DNA from: Actinomycetota bacterium
GTDB taxonomy: Bacteria > Actinomycetota > Acidimicrobiia > Acidimicrobiales > JAMDDE01
Direction: 5' to 3'
Length of the DNA: 43,410 nt
Assembly (NCBI GenBank): GCA_023489235.1
Contig: JAMDDE010000044.1
Coordinates: forward strand, 2,027 to 45,436
The notes beneath the pieces were generated by a model. The model ran no database searches. It was not told the DNA's origin and saw only the letters and a list, made by a program, of their open reading frames with translations. A program made the translations under genes and the position numbers. Every line of letters begins with the position of its first letter. Position 1 is the stretch's first letter. Positions 1 through 43,410 of this stretch are shown one piece after another.

Positions 1-36
1 TCATGCAGAGGAAGAACAGTACTTATGGTCATTCGA

Positions 37-858
37 CTAGTCGAAGCAATCCGAGAGGAGTTCATCGGTCAGGGTTTGCTCCAATGGACCAGCAGCTAGC
101 AGTCTCCCTTCTTTCAAGAGGGCTACATGAGTCGTTCCCTTGGGAATCTCCTCCAATCTGTGGGTAACCAGTACATATGGAGGAGCTTGGGGGTCGTTGG
201 CCATCCGCTCCAGTTGAACTAGGAAGCGCTTTCTGGCGCCCATGTCCAAACTAGCAACCGGTTCATCTAGGAGCAGCAGTTCGGGATCGGTCATGAGAGT
301 TCGGGCGAGCAGCACAAGCTGTCGCTCTCCTTCAGAGATCACCCCGAAGCTGTTCTCAGCCAGCCTTGATATGCCGAGGTCGTCCAGTACTTGGAAAGCG
401 CGTTGATGGTCATCTGAAGAGTATCCATTCCACCAGGTCTCCAAGGCTGCATAACGTCCTGATAGGACAATCTCCAAGATGGTCTCATCCATCCGCAGTT
501 GACGACCGAGTGCCGGGCTAATGAAGCCAATTCGTTTGCGGATCTGACGAAGGTCGCTTGCTCCAATGCGCTCACCAAGGATGTATGCCGTACCTCTGCT
601 GGGGCGCAACTGGGCCCCAGCTATTCTGAGTAGCGTAGTCTTACCTGACCCATTTGGACCGAGTAGCGCCCAGCGCTCCTGTTCATGTACCTCCCAAGTG
701 AGGTCAGCAAGAATAGGACGCCCTTCGCGCAATAGGGATACTTTCTTCAAGGAGACCACTAGCTTACTTCTTTCGGCAGCAACATACTCTTTTGCATCGG
801 CAATTCTCGAGTTGGTTTCTCGACGGTTATCTGTCTCATCTGAGTCAACAAAGATCAC
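37..858 (-). CDS. ABC transporter ATP-binding protein (stand-alone ATPase, ModF/photorepair-like)
   Basis: Walker A GPNGSGKTT, signature-like SEGERQ, Walker B LLLLDEPVASLD, H-loop THR; start codon GTG at 858 is uncertain. Confidence 0.85.
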   Translation of the reverse strand: MIFVDSDETDNRRETNSRIADAKEYVAAERSKLVVSLKKVSLLREGRPILADLTWEVHEQERWALLGPNGSGKTTLLRIAGAQLRPSRGTAYILGERIGASDLRQIRKRIGFISPALGRQLRMDETILEIVLSGRYAALETWWNGYSSDDHQRAFQVLDDLGISRLAENSFGVISEGERQLVLLARTLMTDPELLLLDEPVASLDMGARKRFLVQLERMANDPQAPPYVLVTHRLEEIPKGTTHVALLKEGRLLAAGPLEQTLTDELLSDCFD

Positions 859-935
859 TCAACAAGTATGCTGCATTTCCGCAAGGATCCAGAGGCAAGT
901 TTTATGCTGCGAATAAAAGAAAAAATTATTCCCTC

Positions 936-1589
936 TCATGTGTGCAATCCGCACTCGGTTTTGGACGTCCCTGCCCATCTCCCACTCCTCCTTCCCTCGC
1001 CTGGAAGTGGAGGTCGGGTAGTCGGTGCACATCCTATGGATGTGTACCCTTTGGACCATAGTGGGTGTGCAGGTAGATCATGGGTGTGCAGGTAGGAGAT
1101 TATATCCTCATCGGTCCAGTTGATCAGAGGATTGACCTTCAGTTTGCCCTTATCGGAGTCGTAGGCCACCACTGGGGTAGCGGATCTGGTAGGGGAGTCA
1201 ACACGTTTCAAACCGGTGATCCAGGCATCCTTACCAGAAAGAGCAAGAAGTAGTGGCTGTACCTTACGGACTTGGCAGCAGAGATCGCTTCCGCAAGGTG
1301 ACTCGGTAAGCGGAATAGAAGGGCGTACGATACGTAAGTTCAGGTTGAGCAGCTTGCTGACTTGCCCTACGTAGGCAAGGGTTTCCTCGAAGTGAAATCC
1401 AGTATCCAGAAAGATCACCTCTATTTGAGGATCAACCTTGGTGGCAATGTCGACGAGTACGCAGTCTTCGAATGAAGAAGCCACTACTACCTTGTCGCCA
1501 AAGTGTTCGACCGTCCAAGCGATTATTGTTTCTGGTGATGCTTCTTCCAGGTAGGTAGAGGCAGATTCTGCTAGTAGCGCTAGGTTCAT
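936..1589 (-). CDS. cysH: phosphoadenylyl/adenylyl-sulfate reductase (CysH family)
   Basis: SSFEDCVLVD loop, DTGFHFEETL, LCCQVRKVQPL, YTSIGC, C-terminal KTECGLHT catalytic Cys motif; divergent from cysDN. Confidence 0.93.
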   Translation of the reverse strand: MNLALLAESASTYLEEASPETIIAWTVEHFGDKVVVASSFEDCVLVDIATKVDPQIEVIFLDTGFHFEETLAYVGQVSKLLNLNLRIVRPSIPLTESPCGSDLCCQVRKVQPLLLALSGKDAWITGLKRVDSPTRSATPVVAYDSDKGKLKVNPLINWTDEDIISYLHTHDLPAHPLWSKGYTSIGCAPTTRPPLPGEGRRSGRWAGTSKTECGLHT

Positions 1590-1620
1590 TTCCTTGCTGA
1601 ACTCCTTTTCCCATAAAACT

Positions 1621-1635
1621 TGACTAAATCAGTCA
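1621..1635. promoter_or_regulatory. candidate operator TGACT-AAATC-AGTCA in the cysH/cysD divergent region
   Basis: perfect 5-bp inverted repeat about 30 bp upstream of the cysH start; TTTACAAT-like AT-rich element next to it. Confidence 0.35.
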
Positions 1636-1831
1636 GGTTATGTTTACAATATATGACTATGTTGATCAACTTTTCAAGATTTTCATCTGAGCTGGAAGTT
1701 GGGGGGAACGGTAGGCGCCTGGCGTTGGATGGGCGGCATGGTGAAGTTGGGGGGAGTGTCAAGCTCCTGGAGGGCCTGTTTGGCGGTGTAGAAGTCACTG
1801 GGGTGCTGAGCTCAGCGGAAAGGAGACGAGC

Positions 1832-2758
1832 TTGATGGACAGCACCCTTTACCCTCATCACCCTGCATCTGCTCATCTCGACCATCTGGAGTCCCATTCG
1901 GTGTTCGTCTTGCGTGAGATTGCGGGGGAGTGCGATCGTCCGGTTCTCTTGTTCTCTGGAGGAAAGGACTCGGCAGTGTTATGCCACCTTGCCCAAAAGG
2001 CCTTTTACCCATCACCCATACCTTTTCCCTTGTTGCAGGTGGATACCGGGCATAACTTTCCAGAGGTACTCGAGTTTCGTGATGTTCGGGCAAAAGAGCT
2101 GGACTGTGAGCTAATCGTGGCCTCTGTTCAAGAGGCTATAGACAAAGGTTTGGTAAAAGATCCTGGCGAAGGTGAGTCCAGAAACCGTCTCCAATCCGCG
2201 GTCTTGCTCGATGTCATTGCCAGGCAGGGATTCGATGCCTGCATAGGTGGTGCCCGCAGGGATGAGGACAAAGCCAGGGCAAAGGAGAGAGTTGTATCCC
2301 TGCGCTCTCGCTTCGGACAATGGGAACCGAGGCACCAGCGTCCAGAACTATGGAGCATCTACTACGGGAAGGTCAATCCAGGCGAGCACCTGCGGGTCTT
2401 TCCATTGTCCGACTGGACCGAACTGGATATATGGCTGTATATACAACGTGAGCAGATAGAACTCCCCAATATTTACTATGCTCATCGTCGTTTAGTGCTG
2501 GAACGAGACGGAATGCTTCTTGCGCATAGCCCTTATTTGACTGCTAGAGCGGGGGAAAAGGTGTTCGAAGAGACCGTCCGTTTTCGTACCGTAGGAGATA
2601 TGACCTGCACTGCAGCGATACGTTCCCGAGCTATGACCCCAGCAGAGGTCATAGAGGAGATCATGACTTTTCAGGTCTCCGAGCGAGGCGCTAGTCGAGC
2701 AGATGATCGTTTCAGTGAAGCGGCAATGGAGGAGCGAAAGAGAGAGGGATACTTTTGA
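1832..2758 (+). CDS. cysD: sulfate adenylyltransferase subunit 2 (CysD); start TTG 1832 or ATG 1835
   Basis: LLFSGGKDSAVLCHLA PP-loop, VDTGHNFPEVLEFRD, GGARRDEDKARAKERV, RFRTVGDMTCT; SD AAAGGAG upstream. Confidence 0.97.
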   Translation: MMDSTLYPHHPASAHLDHLESHSVFVLREIAGECDRPVLLFSGGKDSAVLCHLAQKAFYPSPIPFPLLQVDTGHNFPEVLEFRDVRAKELDCELIVASVQEAIDKGLVKDPGEGESRNRLQSAVLLDVIARQGFDACIGGARRDEDKARAKERVVSLRSRFGQWEPRHQRPELWSIYYGKVNPGEHLRVFPLSDWTELDIWLYIQREQIELPNIYYAHRRLVLERDGMLLAHSPYLTARAGEKVFEETVRFRTVGDMTCTAAIRSRAMTPAEVIEEIMTFQVSERGASRADDRFSEAAMEERKREGYF

Positions 2759-2852
2759 ACAGCTACAACCCGTTGGAGAGATTTTTTGACGGGCTATCTC
2801 CTGTCAGTAGGACGAACAAGAGCCTACTCTTCATACCAGGAGGGCAGAGGCA

Positions 2853-4160
2853 GTGAGAGGCGGGGGAGTTGAGGTGGTACATTGCGCGGCGGTGGGATCA
2901 GTGGATGACGGCAAGTCTACCCTGATCGGCCGTCTCCTGTATGACTCTGGACAGCTTGCCAAGGATCAGCTTGCCGATGCAAGTAGAGAGAGGGGCAGAT
3001 CGGGCCGTTTCGATCCAGCAAGGGTCACTGATGGTCTGCGAGCCGAACGCGAGCAAGGGATCACCATAGACGTTGGGTATCGCTACGCCTCCTTCTGCGG
3101 CCGCAGAGTGATCATTGCTGATTGTCCTGGACATGTCCAGTATACTTCCAATACGGCGACGGGAGCTTCGAGGGCAGATGTCGTCCTGGCGCTTTTCGAC
3201 GCTACTCGCTGGAGTACGGATCTACTGACCAACCAAACCAAATGTCACTTAGCAATAGCATCTTTGTTCGGGGTCGGCACCCTCATCGCTTGTGTCAACA
3301 AGATGGATTTAGTCGGCTGGTCAGAGGAGGTTTTCCAGAGTATTGCCGGGCAAGTGAGGGCAGTGGCCGGTCGTTTGGGTATAAATAATATTACAATTAT
3401 ACCAGTATCTGCTTTGCACGGCGACAATGTGGTGAAGCGGAGCGAACTGTCCCCCTTCTACCGTGGACCGACGGTCGCTGAAGCCTTGGTCAGGGTGCAA
3501 ACCAGAACCTTGCCATCGGGGACCAGGCTGCCGGTCCAGCTTGCACTCAGAGTTCGTGGGGGTCGACAGTATGCGGGGATGTTGGCAGGAGGGAGGGTGC
3601 ATACAGGCCAAGAGGTAGTGGTACTGCCTTCCGCACGAACTACTCGTGTGCGCTCTCTTTTCTATCTAGGGAGAGAGGTGGAAGAGGCGATCGCTCCTGC
3701 CTCTGTTGCAGTGGAGCTCGAGCATGATCTCGATGTCGGGAGAGGGGACCTCATTGCTGCCGTCCACGATAGTCCAGAGGTCGCCACTGATTTGTCGGCC
3801 ACTCTCTTCTTCTTCTCCGGATGTGAAGATCTCACAGCTAGGAAATACCTGGTCAAACATACCAGTAGAATTACTGCGGCGAAGATAAGCTCTCTCGACA
3901 GCATCATTGATCCGAGCGACCTGTCAGCTGCCCCCATTTCCGCCGACTCCATTCCCGCCAACTCCATCGTGAGGGCACGTATGGAACTAGCTACTCCCCT
4001 AGCTGTAGACAACTATGCTTCCAACCCCACCACTGGTAGCTTCATACTCATAGATAGCTCCTCCAATGCGATCTTGGCCGCAGGATTGGTTGGCTTGTCG
4101 CTCGAGTTCTTAGGACAGGACAAGAACGTGGCTCTGCATGCAGGACCACCTCGTCTGTAG
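2853..4160 (+). CDS. cysN: sulfate adenylyltransferase subunit 1, GTPase (CysN)
   Basis: GSVDDGKSTLIGRLLYDS P-loop, REQGITIDVGYRY, DCPGHVQYT, NKMD GTPase motifs; follows cysD. Confidence 0.97.
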   Translation: MRGGGVEVVHCAAVGSVDDGKSTLIGRLLYDSGQLAKDQLADASRERGRSGRFDPARVTDGLRAEREQGITIDVGYRYASFCGRRVIIADCPGHVQYTSNTATGASRADVVLALFDATRWSTDLLTNQTKCHLAIASLFGVGTLIACVNKMDLVGWSEEVFQSIAGQVRAVAGRLGINNITIIPVSALHGDNVVKRSELSPFYRGPTVAEALVRVQTRTLPSGTRLPVQLALRVRGGRQYAGMLAGGRVHTGQEVVVLPSARTTRVRSLFYLGREVEEAIAPASVAVELEHDLDVGRGDLIAAVHDSPEVATDLSATLFFFSGCEDLTARKYLVKHTSRITAAKISSLDSIIDPSDLSAAPISADSIPANSIVRARMELATPLAVDNYASNPTTGSFILIDSSSNAILAAGLVGLSLEFLGQDKNVALHAGPPRL

Positions 4161-4197
4161 AATGCGGAAAGGTTTCCAAGATTGCGTGCAGGTGCAG

Positions 4198-4818
4198 ATG
4201 GTGTCTACTGAAGAGGACTGCTCCAGTGTATATCCGATTTCTCTGGTGATAGCTGGCAAACCATGCCTGGTGGTGGGTGGGGGGCGAGTTGCTTCTCGAA
4301 AGGTTGCTGGCCTGGTTCGTTCTGGAGCAAAGGTTACGGTGGTAGCTAGGCGGGTGGATCCATCCATCTTGTCTCATTCAGAGGTAAAAGTGCTTGTTCG
4401 CAACTATCAACCCGGTGAGGCCTCTGACTACTGGCTGGTTTTTGCTGCCACTGGGGTAAAGGAAGTGGATCGTCAAGTTGCCGCCGATGCCCATGAAGCC
4501 AAAGTCTGGGTCAACTGTGCAGACGATCCACAAGGTTGCTCGTTCATGCTGCCAGCTGTTCACTGTAGTGGTTCTGTATCCGTAGCTGTTTCCACAGCAG
4601 GGAGTAGTCCCGCGTTGGCTAGATGGGTACGGGACCGCATTGCAGAGGGACTGGACCCTCGCATAGGGGAGATAGGCAGGCTTCTGCAGTTGGCTCGTCA
4701 GAGGTTGAAGAGCGAAGGAATACCTACTGAAACAGTTGATTGGAATTCGATGATCGAGTCCATGCTGACGGATGATGATGTCAGGTCTCGTGGTAACGAG
4801 GAGAATCGAGTGGATTAG
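4198..4818 (+). CDS. precorrin-2 dehydrogenase/sirohydrochlorin ferrochelatase-like (siroheme synthase N-terminal domain); start uncertain (4138/4162/4198)
   Basis: YPISLVIAGKPCLVVGGGRVASRKVAGLVRSGAKVTVVA, VNCADDPQGCSFMLPAVHCSGSVSVAVSTAGSSPALARWVRD. Confidence 0.93.
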   Translation: MVSTEEDCSSVYPISLVIAGKPCLVVGGGRVASRKVAGLVRSGAKVTVVARRVDPSILSHSEVKVLVRNYQPGEASDYWLVFAATGVKEVDRQVAADAHEAKVWVNCADDPQGCSFMLPAVHCSGSVSVAVSTAGSSPALARWVRDRIAEGLDPRIGEIGRLLQLARQRLKSEGIPTETVDWNSMIESMLTDDDVRSRGNEENRVD

Positions 4819-5773
4819 TGGGGTCGTCGAAGCCAACTGCTATTCGTTCCCCTCGGGCGCGTTCTTCCATGCGAGCCAGATAGGAAAAGGCCTTCTGATC
4901 GGCGGTGGTGTAAGGTGGTGGCAACAGTGATCGAGGCCAGAGATGACGCTTGGTCACAACGTTGATCTCCGCAGAGATAATCATCACTTGAGCAGTCAAA
5001 TATAGCCAGGAAAGCAAGCCAATGACTATAGCGAAGAAACCGTATACGTCACTGGCTTTTCTCAGCTCTCTTGCTACATACCAACCCCCAATAGCTTGCA
5101 GCACCTCCCAGGCAACGGTAGCTGTGAGTGTTCCTACAGCTATGTCCTTCCACGCAAGCCTCTCCGCTGTGAGCAGCTTGTATGTAAGGGCGAATACTCC
5201 GAGATCAGCAAGGAAGGAGATCATGAAACCAGCAACACGAGTCAGGTCACTTGCATGAGCTCCAGCTACTACTCCAGCGAGAATCGTGGAGAGTAGGCTA
5301 GCGCCACCTAGTATGGCCATGGCGCCGAGACCCTTGAGGCGACGGATCAGCATACTTGGTCGTTGGATCAAAGGGGTGTTCCATACTGCATTCATGGCAT
5401 TCTCAATTGCTTGGCCTACATAAGTTCCTACCCAGATGGTGCCCACTGCACCTATTACCATTGCCACGGTGTTCCCTTTGAGAGAGTGGACATTGTGCTC
5501 TATCTGAGGACCGATGATAGGGAAGTTGGCTAGTTCGGAGTGAACCAAGGAGTGCTCCAAATGTGGGTCACCTCGAAGTATTGTCCCGAATATCGTCGTG
5601 GTCAGCAGTAGGAGAGGGAACAAGGAGAAAAATCCATAGTAAGAGATGAGTGCTGCTCTGGAACCAGCTTGATCTTCTGAGAACTTGCGAATCAGGGCGA
5701 TAGGAAAGGCCAAGATAACGTGCTTTTGTTGGTAGCGATCAAAGCGTCTTGCTACTCCCCGTACGTCCATCAT
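4781..5773 (-). CDS. YihY/virulence factor BrkB-family membrane protein
   Basis: multi-TM, AALISYYGFFSLFPLLLLTTTI, YGFFAIVIGLLSWLYLTAQVMIISAEINV typical of the family. Confidence 0.93.
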   Translation of the reverse strand: MMDVRGVARRFDRYQQKHVILAFPIALIRKFSEDQAGSRAALISYYGFFSLFPLLLLTTTIFGTILRGDPHLEHSLVHSELANFPIIGPQIEHNVHSLKGNTVAMVIGAVGTIWVGTYVGQAIENAMNAVWNTPLIQRPSMLIRRLKGLGAMAILGGASLLSTILAGVVAGAHASDLTRVAGFMISFLADLGVFALTYKLLTAERLAWKDIAVGTLTATVAWEVLQAIGGWYVARELRKASDVYGFFAIVIGLLSWLYLTAQVMIISAEINVVTKRHLWPRSLLPPPYTTADQKAFSYLARMEERARGERIAVGFDDPTNPLDSPRYHET

Positions 5774-5836
5774 GATTCTTTCTGCTTGTTTTTGATTGAA
5801 TGAGCATAGTCCGGCACACGGCGCGATGCTTTAAGT

Positions 5837-7213
5837 ATGAGTACTGCAGAGAAGATAGAGAGTGTAAATCCAGCAAGCGGTGAGATCGAAAGGAGCTTTT
5901 CGCCGTTGAGCGACTCTCTGCTCGAGGGGAGGATTGCTCTTGCAGCATCGGCATTCAAGTTCTACAAGACCACTTCATTCGAGCAGAGAGCTTCTTGGAT
6001 GGCCAGGGCAGCTGATCTGATGGAGTCGGAGAGAGAGGCCCTAGCCAGAATTGCCACCACGGAGATGGGCAAGACCATAGCCTCAGCCAGGGCTGAGGTG
6101 GACAAATGTGCTCGTACCATGCGTTACTTCGCCGAACACGCATCTGACTTTCTAGCTGATGAGCCTGTTAGTACCACGGCTAGCTCTAGCTACGTCACCT
6201 ATCAGCCACTTGGACCCATCCTGGCTATCATGCCATGGAACTTCCCCTATTGGCAGGTGGTGCGGTTTGCCGCTCCTGCATTGATGGCGGGCAATGTAGC
6301 TCTTCTGAAGCACGCCCCCAATGTTCCACAGACTGCGTTGGCCATAGAGGATCTGTTCGTGAGAGCTGGGTTCGAGGAAGGAGTCTTCCAAAGTCTTCTC
6401 ATTGAGGCCGAACGCACCCAAGGGATCCTTGCCGATGATCGTGTGGCTGCTGTGACGCTCACCGGAAGTGATCGTGCTGGGAAAATTGTTGCAACCAGCG
6501 CAGCTAAGAACCTGAAGAAAGCGGTGCTGGAACTGGGAGGAAGCGATCCGTTCATTGTGATGCCCTCTGCCAATCTGGACAGGGCGGTAGAGATAGGAGT
6601 AATGGCCAGGGTGCAGAACAACGGCCAGTCGTGCATAGCAGCCAAACGGTTCATAGTTCATGAGTCTGTAGCTAGAGAGTTCGAAGAGAAGTTCATTGCT
6701 CGGATGGCCTCTCTGGTAGTGGACGATCCCATGGAGGAAGAGACTGATGTTGGACCACTGGTTAGTGATAGGGCAAGGCAGCTCTTGTTAGGACAAGTCG
6801 AAGATGCGTTGAACAAAGGAGCTGAGCTCTTGTTCGGAGGCATGGTGCCAGAACGACCTGGTTTTTACTATCAGCCAGCAGTAGTAAGGGGCATCAAGCC
6901 GGAGATGCGTATGTACAGAGAGGAGGTATTTGGACCCGTAGCTGCCATATACGAAGTACCCAACCTGGAGGAGGCTATTACCTTGGCCAATGACAATCCC
7001 TATGGGCTTGGATCATCGGTATGGACCGAGGACGAGGAAGAACGCAAGCGCTGCATTCAGGACCTAGATGCTGGCCAGGTATTTTTCAACGCTATGGTTG
7101 CTTCTACTCCAGAGTTGCCATTTGGTGGTGTGAAGCAATCAGGATATGGTAGAGAACTCTCTGCTCATGGCATTCGCGAGTTCACCAATCAGAAAACTGT
7201 GTGGATAGCGTGA
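5837..7213 (+). CDS. NAD(P)-dependent succinate-semialdehyde dehydrogenase family protein
   Basis: aldehyde dehydrogenase motifs LELGGSDPFIV, VQNNGQSCIAAKRF catalytic Cys, PFGGVKQSGYGRE. Confidence 0.94.
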   Translation: MSTAEKIESVNPASGEIERSFSPLSDSLLEGRIALAASAFKFYKTTSFEQRASWMARAADLMESEREALARIATTEMGKTIASARAEVDKCARTMRYFAEHASDFLADEPVSTTASSSYVTYQPLGPILAIMPWNFPYWQVVRFAAPALMAGNVALLKHAPNVPQTALAIEDLFVRAGFEEGVFQSLLIEAERTQGILADDRVAAVTLTGSDRAGKIVATSAAKNLKKAVLELGGSDPFIVMPSANLDRAVEIGVMARVQNNGQSCIAAKRFIVHESVAREFEEKFIARMASLVVDDPMEEETDVGPLVSDRARQLLLGQVEDALNKGAELLFGGMVPERPGFYYQPAVVRGIKPEMRMYREEVFGPVAAIYEVPNLEEAITLANDNPYGLGSSVWTEDEEERKRCIQDLDAGQVFFNAMVASTPELPFGGVKQSGYGRELSAHGIREFTNQKTVWIA

Positions 7214-7220
7214 GCACTAT

Positions 7221-7670
7221 CTAGGTGACTTGGTTGAGCTGCTCTTGGGCAAGGCAACGAGAGCAGCGTCCGACAAGGGCAAAGTGGTGCGTGTCTATCT
7301 TGAATCCAGTGGCTGCCAACAACTGTGACTTCACTGTTTCCAGTAAGTTGTCATCCACCTCCTCTACCTCTCCACATCTTTCGCAAGCGAGGTGCAGATG
7401 GGATGGGTCGCCTAGATGCCATCTCGCTGGGCCATGCCCAAGATGAACGTGATAGGCGAGTCCAGTGTCCTCCAGTAGTTCCAAGGTGCGGTATACCGTG
7501 GCGGCATGCAAGTCAGGATGGGCCAGGTGCAGCATCTCGGATAGTTCTTCCGCAGTAACATGATCTCCTGCTCGAACCATTGCCTCTACAACGAGTCGAC
7601 GATCAACCGTGATGCGAATACCTCTATCTTTGAGGTGCTGCAAAATAGAGGCTGTGCGATCACCCGCCAT
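7221..7670 (-). CDS. Fur-family transcriptional regulator
   Basis: winged helix plus LHAATVYRTLELLEDTGL, HLHLACERCGEVEEVDD, CSRC. Confidence 0.95.
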   Translation of the reverse strand: MAGDRTASILQHLKDRGIRITVDRRLVVEAMVRAGDHVTAEELSEMLHLAHPDLHAATVYRTLELLEDTGLAYHVHLGHGPARWHLGDPSHLHLACERCGEVEEVDDNLLETVKSQLLAATGFKIDTHHFALVGRCSRCLAQEQLNQVT

Positions 7671-7723
7671 GATTAAAGTCTAACAAGGTAGCATTTTTAT
7701 CATTGGATCGATTGGTCATGTGA

Positions 7724-8608
7724 TCAGCCATCCACTTGAGCGGCATAGCAAACATCAGCGGGTTTCTCATTGGTCAACGAACATATTGCATTTACTATCC
7801 GTGCTGCACCAATAAGTATTGCATAGCCTAGAGGGGTTGTCGGATCAACTACCTCTTGGGAGATCTGTGAGAAGCTGAGATCGTGAAGTAATGATGGGCT
7901 GAAAGTCGATCCAGTCAAGATATAACGATTAGCAATGTCCAGAAAGGGAACGAAATTTACGCTGGCGGCTTCCCCTTTGCTCAAACCCGGTGGTATGTCC
8001 AAGCGTTTCATCAACAGGCTCTCCATTGGGGTGATCTGGGCAAGTGGAAGATACTGTCTGTTGGCGAGAAGTTGGTTGCTTTCCTCCTCTACGCCTTTGA
8101 ACACGATATACTGGCTTTTATAAGAGGTCCCATAGAAGCTTGGTCCAACTGTTCCTCCAAAGACTATCTGTTTCGACGAACTAGTGTAGGCAAGACGTTT
8201 GAAATTGCCGAAGTAGCTCAGAGCAATTGTGAGCGGCCATTGCTCAGCTGAGCAATAAGGGTCGTACTCTACGCATACGAAGATTACGACAGGTCGATTG
8301 TCCTTGGTGTACGAGGAGGATTCTTTTACCCCATGCAGTTCCTGGATACCCATCGGTTGGGGATACCCGATCGGAGGAGGATTCGTTTCCGCCTCGACTA
8401 ATGCTTGGACCGTAGGTTTGGCTATCTTGACCAAGATGGATCTGGCCACTAGTTGAACCTGCGCTTTAGGCCTATGGGTACTCAAAGTAGTCAGCTTCAG
8501 AGTTACCAATGCCAGTACTGTGCAACCGACAATCACTACCACGATAGAGGTGGCGATCGGCATGTGCTTCCAAGGCCGAGCTAACTTTGTGCCCGTACGC
8601 TTACCCAT
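7724..8608 (-). CDS. DUF929 domain-containing protein (thioredoxin-like, membrane-anchored)
   Basis: N-terminal TM; PVVIFVCVEYDPYCSAEQWPLTIALSYFGNF characteristic of DUF929. Confidence 0.85.
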   Translation of the reverse strand: MGKRTGTKLARPWKHMPIATSIVVVIVGCTVLALVTLKLTTLSTHRPKAQVQLVARSILVKIAKPTVQALVEAETNPPPIGYPQPMGIQELHGVKESSSYTKDNRPVVIFVCVEYDPYCSAEQWPLTIALSYFGNFKRLAYTSSSKQIVFGGTVGPSFYGTSYKSQYIVFKGVEEESNQLLANRQYLPLAQITPMESLLMKRLDIPPGLSKGEAASVNFVPFLDIANRYILTGSTFSPSLLHDLSFSQISQEVVDPTTPLGYAILIGAARIVNAICSLTNEKPADVCYAAQVDG

Positions 8609-8677
8609 GGAGTCCTAGCTTATCCGGTGGCGTATGTGCTCTTATACGGATCTATCCCGATCATTTGGTCACCCCTG

Positions 8678-8725
8678 GGGATACTCCTTTATTTGGGTTT
8701 AGGGACACTCCTTTATTTGGGTTTA
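8678..8725. repeat. 2 x 24-bp tandem repeat (GGGAyACTCCTTTATTTGGGTTTA)
   Basis: 8678-8701 and 8702-8725 differ at one base; lies just upstream of the hydrolase start. Confidence 0.9.
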
Positions 8726-8749
8726 TTTGTATAGGGATGTTGATATAGT

Positions 8750-9670
8750 GTGCTTGCTATGGCAAGCAAAAGTACCGATAACAGCATACCCCCTCATCTC
8801 GGAGGGAGAGATGGGTGGTCGAATCTCGCCTTTCGCAGCGAGCGTTTGTTACTGAGGGGATCGCAGATCCGCTATCTCTACTTAGAGGATGATTCATCCG
8901 TAGACAAGGCAGTCGACAACGTTTTGTTTCTTCATGGATGGGCAATTGGCCCTTGGTCCTATACAGGCGTACTCCGCCAGCTCGGCATCTGGGCCAGGAA
9001 GGTTTATGCGCCATGCCTACCTGCTTTCGGAGGTACTCCAGCCTTGCCAGCTGGGGGGGATGGATTTCCTGATTACGCCCAATGGGTAAGAGAGTTCGTG
9101 CATGCCGGTGCTTTCGAGGGAAGAACTCTCGTGGTGGGACATTCGTTTGGAGGTGGGGTTGCCATTCGCTTTGCTTACGATGCTCCCGAGATAGTTACCT
9201 CGATGGTGTTGGCCAATGCTATCGGCAGTCCCGTATGGCGCCAGCTTTCCTATGGGCGAGTTCATGCAATCCAGGAACGACCTATTTGGGACTGGGGAGG
9301 ATATCTTGCGGCAGATCTGGGTTCATTCATTGAGGTGCGTAATGTGCTGCCAGCTGTATTACGCGAGGCGATACCCAATATAATGACTCACCCTCAAGCT
9401 ATTTGGCGTATCGCAGACAAGATTCGATCAGTCGACCTATCCACCGAGTTGCATGCTCTTTGGGTGCGAAGATTGCCTGTAGCGGTAATCTGGTCCAAGC
9501 GTGACAGGGTAGTTACTCGTGACTCATATGAAGCCATGTGCAAGGAACTCGGAGTCAAGGGGAAGGAAGTGGAGGGTTCTCACTCATGGCTTATAGCTCA
9601 TCCTTCCTCATTCGGTCAGGTCATGGAGGAAATTATTGATTCTGAGGGGCTTCTCTCGGAAACGAGGTAG
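8750..9670 (+). CDS. alpha/beta hydrolase (start GTG 8750 or ATG 8759)
   Basis: LFLHGWAIGPWSYTGVL oxyanion region, VVGHSFGGGVAIRFA nucleophile elbow, IWSKRDRVV, GSHSWLIAHP catalytic His. Confidence 0.93.
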   Translation: MLAMASKSTDNSIPPHLGGRDGWSNLAFRSERLLLRGSQIRYLYLEDDSSVDKAVDNVLFLHGWAIGPWSYTGVLRQLGIWARKVYAPCLPAFGGTPALPAGGDGFPDYAQWVREFVHAGAFEGRTLVVGHSFGGGVAIRFAYDAPEIVTSMVLANAIGSPVWRQLSYGRVHAIQERPIWDWGGYLAADLGSFIEVRNVLPAVLREAIPNIMTHPQAIWRIADKIRSVDLSTELHALWVRRLPVAVIWSKRDRVVTRDSYEAMCKELGVKGKEVEGSHSWLIAHPSSFGQVMEEIIDSEGLLSETR

Positions 9671-9679
9671 TGTCAGAGC

Positions 9680-10630
9680 ATGTCCATACGCGACGCCGCT
9701 ACCATTGTGTTGTCACGAGATTCCAGAACAGCCGGTTCAACCAATGAGGATGACCCTCGGGGTATAGAGGTCTTCATGGTGCGACGTAATCTCAACTCAG
9801 ACTATGTCGGTGGAGCATATGTTTTCCCAGGTGGAGCTGTTGACGAATTGGACAGGTCGGAAAGGGCCTTCTCGCTTTGTGCTGGCAGAGACGATCGAGA
9901 GGCTAGCCAGATACTAGAGGTGGAGGAAGGGGGGCTGGCGTTCTGGGTTGCTGCAGTTAGAGAGTGCTTCGAAGAGGCAGGAATCCTGTTGGCCTATCGA
10001 ACTACTCCCGATCTTGACCTATCTCACTCCTTTGAGCCTTCTGGGGCTGGCGAAGCTTCGGTGATGCTTAAGGGCAAAGATCAAAGTGAAGTGGCAAGTC
10101 CTTATCTTTTGAGCGACCAGCTGGAGTCATGGCGTAAGTCACTGGCCAACGGAGAGATAGGTTTCCTGGATCTCTGCGAGCGGGAGGGATTGAAGATCGC
10201 TGCTGATCGCATTGAGTACTTCAGCCACTGGCTAACCCCGAAGGGAGCTCCTCGTCGATACGATACCAGGTTCTTCGTGGCTGCTGCGCCTACTGAACAA
10301 GTACCCTCCCATGATTTCAGCGAGACAGTGGATAGCTGCTGGATAACTCCTCGAGATGCCTTGAGGCGTCATGCAGAAGGGTCTTTTGATATTATCTTTC
10401 CTACCATCAGGCATCTTGAGGCATTGGCAGGGTTTTGTTGCACAGCCGATCTCCTGAAAGCTGCTGCGATACGAAGACACGTGCCGGTTATATGCCCCAA
10501 GGTCGTTCCGGTCGACGATCAAGGGGGAATTCGTCTCTTGATCCCTGGCGACCCTGATTACTCTGAGATCAATGATGTAGACCCCCCTGATGAGTGGTTC
10601 CCCAAGATGAGGGCAGGAGACCTGCACTAG
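9680..10630 (+). CDS. NUDIX hydrolase
   Basis: YVFPGGAVDE and Nudix box GGLAFWVAAVRECFEEAGIL. Confidence 0.92.
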   Translation: MSIRDAATIVLSRDSRTAGSTNEDDPRGIEVFMVRRNLNSDYVGGAYVFPGGAVDELDRSERAFSLCAGRDDREASQILEVEEGGLAFWVAAVRECFEEAGILLAYRTTPDLDLSHSFEPSGAGEASVMLKGKDQSEVASPYLLSDQLESWRKSLANGEIGFLDLCEREGLKIAADRIEYFSHWLTPKGAPRRYDTRFFVAAAPTEQVPSHDFSETVDSCWITPRDALRRHAEGSFDIIFPTIRHLEALAGFCCTADLLKAAAIRRHVPVICPKVVPVDDQGGIRLLIPGDPDYSEINDVDPPDEWFPKMRAGDLH

Positions 10631-10696
10631 CTCATTGGATAGAGCTCATTGGATGGCCTGTGACAGATTTTCAACTGGGCGGAAAGCTGTCCTGGC

Positions 10697-10822
10697 TGGT
10701 TGAACAGAGCGCGACCGCAATCCCCGTCCATAAGGGCAGGAAGGTTCACTGATAGTTGGCAGAGAACTGACCGACGAGCGCCCCGCAATCCCCTGGTTTC
10801 AGCTATGAGGAGAGGTCAACCA
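10697..10822 (+). ncRNA. candidate structured/repetitive intergenic element (strand and class unresolved)
   Basis: outer pairing TGGTTGA (10697-10703)/TCAACCA (10816-10822); hairpin GTTCaCTG-N8-CAGaGAAC (10744-10767); direct repeats GAGCGCgacCGCAATCCCC (10707-10725) and GAGCGCcCCGCAATCCCC (10776-10793); no ORF support; lies between convergent genes. Confidence 0.4.
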
Positions 10823-10882
10823 TGAGGACGGTTCTCATCCCTGATTGGCACAGATCACGTTGGCTAAGTTCGGCTGTACAGC

Positions 10883-12022
10883 TCATACAACCTCTCCACA
10901 TATTGATCCGTCGTATCCAGGGATGGAGGATAGTTGCAATCGTAGCTTCTGATCTCCTAGCACAGTAATCAACGCTTGTACTACCGGATCAGAGAGATTG
11001 TGGGCAGGGATTACAAGGTCATATCGTTCTGTGGATAGGGGCAAGAAAGCGAGTCCATAGGTGAGAGCAGCTGGTTCACTAGCTACTCCGGCATCGGCGG
11101 CTCCGGCAGCTATGCATGAAGCCACAGTGAGATGTCCAGTGGCGGTCGTTTCGTATCCGAGCAACTCTTGACGGTCGACTTCGAGTTTGTCTATCTCTCT
11201 TTCCAGTATGTTGCGGGCTTCAGATCCTGGTTCGCGATTGACGATGCTCAAATGCATCTTGGCTATATCCGCTAAAGTGTCGACCTTGTCCGCTAGGTGC
11301 GGTGCCAACACTATTCCCTCTCGCCAAATGCTGAAGCCTATGAGAAGAGGGTCTTTAACTAACGAATTAGCAGCTTCCAAGTTGTACGTTCCCTTATCAG
11401 CATCGCGCAGGTGTATGCCTGCCCCATGGACAAGCCCATTGGACAGTAGTTGAAGAGCCCGTGTGCTGGAACAGGGCCACCAAATTAGGTCGACGGAGTT
11501 CCCCAGTCGGAGCAATGGTTGGGCAAGCAAGGCAAGGGCTGGATCGCAACCTGCCAAAACAAGGGCCTGAGTTTCCTCGCCCATGGAGGCGACCGTCGCG
11601 GTTTCCCCGTCTATTACTTCGGTCACCAAGGCATTGGCAGGGAGGAATCCTTCCAACATGGCAGTGTCGCTTTGCAGAGGGAAAGCCACTTTTTTCCCAT
11701 TGAGGTTGGCCAGTCGTACTCTCGTGCCTTTTGTCAACCGTTCCGTAGGCGTGATGACCTCTGCTAGAAGGGGTGACCGCGGTTCTTGTGGTGAAAAAAT
11801 GGCCTCAACAGTGGTATCTAAAGCTTTGGCTATGCTGAGAGCCACCTTCAGGGATGGCTTCCACTTCCCACTCTCTATTCCTGCAATAGCCTGCCTGCTC
11901 ACTCCGCTTACCTGAGCCAAGCTTTCTTGCGACATCCCCTTGGCTAGCCGCGTCAATCTCAGTCGATAACCGTCAACACCGTCGGACCTATCATCCAAAT
12001 CACCTGAAGGATTGGCTCTCAT
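10883..12022 (-). CDS. XRE-type HTH regulator fused to a periplasmic-binding-protein-like (PBP_like) ligand domain; probable molybdate/tungstate one-component regulator
   Basis: LRLTRLAKGMSQESLAQVSGVSRQAIAGIESGKWKPSLKVALSIAKALD HTH; C-terminal ModA-like domain; last gene of the mod operon. Confidence 0.9.
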   Translation of the reverse strand: MRANPSGDLDDRSDGVDGYRLRLTRLAKGMSQESLAQVSGVSRQAIAGIESGKWKPSLKVALSIAKALDTTVEAIFSPQEPRSPLLAEVITPTERLTKGTRVRLANLNGKKVAFPLQSDTAMLEGFLPANALVTEVIDGETATVASMGEETQALVLAGCDPALALLAQPLLRLGNSVDLIWWPCSSTRALQLLSNGLVHGAGIHLRDADKGTYNLEAANSLVKDPLLIGFSIWREGIVLAPHLADKVDTLADIAKMHLSIVNREPGSEARNILEREIDKLEVDRQELLGYETTATGHLTVASCIAAGAADAGVASEPAALTYGLAFLPLSTERYDLVIPAHNLSDPVVQALITVLGDQKLRLQLSSIPGYDGSICGEVV

Positions 12023-12033
12023 TTCTTGAAAAC

Positions 12034-13152
12034 TTACATCCTTTTGGATACTGGTGGTCGGCTGTTTGGTATCAGAGGCGGGTCAATTGCAGTGACAGTC
12101 AATTGGCAGCCAGGACGTAAGTTGTTTTGAACAAGCAGGTCCTGGGCAAATTGATCAAAGGAGTGATTGTGCATGAAAGTAATCGTTGCCTGAGTGGAGT
12201 TCGGTTGAGTAACTTCCATTTCCACTTCCCACTCTACTCCGGCTGGCTTTACTGATTTGACTATTCCCTGGAGCACTACTCCAAACTTATGGTGTTCACC
12301 CAGTATGACTTTTTGTGGATGAATAGCCCATACCATATCTTTATTTTTATTATCTTTATTGCCGAAAGAGGTTGCAGCAATGAAACTACGGTATCCTAGC
12401 AGCTGGGCTACTTCTTTAGAGTTAGGCTTCTTGACTATTTCATCTGCTGGAGCAAGTTGGAGAATGCGACCGTCCTGTATTATCGCTATCTCGTCAGCCA
12501 CCTCCTGAGCTTGAGCCAAGTCGTGGGTTACCACTATGCAAGGTACATGTCGTCGGTCTACCTCATCGATGACTAGTTTGGTCAGTGCACCTCTCCATGA
12601 TGCATCCAATCCGGTATAGGGCTCATCGAGTAGGAGAAGTTTGAAAGGACTGTATAGCACTCTAGCGATAGCTACACGTTGGAGTTGTCCACCTGATAGA
12701 CGGTAAGGCATCTCAGAAGCAAGCTCCGTGAGGTCTAGAAGTTCCAATAACTTCGAGAGTGACAAAGGAGTTACCAAGCCGTTGCGAGATGGTCGAGATG
12801 AATAGGTGATGTTCTCCAAGACACTCAAGTGTGGGAACAAGCCAGGGGGTTGACGCAGCAGGCCAATGGTCCGTTGCCATAGGGCTACGTGTCGCGAACG
12901 GGGAGAGGCTTGGGAGAGGATATCCGAGTCAAGCTGCACCCATCCAGATTCAAGTCGGGCAAGACCGGCTATTGCCTCTATGATGGTTGTCTTACCTGCA
13001 CCTGATGGTCCGAACAAAGCCAGCTTCGAGTTTCCTCTAAGCTGTAGTTGAGCTGATACCATGTGAGGCTTTCGTCCAACCACAAAGTTGGCAGTGAGAG
13101 TGTGATCCTCTTTGATTGCCAGCTGTTGTGCTTGCGGCTGCACCTCGGTCAT
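12034..13152 (-). CDS. modC: molybdate/tungstate ABC transporter ATP-binding protein
   Basis: Walker A GPSGAGKTT, LSGGQLQRVAIARVL, LLLLDEPYTGLD, C-terminal TOBE-like region; overlaps the permease gene. Confidence 0.9.
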   Translation of the reverse strand: MTEVQPQAQQLAIKEDHTLTANFVVGRKPHMVSAQLQLRGNSKLALFGPSGAGKTTIIEAIAGLARLESGWVQLDSDILSQASPRSRHVALWQRTIGLLRQPPGLFPHLSVLENITYSSRPSRNGLVTPLSLSKLLELLDLTELASEMPYRLSGGQLQRVAIARVLYSPFKLLLLDEPYTGLDASWRGALTKLVIDEVDRRHVPCIVVTHDLAQAQEVADEIAIIQDGRILQLAPADEIVKKPNSKEVAQLLGYRSFIAATSFGNKDNKNKDMVWAIHPQKVILGEHHKFGVVLQGIVKSVKPAGVEWEVEMEVTQPNSTQATITFMHNHSFDQFAQDLLVQNNLRPGCQLTVTAIDPPLIPNSRPPVSKRM

Positions 13153-13976
13153 AACGTCAATCTACCCTGTGCCCTTGAGCTCCAGAGGTAGGCGAGGATG
13201 GGTAGAGGCAGTGCTACTACGATGAGACACAAAGCATAGGGCAGAGAGCCGTTCAAGCCAATTTCTTCTAGGTTGATCCATGTCTTCATGGGTAGTCCAT
13301 AGGGATGGTAGGCAATTATAATCACTGCCCCGAATGCACCCATAGCTCGTGCCCAAGCAGTAGCCAATGAAGTGGCTAGTCCAGGAGCGGCTAATGGCAA
13401 AGTGATTCGCCGGAGAGTCCTAGGCCAACGATCACCCAGCAAAGCAGCGTTCTCTTCTAGTCGCTTATCTACCTTGGTGAAAGCGGCTTCTGCTCCAAGT
13501 ATGTAGTAAGGAGCAGATTCGTATATCTCAGCAAGTACAAGAGCGAAAAATGTGTTGGATGCTGTCAGATGTATCTCCGCCAAGACTTTACCGATAGGTG
13601 TAGCTGGGCCTACCAGATATATGAGAAGTAGTCCTATGACCAAAGGAGGCATGAGCAAAGGGATGAGTACCCCTGTCTCCCATACCCTGCCTGCTGGAAG
13701 CTTTTGCCTGGCGAGGAGCCAGGCAAGGGGAGTACCGGTAATCACTAAGACAAAAAGAGCAAGGATACTGGCCTCCAAGGAGATGAAGAGTGGATCAAGT
13801 GCACCAGGTGGTGCGAGGGTGGCGACGATCTTGCTCGGTGACAAATGAACGAGTAGTGCTGCTACCGGTCCCAGCATGGCCAACCAAACCAGTACAGAGA
13901 TAGCTATGGCAATAGCCGATGACACTTTCAGGGGAGAGGCCATCGACCTGTTCTGGGGCAGTAAGTAGCTGCTCAT
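13149..13976 (-). CDS. modB: molybdate/tungstate ABC transporter permease
   Basis: multi-TM BPD_transp domain, ENAALLGDRWPRTLRRITLPLAAPGLATSLATAWARAMGAFGAVIII; 4-bp ATGA overlaps on both sides. Confidence 0.92.
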   Translation of the reverse strand: MSSYLLPQNRSMASPLKVSSAIAIAISVLVWLAMLGPVAALLVHLSPSKIVATLAPPGALDPLFISLEASILALFVLVITGTPLAWLLARQKLPAGRVWETGVLIPLLMPPLVIGLLLIYLVGPATPIGKVLAEIHLTASNTFFALVLAEIYESAPYYILGAEAAFTKVDKRLEENAALLGDRWPRTLRRITLPLAAPGLATSLATAWARAMGAFGAVIIIAYHPYGLPMKTWINLEEIGLNGSLPYALCLIVVALPLPILAYLWSSRAQGRLTL

Positions 13977-15145
13977 TGAGATATCTTGGAGTTCTCTACA
14001 GTCTTTTCGACAATGCTGGGCACGCTGGCTGGATTACCGACTACTTGTTCTTTCAACAGTTCGTAACCAGCATTTTTGTAAATTGCCCTACCTCTTGGCG
14101 AAAGCACGAAACTTATGAATGAAATTGCTTGCTTGCTGTAACCCTTCGTCGAACTGCTGAGCGGTACATGGTTTTCGCGAATGGCAGTGATGTCTACAGT
14201 CAGTGGTGTGCCGTGTACTACCTTGCCTCCCGGTAACAGCAGAGAGGCTGCAGCGTAGGAACTGCTGTATGCTGGATCACCGAAGTTAATTGCTGCAGGC
14301 AGAGCTACATAAGGCAGATGGTATTGAACAGCCTGGGACAAAAAAGCACTAGCTGCATCCAACTGCCCTGCTTGCAAGTGGGCGTCAAGACTGGTCTCTG
14401 AGAATATCTGACTAGGTGCCCCCAGGCCAGTTCCACCGAGAATGCGTCTTGCCGTTCCAGAGGGGAGGTGCAAGTAGGCGACGGCCAAGTGAACCATCAT
14501 GACGAAAGCCTGTCCTTGAGGGTCGGTTGCTGGATTGGTCCTACCTAGGCGAAAGCCAGGTGATGTCATTGCTTCGAACAATTGTTTTAAACTTGCCTTT
14601 CCCTGTTGAACCCTAGAGAACAAGGAGGCATACCTGCTGTGGGGGTTATAGGCAATCACGAGGGGACTAGCCATGAACTGTACATAAAAAGAGGTGAACT
14701 TGGGTTCGAGCAACTTTATGGGTCCGCTGCCCACGCTCTCGAACACTCCCGGCTGGATCTCTGAGGCCATGATCTCATGGGCCAAGCCGAACGAGCCGCC
14801 GCCACGTCCTTGGTAAGCTATGTGTGTCTTGTCGGTAAAGGCTGGACCTAGAGTTGTGTCGTTCACTCGTTCGAGGGAGCCTGCATAGGCAACGTCCACG
14901 TGGCCAGAGATGCCGTGGTGCGGATTGTTGGTGTTCTTGGTGGAAGAGCAGGCAGTAATGGTAACAGCGAGGATCGAGAGGACGACAAGGGCCAAGGCTG
15001 TTCTAGAGGATCCATGAGTGGGCTTTTGTCGTAGCCAGCAGTATCTCCGTTGAAATGAATTCCTCTGTCGGGATTCAGGAAGAGAGTTACATGTTTCGGA
15101 GGACCGGTCTTGTCCCCCGTTGGTTTCGTAGTAGATCTTCGACAT
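13973..15145 (-). CDS. extracellular molybdate/tungstate-binding lipoprotein-like protein (ModA/WtpA type)
   Basis: hydrophobic segment and Cys (LALVVLSILAVTITACSS), DVAYAGSLERVND, MASPLVIAYNP, PLTVDITAIREN. Confidence 0.9.
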   Translation of the reverse strand: MSKIYYETNGGQDRSSETCNSLPESRQRNSFQRRYCWLRQKPTHGSSRTALALVVLSILAVTITACSSTKNTNNPHHGISGHVDVAYAGSLERVNDTTLGPAFTDKTHIAYQGRGGGSFGLAHEIMASEIQPGVFESVGSGPIKLLEPKFTSFYVQFMASPLVIAYNPHSRYASLFSRVQQGKASLKQLFEAMTSPGFRLGRTNPATDPQGQAFVMMVHLAVAYLHLPSGTARRILGGTGLGAPSQIFSETSLDAHLQAGQLDAASAFLSQAVQYHLPYVALPAAINFGDPAYSSSYAAASLLLPGGKVVHGTPLTVDITAIRENHVPLSSSTKGYSKQAISFISFVLSPRGRAIYKNAGYELLKEQVVGNPASVPSIVEKTVENSKISQ

Positions 15146-15167
15146 GTTGAAAAGATATCAACGATCA

Positions 15168-15202
15168 TTAGAAATATGCAAGTGCTACTTGCATATTTCT
15201 AA
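15168..15202. promoter_or_regulatory. 35-bp perfect palindrome (16-bp arms, GCT spacer), candidate operator of the mod operon
   Basis: TTAGAAATATGCAAGT-GCT-ACTTGCATATTTCTAA, 23 bp upstream of the binding-protein start. Confidence 0.8.
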
Positions 15203-15207
15203 AACTG

Positions 15208-15222
15208 TTAAGTGACACTTGC
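15208..15222. promoter_or_regulatory. second candidate operator related to the 15168-15202 palindrome
   Basis: AAGTGacACTTGC matches the palindrome core AAGTGctACTTGC; centres are 30 bp apart. Confidence 0.55.
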
Positions 15223-15280
15223 TGTATTCATCAATGATGATCGCACTAGTCGTCCAACTAGCGTGCCGCTGTGATGTTGG

Positions 15281-15309
15281 GAGCAGCTGCGCGGTCGCAG
15301 CGGCGGCTC
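15281..15309. other. strong stem-loop in the mod/lpd divergent region
   Basis: GAGC-A-GCTGCG-CGGT-CGCAGC-GGCG-GCTC: 6-bp GC-rich inner stem plus 4-bp outer stem. Confidence 0.6.
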
Positions 15310-15356
15310 AGCTCTATTAATCTGAAGTAATAAGCAACTAGAGAGGTTGAGGAGAG

Positions 15357-16766
15357 GTGACAACGACTACAGCGGGCGATTTTGACCTGGTGGTGATCGG
15401 TGGCGGACCTGGAGGATATGCCGCTGCGCTATATGCTGCCAGCGCTGGGATGAGAGTTGCTGTCGTAGAGAAAGAAAAAGTTGGGGGTACTTGCTTGCTC
15501 AAAGGTTGTGTACCCACCAAAGAGTTCTTGGAGACAGCTAGTGTATATAGGACGGTGTCCAATGCAAAGGAGTTCGGGGTAGAGGCTGGTCAACCAGTTG
15601 TCGACTTCTCCATTAGCCAGGATCGCAAGCAGAAGGTAGTGGATCACTTGCAACGTGGTCTAACAGGGTTGATGCGTTCGAGAGGAATAGAGATTCTGCA
15701 AGGCAAGGGGACTCTCACCCCTTCGCACAAGGTGAGGATCTCCTCGGGCGAAGAGATTGCCGGACGACATATCCTACTTGCCTCCGGCTCGGTACCGAGG
15801 ACCATTCCAGGATTCGATATCGACGGCAAGACGGTGATCACCTCCGATGAGCTGCTGAGCTTATCTGATCTCCCTAGCTCTGCTGTGGTTATTGGTGGAG
15901 GAGCAATTGGATGTGAGTTCGCATCCTTCCTCTCCGACTTGGGGGTTCATATCACGATTCTGGAAGCTCTACCCAGGATCCTTGCTGGATGCGATAGTGA
16001 TGTGGTCACTGTAGTAGCACGTTCTTTCCGAAAGCGTGGCATCGAGGTGAAGACGAACGTACAGGTGCATGGCCATCGGCCCAATGAACACGGGAAGGGC
16101 ACCACGGTTATCTATGGGCAAGGAGAAGAGCTGAATGTTGACGTGGTGATCGTGTCAGTTGGTCGCCGCCCTTATACAGAGGGACTTCTGGCTCCAGGGA
16201 CGGGCGTATCCGTAAGTGCCAAGGGGTTTGTTGAGGTGGATCCAAGGATGCGCACTACAGCCGATGGAGTATGGGCAGTTGGAGACCTGGTGGATACTCC
16301 TCAGCTTGCTCACGTAGGATTCGCCGAGGCCATTGTTGCCGTGAAGGACATGCTTGGGGAAGATGCAGTACCGGTAGACTACACAAAGGTGCCCTGGTGC
16401 ATTTATTGCCACCCTGAAGTTGCCTTTGTCGGACTCACTGAAGAAGCCGCCTTGTCTGCGGGGTACGAAGTAGTGGTCAAGAAGGATCCTTTGGGCGGGA
16501 ATAGCCGAGCGAGAATTTTAGGTGAAACGGATGGCTTGGTAAAAGTAGTGGCAGAACGCAATCCCGATGGTCATCCAGGAAGGGTTTTGGGGGTACATAT
16601 GGTAGGGCCATGGGTTACCGAACAACTTGGTCAAGCTTATCTCTCAGTGAACTGGGAAGCTGCTCCTGAGGAGATAGCTCAGTTCATTCAACCTCACCCT
16701 ACCTTGTCCGAAGCGTTCGGAGAAACAATGTTGGCTATTACAGGGAGGGGGTTGCACGTTGGCTGA
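15357..16766 (+). CDS. lpdA: dihydrolipoyl dehydrogenase (E3)
   Basis: VIGGGPGGYAAALYAASAG, GGTCLLKGCVPTKEFLE redox-active disulfide, GWVAVGD-type AVGDLVDTPQLAHVGF, C-terminal HPHPTLSEAFGE. Confidence 0.97.
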   Translation: MTTTTAGDFDLVVIGGGPGGYAAALYAASAGMRVAVVEKEKVGGTCLLKGCVPTKEFLETASVYRTVSNAKEFGVEAGQPVVDFSISQDRKQKVVDHLQRGLTGLMRSRGIEILQGKGTLTPSHKVRISSGEEIAGRHILLASGSVPRTIPGFDIDGKTVITSDELLSLSDLPSSAVVIGGGAIGCEFASFLSDLGVHITILEALPRILAGCDSDVVTVVARSFRKRGIEVKTNVQVHGHRPNEHGKGTTVIYGQGEELNVDVVIVSVGRRPYTEGLLAPGTGVSVSAKGFVEVDPRMRTTADGVWAVGDLVDTPQLAHVGFAEAIVAVKDMLGEDAVPVDYTKVPWCIYCHPEVAFVGLTEEAALSAGYEVVVKKDPLGGNSRARILGETDGLVKVVAERNPDGHPGRVLGVHMVGPWVTEQLGQAYLSVNWEAAPEEIAQFIQPHPTLSEAFGETMLAITGRGLHVG

Positions 16767-18441
16767 TGTTACCATGCCTCAACTAGGAGAGACAGTTACA
16801 GAGGGTACCATCACCCGATGGCTTAAGGCATTAGGCGACAAGGTGGAACAGGATGAGCCTCTCTTCGAGGTTTCGACGGACAAAGTGGATTCCGAGGTCC
16901 CCTCTCCAGCCTCTGGCTACCTCACCGAGATCCTGGTTCCCGAGGGTGAGACTGTAGATGTGGGCGCTCGACTTGCTGTAATCAACGAATCCATGCAATC
17001 CGGGAGCAATGCATCCGCTACTTCGAGGGAAGAAAGCCTTTCTGAAGAAAGCCTTTCTCGGTCGGAGGAACGAACAACCCCGTCAGTATCTTTCTCTACT
17101 GAGACACCTACTGGTAGTGCTGCGTCTTTAGCTCCGACCCAATCGCCTGTCTCGGAGCCACGAACTTCAGCTGCGGTTCAGCAACCCTCGTCCAGTGTGC
17201 CCACTGCTGCTCCAGGACAAGGTGTGAGTGGATCAGGACAAGGCGTTCCCACTGCTGCTCCAGGACAAGGTGTGGAGTCGATAGTTGCCCAAAGCGAAGT
17301 CACATCTCGGGATGGGCTGGAACCAGCGGGGCAGGTTAGCAAGGTGCAGGAAGAGGCCGGCCTGTTCTCTTCGACAACTGCGGATCAGCCAGTAGAGAGC
17401 ACGGAAGGGGTCCGACGTGTGCTCTCTCCTGTAGTACGGCGGCTGCTGGCAGAGCACGGCATAGATCCCTCAGAGGTCAGGGGGACAGGCATGGGAGGTC
17501 GTATAACCAGAGCAGATGTATTGGCCCATATCGATCGGTTATCTGCTGCATCCAAGGGAGTAGCTGCTCAGGCTGACAGAGTGGCTCCAGTCAGCGCATC
17601 GACAGGGGTACAAGAAGCCTCCTCGACAGTAGCCCCTCGTCCTCAGAGTCCTCCAGGCCCAGCTAGTGGAGTTGCTGTTCCTACGGAAAGAGCTGTTCCT
17701 GCACCTGCTCCCGTTACTAGCCCTGGCGACTATGACGAAGTAGTGCCTTTTACCAACATAAGAAGACGCACAGCAGAGCATATGGTCAGGTCCAAAGCTA
17801 CCTCTCCCCACGCTTTCATGGTCATCGACGCTGATTTCGAGGGTGTAGAGAGGGCTCGGCGTATGCTACGAGAAAGTTTCCTAGTGGAGGAGGGGTTTTC
17901 CTTGACCTATCTCCCCTTCGTAGCCAAGGCTGTCGTAGAGGCCTTGCGTGCCTATCCGAATCTCAATGCATCCGTGGAGGATGACTCGCTAATTATCCAC
18001 CATCGGATCAATCTAGGCATCGCGGTAGATCTTGACCTGTCTGGTCTCATCGTTCCTGTCATCAAGGACGCGGATAGTCTTGGCGTTCGCGGGTTGGCTA
18101 GAGCTGTACATGATCTTGCTACAAGAGCCCGGACCAGAAAGCTCAGTGCAGACGATATATCTGGAGGCACTTTCAGCATCTCCAATCCAGGCCCTTATGG
18201 AACGCTCGTGACTGCTCCTATAATCAACCAGCCCCAGGTTGCCATCTTGTCCATGGATGGGGTGAAACGCCGTCCTGTGGTCGTATCGGCAGAGGATGGC
18301 ACAGAGGCCATAGCTGTTCATTCCGTCGGGATGTTAGGCGTGTCATGGGATCATCGAGCAGTTGATGGAGCCTATATAGCTGCCTTCCTGCGTAGGTTAG
18401 CCGATATCATCGGCACGCGCGACTGGGTATCCGAACTGTAG
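16759..18441 (+). CDS. 2-oxoacid dehydrogenase E2 (dihydrolipoyl acyltransferase); start TTG
   Basis: one lipoyl domain (FEVSTDKVDSEVPSPASG), peripheral subunit-binding domain (SPVVRRLLAEHGIDPSEVRGTGMGGRITRADVL), catalytic GMLGVSWDHRAVDGAYIAAFL. Confidence 0.96.
   Translation: MADVTMPQLGETVTEGTITRWLKALGDKVEQDEPLFEVSTDKVDSEVPSPASGYLTEILVPEGETVDVGARLAVINESMQSGSNASATSREESLSEESLSRSEERTTPSVSFSTETPTGSAASLAPTQSPVSEPRTSAAVQQPSSSVPTAAPGQGVSGSGQGVPTAAPGQGVESIVAQSEVTSRDGLEPAGQVSKVQEEAGLFSSTTADQPVESTEGVRRVLSPVVRRLLAEHGIDPSEVRGTGMGGRITRADVLAHIDRLSAASKGVAAQADRVAPVSASTGVQEASSTVAPRPQSPPGPASGVAVPTERAVPAPAPVTSPGDYDEVVPFTNIRRRTAEHMVRSKATSPHAFMVIDADFEGVERARRMLRESFLVEEGFSLTYLPFVAKAVVEALRAYPNLNASVEDDSLIIHHRINLGIAVDLDLSGLIVPVIKDADSLGVRGLARAVHDLATRARTRKLSADDISGGTFSISNPGPYGTLVTAPIINQPQVAILSMDGVKRRPVVVSAEDGTEAIAVHSVGMLGVSWDHRAVDGAYIAAFLRRLADIIGTRDWVSEL
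17029..17058 (+). repeat. 2 x 15-bp tandem repeat in the E2 linker (GAAGAAAGCCTTTCT)
   Basis: exact tandem copies 17029-17043 and 17044-17058, encoding EESLS EESLS. Confidence 0.9.
17200..17273 (+). repeat. 26-bp direct repeat, period 48 bp, in the E2 linker
   Basis: CCCACTGCTGCTCCAGGACAAGGTGT at 17200-17225 and 17248-17273, encoding PTAAPGQGV twice. Confidence 0.9.
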
Positions 18442-18450
18442 CCAAATGAG

Positions 18451-20049
18451 TTGATTGGAGATCTCGTGTTCAAGGTACGATGGCTTGGCCGAGTACGTTT
18501 CAATGATGCATACGCCGTGCAGAAGGCTTTGCACGATTGGAGCCGTGATGACTATCTGCTTCTCTTGGAGCATGCTCATGTCTATACGATGGGGGTACGC
18601 GCCAAGGAGGACCACCTGTTAGCTCAGCCAGCAGCATTCGGTGCTGAACTGGTGAAAACGGATCGTGGGGGCGACATCACTTATCATGGTCCAGGTCAGC
18701 TCGTAGTTTATCCAGTTCTATCCCTACCTTGGAAGAAGGGGGTAGTTCCGGAGTATGTGCACGGTATGGAGCAAGTGGTGATAGATACTCTGGATGAACT
18801 AGGACTTCATGGAGCTGGCAGGCTCGAAGGGTATCCAGGTGTTTGGCTGGATACCGATGGAGAACGCCCTAGAAAGATTTGCGCTATCGGAGTCAGGATA
18901 TCCAGGGGACGGACAATGCACGGTCTTGCGTTGAACGTTGATCCGGATCTGTCCATGTTCACCCACATAGTGCCTTGTGGAATAAGCGACAAACCGGTTA
19001 CCTCCCTTGCTGCAGAGGGCGTGCGGGTGAGCATGGCTGACGTGGTGGAGATATTCGTGCGCAAGGCAGTTGATCGCTGGGCCAAGGGGCAAGAGGTTGA
19101 CTGTCAGTACCTCCAACCCATTAGGGGCGATCGGACGATGCCGCCTACCTCGCAGAACGAGAGCAGTAGAGGAACCGATACAGCTGTTGCCATCACTCGT
19201 CGTAAGCCTCCGTGGCTTAGGGCAGTGATGCACATGGGTCCTGGCTATCGTGCCGTGGATAGAACTGTGAAGAGGCTAGGACTCCACACCGTGTGCGAGG
19301 AGGCGGGATGCCCCAACATCTTCGAATGTTGGGGAGGAGGTACGGCTACCTTCATGATCAATGGAGAGAGATGTACCAGATCGTGCGCCTTTTGCATGGT
19401 TGACACAGCCAAACCGCTCCCCTTGGATCCAAAAGAGCCGGAGTCGGTAGCCGAAGCGGTGGTACGCATGGGGCTTAACTATGCCGTGGTAACCTCGGTG
19501 GCCAGAGATGACCTGCCGGATGGAGGCGCCTCTGGTTTTGCAGCCACTATCCGCAGCATCAGAGAGAAGTCTCCAAGTACTCTAGTCGAGGTTCTCGTTC
19601 CAGATTTCAAGGGGGACGACAGATCTCTCCAGGTAGTATTCGATGCTCGACCAGATGTGTTCAACCACAACCTGGAGACAGTGCTGGCTTTGCAGCGTTC
19701 AGTACGACCTTCAGCGTCCTATGCACGCAGCTTGTCCGTACTGGCTCGGGCGAAGCAGGTCGGTCTGACGACCAAGTCAGGTCTGATGGTGGGGTTGGGA
19801 GAGAGCTACGAAGAGGTGATTGGTGCGATTTCCGATCTTGCCTCAGTTGGCGTGGACATACTTACCGTTGGTCAGTATCTGCCTCCTAGTGCCAAACACA
19901 GGCCAGTGTCCAGGTGGTGGCATCCCGATGAATTCGAGCAGTTGAAAAGGGAGGCAGTGAGTATGGGTTTCTCTACGGTGATGGCTGCTCCTTTGGTACG
20001 GTCCAGCTACCATGCAAAAGAAACACTCTGGGCCGTTGAGTCCATGTAG
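18451..20049 (+). CDS. fused octanoyltransferase (LipB) - lipoyl synthase (LipA)
   Basis: N-terminal LipB motifs (RGGDITYHGPGQLVVYP, RKICAIGVRI, ALNVDPDLSMFTHIVPCGI); C-terminal LipA motifs (CEEAGCPNIFEC, CTRSCAFC, RSSYHAKE); one uninterrupted ORF. Confidence 0.95.
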   Translation: MIGDLVFKVRWLGRVRFNDAYAVQKALHDWSRDDYLLLLEHAHVYTMGVRAKEDHLLAQPAAFGAELVKTDRGGDITYHGPGQLVVYPVLSLPWKKGVVPEYVHGMEQVVIDTLDELGLHGAGRLEGYPGVWLDTDGERPRKICAIGVRISRGRTMHGLALNVDPDLSMFTHIVPCGISDKPVTSLAAEGVRVSMADVVEIFVRKAVDRWAKGQEVDCQYLQPIRGDRTMPPTSQNESSRGTDTAVAITRRKPPWLRAVMHMGPGYRAVDRTVKRLGLHTVCEEAGCPNIFECWGGGTATFMINGERCTRSCAFCMVDTAKPLPLDPKEPESVAEAVVRMGLNYAVVTSVARDDLPDGGASGFAATIRSIREKSPSTLVEVLVPDFKGDDRSLQVVFDARPDVFNHNLETVLALQRSVRPSASYARSLSVLARAKQVGLTTKSGLMVGLGESYEEVIGAISDLASVGVDILTVGQYLPPSAKHRPVSRWWHPDEFEQLKREAVSMGFSTVMAAPLVRSSYHAKETLWAVESM

Positions 20050-20104
20050 GTCTGTTCAGCTGACATCCTCTCTGGGTTGAGTCAGGAGCTTGTAGTGGGT
20101 AGCC

Positions 20105-23100
20105 TCAAGTTACGAAGTACTTGGCTTGGGGGTGATGGCATATCAAGGCCGTGGTGGTCTGCTCAGGAAGCAATTGGAATCCATCGGTCAAGCCGACCCC
20201 AATACGATCAGCTTCCACCAGTTCCAATAGCTTGGCATTGTCTTCCAGATTGGGACACGCCGGGTAGCCGAATGAGTACCTTCCTCCCCGGTATCTCTGT
20301 CTGAACAGCCCGGCCAAAGTAGAGTCGTCTTCGTCAGCAAAACCCCATTCTTGCCGGATACGGGCGTGCCAATACTCTGCCAAGGCTTCGGTCATCTCCA
20401 CCCCTAGACCATGGAGGAGGAGATAGTCCCGGTAGTGGTTCTCGGAGAATAAAGCAGCAGTTTCCTTGGATACCCGATCCCCCATCGTCACTGCATGCAG
20501 AGCTACCCAATCCTCCTCCTCTGACTCCACTCCTCGGAAGAAGTCGGCCACGCATAGCCAAGGGTCTTCTTTCTGGCGGGGGAAACTGAACCTGAGCCGC
20601 TCTTTCCTTCGCGACTCGTCTTCCCAGATGATGAGGTCGTTCCCCTCGGAGTTGGCAGGGAGATAGGCCCACGCTACCTTGGGTATGAGTACTCCTTCGG
20701 ACTTGACCATCTCTAACTGCTCGTTCAGTACCGCGCGCACCCTCTGGTTCATGCTGCGAGCATCCTCGCCGGGGAGTGGTCGATACCCCCATTGGTTGCG
20801 GTAAAGAGCGGTTTCATTGAGGTAGGGAATGATCTCGTCAATTGATATTTCCTCGGTTACTCGGCTACCTACGAATGGAGGAGGGAATATGGGGTTGTCC
20901 TGTGAGACCTGAGGAGATCGCGTCTGTTTCCCCTCCCCTGTCGAGGAGCTGCTGTCGTAGCGGTCGCTGCTCAATCTGGAGGGAACCGTGCTGTCCGAAG
21001 GCTTACGTCCGAAATCAGGATCCACCCTCCCGCTCGAGCGCATCTCCATGAGCCTTTCCATGGTGGCCAAACCCTCGAATGCGTCCTTGCCGTAAAAGAC
21101 CCTTCCCTCGTAGATCTTGCGCAAGTCTCGTTCCACGAATGTCCTGGTGAGCGCTGCTCCACCAAGAATAACAGGGATCCTAGCGAGACCAAGGCGATTC
21201 AACTCCTCCAAGTTGTCCCTCATTACCAAGGTTGATTTGACCAACAGACCGCTCATACCAATGGCGTCTGCTCCAACCTCCTCCGCCTTCTTGGCCATCT
21301 CGCTGAGGGGTACCTTGATTCCTAAGTTGTACACACGATATCCATTGTTGGTGAGGATGATGTCCACCAAGTTCTTGCCTATGTCATGCACATCACCTGC
21401 TACGGTAGCAAGTACGACGGTGCCCTTTTGAGTTCCTTCGACCCTCTCCATCTTCGGTTCCAGATAGGAGACGGCTGCTTTCATCGTCTCGGCAGAGGCA
21501 AGCACGAATGGCAGTTGCATCTCCCCGGAGCCAAACAGCTCTCCTACTGTGCGCATGCCTGCGAGCAGGATGTCGCTTACTATCTCAAGAGGACTGTATC
21601 CTTTGTCCAAAGCTTCTTCTAGTTCTTTTTCAATACCTTCCTTGTTCCCATCTATTATGCGTTGCTCCAAACGTTTCTCAATGGGCCAATCAGCCGTTCC
21701 TTTGTTGGCAGATAGGCCGGTAGAGCGCTCCTCTCCTCCGAGATAGGAGAGAAGCTGAGCAAGTGGGTCATAGTTGTTGCTTCGTCGATCATAGATGAGA
21801 TCCAGACAGGTCTTGCGTACCTCCTCAGGTATCTTGTTCAAGGGAAGAATACGACTTGGGTTGAGTATGGCGGCATCAAGCCCAGCCTGTCTGCATTCGT
21901 GAAGAAAGACCGAGTTCAGCGCTTGACGTAAGTTGGCAGATAGTCCAAAGGAAACGTTGGATACTCCAATGATGGTATAAGCACCTGGTATCTCCGATTT
22001 TATCCTGGCTATCCCTTCAATGGTCTCCAATCCGTCACGTCGTGACTCCTCCATGCCAGTCGAGAGAGGAAGGACCAATGGATCGAAGAACAGATCGGAG
22101 TTGCTCAACCCGTATCGTCCAGTGGCTATGTTGGCTACCGCTTTGGCTATGGCAAGCTTCCGCTCCCCTGTACGAGCCTGTCCTTCGCTGTCGATGCAAG
22201 TGACCACTACTGCGGCACCGTACTCCTTAGCGAGAGACAACATGGCATCCAAACGGCTTCCTGGACCATCGCCTTCTTCGAGGTTAACGGAGTTGATGAT
22301 TGCCCTACCACCTATACGGCGAAGAGCTGCTTCGATTACCTCTGGTTCGGTCGAGTCGATCATCAAAGGCACCGGGGATTGAGTGGATAGACGGGACGAT
22401 ATCTCCGTCATGTCCTTCACTCCGTCGGCACCTGTATAGTCAACACAGAGATCTATGATGTGGGCTCCATCTTTTACCTGTTGGCGGGCGATGGAGACAG
22501 CTCGGTCGTAATCTCCGGAGAGCATGGCTTCACGGAAGCTCTTGGATCCGTTGGCATTGGCTCGTTCGCCCACTATCAAGAACGATGTCTCCTGTCGGAA
22601 CGGAACACTCGTGTAGAGAGAGGATGCAGCAGGCTCTCGGCTCGGGGCTCGGTGCTTCAAAGTAGAGTTCTTACAAGATCTGACGACGGCACTGAGGTGC
22701 TCTGGGGTCGTACCGCAGCATCCACCAACTATGGATACTCCTAGATCTTCGACGAAGCTCTTCAAGTAGTCGGCTAGCTCGTCGGCAGTGAGGTCGTAGT
22801 GCATGTGCCCTGCGACAACTTTGGGTAGTCCAGCATTGGGTTGGCAAGCTACTGGCAGTGTAGAGTGAGTGGTCAGGTATCGTACTGCTTCGCGCATCTC
22901 CGATGGGCCGGTAGAACAGTTGATTCCTATTGCATCAGGGTGCATTGCCTCCAAGGTAGTAAGGACGGCTGATATGTCCGTTCCTGGAAGCATTTGCCCA
23001 GTTGATTCCAGGGTTACCTGGACTTGAATAGGAATTTGACGCTGAGCTGCTCTCATTGCTCCGCGGCATGCAGCAATTGCCGCTTTGGCCTGCAACAGAT

Positions 23101-23635
23101 CGAATACCGTTTCAATCAAGAACAGATCTACTCCTCCTGCAAGCAGAGCATTGGCCTGGACTTCATAGGCTTGGCGCAGCTCCTCGAAGCTTACCTGTCC
23201 CAAAGAAGGCAGCTTAGTACCTGGCCCTATACTTCCAGCCACCCATCTTTGGCCGCCCTCTTTCCCCAAGGAATTTATTGCTTGGCGAGCAAGACGCGCT
23301 GCTTGGAGGTTGAGCTCACTAGTGCGCTCGGCCAAACCATACTCCTCCAAGACGACAGCATTAGCCCCGAAAGTGTTGGTTTCGATTACCTCAGCTCCAG
23401 CCTCCAGGAATGCACGGTGCAACTTGTAGACCACATCTGGCTTGGTGATCGTCAATATCTCATTGCAGCCCTCTAAGTGCTTCCCTCCGAAGTCTTCTGA
23501 GGTCAAGTTGGCCAATTGCAAGTTAGTGCCCATTGCTCCGTCAAAGACCACCAGGCGGGAGGTGATAGCTTCTAGATAGGACTCTTGGGTTGCATGAGTG
23601 CCTGTTGGATGCTGAGTCGAGTTGGTAGTGGCCAT
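20105..23635 (-). CDS. metH: cobalamin-dependent methionine synthase
   Basis: homocysteine domain (DGAMGTNLQ, GGCCGTTPEH), pterin domain, cobalamin-binding GDVHDIGKN, C-terminal activation domain. Confidence 0.98.
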   Translation of the reverse strand: MATTNSTQHPTGTHATQESYLEAITSRLVVFDGAMGTNLQLANLTSEDFGGKHLEGCNEILTITKPDVVYKLHRAFLEAGAEVIETNTFGANAVVLEEYGLAERTSELNLQAARLARQAINSLGKEGGQRWVAGSIGPGTKLPSLGQVSFEELRQAYEVQANALLAGGVDLFLIETVFDLLQAKAAIAACRGAMRAAQRQIPIQVQVTLESTGQMLPGTDISAVLTTLEAMHPDAIGINCSTGPSEMREAVRYLTTHSTLPVACQPNAGLPKVVAGHMHYDLTADELADYLKSFVEDLGVSIVGGCCGTTPEHLSAVVRSCKNSTLKHRAPSREPAASSLYTSVPFRQETSFLIVGERANANGSKSFREAMLSGDYDRAVSIARQQVKDGAHIIDLCVDYTGADGVKDMTEISSRLSTQSPVPLMIDSTEPEVIEAALRRIGGRAIINSVNLEEGDGPGSRLDAMLSLAKEYGAAVVVTCIDSEGQARTGERKLAIAKAVANIATGRYGLSNSDLFFDPLVLPLSTGMEESRRDGLETIEGIARIKSEIPGAYTIIGVSNVSFGLSANLRQALNSVFLHECRQAGLDAAILNPSRILPLNKIPEEVRKTCLDLIYDRRSNNYDPLAQLLSYLGGEERSTGLSANKGTADWPIEKRLEQRIIDGNKEGIEKELEEALDKGYSPLEIVSDILLAGMRTVGELFGSGEMQLPFVLASAETMKAAVSYLEPKMERVEGTQKGTVVLATVAGDVHDIGKNLVDIILTNNGYRVYNLGIKVPLSEMAKKAEEVGADAIGMSGLLVKSTLVMRDNLEELNRLGLARIPVILGGAALTRTFVERDLRKIYEGRVFYGKDAFEGLATMERLMEMRSSGRVDPDFGRKPSDSTVPSRLSSDRYDSSSSTGEGKQTRSPQVSQDNPIFPPPFVGSRVTEEISIDEIIPYLNETALYRNQWGYRPLPGEDARSMNQRVRAVLNEQLEMVKSEGVLIPKVAWAYLPANSEGNDLIIWEDESRRKERLRFSFPRQKEDPWLCVADFFRGVESEEEDWVALHAVTMGDRVSKETAALFSENHYRDYLLLHGLGVEMTEALAEYWHARIRQEWGFADEDDSTLAGLFRQRYRGGRYSFGYPACPNLEDNAKLLELVEADRIGVGLTDGFQLLPEQTTTALICHHPQAKYFVT

Positions 23636-23719
23636 ATCGTGATTAAAGCCTAGCGGTACATGGCCACTCCATAGACCTCAGGCAAGAGGAGGCAGTGTCG
23701 GGGAAACGGTGCATTACGA

Positions 23720-24307
23720 ATGAGGATCTATACAAGACGTGGGGATGATGGTACTACGAGCATTCGTCAGGGTGGGCGAGTAAGGAAAGACTCATCCTTG
23801 ATCGAACTGAACGGAACTATCGATGAAGCTCAAGCTGCAATAGGTTTAGCTCGTTCGCACCTCGAAACAGGATCGGAGCTTGCTCCTTTGCTGATCGAGT
23901 TGGAACACGAGTTGTGGATGGTCATGGCCGAGGTGGCAAGAGGAACCGATCGAGAGAATGAAGGAGGTGGCGGCAGATCGGGTAGTCAGCTCTCTCGAAG
24001 CTCTGTCCGTTCGGATGAAGGCAAGGTGAGCCAGGACATGATCGTTTCCCTGGAGAGGATGATAGATAGGGCTACTGAGCACTTCATTATGCCCAAAGAA
24101 TTTGTATTACCTGGCGAAACAGATGTCTCGGCAGCTTTGGATTTTGCGAGAACGGTGGTCAGACGTGCGGAGAGGTGGGCTGTGAGGGCGAGAGATGAAG
24201 GTCTTCTTCCTGGAGAAAGTTTAGTAGGAGCCTATCTGAACAGGTTATCTGATCTTTTGTGGTCCCTTGCTCGTTGGGAGCAGCATGACTCCTCTGCGGC
24301 AGAGTGA
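23720..24307 (+). CDS. PduO-type cob(I)yrinic acid a,c-diamide adenosyltransferase
   Basis: MRIYTRRGDDGTTS, ELNGTIDEAQAAIGLAR, LDFARTVVRRAERWAV, LNRLSDLLWSLARWE. Confidence 0.94.
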   Translation: MRIYTRRGDDGTTSIRQGGRVRKDSSLIELNGTIDEAQAAIGLARSHLETGSELAPLLIELEHELWMVMAEVARGTDRENEGGGGRSGSQLSRSSVRSDEGKVSQDMIVSLERMIDRATEHFIMPKEFVLPGETDVSAALDFARTVVRRAERWAVRARDEGLLPGESLVGAYLNRLSDLLWSLARWEQHDSSAAE

Positions 24308-24468
24308 GCCTGTGATGTACTTATCTGACAGCTCTGCCGCTAGGTCCGCACATTGCAAATCCTGTATCACAGATAGGCCGATCGAAGGTTCGTATGAGGT
24401 TTGTAAGTAATGATCTTGTAGGTAGCGATCTTGATTTGCCGAAAACACAAAGGCAAAGGAGTTGACAG

Positions 24469-25995
24469 ATGTCGTTGGAGATAACGGTAGGTGACAGTGT
24501 ACCCGATCAGGCTGTCTTGTTGGGTATTCCCGTCTTCGAAGGAGAGGACTTTGGTTCCAGAGTTGAGCTGCTGAGGCCACCAGATAGAGTTGATACCAGT
24601 TACATAGAAAAGCTTGGCTTCACTGCCAAGTTGAACGAGACCCTTGTGCTCACTATGGCTAACCGTATCTACCTCCTGGTGGGCCTAGGGGCTCGAGAGG
24701 ACTTCAGTTTGGACACCCTTCGTCGTGGAGGGGCTGTCTTTGGTCGTAGCTTGCACCGCATCTCTGATGCTGCTCTCGTCCTCCCCCGAGAGTTGGCAGA
24801 GCTGAACGGCGACGAGGAGCAAAGCTCTTCGCATCCTTCCTGGCAGGCCCTAGTACAAACGCTCAGCGAAGGCATGCTGCTTGCTGCCTATTCATTTACG
24901 AGCTTCAAATCCCATCCCGAGCCGGAGATGGTGCAACGAATTAAAGTCGTGTTAGAGGATTCGGTTTCAGCAGAACCAGGGCTTTCCAAAGCTCGATTGA
25001 TGGCAACTGCCACCTGTCGGGCTAGGGATTGGGTAAACGAGCCAGCTGCTTCCATGACGCCAGTTAGATTTGCAGATATAGCTGTTCAGGTGGCGCAGGA
25101 AGCAGGTTTGTCCATTGAGGTGTGGGACGAGAAGCGGATCGAGGAAGAGGGTCTAGGTGGTTTACTCGGGGTTGCTAGTGGGTCGGCTCGACCACCCCGT
25201 TTGATCAAGTTAGTCTATGACCCCAAAACAGATCATAAGACAGAAGGTGCAGTTAATACGGTGGCTCTGGTAGGCAAGGGGATCACCTTTGACTCTGGTG
25301 GCTTGTCGCTCAAATCTCAAGAGGGTATGGCTACCATGAAGACCGATATGGCCGGAGCTGCTGCTGTTCTTGCCGCTATGTCGGTTCTGGCTGAGCTTGG
25401 CATCCAACTCAAAGTAGTGGGGATACTTCCTGTTACCGAGAACATGCCCTCCGGAACTGCTTTGAAACCAGGAGATGTCCTCAAGATGAGGAGCGGCAAG
25501 ACCGTGGAAGTGCTCAATACCGATGCCGAAGGGAGGCTAATTCTTGCTGATGCTCTTGCTTTGGCAGCGGAGGAAGATCCCACTGCCATCATTGATCTAG
25601 CAACTTTGACGGGAGCTTGTGTAGTAGCGTTAGGTCCCCTCGTAGCTGGACTGATGGGTAACACGGACTGGCTTTGTGAGAGACTGGAGACAGCTGCTGA
25701 GAGAGCTGGGGAGCCACTGTGGCGCCTACCTTTGCCACGTCAATACAAGTCGCACCTCTTGTCTGACATCGCCGATCTGAAGAACATCGGCAAACCTGGG
25801 GGGCAAGCGGGTGCCCTGGTAGCAGGACTGTTCTTGGAGGAGTTCATAGACGGCAAGCCGTGGGCTCACCTTGATATAGCTGGGCCAGCTCGTTCCTCGG
25901 AGGTGGAAGGGGTCATGCCTAAGGGGGCAACTGGCTTTGGAGCAAGGACGTTACTGGAGCTTCTCTCGACGTGGTCGAATCCTGAGGTCTCTTGA
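24469..25995 (+). CDS. pepA: leucyl aminopeptidase (M17 family)
   Basis: GKGITFDSGGLSLK, MKTDMAGAAAVL, NTDAEGRLILADAL, IDLATLTGACVVALG. Confidence 0.97.
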   Translation: MSLEITVGDSVPDQAVLLGIPVFEGEDFGSRVELLRPPDRVDTSYIEKLGFTAKLNETLVLTMANRIYLLVGLGAREDFSLDTLRRGGAVFGRSLHRISDAALVLPRELAELNGDEEQSSSHPSWQALVQTLSEGMLLAAYSFTSFKSHPEPEMVQRIKVVLEDSVSAEPGLSKARLMATATCRARDWVNEPAASMTPVRFADIAVQVAQEAGLSIEVWDEKRIEEEGLGGLLGVASGSARPPRLIKLVYDPKTDHKTEGAVNTVALVGKGITFDSGGLSLKSQEGMATMKTDMAGAAAVLAAMSVLAELGIQLKVVGILPVTENMPSGTALKPGDVLKMRSGKTVEVLNTDAEGRLILADALALAAEEDPTAIIDLATLTGACVVALGPLVAGLMGNTDWLCERLETAAERAGEPLWRLPLPRQYKSHLLSDIADLKNIGKPGGQAGALVAGLFLEEFIDGKPWAHLDIAGPARSSEVEGVMPKGATGFGARTLLELLSTWSNPEVS

Positions 25996-26009
25996 CTGTC
26001 CGCGTCGAT

Positions 26010-26039
26010 ACTGCAATGATCGAAGGTAGTGATTGCAGT
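26010..26039. terminator. stem-loop downstream of pepA (terminator or operator)
   Basis: ACTGCAAT-N14-ATTGCAGT perfect 8-bp arms 15 bp after the pepA stop; no T-tract. Confidence 0.35.
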
Positions 26040-26136
26040 TGATCGGTCACATTTGCTAACTATGCGTTATATAGCCTATGACCAGGGAGAGTGTACCCCA
26101 AGAGTTGCAGGTTGACCACTAAGGAGTAGGCACTGT

Positions 26137-28089
26137 TTGGAGTTTGAGAGTCGTCTGAAAGCTTTGCCGACCGTAGAGGAGATCATGGCCAGGAGCAAGG
26201 GAGAGAACTTCCCTGTGGCCATGAAGATTCTTCCGCGCCATTACGGGCATTGTTTGCAGGCAATCTATGGGTTTGCTCGTCTGATTGATTGTATAGGGGA
26301 CGAGATTCCCTATCCAGCGTCCGAACGATTGGCCGTGCTGCAAATGCTCAAGGAGGGAATAGCTACTCCATTTGCACAGTCCGAAACAGCTCATCCTGAA
26401 GGATTGTGGTACTGGCCTGGCTTTGTCAACCAAGCACCTACCATTCGTTCCATCCTGGATGCGACCTGGTTGGTGAAGAAAGAGAAGGGTTTGGAGACTG
26501 AGTTGTTCGTCAAGCTGATAGAGGCGAACATTCAAGATCAAATAGTATCCAGGTACTCTAGCTTTGAAGACCTGCTTGGCTACTGTGACCTCTCGGCGAA
26601 TCCAATAGGCAGGATGGTGCTTGGCATATTCGGTGTTACCAACCCTCAGGTACTCCCTCTCTCTGATGCTGTCTGCACTGCTTTGCAGATAGTAGAGCAT
26701 CTCCAAGACGTGAGAGAAGATGCACTCAATGGACGTATATACCTGCCGAAAGAGGACATGGACCTCTTTGGGGTGAGCGAGGATGAGCTTGTTGGTCCAG
26801 CATCATCCCCTTCCTTGAAGGCATTGGTGGCATACGAGGCTGAGCGAGCATCTCACCTGTTGAGATCAGGAAATGAACTAGTGAGTCTCCTGAATGGATG
26901 GGCTAAAGTTGCAGTGGCTGGCTTTGTTGCTGGGGGGCTAGCTGCGCTTGATGCTATTAGGGGTGCCGGCTATGACGTGCTGGCCAAGGAGTGCAAGCCT
27001 ACTAGGAGAATGACCCTCAAACATCTTGCCGAGCCATTTTTTGCCGTGCCGTTCCGGTACCTTGCAACTGAGTCCAGTGGAGGTGAAGGTGGGGATGATG
27101 GGAGCGAGGGTGGAGAGAGCGGCGAGCACGGGGGGTCCAAGAGCAACCTTCTCGGGAATGTTGGTAGCACAGTTGAAAGAGCTCACTCTGGGACTGGTGA
27201 AACCGAAGCCCAGGTTTCACTGGAACATCGCCATTCAGCTACTCATACCACCTTGGCTGATGCCTATCAGATATGTCTTGCTGTGACAGCAGAGCAGGCA
27301 AGGAACTTCTACTACGGCATAAGACTGCTCGATCCCGAGAGGCGGTCAGCCATGGCTGCTCTATACGCTATGGCCCGCAGGATCGATGATGTTGTCGACT
27401 GCTTCGATGAGACGAAGATCAAGTTGGATCGCTTGCAGGAGATCCGTCAAAGCCTGAGTACACTGAGCGTAAGCTCCTCTGACCCTGTCGAAGCGGCCCT
27501 TGCAGATGTACTACAGAGGTATCCGGTACCAATCGCAGCTCTTTTCGAGTTGGTGGATGGGTGCGAGGCAGATGCGCTGGGGAGGCAATACAACAGTTTC
27601 GATGAGCTCGTAGGCTACTGCCAACTTGTAGCAGGTTCTGTAGGGAGGATGACCATAGGCGTATTAGGGGTCAGTGAACCGGAGCGAGGGTCCAATCTAG
27701 CAAATAGTTTGGGTACAGGGTTGCAGCTCGTTAACATACTTCGGGATGTGGTGACCGATAAGGACGAACTCGGTCGGGTTTATCTACCAGCTGATGACCT
27801 GAGACGGTTCGGCTGCTTGCCGGATCTCTCTGGTCCAGAAATCGCTCTAGAGAGAGTGGTATCGCTGGAAGCGGCTCGTGCGAGATTCTACATAGATGAA
27901 GGTTTAGGAGTTCTCTCCTTGATGGATGCCCGTTCAAGGGCTTGCGTAGCGGCTATGGCAGGTATCTACGAGAGGCTGCTTGCAATGGTGGAGAGAGATC
28001 CTGGTGTGGTGCTGCATGGAAGAATACGCCTTCCTTCCTGGAAGAAAGGCGTAGTGGCAGCCCGAAGTCTGTTAGGAGCTGTTCTATGA
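26137..28089 (+). CDS. fused squalene-synthase-like proteins HpnC-HpnD (presqualene/hydroxysqualene synthase); start TTG
   Basis: two tandem squalene/phytoene synthase domains: N half ENFPVAMKILPRHY...ARLIDCIGDE...LQDVREDALNGRIYLP (HpnC-like); C half YYGIRLLDPERRSAMAALYAMARRIDDVVD...LVNILRDVVTDKDELGRVYLP (HpnD-like); SD AAGGAG. Confidence 0.93.
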   Translation: MEFESRLKALPTVEEIMARSKGENFPVAMKILPRHYGHCLQAIYGFARLIDCIGDEIPYPASERLAVLQMLKEGIATPFAQSETAHPEGLWYWPGFVNQAPTIRSILDATWLVKKEKGLETELFVKLIEANIQDQIVSRYSSFEDLLGYCDLSANPIGRMVLGIFGVTNPQVLPLSDAVCTALQIVEHLQDVREDALNGRIYLPKEDMDLFGVSEDELVGPASSPSLKALVAYEAERASHLLRSGNELVSLLNGWAKVAVAGFVAGGLAALDAIRGAGYDVLAKECKPTRRMTLKHLAEPFFAVPFRYLATESSGGEGGDDGSEGGESGEHGGSKSNLLGNVGSTVERAHSGTGETEAQVSLEHRHSATHTTLADAYQICLAVTAEQARNFYYGIRLLDPERRSAMAALYAMARRIDDVVDCFDETKIKLDRLQEIRQSLSTLSVSSSDPVEAALADVLQRYPVPIAALFELVDGCEADALGRQYNSFDELVGYCQLVAGSVGRMTIGVLGVSEPERGSNLANSLGTGLQLVNILRDVVTDKDELGRVYLPADDLRRFGCLPDLSGPEIALERVVSLEAARARFYIDEGLGVLSLMDARSRACVAAMAGIYERLLAMVERDPGVVLHGRIRLPSWKKGVVAARSLLGAVL

Positions 28090-29576
28090 CCGCCAGGGTG
28101 ATAGTTGTTGGTGGAGGTCTTGCCGGGATGGCAGCAGCGCTCGAGCTAGCCGAAAGAGGTTCGCAGGTTACCCTTCTGGAGATGAGGCCTATGTTCGGCG
28201 GTATGACTAGGTCTTTGGAGAAAGAGGGAATGCTAGTCGACAATGGGCAGCATGTGTTCATGAAGTGTTGTAGTGCCTATATCGACTTCCTGCGTCGAAT
28301 TGGCTCTCTGGATGGTGTCTACTTACAAGACCGTCTTGAGATACCAGTAGTACGCCCGGGGGGCAGAGTAAGTTGGATACGCAGGGATAGTTTGCATCCA
28401 CCACTGCACTTGTTGAGAACTCTTTTTCAGTACTCCTATCTCGACTGGAGAGGAAAGTTGAAGGTTGCTCAGGTGATGAGCTCGCTATCCCGAATGGATC
28501 CATCGGACAAGTCCTTGGATGATCACTCATTTGGATCGTGGTTGTCCGCTCGAGGCAAAGAGAATAATTCTGCCAACAGTCTCTTCGACCTCTTGGTTCG
28601 CTCTACGCTCAATCTTCCCCCCGAAGAGGCGTCCTTGCAGATGGTGACCAAGGTAGTGAGAACTGGCTTCTTGTCTCAGGTGGATGGTGCGGATCTAGGT
28701 TGGTCGAATCTACCTCTGTCAGAGCTTCACGGACGCCGAGCAGCGAGAGCGCTCATGTCCAGAGATGTAGAGATGCTCGCTTCCACTAAGGTGAACTCCA
28801 TAGAGGCAGGAGCTGGAGGAGAGCCCGTGGTGAACCTCGCCAATGGTAGGAGTGAGAAGGCTGACTCCGTGGTCGTAGCCGTGGATCACCGTACAGCTCA
28901 GCGGCTCTTACCTCGCGGAGCTATATATGGTCAGGAAAGACTAAGTTCACTGGGAACCTCTCCGATCCTGTCGGTTCATGTTCTTTATGATCGCAAGGTA
29001 ATGGACTATCCATTCATGGCATCTTTGGATACCTCCATCCAATGGGTGTTCGATAGATCGGCTAGTCTAGAGGTTGCAGGTTCGACGACAGTGCCGGGGG
29101 CACAGTACTTAACCATTCCTATCTCAGCTGCCTATCCTCTTATCTCCAAGAGAACTAACTCGATCATATCCAAGGTACTTCCTGCCCTGGAAGCTCTACT
29201 TCCCCGAGCCTCCAGAGCAGTAGTTCTCCGTGCTACGGTTACACGTGAAGCTGCAGCCACCTTTCGGGCCTCACCACGTAGCGCCGAGTTAAGGCCTGGT
29301 TCGACCACTCGCTTTGAGGGACTGTTTGTTGCTGGAGCATGGTGTGATACTGGTTGGCCTGCAACCATGGAGGGTGCTGTGCGTTCGGGATTTGCGGCGG
29401 CTTCAGCTGTAGCCAAGTTCTTAGGCAGTCGTCATGAAGAAGGACTTAGTCCATCCGATGAGCCATCTACGGATGCTTTGGCTGTCGGGAACCTAGCTGC
29501 CGGGAATGGGTCGGAAGAAAAAAGTTGTCAAGGTGGGCAAGCTCGACAGAAAACTAAGCTTAAGGAGTCAGCATGA
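28086..29576 (+). CDS. hpnE: hydroxysqualene dehydroxylase (HpnE, FAD-dependent)
   Basis: VIVVGGGLAGMAAALELAERGSQVTLLEMRPMFGGMTRS, DNGQHVFMKCC, C-terminal FVAGAWCDTGWPATMEGAVRSG; ATGA overlap with the preceding CDS (track ORF start 27942 is too long). Confidence 0.94.
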   Translation: MTARVIVVGGGLAGMAAALELAERGSQVTLLEMRPMFGGMTRSLEKEGMLVDNGQHVFMKCCSAYIDFLRRIGSLDGVYLQDRLEIPVVRPGGRVSWIRRDSLHPPLHLLRTLFQYSYLDWRGKLKVAQVMSSLSRMDPSDKSLDDHSFGSWLSARGKENNSANSLFDLLVRSTLNLPPEEASLQMVTKVVRTGFLSQVDGADLGWSNLPLSELHGRRAARALMSRDVEMLASTKVNSIEAGAGGEPVVNLANGRSEKADSVVVAVDHRTAQRLLPRGAIYGQERLSSLGTSPILSVHVLYDRKVMDYPFMASLDTSIQWVFDRSASLEVAGSTTVPGAQYLTIPISAAYPLISKRTNSIISKVLPALEALLPRASRAVVLRATVTREAAATFRASPRSAELRPGSTTRFEGLFVAGAWCDTGWPATMEGAVRSGFAAASAVAKFLGSRHEEGLSPSDEPSTDALAVGNLAAGNGSEEKSCQGGQARQKTKLKESA

Positions 29577-30826
29577 TCGCTTATGCCATTGAGGGGACCG
29601 AGAAACTTGTGGCTAAAGGGCATGATACGGAGAAAAGAACAGCTACTGCCCCTGCGCTCCCAGCAGTGGTGTACAAGGTCAAAGCTGTGCTCGATCCTGT
29701 TCTGGCAGAGGCTATAGGTCGCTTGGCCCCATTGGCTCGTCAGGTGGTGAAGTACCATTTGGGTTGGGTAGATGAACACGGCAATGAACAGGACAAGTCT
29801 TCGGGTAAGTTCATTCGGCCTGCTTTGGTGGTGCTTTCCACAGAGGCTTGCTACGCTGATTGGGAGATAGCACTTCCAGGGGCCGCAGCAATTGAGTTAG
29901 TGCACAACTTCTCTTTGCTCCATGATGACGTCATCGACGTGGATCGCACTAGACGTCACAGAAGTACGGCTTGGGCTCAGTTCGGAGTTGGAGCAGCAGT
30001 AATCGCTGGAGATGCGTTGATGGCCCTGGCCCCGAGGCTGTTGATAGAGGCAGGTCATCCCCAGGCAGCGTATGTCCTCTTGGAGGCAACCTCTCAAATG
30101 ATAGATGGACAGTGCTTCGACATGGATTTCGAGCACCGTAATGAGGTTAGCTTTGGCGAGTGCTTGACCATGGCAGCAGGCAAGACAGGTGCATTGCTTG
30201 GATGCGCTGCTTCTCTTGGTGCGGTGATGGCCGGTGCACCTGATGCCACAGTCGAAGGCTTGCGCCGGTATGGAGAGCAAGTTGGGTTGGCCTTTCAAGC
30301 AGTAGATGATCTATTGGGCATCTGGGGTGATCCTGCTCGTACAGGTAAGCCTGTCTATAGCGATCTGAGACAAGGCAAGAAGACTATTCCATTGGTGGCA
30401 GCTTTATCCTCTGGATGTCCTGAAGTCGAAGAGCTCGAGCATATCCTCAACAAGCAGAGGGAAGGGGATGGTAGGGATAGCGCTCCTGCTTCCTTGGAAG
30501 GTTTGGAGGAAGGTCACTTGAGTGAAGATCCGGTACTTTCGACGACAAATCTTGGACCGAAGGTGGAACGAGACTTTGCCCATGACGGTTCATTCTTCGA
30601 CGAACGAGGTGAACTCGAGAAGGGTTCACCAGGTTCTCTTAGTGATGAAGAGCTAGCTAGGGCAGCTCAGTTGATCGAAAAGTGTGGTGGTAGAGAGGTA
30701 GCGGCGGAGCTTGCCTTGAGTTGCATGGATCTATCAGTTGGCGAGCTGGACAGGCTTCAGATCGCCCCTCACGTACGTGAGCAGTTGATCGACATGGCCA
30801 CCTTTGTGGTTAACAGGGAGCTCTGA
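29573..30826 (+). CDS. polyprenyl (farnesyl/geranylgeranyl-type) diphosphate synthase
   Basis: FIRPALV, ELVHNFSLLHDDVIDVDRTRR first Asp-rich motif, FQAVDDLLGIWGD second motif; ATGA overlap with hpnE. Confidence 0.95.
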   Translation: MIAYAIEGTEKLVAKGHDTEKRTATAPALPAVVYKVKAVLDPVLAEAIGRLAPLARQVVKYHLGWVDEHGNEQDKSSGKFIRPALVVLSTEACYADWEIALPGAAAIELVHNFSLLHDDVIDVDRTRRHRSTAWAQFGVGAAVIAGDALMALAPRLLIEAGHPQAAYVLLEATSQMIDGQCFDMDFEHRNEVSFGECLTMAAGKTGALLGCAASLGAVMAGAPDATVEGLRRYGEQVGLAFQAVDDLLGIWGDPARTGKPVYSDLRQGKKTIPLVAALSSGCPEVEELEHILNKQREGDGRDSAPASLEGLEEGHLSEDPVLSTTNLGPKVERDFAHDGSFFDERGELEKGSPGSLSDEELARAAQLIEKCGGREVAAELALSCMDLSVGELDRLQIAPHVREQLIDMATFVVNREL

Positions 30827-30828
30827 GC

Positions 30829-32937
30829 ATGGCAGCTACCCTGTCCTCGGGTGCCTCCTTGGCTGATGACACTCCTTTGTCCAACAGGGACGACACTACT
30901 CTGCCCAACAACGCACAGAGTATTCGAATCCATGACCGCCCATCTATAACTTCACAAACTATCTTCATGGATGCACAAAGGACCTTGAGACGAGCTGTCG
31001 ATCACTTGCTCAGTCTTCAGGACCCGACCGGCTTTTTCAAAGGCAATTTGGAGACCAACGTGACTATTGAGGCCGAGGACTTGATGTTACGACAGATCCT
31101 CGGCATCAGGACTGATGAGCTGACCAGGGAAACTGCAGCTTGGATACGTGATCACCAGCGTTCTGATGGCACTTGGGCCAACTATTATGGAGGCGTAGCG
31201 GATTTGTCCACCACCGTCGAGGCTTACTTTGCTCTGGCGATGGCGGGGGATTCCAAAGAGTCACCTCATATGCGTAAAGCTGCAGAATACATCTTGGAGG
31301 CTGGAGGTATCGAGGCCACAAGAGTGTTCACCCGCATCTGGCTGGCTCTTTTCGGCTTGTGGCCGTGGGAGAAGCTTCCTGTTCTCCCCCCAGAGATCAT
31401 GTTCTTGCCGAAATGGCTTCCCCTCAACATCTACGACTTCGCTTGCTGGGCTCGCCAGACCATGATTCCATTGACCATAGTCTCCTCTTATAGACCAGTT
31501 TTCCCCTCTCCTTGCTCGTTGGAGGAGTTATACACGGGTCAACCCGTGCGTAGTTCGTTATCCCTGACTACCCCAGAAGGATGGTTCTTGCTCCTGGACA
31601 GGATACTTGGGGTATACGAGCGTTCCCCTGTGAAGCCCTCCAGGGAACTGGCTCTTTCTCTTGCTGAACAGTGGATCGTTAGGAGACAGGAGGCAGATGG
31701 ATCGTGGGGAGGTATACAACCTCCGTGGGTTTACTCATTGATAGCACTCTACCTTCGAGGGTATCCCCTTGACCATCCAGTTATGGCTGCTGGCATAAAG
31801 GGGCTTGATGCCTTTACGGTAAGAGAAAATGGAATGCGGTGGTTGGAGGCGTGCCAATCACCTGTATGGGATACAGCTCTGGCCATAACTGCTCTGTTAG
31901 ATGCCGGCCTACCCCCTGGTCATGAAGGTATACTGTCTGGCGTCAGGTGGCTCCTTTCCAAGCAAATTACCCGATCGGGCGATTGGTCGCTTCGTCGTCC
32001 TCGCCTAGAGCCAGGTGGCTGGGCATTTGAATTTGCTAACGACAACTATCCGGATGTCGACGATACCGCCATTGTGGTTATCGCATTGCGGAAATTTATT
32101 CAAGCTGCAGAGAGGGTTGGCAGTAGTAGCAGCTATGAGGCGACAGATCGTGGTATGAGGGAGTCCTATGGAACTAGTGGCAGAACTCCTGGGTCCAGCT
32201 CCTTTCATGATCTCGAGAAATTAGTTGCGAAGGCAAAGCACTCCATAGAGCTGGGCAGGGCTTGGGCAGTAGGTATGCAATGCAAGTCAGGAGGTTGGGG
32301 TGCTTTTGATGCAGACAATACGAATACAGCGATCAGGAAGCTTCCCTTCTCCGATTTTGGTGAAGTAATAGATCCTCCTAGTGCGGATGTCACTGCCCAC
32401 GCATTGGAGATGCTCTCTGATCAGCAGGAAAGGTTTAGCAAGGTTGTAGCTAACGGGCTACGATTTCTCCTTCGCGAACAGGAGGAGGACGGTTCTTTTT
32501 TCGGTCGATGGGGCAGCAACTACATCTATGGTACTTCAGCTGCAATTTTGGCTATGGCATTGCTGCCAGGAGAGACTCCGAGATCAGCTTGCACAAAAGC
32601 AGCGGAGTGGTTGATAGACCACCAGAATGCCGATGGAGGTTGGGGAGAGGACATGCGCTCCTATGACGATCCAACGATGAAGGGCCGTGGAGAGTCCACT
32701 CCATCGCAGACTGCGTGGGCGCTACTGGGTTTGGTAGCTGCTTCCAAGTTAGGGGAGGCTGCTGATAGAGGGGTCAGATGGCTCATTTCGCATCAGAGAG
32801 GTGACGGAAGTTGGGATGAGCCGTACTTTACCGGTACAGGATTTCCTGGCGATTTTTACATCAACTACCATCTCTATCGCCTAGTCTTCCCTGTAATGGC
32901 TCTGGCTCGTTTCTTGGCTGCTAGTGAGGGTAGATAG
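30829..32937 (+). CDS. shc: squalene-hopene cyclase
   Basis: DVDDTA catalytic motif, multiple QW repeats (QDPTGFFKG, QEADGSWGG, QEEDGSFFGRWG, QNADGGWGED, QRGDGSWDE). Confidence 0.97.
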   Translation: MAATLSSGASLADDTPLSNRDDTTLPNNAQSIRIHDRPSITSQTIFMDAQRTLRRAVDHLLSLQDPTGFFKGNLETNVTIEAEDLMLRQILGIRTDELTRETAAWIRDHQRSDGTWANYYGGVADLSTTVEAYFALAMAGDSKESPHMRKAAEYILEAGGIEATRVFTRIWLALFGLWPWEKLPVLPPEIMFLPKWLPLNIYDFACWARQTMIPLTIVSSYRPVFPSPCSLEELYTGQPVRSSLSLTTPEGWFLLLDRILGVYERSPVKPSRELALSLAEQWIVRRQEADGSWGGIQPPWVYSLIALYLRGYPLDHPVMAAGIKGLDAFTVRENGMRWLEACQSPVWDTALAITALLDAGLPPGHEGILSGVRWLLSKQITRSGDWSLRRPRLEPGGWAFEFANDNYPDVDDTAIVVIALRKFIQAAERVGSSSSYEATDRGMRESYGTSGRTPGSSSFHDLEKLVAKAKHSIELGRAWAVGMQCKSGGWGAFDADNTNTAIRKLPFSDFGEVIDPPSADVTAHALEMLSDQQERFSKVVANGLRFLLREQEEDGSFFGRWGSNYIYGTSAAILAMALLPGETPRSACTKAAEWLIDHQNADGGWGEDMRSYDDPTMKGRGESTPSQTAWALLGLVAASKLGEAADRGVRWLISHQRGDGSWDEPYFTGTGFPGDFYINYHLYRLVFPVMALARFLAASEGR

Positions 32938-33047
32938 CGAGGTTGGATGGTGAATTCCCTTCAGTTCTTGGTTTCCGGCAACTGCTTTACTGACAGAGCA
33001 ACCAACTCCATTGTTCCCTGTACCCTTGTTTCCCCTACTCTCATTCG

Positions 33048-33084
33048 TCGAACTGTCTTTGATGTCAGTTCTAGACAGTTCGAA
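33048..33084. promoter_or_regulatory. inverted repeat TCGAACTGTCT-N14-AGACAGTTCGA upstream of hpnG::ispH
   Basis: 11-bp perfect arms (33048-33058 and 33073-33083) with a partial extra copy GTCAGTTCt in the loop; in the only sizeable gap of the hopanoid cluster. Confidence 0.55.
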
Positions 33085-33107
33085 CTTTGTATAGGAAGGG
33101 GTGGCGG

Positions 33108-34676
33108 GTGAGATCTCGTATGTCCTTCATGTTAGAGGCTCCCAGCAAAGGTGACCCTGTAGTCTTCGCTCCTATGCGCATCGAAGCATATGCGCTCATG
33201 ATGGCTATGCGCAGTTGCAAGATAGTTCGTACGGGGATGGGGCCTCACCGAGCAAAGCGTACAGTTTCACGAATATCCGATGTTCTAGCTGAAGCTCCTG
33301 CTGTTGTGGTTGCTGGTTTCTGCGGTGGAGTGACTGAAGGGTTGAAAGTCGGCGATGTGGTGGTGGCGAGCTCGATCACTGTTTTGGATGCCGAGAGTGG
33401 GGAGAGGGATCCTATCGATCTTCCTGATGCGTCGCTGTTGGTAAGAGCACTGAGAAGAGCGGGTCATAAAGTACACGTAGGGAACATCGCGAGCACCGAT
33501 CACATAGTCCTTGGGGATGAGCGTATCCAAATAGAGAAAAAAGGTGCTTTGGCCGTCGATATGGAGTCTGCTTGGCTTGTTCCCGAAAGGAAATCGGGAG
33601 CTTTTGCCGTAGTACGAGTTGTGTTGGACACAGGGGATGAAGAACTTCTAAGTCCCGCGTTAGCAGTCAGGGCGTTGCGAGCCTCCAAGGTATTGATGTC
33701 TGTAGGAAGGGTGGTTCAAGACTGGACCGAGACCACCAGACCTCGCAGAGTCCTAGCTGCTAAGCCACGTTCTTTTTGTGCTGGGGTTGAGCGTGCTATT
33801 GAGTGCGTGGAGCGTGCCCTAGCAGCATTTGGTCCTCCTATATATGTTCGCAAACAAATAGTTCATAATCAAGCAGTTGTCTCTTCGTTGGAGGACAAAG
33901 GGGCTGTGTTCGTAGATGAACTCGATGAGGTCCCCGACGGGGCCAGGGTGGTTTTCTCTGCTCATGGCGTAGCCCCGGAGGTGAATGCTGAAGCAGAGGC
34001 CAAACACTTGGAGGTGATCGATGCTACTTGCCCACTGGTAGCCAAGGTGCACCAAGAAGCGCGTAGGCTTGGTAGTTCAGGCCATGAAGTCATTTTAATT
34101 GGCCATCGTGGCCATGAGGAGACCGTAGGCACCATGGGGCATCATCCTGGTATGCACTTGGTGAGCACCGTGGAGGAGGTGGAGATGTTGCCGATAGCTC
34201 CAGGATCCAAAGTGGCGCTTTTGTCTCAGACCACTATGGCCGTTGACGAAGTAACGAACATAGCAAACCAGATAGCCAAGAAGTTTCCTCTGCTCGCCGG
34301 GCCAGGGCCGAAGGACATCTGTTATGCCACACAGAATCGTCAGGAGGCAGTCAAAGCATTGGCGCAGGAGTGCGAGGTCGTCTTGGTGGTAGGTTCTCAG
34401 AACTCGTCCAATTCCAAGAGGTTGGTGGAAGTGGCACAGAGAAGTGGCTGTAAGGCGTATTTGATAGAGAATGAGATGAGCATTGACTTGGATTTGATCA
34501 AGGATGCTGCCTCTGTAGGCGTCACTGCCGGGGCATCCGCCCCTGAAGAGCTGTTCCAAAGAGTAGTGCGGGCAATTAGTGCTTTAGGACCGACCACCTT
34601 CGAGGAACGTGAAGTGGTCGATGAAGAGGTCAATTTCTCTCTTCCGGCAAAGGTGCGAGCATGGCCATACCGTTGA
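33108..34676 (+). CDS. fused hopanoid-associated phosphorylase/nucleosidase (HpnG) - 4-hydroxy-3-methylbut-2-enyl diphosphate reductase (IspH/LytB); start uncertain (33087/33108/33120)
   Basis: N-term VVAGFCGGVTEGLKVGDVVVAS, ALAVDMESAWLV (nucleoside phosphorylase fold); C-term AKPRSFCAGVERAIECVERAL, VIDATCPLVAKVH, ICYATQNRQEAV (three IspH cysteines), TAGASAPEELF. Confidence 0.93.
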   Translation: MRSRMSFMLEAPSKGDPVVFAPMRIEAYALMMAMRSCKIVRTGMGPHRAKRTVSRISDVLAEAPAVVVAGFCGGVTEGLKVGDVVVASSITVLDAESGERDPIDLPDASLLVRALRRAGHKVHVGNIASTDHIVLGDERIQIEKKGALAVDMESAWLVPERKSGAFAVVRVVLDTGDEELLSPALAVRALRASKVLMSVGRVVQDWTETTRPRRVLAAKPRSFCAGVERAIECVERALAAFGPPIYVRKQIVHNQAVVSSLEDKGAVFVDELDEVPDGARVVFSAHGVAPEVNAEAEAKHLEVIDATCPLVAKVHQEARRLGSSGHEVILIGHRGHEETVGTMGHHPGMHLVSTVEEVEMLPIAPGSKVALLSQTTMAVDEVTNIANQIAKKFPLLAGPGPKDICYATQNRQEAVKALAQECEVVLVVGSQNSSNSKRLVEVAQRSGCKAYLIENEMSIDLDLIKDAASVGVTAGASAPEELFQRVVRAISALGPTTFEEREVVDEEVNFSLPAKVRAWPYR

Positions 34677-35665
34677 GGCAGAATTTGAGGATTGGAGCTT
34701 ACCTCTTGCGTCAGAGGCTTGCTTCCAACAAAAAGTTCCCGTTGATAGTGGAGCTGGAGCCGCTCTTTGCCTGCAACTTGTCCTGCCCCGGATGCGGGAA
34801 GATAAAGTATCCTACGGAAATCTTGCGTAAGCGGATGTCGGTGGAAGAGGCAGTTAATGGTGTGATCTCCTCTGGGGCTCCCATGGTTTCCATAGCTGGT
34901 GGTGAGCCGCTGGTCCACCCAGAGATACACAAGATCACAGAGGAGTTGATCAAACGTAAGAAGTTTGTTTATCTGTGCACCAATGCCATGCTGCTCAAGC
35001 GTAAGATCGATCTGTTCAAGCCCTCTCCTTACTTCTCCTGGGTAATCCATATAGATGGGATGCGGGATCGTCATGATCAGTCCGTAGCTCGCAAAGGAGC
35101 ATTCGACAAGGCTGTAGAGGCTATCAAGCTAGCCAAGTCCAAAGGATTCCGCACCACCACTAACAGCACCTTCTTTTCCAATGATTCCCCAGAGGAGGTG
35201 CGTGAGTTGTTGGACTTCCTGAACGACGAGCTGGGCGTGGATGCCATGATGATCTCCCCTGCATACGCGTATGACAAGGCCTCCGACCAAGAACACTTTT
35301 TAGGAGTGGAGGAGACCAGAGCTCTATTCTCCAAGGTATTTGCTGACGGGAAGCGCAAGCGATGGCGACTTAACCATACCCCTTTATTCCTGGACTTTCT
35401 GGAAGGGAAGGTTGACTACGAGTGTACAGCATGGGGAATACCCAGTTTTTCCATATTCGGCTGGCAAAAACCGTGTTACTTGATGGCCGATGGTTACGTC
35501 TCTACCTACAAGGAACTGGTAGAAGAGACCAACTGGGATGCGTACGGTAGGGGAAAGGATCCACGCTGTGCCAACTGTATGGCTCACTGTGGGTATGAGC
35601 CGACTGCAGTAGCCGCCACTATGAGTTCGCTCAAAGAGTCATTGCGTGCAGTACGCGGTTATTGA
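34661..35665 (+). CDS. hpnH: adenosyl-hopene transferase HpnH (radical SAM)
   Basis: CNLSCPGCGKIKYP radical-SAM motif, SIAGGEPLVHPEI, VIHIDGMRDRHDQSV, C-terminal DPRCANCMAHCGYEPTAV; 16-bp overlap with the preceding CDS. Confidence 0.96.
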   Translation: MAIPLRQNLRIGAYLLRQRLASNKKFPLIVELEPLFACNLSCPGCGKIKYPTEILRKRMSVEEAVNGVISSGAPMVSIAGGEPLVHPEIHKITEELIKRKKFVYLCTNAMLLKRKIDLFKPSPYFSWVIHIDGMRDRHDQSVARKGAFDKAVEAIKLAKSKGFRTTTNSTFFSNDSPEEVRELLDFLNDELGVDAMMISPAYAYDKASDQEHFLGVEETRALFSKVFADGKRKRWRLNHTPLFLDFLEGKVDYECTAWGIPSFSIFGWQKPCYLMADGYVSTYKELVEETNWDAYGRGKDPRCANCMAHCGYEPTAVAATMSSLKESLRAVRGY

Positions 35666-35685
35666 TCGACGTTCACCTCATGTGG

Positions 35686-35746
35686 GCACCAATCATGGTC
35701 CCTATGTAGGCACCAATCATGGTTCTTACGAGAGCACCAATCATGG
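35686..35746. repeat. 3 x GCACCAATCATGG at exact 24-bp period between convergent genes
   Basis: 13-bp identical cores at 35686-35698, 35710-35722 and 35734-35746; the last overlaps the 3' end of the acyltransferase gene. Confidence 0.9.
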
Positions 35747-36949
35747 CATTGGATTCCCATCCTGTTTGCAGTAGGAACGGCTGTTTTGATCGATAAGGTG
35801 GTTGATCGCGTCATCCAGCAAGGACTCCGCATCTGAACGACTGAGGTAACGGGCATGAAGGGTAAGAGTTGACCTTCCCCCTTGGAGTCTGACCATGGCA
35901 AAAGCGACCGCTGAACGGCCTCGAGCTACTGGGTATAGTTCTGCAGACAGTATCCCCTTAAGGCTTATCCTCCCCAAGTTGGTCAGCAAGAACGTATCGG
36001 ATAAGCGACGAGATATAGGAGCGAGAACAGGGAGCCAAGTTGGAGCATGTGCGAACTCCCACGGCATTTCTCTCCTGGACATAGCCTTTTCAATCTCGGA
36101 TCTGGCATCTTCGATGCGGTCAATGTCTATCCGAACGTAACTAGCCGTGTTTTCTCCAACTATGTAGGAAGGGATGCTTACGGTCACTCCAGTTCTCTTG
36201 CATCCACCACCCTTGGATCTGTTGTACGAGCAAATTGCCCGTAGGCATGCTGCCGCTACGGTTGCTGTAGGGGAACGACCGATGAGCGGTAGTTCTCGAG
36301 CGACAAAGGAGTCGCTAGAGGGAAGAGGTTTGGATGGAACTACCGCTGTTGTCGATTTGGCCAATCGAACAAGGTAATTCCAGGGAATCAAGGGGGGCTT
36401 TACAAGGTCGTTTCTTTGTGTCGAGCCTTGTGTCGAATGGCTCTTAGGTATGACTATTCTATCTATGTCCTCTCCACAAAGTACCTTGGCTACAGCAATG
36501 GCGTGATGGCCATCTAGAGCAGCATGGTGGGCAGCGAGAGTGAAAAAACGACCATCAGGTGCTACGGCAACTCGTATGGGGGGCTCGATGCTCAAGTCAA
36601 ATCTGCTCACCTCGGATAGAGGCATACTATTCGGTGTAGAACTTTCAAGTATTCTGACTGTTGGCATTTGTCCAGGTTGCCAAGTAATTTTGCGTGACCT
36701 TTTGTGTAGTCTTGCCCTAATTATGGGGAAGCGATCGGCCAACAGAGAGATGCGTCGTTCCAACAAGGCAGCTATGTCTGTAGTACTTTCAGGCCAATAA
36801 GCTCTGTTCAGATGGAACAGTCCTGCTATGGTCCAGTTGGTTTGTCGATCGGGATGACGAAGAATGGCTAGGGATTGCCGACTTGGGGGAGTCGGTAGAT
36901 CCATCTCCTGGAGACTGAAGTTGTTGAATAACTTTCGTTCCCTAGTCAT
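35741..36949 (-). CDS. condensation/WS-DGAT-like (CoA-dependent acyltransferase fold) protein
   Basis: FTLAAHHAALDGHHA matches HHxxxDGxH acyltransferase motif; ERRISLLADRFPIIRARL N-terminal helix typical of the fold. Confidence 0.7.
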   Translation of the reverse strand: MTRERKLFNNFSLQEMDLPTPPSRQSLAILRHPDRQTNWTIAGLFHLNRAYWPESTTDIAALLERRISLLADRFPIIRARLHKRSRKITWQPGQMPTVRILESSTPNSMPLSEVSRFDLSIEPPIRVAVAPDGRFFTLAAHHAALDGHHAIAVAKVLCGEDIDRIVIPKSHSTQGSTQRNDLVKPPLIPWNYLVRLAKSTTAVVPSKPLPSSDSFVARELPLIGRSPTATVAAACLRAICSYNRSKGGGCKRTGVTVSIPSYIVGENTASYVRIDIDRIEDARSEIEKAMSRREMPWEFAHAPTWLPVLAPISRRLSDTFLLTNLGRISLKGILSAELYPVARGRSAVAFAMVRLQGGRSTLTLHARYLSRSDAESLLDDAINHLIDQNSRSYCKQDGNPMP

Positions 36950-37013
36950 CAGGTTGATGCTAGTAGGTCGAAGGGAGAGGAGAGTGGATTCTCATATTTC
37001 CTCAGCAAGTCTT

Positions 37014-40000
37014 TCATCGTTGTTTCTTTCCATGTAGTCGTTGCTGGTGGCGTAGCCCATTGTCTTTGCTGATGTAGTCGTTGTTGGCAGAGTTGTTACT
37101 GGATAAGTCCCATTTGGATAGATTCCATTTGCCAATCACGAGAATTGCCACAGCCACCATCCCAAATGCTTGAGCAGTGTAGCTTCTCGGACCGAACCAT
37201 GCAGTTGATGAAGTGGCTGGATGTACAGATATTGCCAGTCCGGCAACTATCATGCAGCAAGCTGCCCAAGTAGCAGGGCTTAAGTGTATTCGACGACGAG
37301 CGCTCTTAATGACAATGAATTGGTTAGTGCCAAGAAGAGCATATCGTTGGTTCCTAGTTGTCTTTTCTTTGCTCATCCAGAAAGCTAGAGGCAAAGAGAG
37401 GACGAGAGGGCCGCTAAGTAGATATACGCTTGCGGCTAGAATCACGCCTTTGAAGAATCTGGTCGAGCTTTTCACTTTGGTTGAAAGAACATACTGTGAT
37501 TCATCACTAGCTTGCAATGCGTTCCTGGTCAGTAGGGAATTGCTATTTGCTGACGATCTAGGGGCAGGTGATGACAGGTGGTGGTCCCTTTCGTTCCTGG
37601 CCGGCTCCATGGCTGGCGGGGAGGATTTCTTGTTACTGCTCCGTTTGTAGGTGGTCCACAGGGCTGCGAGAAACAAACTAGCCATCAGCAATAAACCTAC
37701 GAAGAGCATTTCTTTGAACCATTTATCCGGAGGAAAGTAAATTTTTACCTCGGTACTCTTCCCGGCTGGAAGTACGAATCCTTGGGCCCACCCATCGAGG
37801 CGAACCGACCGGAGAGGACGACCGTACGCTGTGGCCCGCCACCCCTTGTTGAAATTTTGGCGCAAGGCGATGATGGATGCTGACCCCCCACCAATCTTCA
37901 ATATTCGGTTGCTACGATGCCAAGAGAGTATGCGTAGCAATCTGGTTGGTTGGGATCTGGTTGGTTGGGGCGATCCGGTCAACAGGGATGCTCTGGTCAG
38001 CAGGGGCGATCCTGATCCCTCTAAGGCTACGCTAGTTACTTTCAAACCGTAGCCGCTGTCGGATGCCACTAAACTATTTTCACCTGAGTGCAGATATACC
38101 TTCTCCTGTGGCTCGCACACTTTCAGTGGCATCGGGGAAAGGGCGAATAGATCTCCTATGGTTCCCCTTACTGAAGTGGGATAGTAATGATTGTCGATGA
38201 CCAGAGGAGGTCCTTCTCCGCAGCTTAGGTGGAAAGGAGCGTTAAGATTCAGATACGACCTGGGTAGTGGCGAAAGTGCGGGGAAATCCAGCTCTGATAA
38301 GCCTATAGGGATATCAATTGGTTCACCACTGAGAAGGTCTATTGACTTCATGTAGGCGATCTTGGGGAAGGTGATGGTCACTTCGTCCGTGTCCAGTGGC
38401 TTGAAGTGGACTACGCCTCCCTTGGGGGGAATGCGTATCAAGCGAGAGCCACTGGGGGAGGAGATGAGCATCTCTGCAGGTCGAGATGCAGCTTGATCTA
38501 TGCCGACGAACACTGAACTTAGCCGATGCTTACCTGGCCAGGAATACCGAAGGGTGGGATGAGGATCGGAGGATCCCGCTAACCAGCTGGTGAGTAGGGA
38601 GTTGTCGGTAAGATTTTGTGGTCTGAAGAGTGGCAGTGAATGAAATACGGAGCTAGCAGTGATCTTGATGTTTTGTTCCCCGGACACATACTTGAGCAAG
38701 GTCTTTCCTGGGCGGGGAGTGACCGTGGCCCTGACTGCGAAGTACCCACTGTGAGGTACAGTGAAGATTCGGTGCATGTGGGGCTCTGGATCCGGTGGAC
38801 TCAAGTAAGCGAACGGGTTGGGGGATGGGTCATTGAACAAGTACACCGGAGGTGGCGCTGTAGGCGAGCTTACAGCTTTGCCAGCATTGTCAGGGACCTC
38901 GAGAAACTCGGTTACGTGTAGGCCTGGTATGGAGATGTGCTTTATGCCCGGGCCTGCTCCACTGCCAGGCTGAACGGGGGGCACTACCTTGTCGAGGGTT
39001 ACCCTGAGCCACTTTGAGTACCCTCTAGGCAGAGATACCGTCTGAGGAATTTGTCGAGGATCAATTGCGTGAACGATCTTCCCTACCTGGGTAGAGAGGG
39101 TGACCTTAGTCACCTCTGGTCTCCAGGGTCCGTCATCCAAAGGTGTAATGGTCACTTTGCTGAGCAAGATCGGGCGAACGAAGTCTATCTGTATCCAAGC
39201 TCCTTGCTGGTTGGTTCCTGATGCAGCCCATGCAGCTGTTTCCGGATGATCGATGAAAGCGCCTACGGGTCCGTAACCGGGAATTCTGGATATAGGGGCT
39301 CCATACGACGAAGCCTCTATGCTCTTGGCACCTATCAACTTGGCTACGGTTTGCTGACCATGCTGGTGGAGAACGTTCCAGTCTCTTGGAGGGTTGCCAG
39401 TATTAGGGCTTTTTTGGTGCGCAGTCAATACATAGGAAGAGCTGTCATAGAGCTGTCCGAAGTTGACACTAGTACGTTGCTGTGAGTCTGTTGCTACCCA
39501 AGTAGGGTCTTCTAGTTTAGGAGCTAGGGGATCTCCGGCCAGTGCCACTGCTCGACCCTTCAACAGGTGGGCTCCCCCGATTGGCAGCAGGGACTGAGGT
39601 CCTCCGGTGACGAGTAGTCCTCCCTTGAGGGGATAGGTGGTTACAATGTGAACCGGTTGGGTGACTTCGTATATCTCCAGAGCTCTTAATGGATGGGTTA
39701 TGCCTATTGGGGCGTAGTTGATGATAGCCCCTGGCCCAGCATTGCTGTCTTCGATGATAGGTCCAAATCTGGCCACGCGTCGCAGCCCGTTTTCCCTAGA
39801 GAGCACTGCCCTCACCACAGCAGGTGGTGGTGCATCGGTGAGTTGGGGGTCGAGGTCGTTTACTGCCAACAAGTATTTGATACCAGCGCGAGCGAGAAAT
39901 TCAGATAGACCAGGCACAGCTCTTCCCCCAGCTAGGACCTTGTCTACAGCGTCCAGGATCTGGTTGTTGCCCACTCCTCCTAGAGGAGCTATGTTCCTCA

Positions 40001-41621
40001 CAGCCCACCGTATACTGGTCAATGAGCCAATTGGATCGTCATTGGTCGTTCCCCAAGTGAAACGAGCGAATGAAGTACCGGGAACCACCAGGGTAGCCTC
40101 ATGGCCTGCGTGGTGTTGCAGCCAGTTGGCAGCTTGTACCCAATAGTTAGGTATCCGGGAGAAAGACCTGGACATATAGAGCTTGCCGGAGAAGACAGGA
40201 GCAGCAGCAACGAGAATGCAAGCAGAGACAACAGCCGTTGCAACAGGTTTGGATGTACGGGCAATCCTGCTGCCCCACTGTCCCCGAGCTAATTGTCCAA
40301 GGGATGATGTTATCTTGGGAGAACCATGGGCCAATCCTAGGGCCAGGGAGAGGGCGATAATTGGCTGAAATTTGTCGATATTGCGGAAGGGGGCGAGAGG
40401 ACCGGACAGGATGAGGTGATCCTGGTGGGCTATTGGAGAACCGAAGCGTCCCCAATAGCCCAGGCCGATTATGAACATGCCTACAGCTACCGTATAGGCA
40501 AAAAATCGACCTTCTGGCATATCTCGACGGACGAGGCCGTAGATGCCAATGGCAGCTACCAGGCTTCCTGCCACTATAACCACCGGTACACTTTCGATCA
40601 TCCACCCTGCCGGATCCCAGATACCATGGATCAACAGGTAGGACAGCCATACCCCTCCTCCCCTTAGTGTCTCTGCGGTTGACACGTAGGCTGAGGTATT
40701 GCGGGCGTTTTCCGTATAAGGGAGGAAGTCGAATCCGTATTTCCCTTGGAAGACGAGGGCTATGGCAAACCAAGCTGTCGCAAGGATGACAGCTATCAGC
40801 CAACTCAGCAAGACACGCCACTTGTGCCTATCCCTTGGCCTGGTCAGTATCCATAGGCCTGGCATGGTCAGCACGGCCATGGTGGAGGTAGCATTCACTC
40901 CACCCATGAAAGCTACGGCTATGCCTGAAAGCGCTGTTGCTCGAACAATTTGGCGAAATGTCCCTTTGTCATCCGAATGCTTCCTGGGAAAGCTGGAGCT
41001 GGTCAACTTTTCGTCCAAACCCACCAAGGGAAGCAATGTCCAAGGCAGAAGAGCGATAGGCAGGATCGTTGCTGAAGCGCTACCAGCCTGCAGGGTCAGA
41101 GGTGAAAGTGCATAGGCAAGAGCGGATAAGATCCTCGAGGTCTCTTCGCCGACCCCGAGTTTTCTTGCAAGTCGCATGGTGCCTGTAAAGCTGGTGACGA
41201 GCAAGGCTGACATCCAGAGGCGTTGGGTGATCCATGCAGGTAGATGGAGTATGTAACCCAAGGAGTAAAATGACCCCATAGGAAATAGGTAGCCGTATGC
41301 TTGGTTCTGGACCGAGCCGAGGTAAGCGTACGGATCCCACAGGTGGATGGAGTTTGCCAAAAAATTTACTGGCGATATGGCTAAGTTGAGTTTTGTGTCT
41401 ATGACTATGTGGAAAGGTGCTTGAGCGAATACAACTCCTGTTAAGCCAAGGCATATGAGAAGCTCCACGATGGAAGTGTTGCTCGTTCCTCTCTTGGCAC
41501 CTCTACTTGGATGGAGATGTCCTGAAGCTCTCCTCGTGCCTGGATGGTGTACTCTCCCTGGCCTGTTGGAAGAGGGTTGAGAAGATGCATCCGATACTTG
41601 CTGGGTAGGTGTTCTACTCAT
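37014..41621 (-). CDS. AftD-like alpha-(1->3)-arabinofuranosyltransferase family membrane protein (DUF3367-type)
   Basis: DTKLNLAISPVNFLANSIHLWDPYAYLGSVQNQAYGYLFPMGSFYSLGYILHLPAWITQRLW, LSALAYALSPL, discoidin-like C-terminal regions; ATG at 41621 overlaps the methyltransferase stop (ATGA). Confidence 0.88.
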   Translation of the reverse strand: MSRTPTQQVSDASSQPSSNRPGRVHHPGTRRASGHLHPSRGAKRGTSNTSIVELLICLGLTGVVFAQAPFHIVIDTKLNLAISPVNFLANSIHLWDPYAYLGSVQNQAYGYLFPMGSFYSLGYILHLPAWITQRLWMSALLVTSFTGTMRLARKLGVGEETSRILSALAYALSPLTLQAGSASATILPIALLPWTLLPLVGLDEKLTSSSFPRKHSDDKGTFRQIVRATALSGIAVAFMGGVNATSTMAVLTMPGLWILTRPRDRHKWRVLLSWLIAVILATAWFAIALVFQGKYGFDFLPYTENARNTSAYVSTAETLRGGGVWLSYLLIHGIWDPAGWMIESVPVVIVAGSLVAAIGIYGLVRRDMPEGRFFAYTVAVGMFIIGLGYWGRFGSPIAHQDHLILSGPLAPFRNIDKFQPIIALSLALGLAHGSPKITSSLGQLARGQWGSRIARTSKPVATAVVSACILVAAAPVFSGKLYMSRSFSRIPNYWVQAANWLQHHAGHEATLVVPGTSFARFTWGTTNDDPIGSLTSIRWAVRNIAPLGGVGNNQILDAVDKVLAGGRAVPGLSEFLARAGIKYLLAVNDLDPQLTDAPPPAVVRAVLSRENGLRRVARFGPIIEDSNAGPGAIINYAPIGITHPLRALEIYEVTQPVHIVTTYPLKGGLLVTGGPQSLLPIGGAHLLKGRAVALAGDPLAPKLEDPTWVATDSQQRTSVNFGQLYDSSSYVLTAHQKSPNTGNPPRDWNVLHQHGQQTVAKLIGAKSIEASSYGAPISRIPGYGPVGAFIDHPETAAWAASGTNQQGAWIQIDFVRPILLSKVTITPLDDGPWRPEVTKVTLSTQVGKIVHAIDPRQIPQTVSLPRGYSKWLRVTLDKVVPPVQPGSGAGPGIKHISIPGLHVTEFLEVPDNAGKAVSSPTAPPPVYLFNDPSPNPFAYLSPPDPEPHMHRIFTVPHSGYFAVRATVTPRPGKTLLKYVSGEQNIKITASSVFHSLPLFRPQNLTDNSLLTSWLAGSSDPHPTLRYSWPGKHRLSSVFVGIDQAASRPAEMLISSPSGSRLIRIPPKGGVVHFKPLDTDEVTITFPKIAYMKSIDLLSGEPIDIPIGLSELDFPALSPLPRSYLNLNAPFHLSCGEGPPLVIDNHYYPTSVRGTIGDLFALSPMPLKVCEPQEKVYLHSGENSLVASDSGYGLKVTSVALEGSGSPLLTRASLLTGSPQPTRSQPTRLLRILSWHRSNRILKIGGGSASIIALRQNFNKGWRATAYGRPLRSVRLDGWAQGFVLPAGKSTEVKIYFPPDKWFKEMLFVGLLLMASLFLAALWTTYKRSSNKKSSPPAMEPARNERDHHLSSPAPRSSANSNSLLTRNALQASDESQYVLSTKVKSSTRFFKGVILAASVYLLSGPLVLSLPLAFWMSKEKTTRNQRYALLGTNQFIVIKSARRRIHLSPATWAACCMIVAGLAISVHPATSSTAWFGPRSYTAQAFGMVAVAILVIGKWNLSKWDLSSNNSANNDYISKDNGLRHQQRLHGKKQR

Positions 41622-42256
41622 ATCCGCCGGGCCGCTACTGCGAGATTCCAAGTGGAGAACTCTCTGATACCGGGCAAACGGGTTATCCAACGAGTCCAGT
41701 AAGGGTAGTATCGGGGGAAGACGTCAACGACAACGATGTCCGGGATGGCGTTCAAGATCTTGAGGAACTCCGAGATACGGAGAGGGAACAAGCTGCTGCC
41801 GTAGCGGTTCTTGGGGGGGTGGCCATATCGTCTCTCGTACATTGTCGCAGCCCATTCGCCACCTAAGTAATGCCAAGGCGAAGTTTCATGGCCTCCCCAT
41901 GGGGAGAGCCAATTGGTGAAGGTAACAAAGACTATTCCACCTGGTTTGACCACCCTAGTCAACTCCTCCATCATTTTTCGAGGAGTTTCTACGTGTTCCA
42001 GCACGTTCAAACTGGTAGCGATGTCGAACGTGCAGCTGGCAAAGGGGAGGTTCGTACCATCAGCTATTACTCCGTAGCCAAGAGCACGCCCCCCTTCGCC
42101 TATCTCTGTTGGATCGTACTCTATGAAGACCGAACGAGCACCTGCCTCAGAGAGGGCTTGAGCTGTATAACCTGGTCCTCCACCGACATCCAATGCCAGA
42201 CGGTGGGCAATTGGCCCGTAGCGAGAGAGGAGATTGACTGTATCCATGGCTAGCAA
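41618..42256 (-). CDS. class I SAM-dependent methyltransferase (Rv0224c-like); N-terminus probably extends beyond 42256
   Basis: LALDVGGGPGYTAQALSEAG, LPFASCTFDIATSLNVLEHVETP, FTNWLSPWGGHETSPWHYLGG, KNRYGSSLFPL; the same frame stays open upstream to 42466. Confidence 0.88.
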   Translation of the reverse strand: MLAMDTVNLLSRYGPIAHRLALDVGGGPGYTAQALSEAGARSVFIEYDPTEIGEGGRALGYGVIADGTNLPFASCTFDIATSLNVLEHVETPRKMMEELTRVVKPGGIVFVTFTNWLSPWGGHETSPWHYLGGEWAATMYERRYGHPPKNRYGSSLFPLRISEFLKILNAIPDIVVVDVFPRYYPYWTRWITRLPGIREFSTWNLAVAARRI

Positions 42257-42466
42257 GGAGTAAAAGGATTGAGGGTCTATACTCTCTTTGGCGAAGTTCT
42301 TGACAAGCGCAATTGACCTCGCTATTCCCTTGCGGGGGAGGCTGAGGTCTTGCGTGCCCCTCTCCCTTCTGGCTGTGTAGGCCCGTTGATGCTCCTTCCA
42401 GAAATCTTGTCCATCTGTTTTTGGGTGTTGTCGATCCGTGTTGACCTTCCTCCTTGATTGGCACCG

Positions 42467-43410
42467 CTACCATCTTGCCAGCCTCTTTGTCTTTTTATTG
42501 AGATAACGTCGGTGATTGCAAGTCTTTACTTCATCGACTACTTGGAGAAATTGTTCCACTTGATTGTCCCAGTTGAACTGCTTGGCTCTTAAGGCAGCAT
42601 TAGTCCCTAGCTCCATTCGACGACCTTCCTCTTTGGCCAAGAGGATCCACTCTCTCGCCATGTGATCAGCGTCTGGTGCAAGTACCCCAGTTACTCCATC
42701 GATGACGGCGTCTTGGACCCCTGGAGCGGTGATGGCCAAGGATGGGGTTCCAGCTGCCGCAGCCTCCATTATCACCAACCCCCATCCTTCGTGGTGGGCA
42801 GCGTGCACCAAGAACCAAGATTCCTGTAGAAGACGTTCCTTGGTGGTTTGGTCCACTCTACCGAGCAGCTCTACACCTGCAGTGGCAGTAGACTTCAGGT
42901 GTTCCATCTCAGGTCCTTCACCAGCAATGATCAGTTTCCCTCCCACTACTGGACGTACTTGTTCCCAAACGTTGAGGATGAGATCGACTCGTTTATGAGG
43001 AACCAAACGCCCAAGTACCAGGAACTGTGGCTCCTGGGATTTGCTGTAGACAATTGCGGGAATGTCAACTCCGTTGTGGACTACTCTGATGCAGCTCGGC
43101 TCGATGCCGATATCTATTAGTGCCTGTTTAGTGGAGTCCGAAACCGCTACCATCATTGTTTTTCGATAGACAAGAGGCATAACCTTTGATTCGACCTTGG
43201 CAGCGAGGGTAGCTATGGGGAGAGGAAAGCGATCCCTCCACTGCTCTGTATGCACATGATGCACCAAGCATATGATTGCATTTCTCCACCATAACGGAGA
43301 GAAGAAAGGTATGCCGTTCTCTACGTCTACAACGAGGTCGAAATCGGCGAACTTCTTTTTGCAAACTATTGGTGCACGAAGGTATTGAGTGTAGGTTCCT
43401 CCGCCGTCTA
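42467..43410 (-). CDS. glycosyltransferase family 4/group 1 protein, 5'-truncated by the window edge
   Basis: FLVLGRLVPHKRVDLILNVW, LIIAGEGPE, VHAAHHEGWGLVIMEAAAAGTPSLAITAPGVQDAV; frame open through DGGGTYTQYLRAPIVCKKKFADFDLVVDVENGIPFFSPLWWRNAIICLVHHVHTEQW to the window end. Confidence 0.92.
   Translation of the reverse strand, partial: DGGGTYTQYLRAPIVCKKKFADFDLVVDVENGIPFFSPLWWRNAIICLVHHVHTEQWRDRFPLPIATLAAKVESKVMPLVYRKTMMVAVSDSTKQALIDIGIEPSCIRVVHNGVDIPAIVYSKSQEPQFLVLGRLVPHKRVDLILNVWEQVRPVVGGKLIIAGEGPEMEHLKSTATAGVELLGRVDQTTKERLLQESWFLVHAAHHEGWGLVIMEAAAAGTPSLAITAPGVQDAVIDGVTGVLAPDADHMAREWILLAKEEGRRMELGTNAALRAKQFNWDNQVEQFLQVVDEVKTCNHRRYLNKKTKRLARW

Follow-up and report, generated by a model that had tools for sequence, protein, structure and literature searches.

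Does one reading frame of an acidimicrobial contig encode a genuine two-domain lipoate assembly enzyme, and if so, how did the fusion arise and what does it bring to the cell? The question is raised by the frame at 18451-20049 (+ strand) of the window (the whole 43,410-nt stretch of DNA analyzed here), which runs for 532 codons without a stop and contains an octanoyltransferase (LipB) followed by a lipoyl synthase (LipA) in a single frame. LipB is known to load the lipoyl lysine with octanoyl taken from ACP. LipA adds two sulfur atoms, one at C6 and one at C8, and consumes its auxiliary cluster in doing so (PMC9307952, PMC12246082). The fused gene, referred to as lipBA, its parts and its two upstream neighbors are as follows:

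15357..16766, + strand: lpdA, dihydrolipoyl dehydrogenase (E3); TIGR01350, 470 bits, over the cut-off
16759..18441, + strand: E2 dihydrolipoyl acyltransferase with one lipoyl domain (PF00364, PF02817, PF00198); likely LipBA substrate
18466..20049, + strand: lipBA, fused octanoyltransferase-lipoyl synthase; 527 aa from GTG 18466 (532 aa from TTG 18451), with an SD-like GGAG before GTG 18466
18466..19080, + strand: LipB (octanoyltransferase) domain, residues 1-205; catalytic Lys137 and Cys171; PF21948, PRK14345, Foldseek 1w66
19081..19200, + strand: linker, residues 206-245 (40 aa); from the alignment of 53 fused sequences and AlphaFold2 confidence
19201..20046, + strand: LipA (lipoyl synthase) domain, residues 246-527; C277/C282/C288, C303/C307/C310, RSSYHA 512-517; TIGR00510, Foldseek 5exk

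The initial annotation had described an intact frame with LipB and then LipA, beginning at 18451. The open frame and its domain order hold, and both domains are complete, with Pfam matches and NCBIfam scores over the family cut-offs; the start, in contrast, is more likely GTG 18466 than TTG 18451. This placement rests on the calculated anti-SD duplex energy (-7.5 kcal/mol for GTG 18466, behind GGAG, versus +0.1 for TTG 18451) and on homologue similarity, which mostly starts at residues 5-7 of the TTG-18451 version. Residues are therefore numbered from GTG 18466.

In the first half, the LplA-B_cat domain (PF21948) covers residues 20-204 (E 6e-42), and two NCBIfam models identify it as LipB, namely LipB PRK14345 (NF010925; 198 bits, cut-off 155) and TIGR00214 (160 bits, cut-off 83.55). 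Both members of the Cys/Lys dyad, K137 and C171, are invariant in the 53 fused sequences that were aligned. Foldseek matched this half to M. tuberculosis LipB (1w66), and it has the same fold and catalytic residues as that protein and E. coli LipB. The second half was assigned to LipA by TIGR00510 (358-360 bits, cut-off 310.25), with LIAS_N at residues 249-287 and Radical_SAM at 306-461; together these matches span residues 246-525. Across the same alignment, little or no variation is seen in the cysteines of CEEAGCPNIFEC (auxiliary cluster) and of CTRSCAFC (radical-SAM cluster) or in the C-terminal SSY..A region. The CxxxxCxxxxxC, CxxxCxxC and RSSY motifs are all present, and C277, C282, C288, C303, C307, C310, S513 and S514 are invariant. 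All LipB and LipA motifs named in the initial annotation are present. When compared with M. tuberculosis LipA (5exk), the LipA half gave a Foldseek TM score of 0.95 by target length, and it shares fold, catalytic residues and clusters with the M. tuberculosis (5exi/5exk) and E. coli enzymes.

The fusion is real, and it turned out to be an architecture of the whole class rather than of this genome alone. In the host class Acidimicrobiia, 371 of 396 genomes had a TIGR00510 match, and nearly all of the approximately 150 class matches listed lay in open frames of at least 535 codons. Since open length alone is no proof of fusion, domains were checked frame by frame. Such a check across genomes, which had been proposed for this architecture, yielded 73 distinct class frames (window included) with LipB and LipA matches and no stop; among them are all 20 of 20 loci that were drawn mostly from further Acidimicrobiia families. 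In a sample of the phylum, every class genome with a match (37/37) had an open fused frame, seen either as one spanning alignment or as two in one frame. The class lipA matches in shorter frames are contig-end fragments (L011, L053, L141, L142 and L144) or belong to an extra gene pair in one genome (G052). The organisms carrying fused loci are named Acidimicrobiaceae, Acidimicrobiia, or, for some MAGs, 'Actinomycetes bacterium', the last falling in the same clade; the assignment to the class was drawn from these names. An assembly error or frameshift that joined two genes in the window would be a trivial explanation of the long frame; it is ruled out by the recurrence of the same fusion in dozens of independently assembled genomes, single-contig ones included, and its probability is close to nil.

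The genome with the extra pair (G052) has a normal fusion (L139, C3) and, on a 5-kb contig (C83), a separate, divergent and overlapping lipB-lipA pair (L004/L140). The LipA encoded there clusters weakly with its proteobacterial counterparts, and the pair may represent transfer or contamination.

Outside the class, 291 Actinomycetota genomes had a match, and no unbroken spanning match was seen among the matches listed (approximately 150). Two spanning matches, in G581 and G713, are interrupted by stops. Domain-level examination of 28 non-class loci, including every listed open frame of at least 520 codons, revealed no fusion; these long frames are chance frames that overlap lipB in another frame, frames without a LipB match, or the stop-broken cases just mentioned. 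The non-actinobacterial loci among the homologues retrieved were also unfused. Instead, lipB and lipA are two genes in Mycobacterium, Nocardia, Nocardioides, Streptomyces, Arthrobacter, Microbacterium and various Proteobacteria, where they are commonly adjacent, overlapping, or in the same frame with a single stop between them. The LipB-LipA fusion is thus a standard inherited feature of the class Acidimicrobiia, with one likely origin.

Phylogenetic trees bear on this origin. The fused sequences (53/53) form a single clade of the LipB tree (support 97/88). In the LipA tree, they lie within one clade of 58 sequences (support 94), in which only the five contig-end fragments are unfused. A single clade of all fused LipB domains makes it likely that a lipB-lipA pair already in place was fused once, in an ancestor, and reversal to separate genes was not seen in the class genomes sampled. 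The most likely course of events is a single loss, in the ancestor of Acidimicrobiia, of the stop or short spacer that separated lipB from its neighbor lipA, followed by inheritance of the fused gene.

As for activity, the fused protein very likely works as a bifunctional lipoate-assembly enzyme, considering that both domains score over their family cut-offs, that the catalytic residues are kept and that it is the sole lipA found in the genome. The presence of GcvH and several lipoyl domains indicates that the organism needs its cofactor product. In the proposed reaction sequence, the Cys171/Lys137 pair of the LipB half would accept octanoyl from octanoyl-ACP and pass it to the acceptor lysine of lipoyl domains in E2s and GcvH, and the LipA half would insert two sulfurs by radical-SAM chemistry, with the auxiliary 4Fe-4S cluster as sulfur donor. 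From the sequence, we infer that both halves are active and are produced as one chain; post-translational cleavage within the variable linker is possible. Taken together, a genuine bifunctional enzyme that arose by one fusion in the ancestor of Acidimicrobiia and has been inherited without reversal is our preferred reading, with a probability of about 90%. Any benefit of tethering might lie, for example, in a fixed 1:1 stoichiometry or a higher local supply of octanoylated carrier near LipA.

Three further proposals, namely that the fusion is nearly neutral, that it channels its substrate, and that free LipA is also made from an internal start, are refinements compatible with this reading. We give a little better than even odds to the first, in which a stop was lost once and the only consequence was equal stoichiometry, with no channelling. 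The arrangement of lipB and lipA in neighboring actinobacteria, the one likely origin of the fusion and the unconserved linker all agree with it. However, the fusion is kept in every class genome examined (approximately 1 to 5 Mb), which suggests some constraint, an argument that is itself tempered by how hard it is for mutation to split a fused gene. Channelling would require the two domains to be packed in a fixed arrangement, so that the octanoylated lipoyl domain is passed from LipB to LipA before it diffuses off; we regard this as possible but doubtful. In its favor, an AlphaFold2 model built with 53 sequences gave a mean pLDDT of 91.8 and a pTM of 0.92, with most of each domain above pLDDT 90 and only residues 221-237 of the linker below 50, and such a pTM for the whole chain implies that the model places the two domains confidently relative to each other. 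Moreover, the linker enters LipA in its N-terminal part, near the region that matches residues 66-110 of human LIAS, an N-terminal belt that contacts the H-protein (PMC12246082). LipB may accordingly be predicted to lie close to the carrier-docking face of LipA, which makes a hand-over plausible, and the lack of reversion in the sample fits as well. On the other hand, the linker varies in sequence and in length (28-98 aa in the 53 aligned fused sequences) and is modeled partly with low confidence. A second prediction from a disjoint clade reached a pTM of only 0.51, although with this shallow alignment (15 sequences) the domains themselves were poor, and the model weighs neither for nor against a fixed arrangement. 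In addition, the genome has several acceptors, and LipB and LipA function as separate proteins in other bacteria. Because neither the length nor the sequence of the linker is conserved, a flexible tether is favored. It is more improbable still that Acidimicrobiia depend on an obligate single-chain enzyme with active sites in fixed geometry and carrier hand-over, a system not described before.

With regard to the third proposal, the initial annotation had suggested that an internal ATG at about 19138 could also give free LipA, in which case the locus would yield the full-length protein plus a LipA starting with MPPTSQ. This in-frame ATG does exist and is preceded by a weak to middling SD-like AGGGG (-5.6 kcal/mol, a value that falls between the 5% and 25% points of the background). 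However, among the 53 fused sequences, only that of the window has Met in this alignment column, and any Met in the linker was found in 19 of them and none in the other 34. Without a conserved Met in the homologues the idea finds no support, and we consider such a second product very improbable.

The demand on the enzyme was examined within its own genome, which is 93% complete. Here lipBA is the sole TIGR00510 match, and it also encodes the sole canonical LipB found. In view of the class pattern, it is unlikely, though possible, that the rest of the genome holds a lipA or lipB of its own. Likely lipoyl acceptors in this genome, which also has biotin carriers, include GcvH, a frame of 343 aa that has a lipoyl-type domain and adjoins an E1-beta-like gene, and a stand-alone lipoyl-domain protein of 113 aa with a DKV lipoylation motif (L154, G000:C20:43994-44176). 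As the product of the sole lipA and sole canonical lipB found, LipBA probably modifies four or more lipoyl acceptors, GcvH and the neighboring E2 among them. It is therefore unlikely to be a device dedicated to that E2; the presence of at least three other likely acceptors weakens both such dedication and channelling for the cotranscribed E2.

Another protein with an LplA-B_cat domain (225 aa; L148:1429-2106, G000:C36:70907-71581, - strand) is encoded beside an HNH endonuclease gene. It is divergent, matches no LipB model and is a distant relative of ligases, with the ligase-like motifs RRKSGGGGV and KTVGIAQRR as well as FEC, the last standing at a position where ligases have HG. Clear relatives (35-42% identity) were detected in nine other genomes out of a sample of 40 and were seen only within the same order. 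This protein is possibly a salvage ligase or a divergent transferase; as a salvage ligase, it might supplement lipoate synthesis rather than replace it.

Compared with the separate LipB and LipA of M. tuberculosis and E. coli, which are two polypeptides, LipBA differs in being one chain with a variable linker. The NCBIfam family NF053790 (LplA_LipA_fuse, bifunctional lipoate--protein ligase/lipoyl synthase) likewise has a ligase/transferase N-terminal to LipA in one chain; its first half, however, is named a lipoate--protein ligase, whereas that of lipBA is an octanoyltransferase. LipBA does not belong to NF053790, scoring 360 bits against a cut-off of 800, with the LipA half alone matching (profile positions 331-605). 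Gene fusion recurs elsewhere in lipoate assembly, as in the fused Lpl(AB)/Lpl(BA) lipoate ligases, which combine the catalytic and accessory domains of a ligase instead of an octanoyltransferase and a lipoyl synthase; the parts of that lipoate-assembly survey consulted here make no mention of a LipB-LipA fusion (PMC10332631). Our literature search for a LipB-LipA fusion returned no description of one. The enzyme is chemically ordinary, yet its architecture is cleanly clade-wide. Such proteins may already be listed in sequence databases under the label of multifunctional fusions. Annotation that expects LipB and LipA apart may name one half only. The fusion offers a system made by nature in which to test whether lipoyl assembly is faster when LipB is tethered to LipA, and it is a candidate molecular marker for the poorly cultured class Acidimicrobiia. 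In engineering, the fused form could serve as a one-gene lipoylation module.

Finally, lipBA is the third gene of an operon-like lpdA-E2-lipBA cluster, in which lpdA overlaps the start of the E2 gene and 24 nt separate the E2 stop from GTG 18466. No terminator-like site was found within 14900-20300. The position of the fusion after lpdA and an E2 with one lipoyl domain, as first described, is borne out by the domain matches and by conserved neighbors, since most related loci with sufficient flanking sequence also have lpdA and E2 upstream of the fusion. The Mycobacterium and Nocardia loci are similar in that an E2 gene precedes lipB-lipA there too. On the other side of the fusion, B12-dependent methionine synthase (MetH, 1176 aa) is encoded at 20105-23635 (- strand), divergent from a cobalamin adenosyltransferase gene at 23720-24307 (+ strand), and metH is also found downstream of the fusion in three related loci (L027, L029 and L030).
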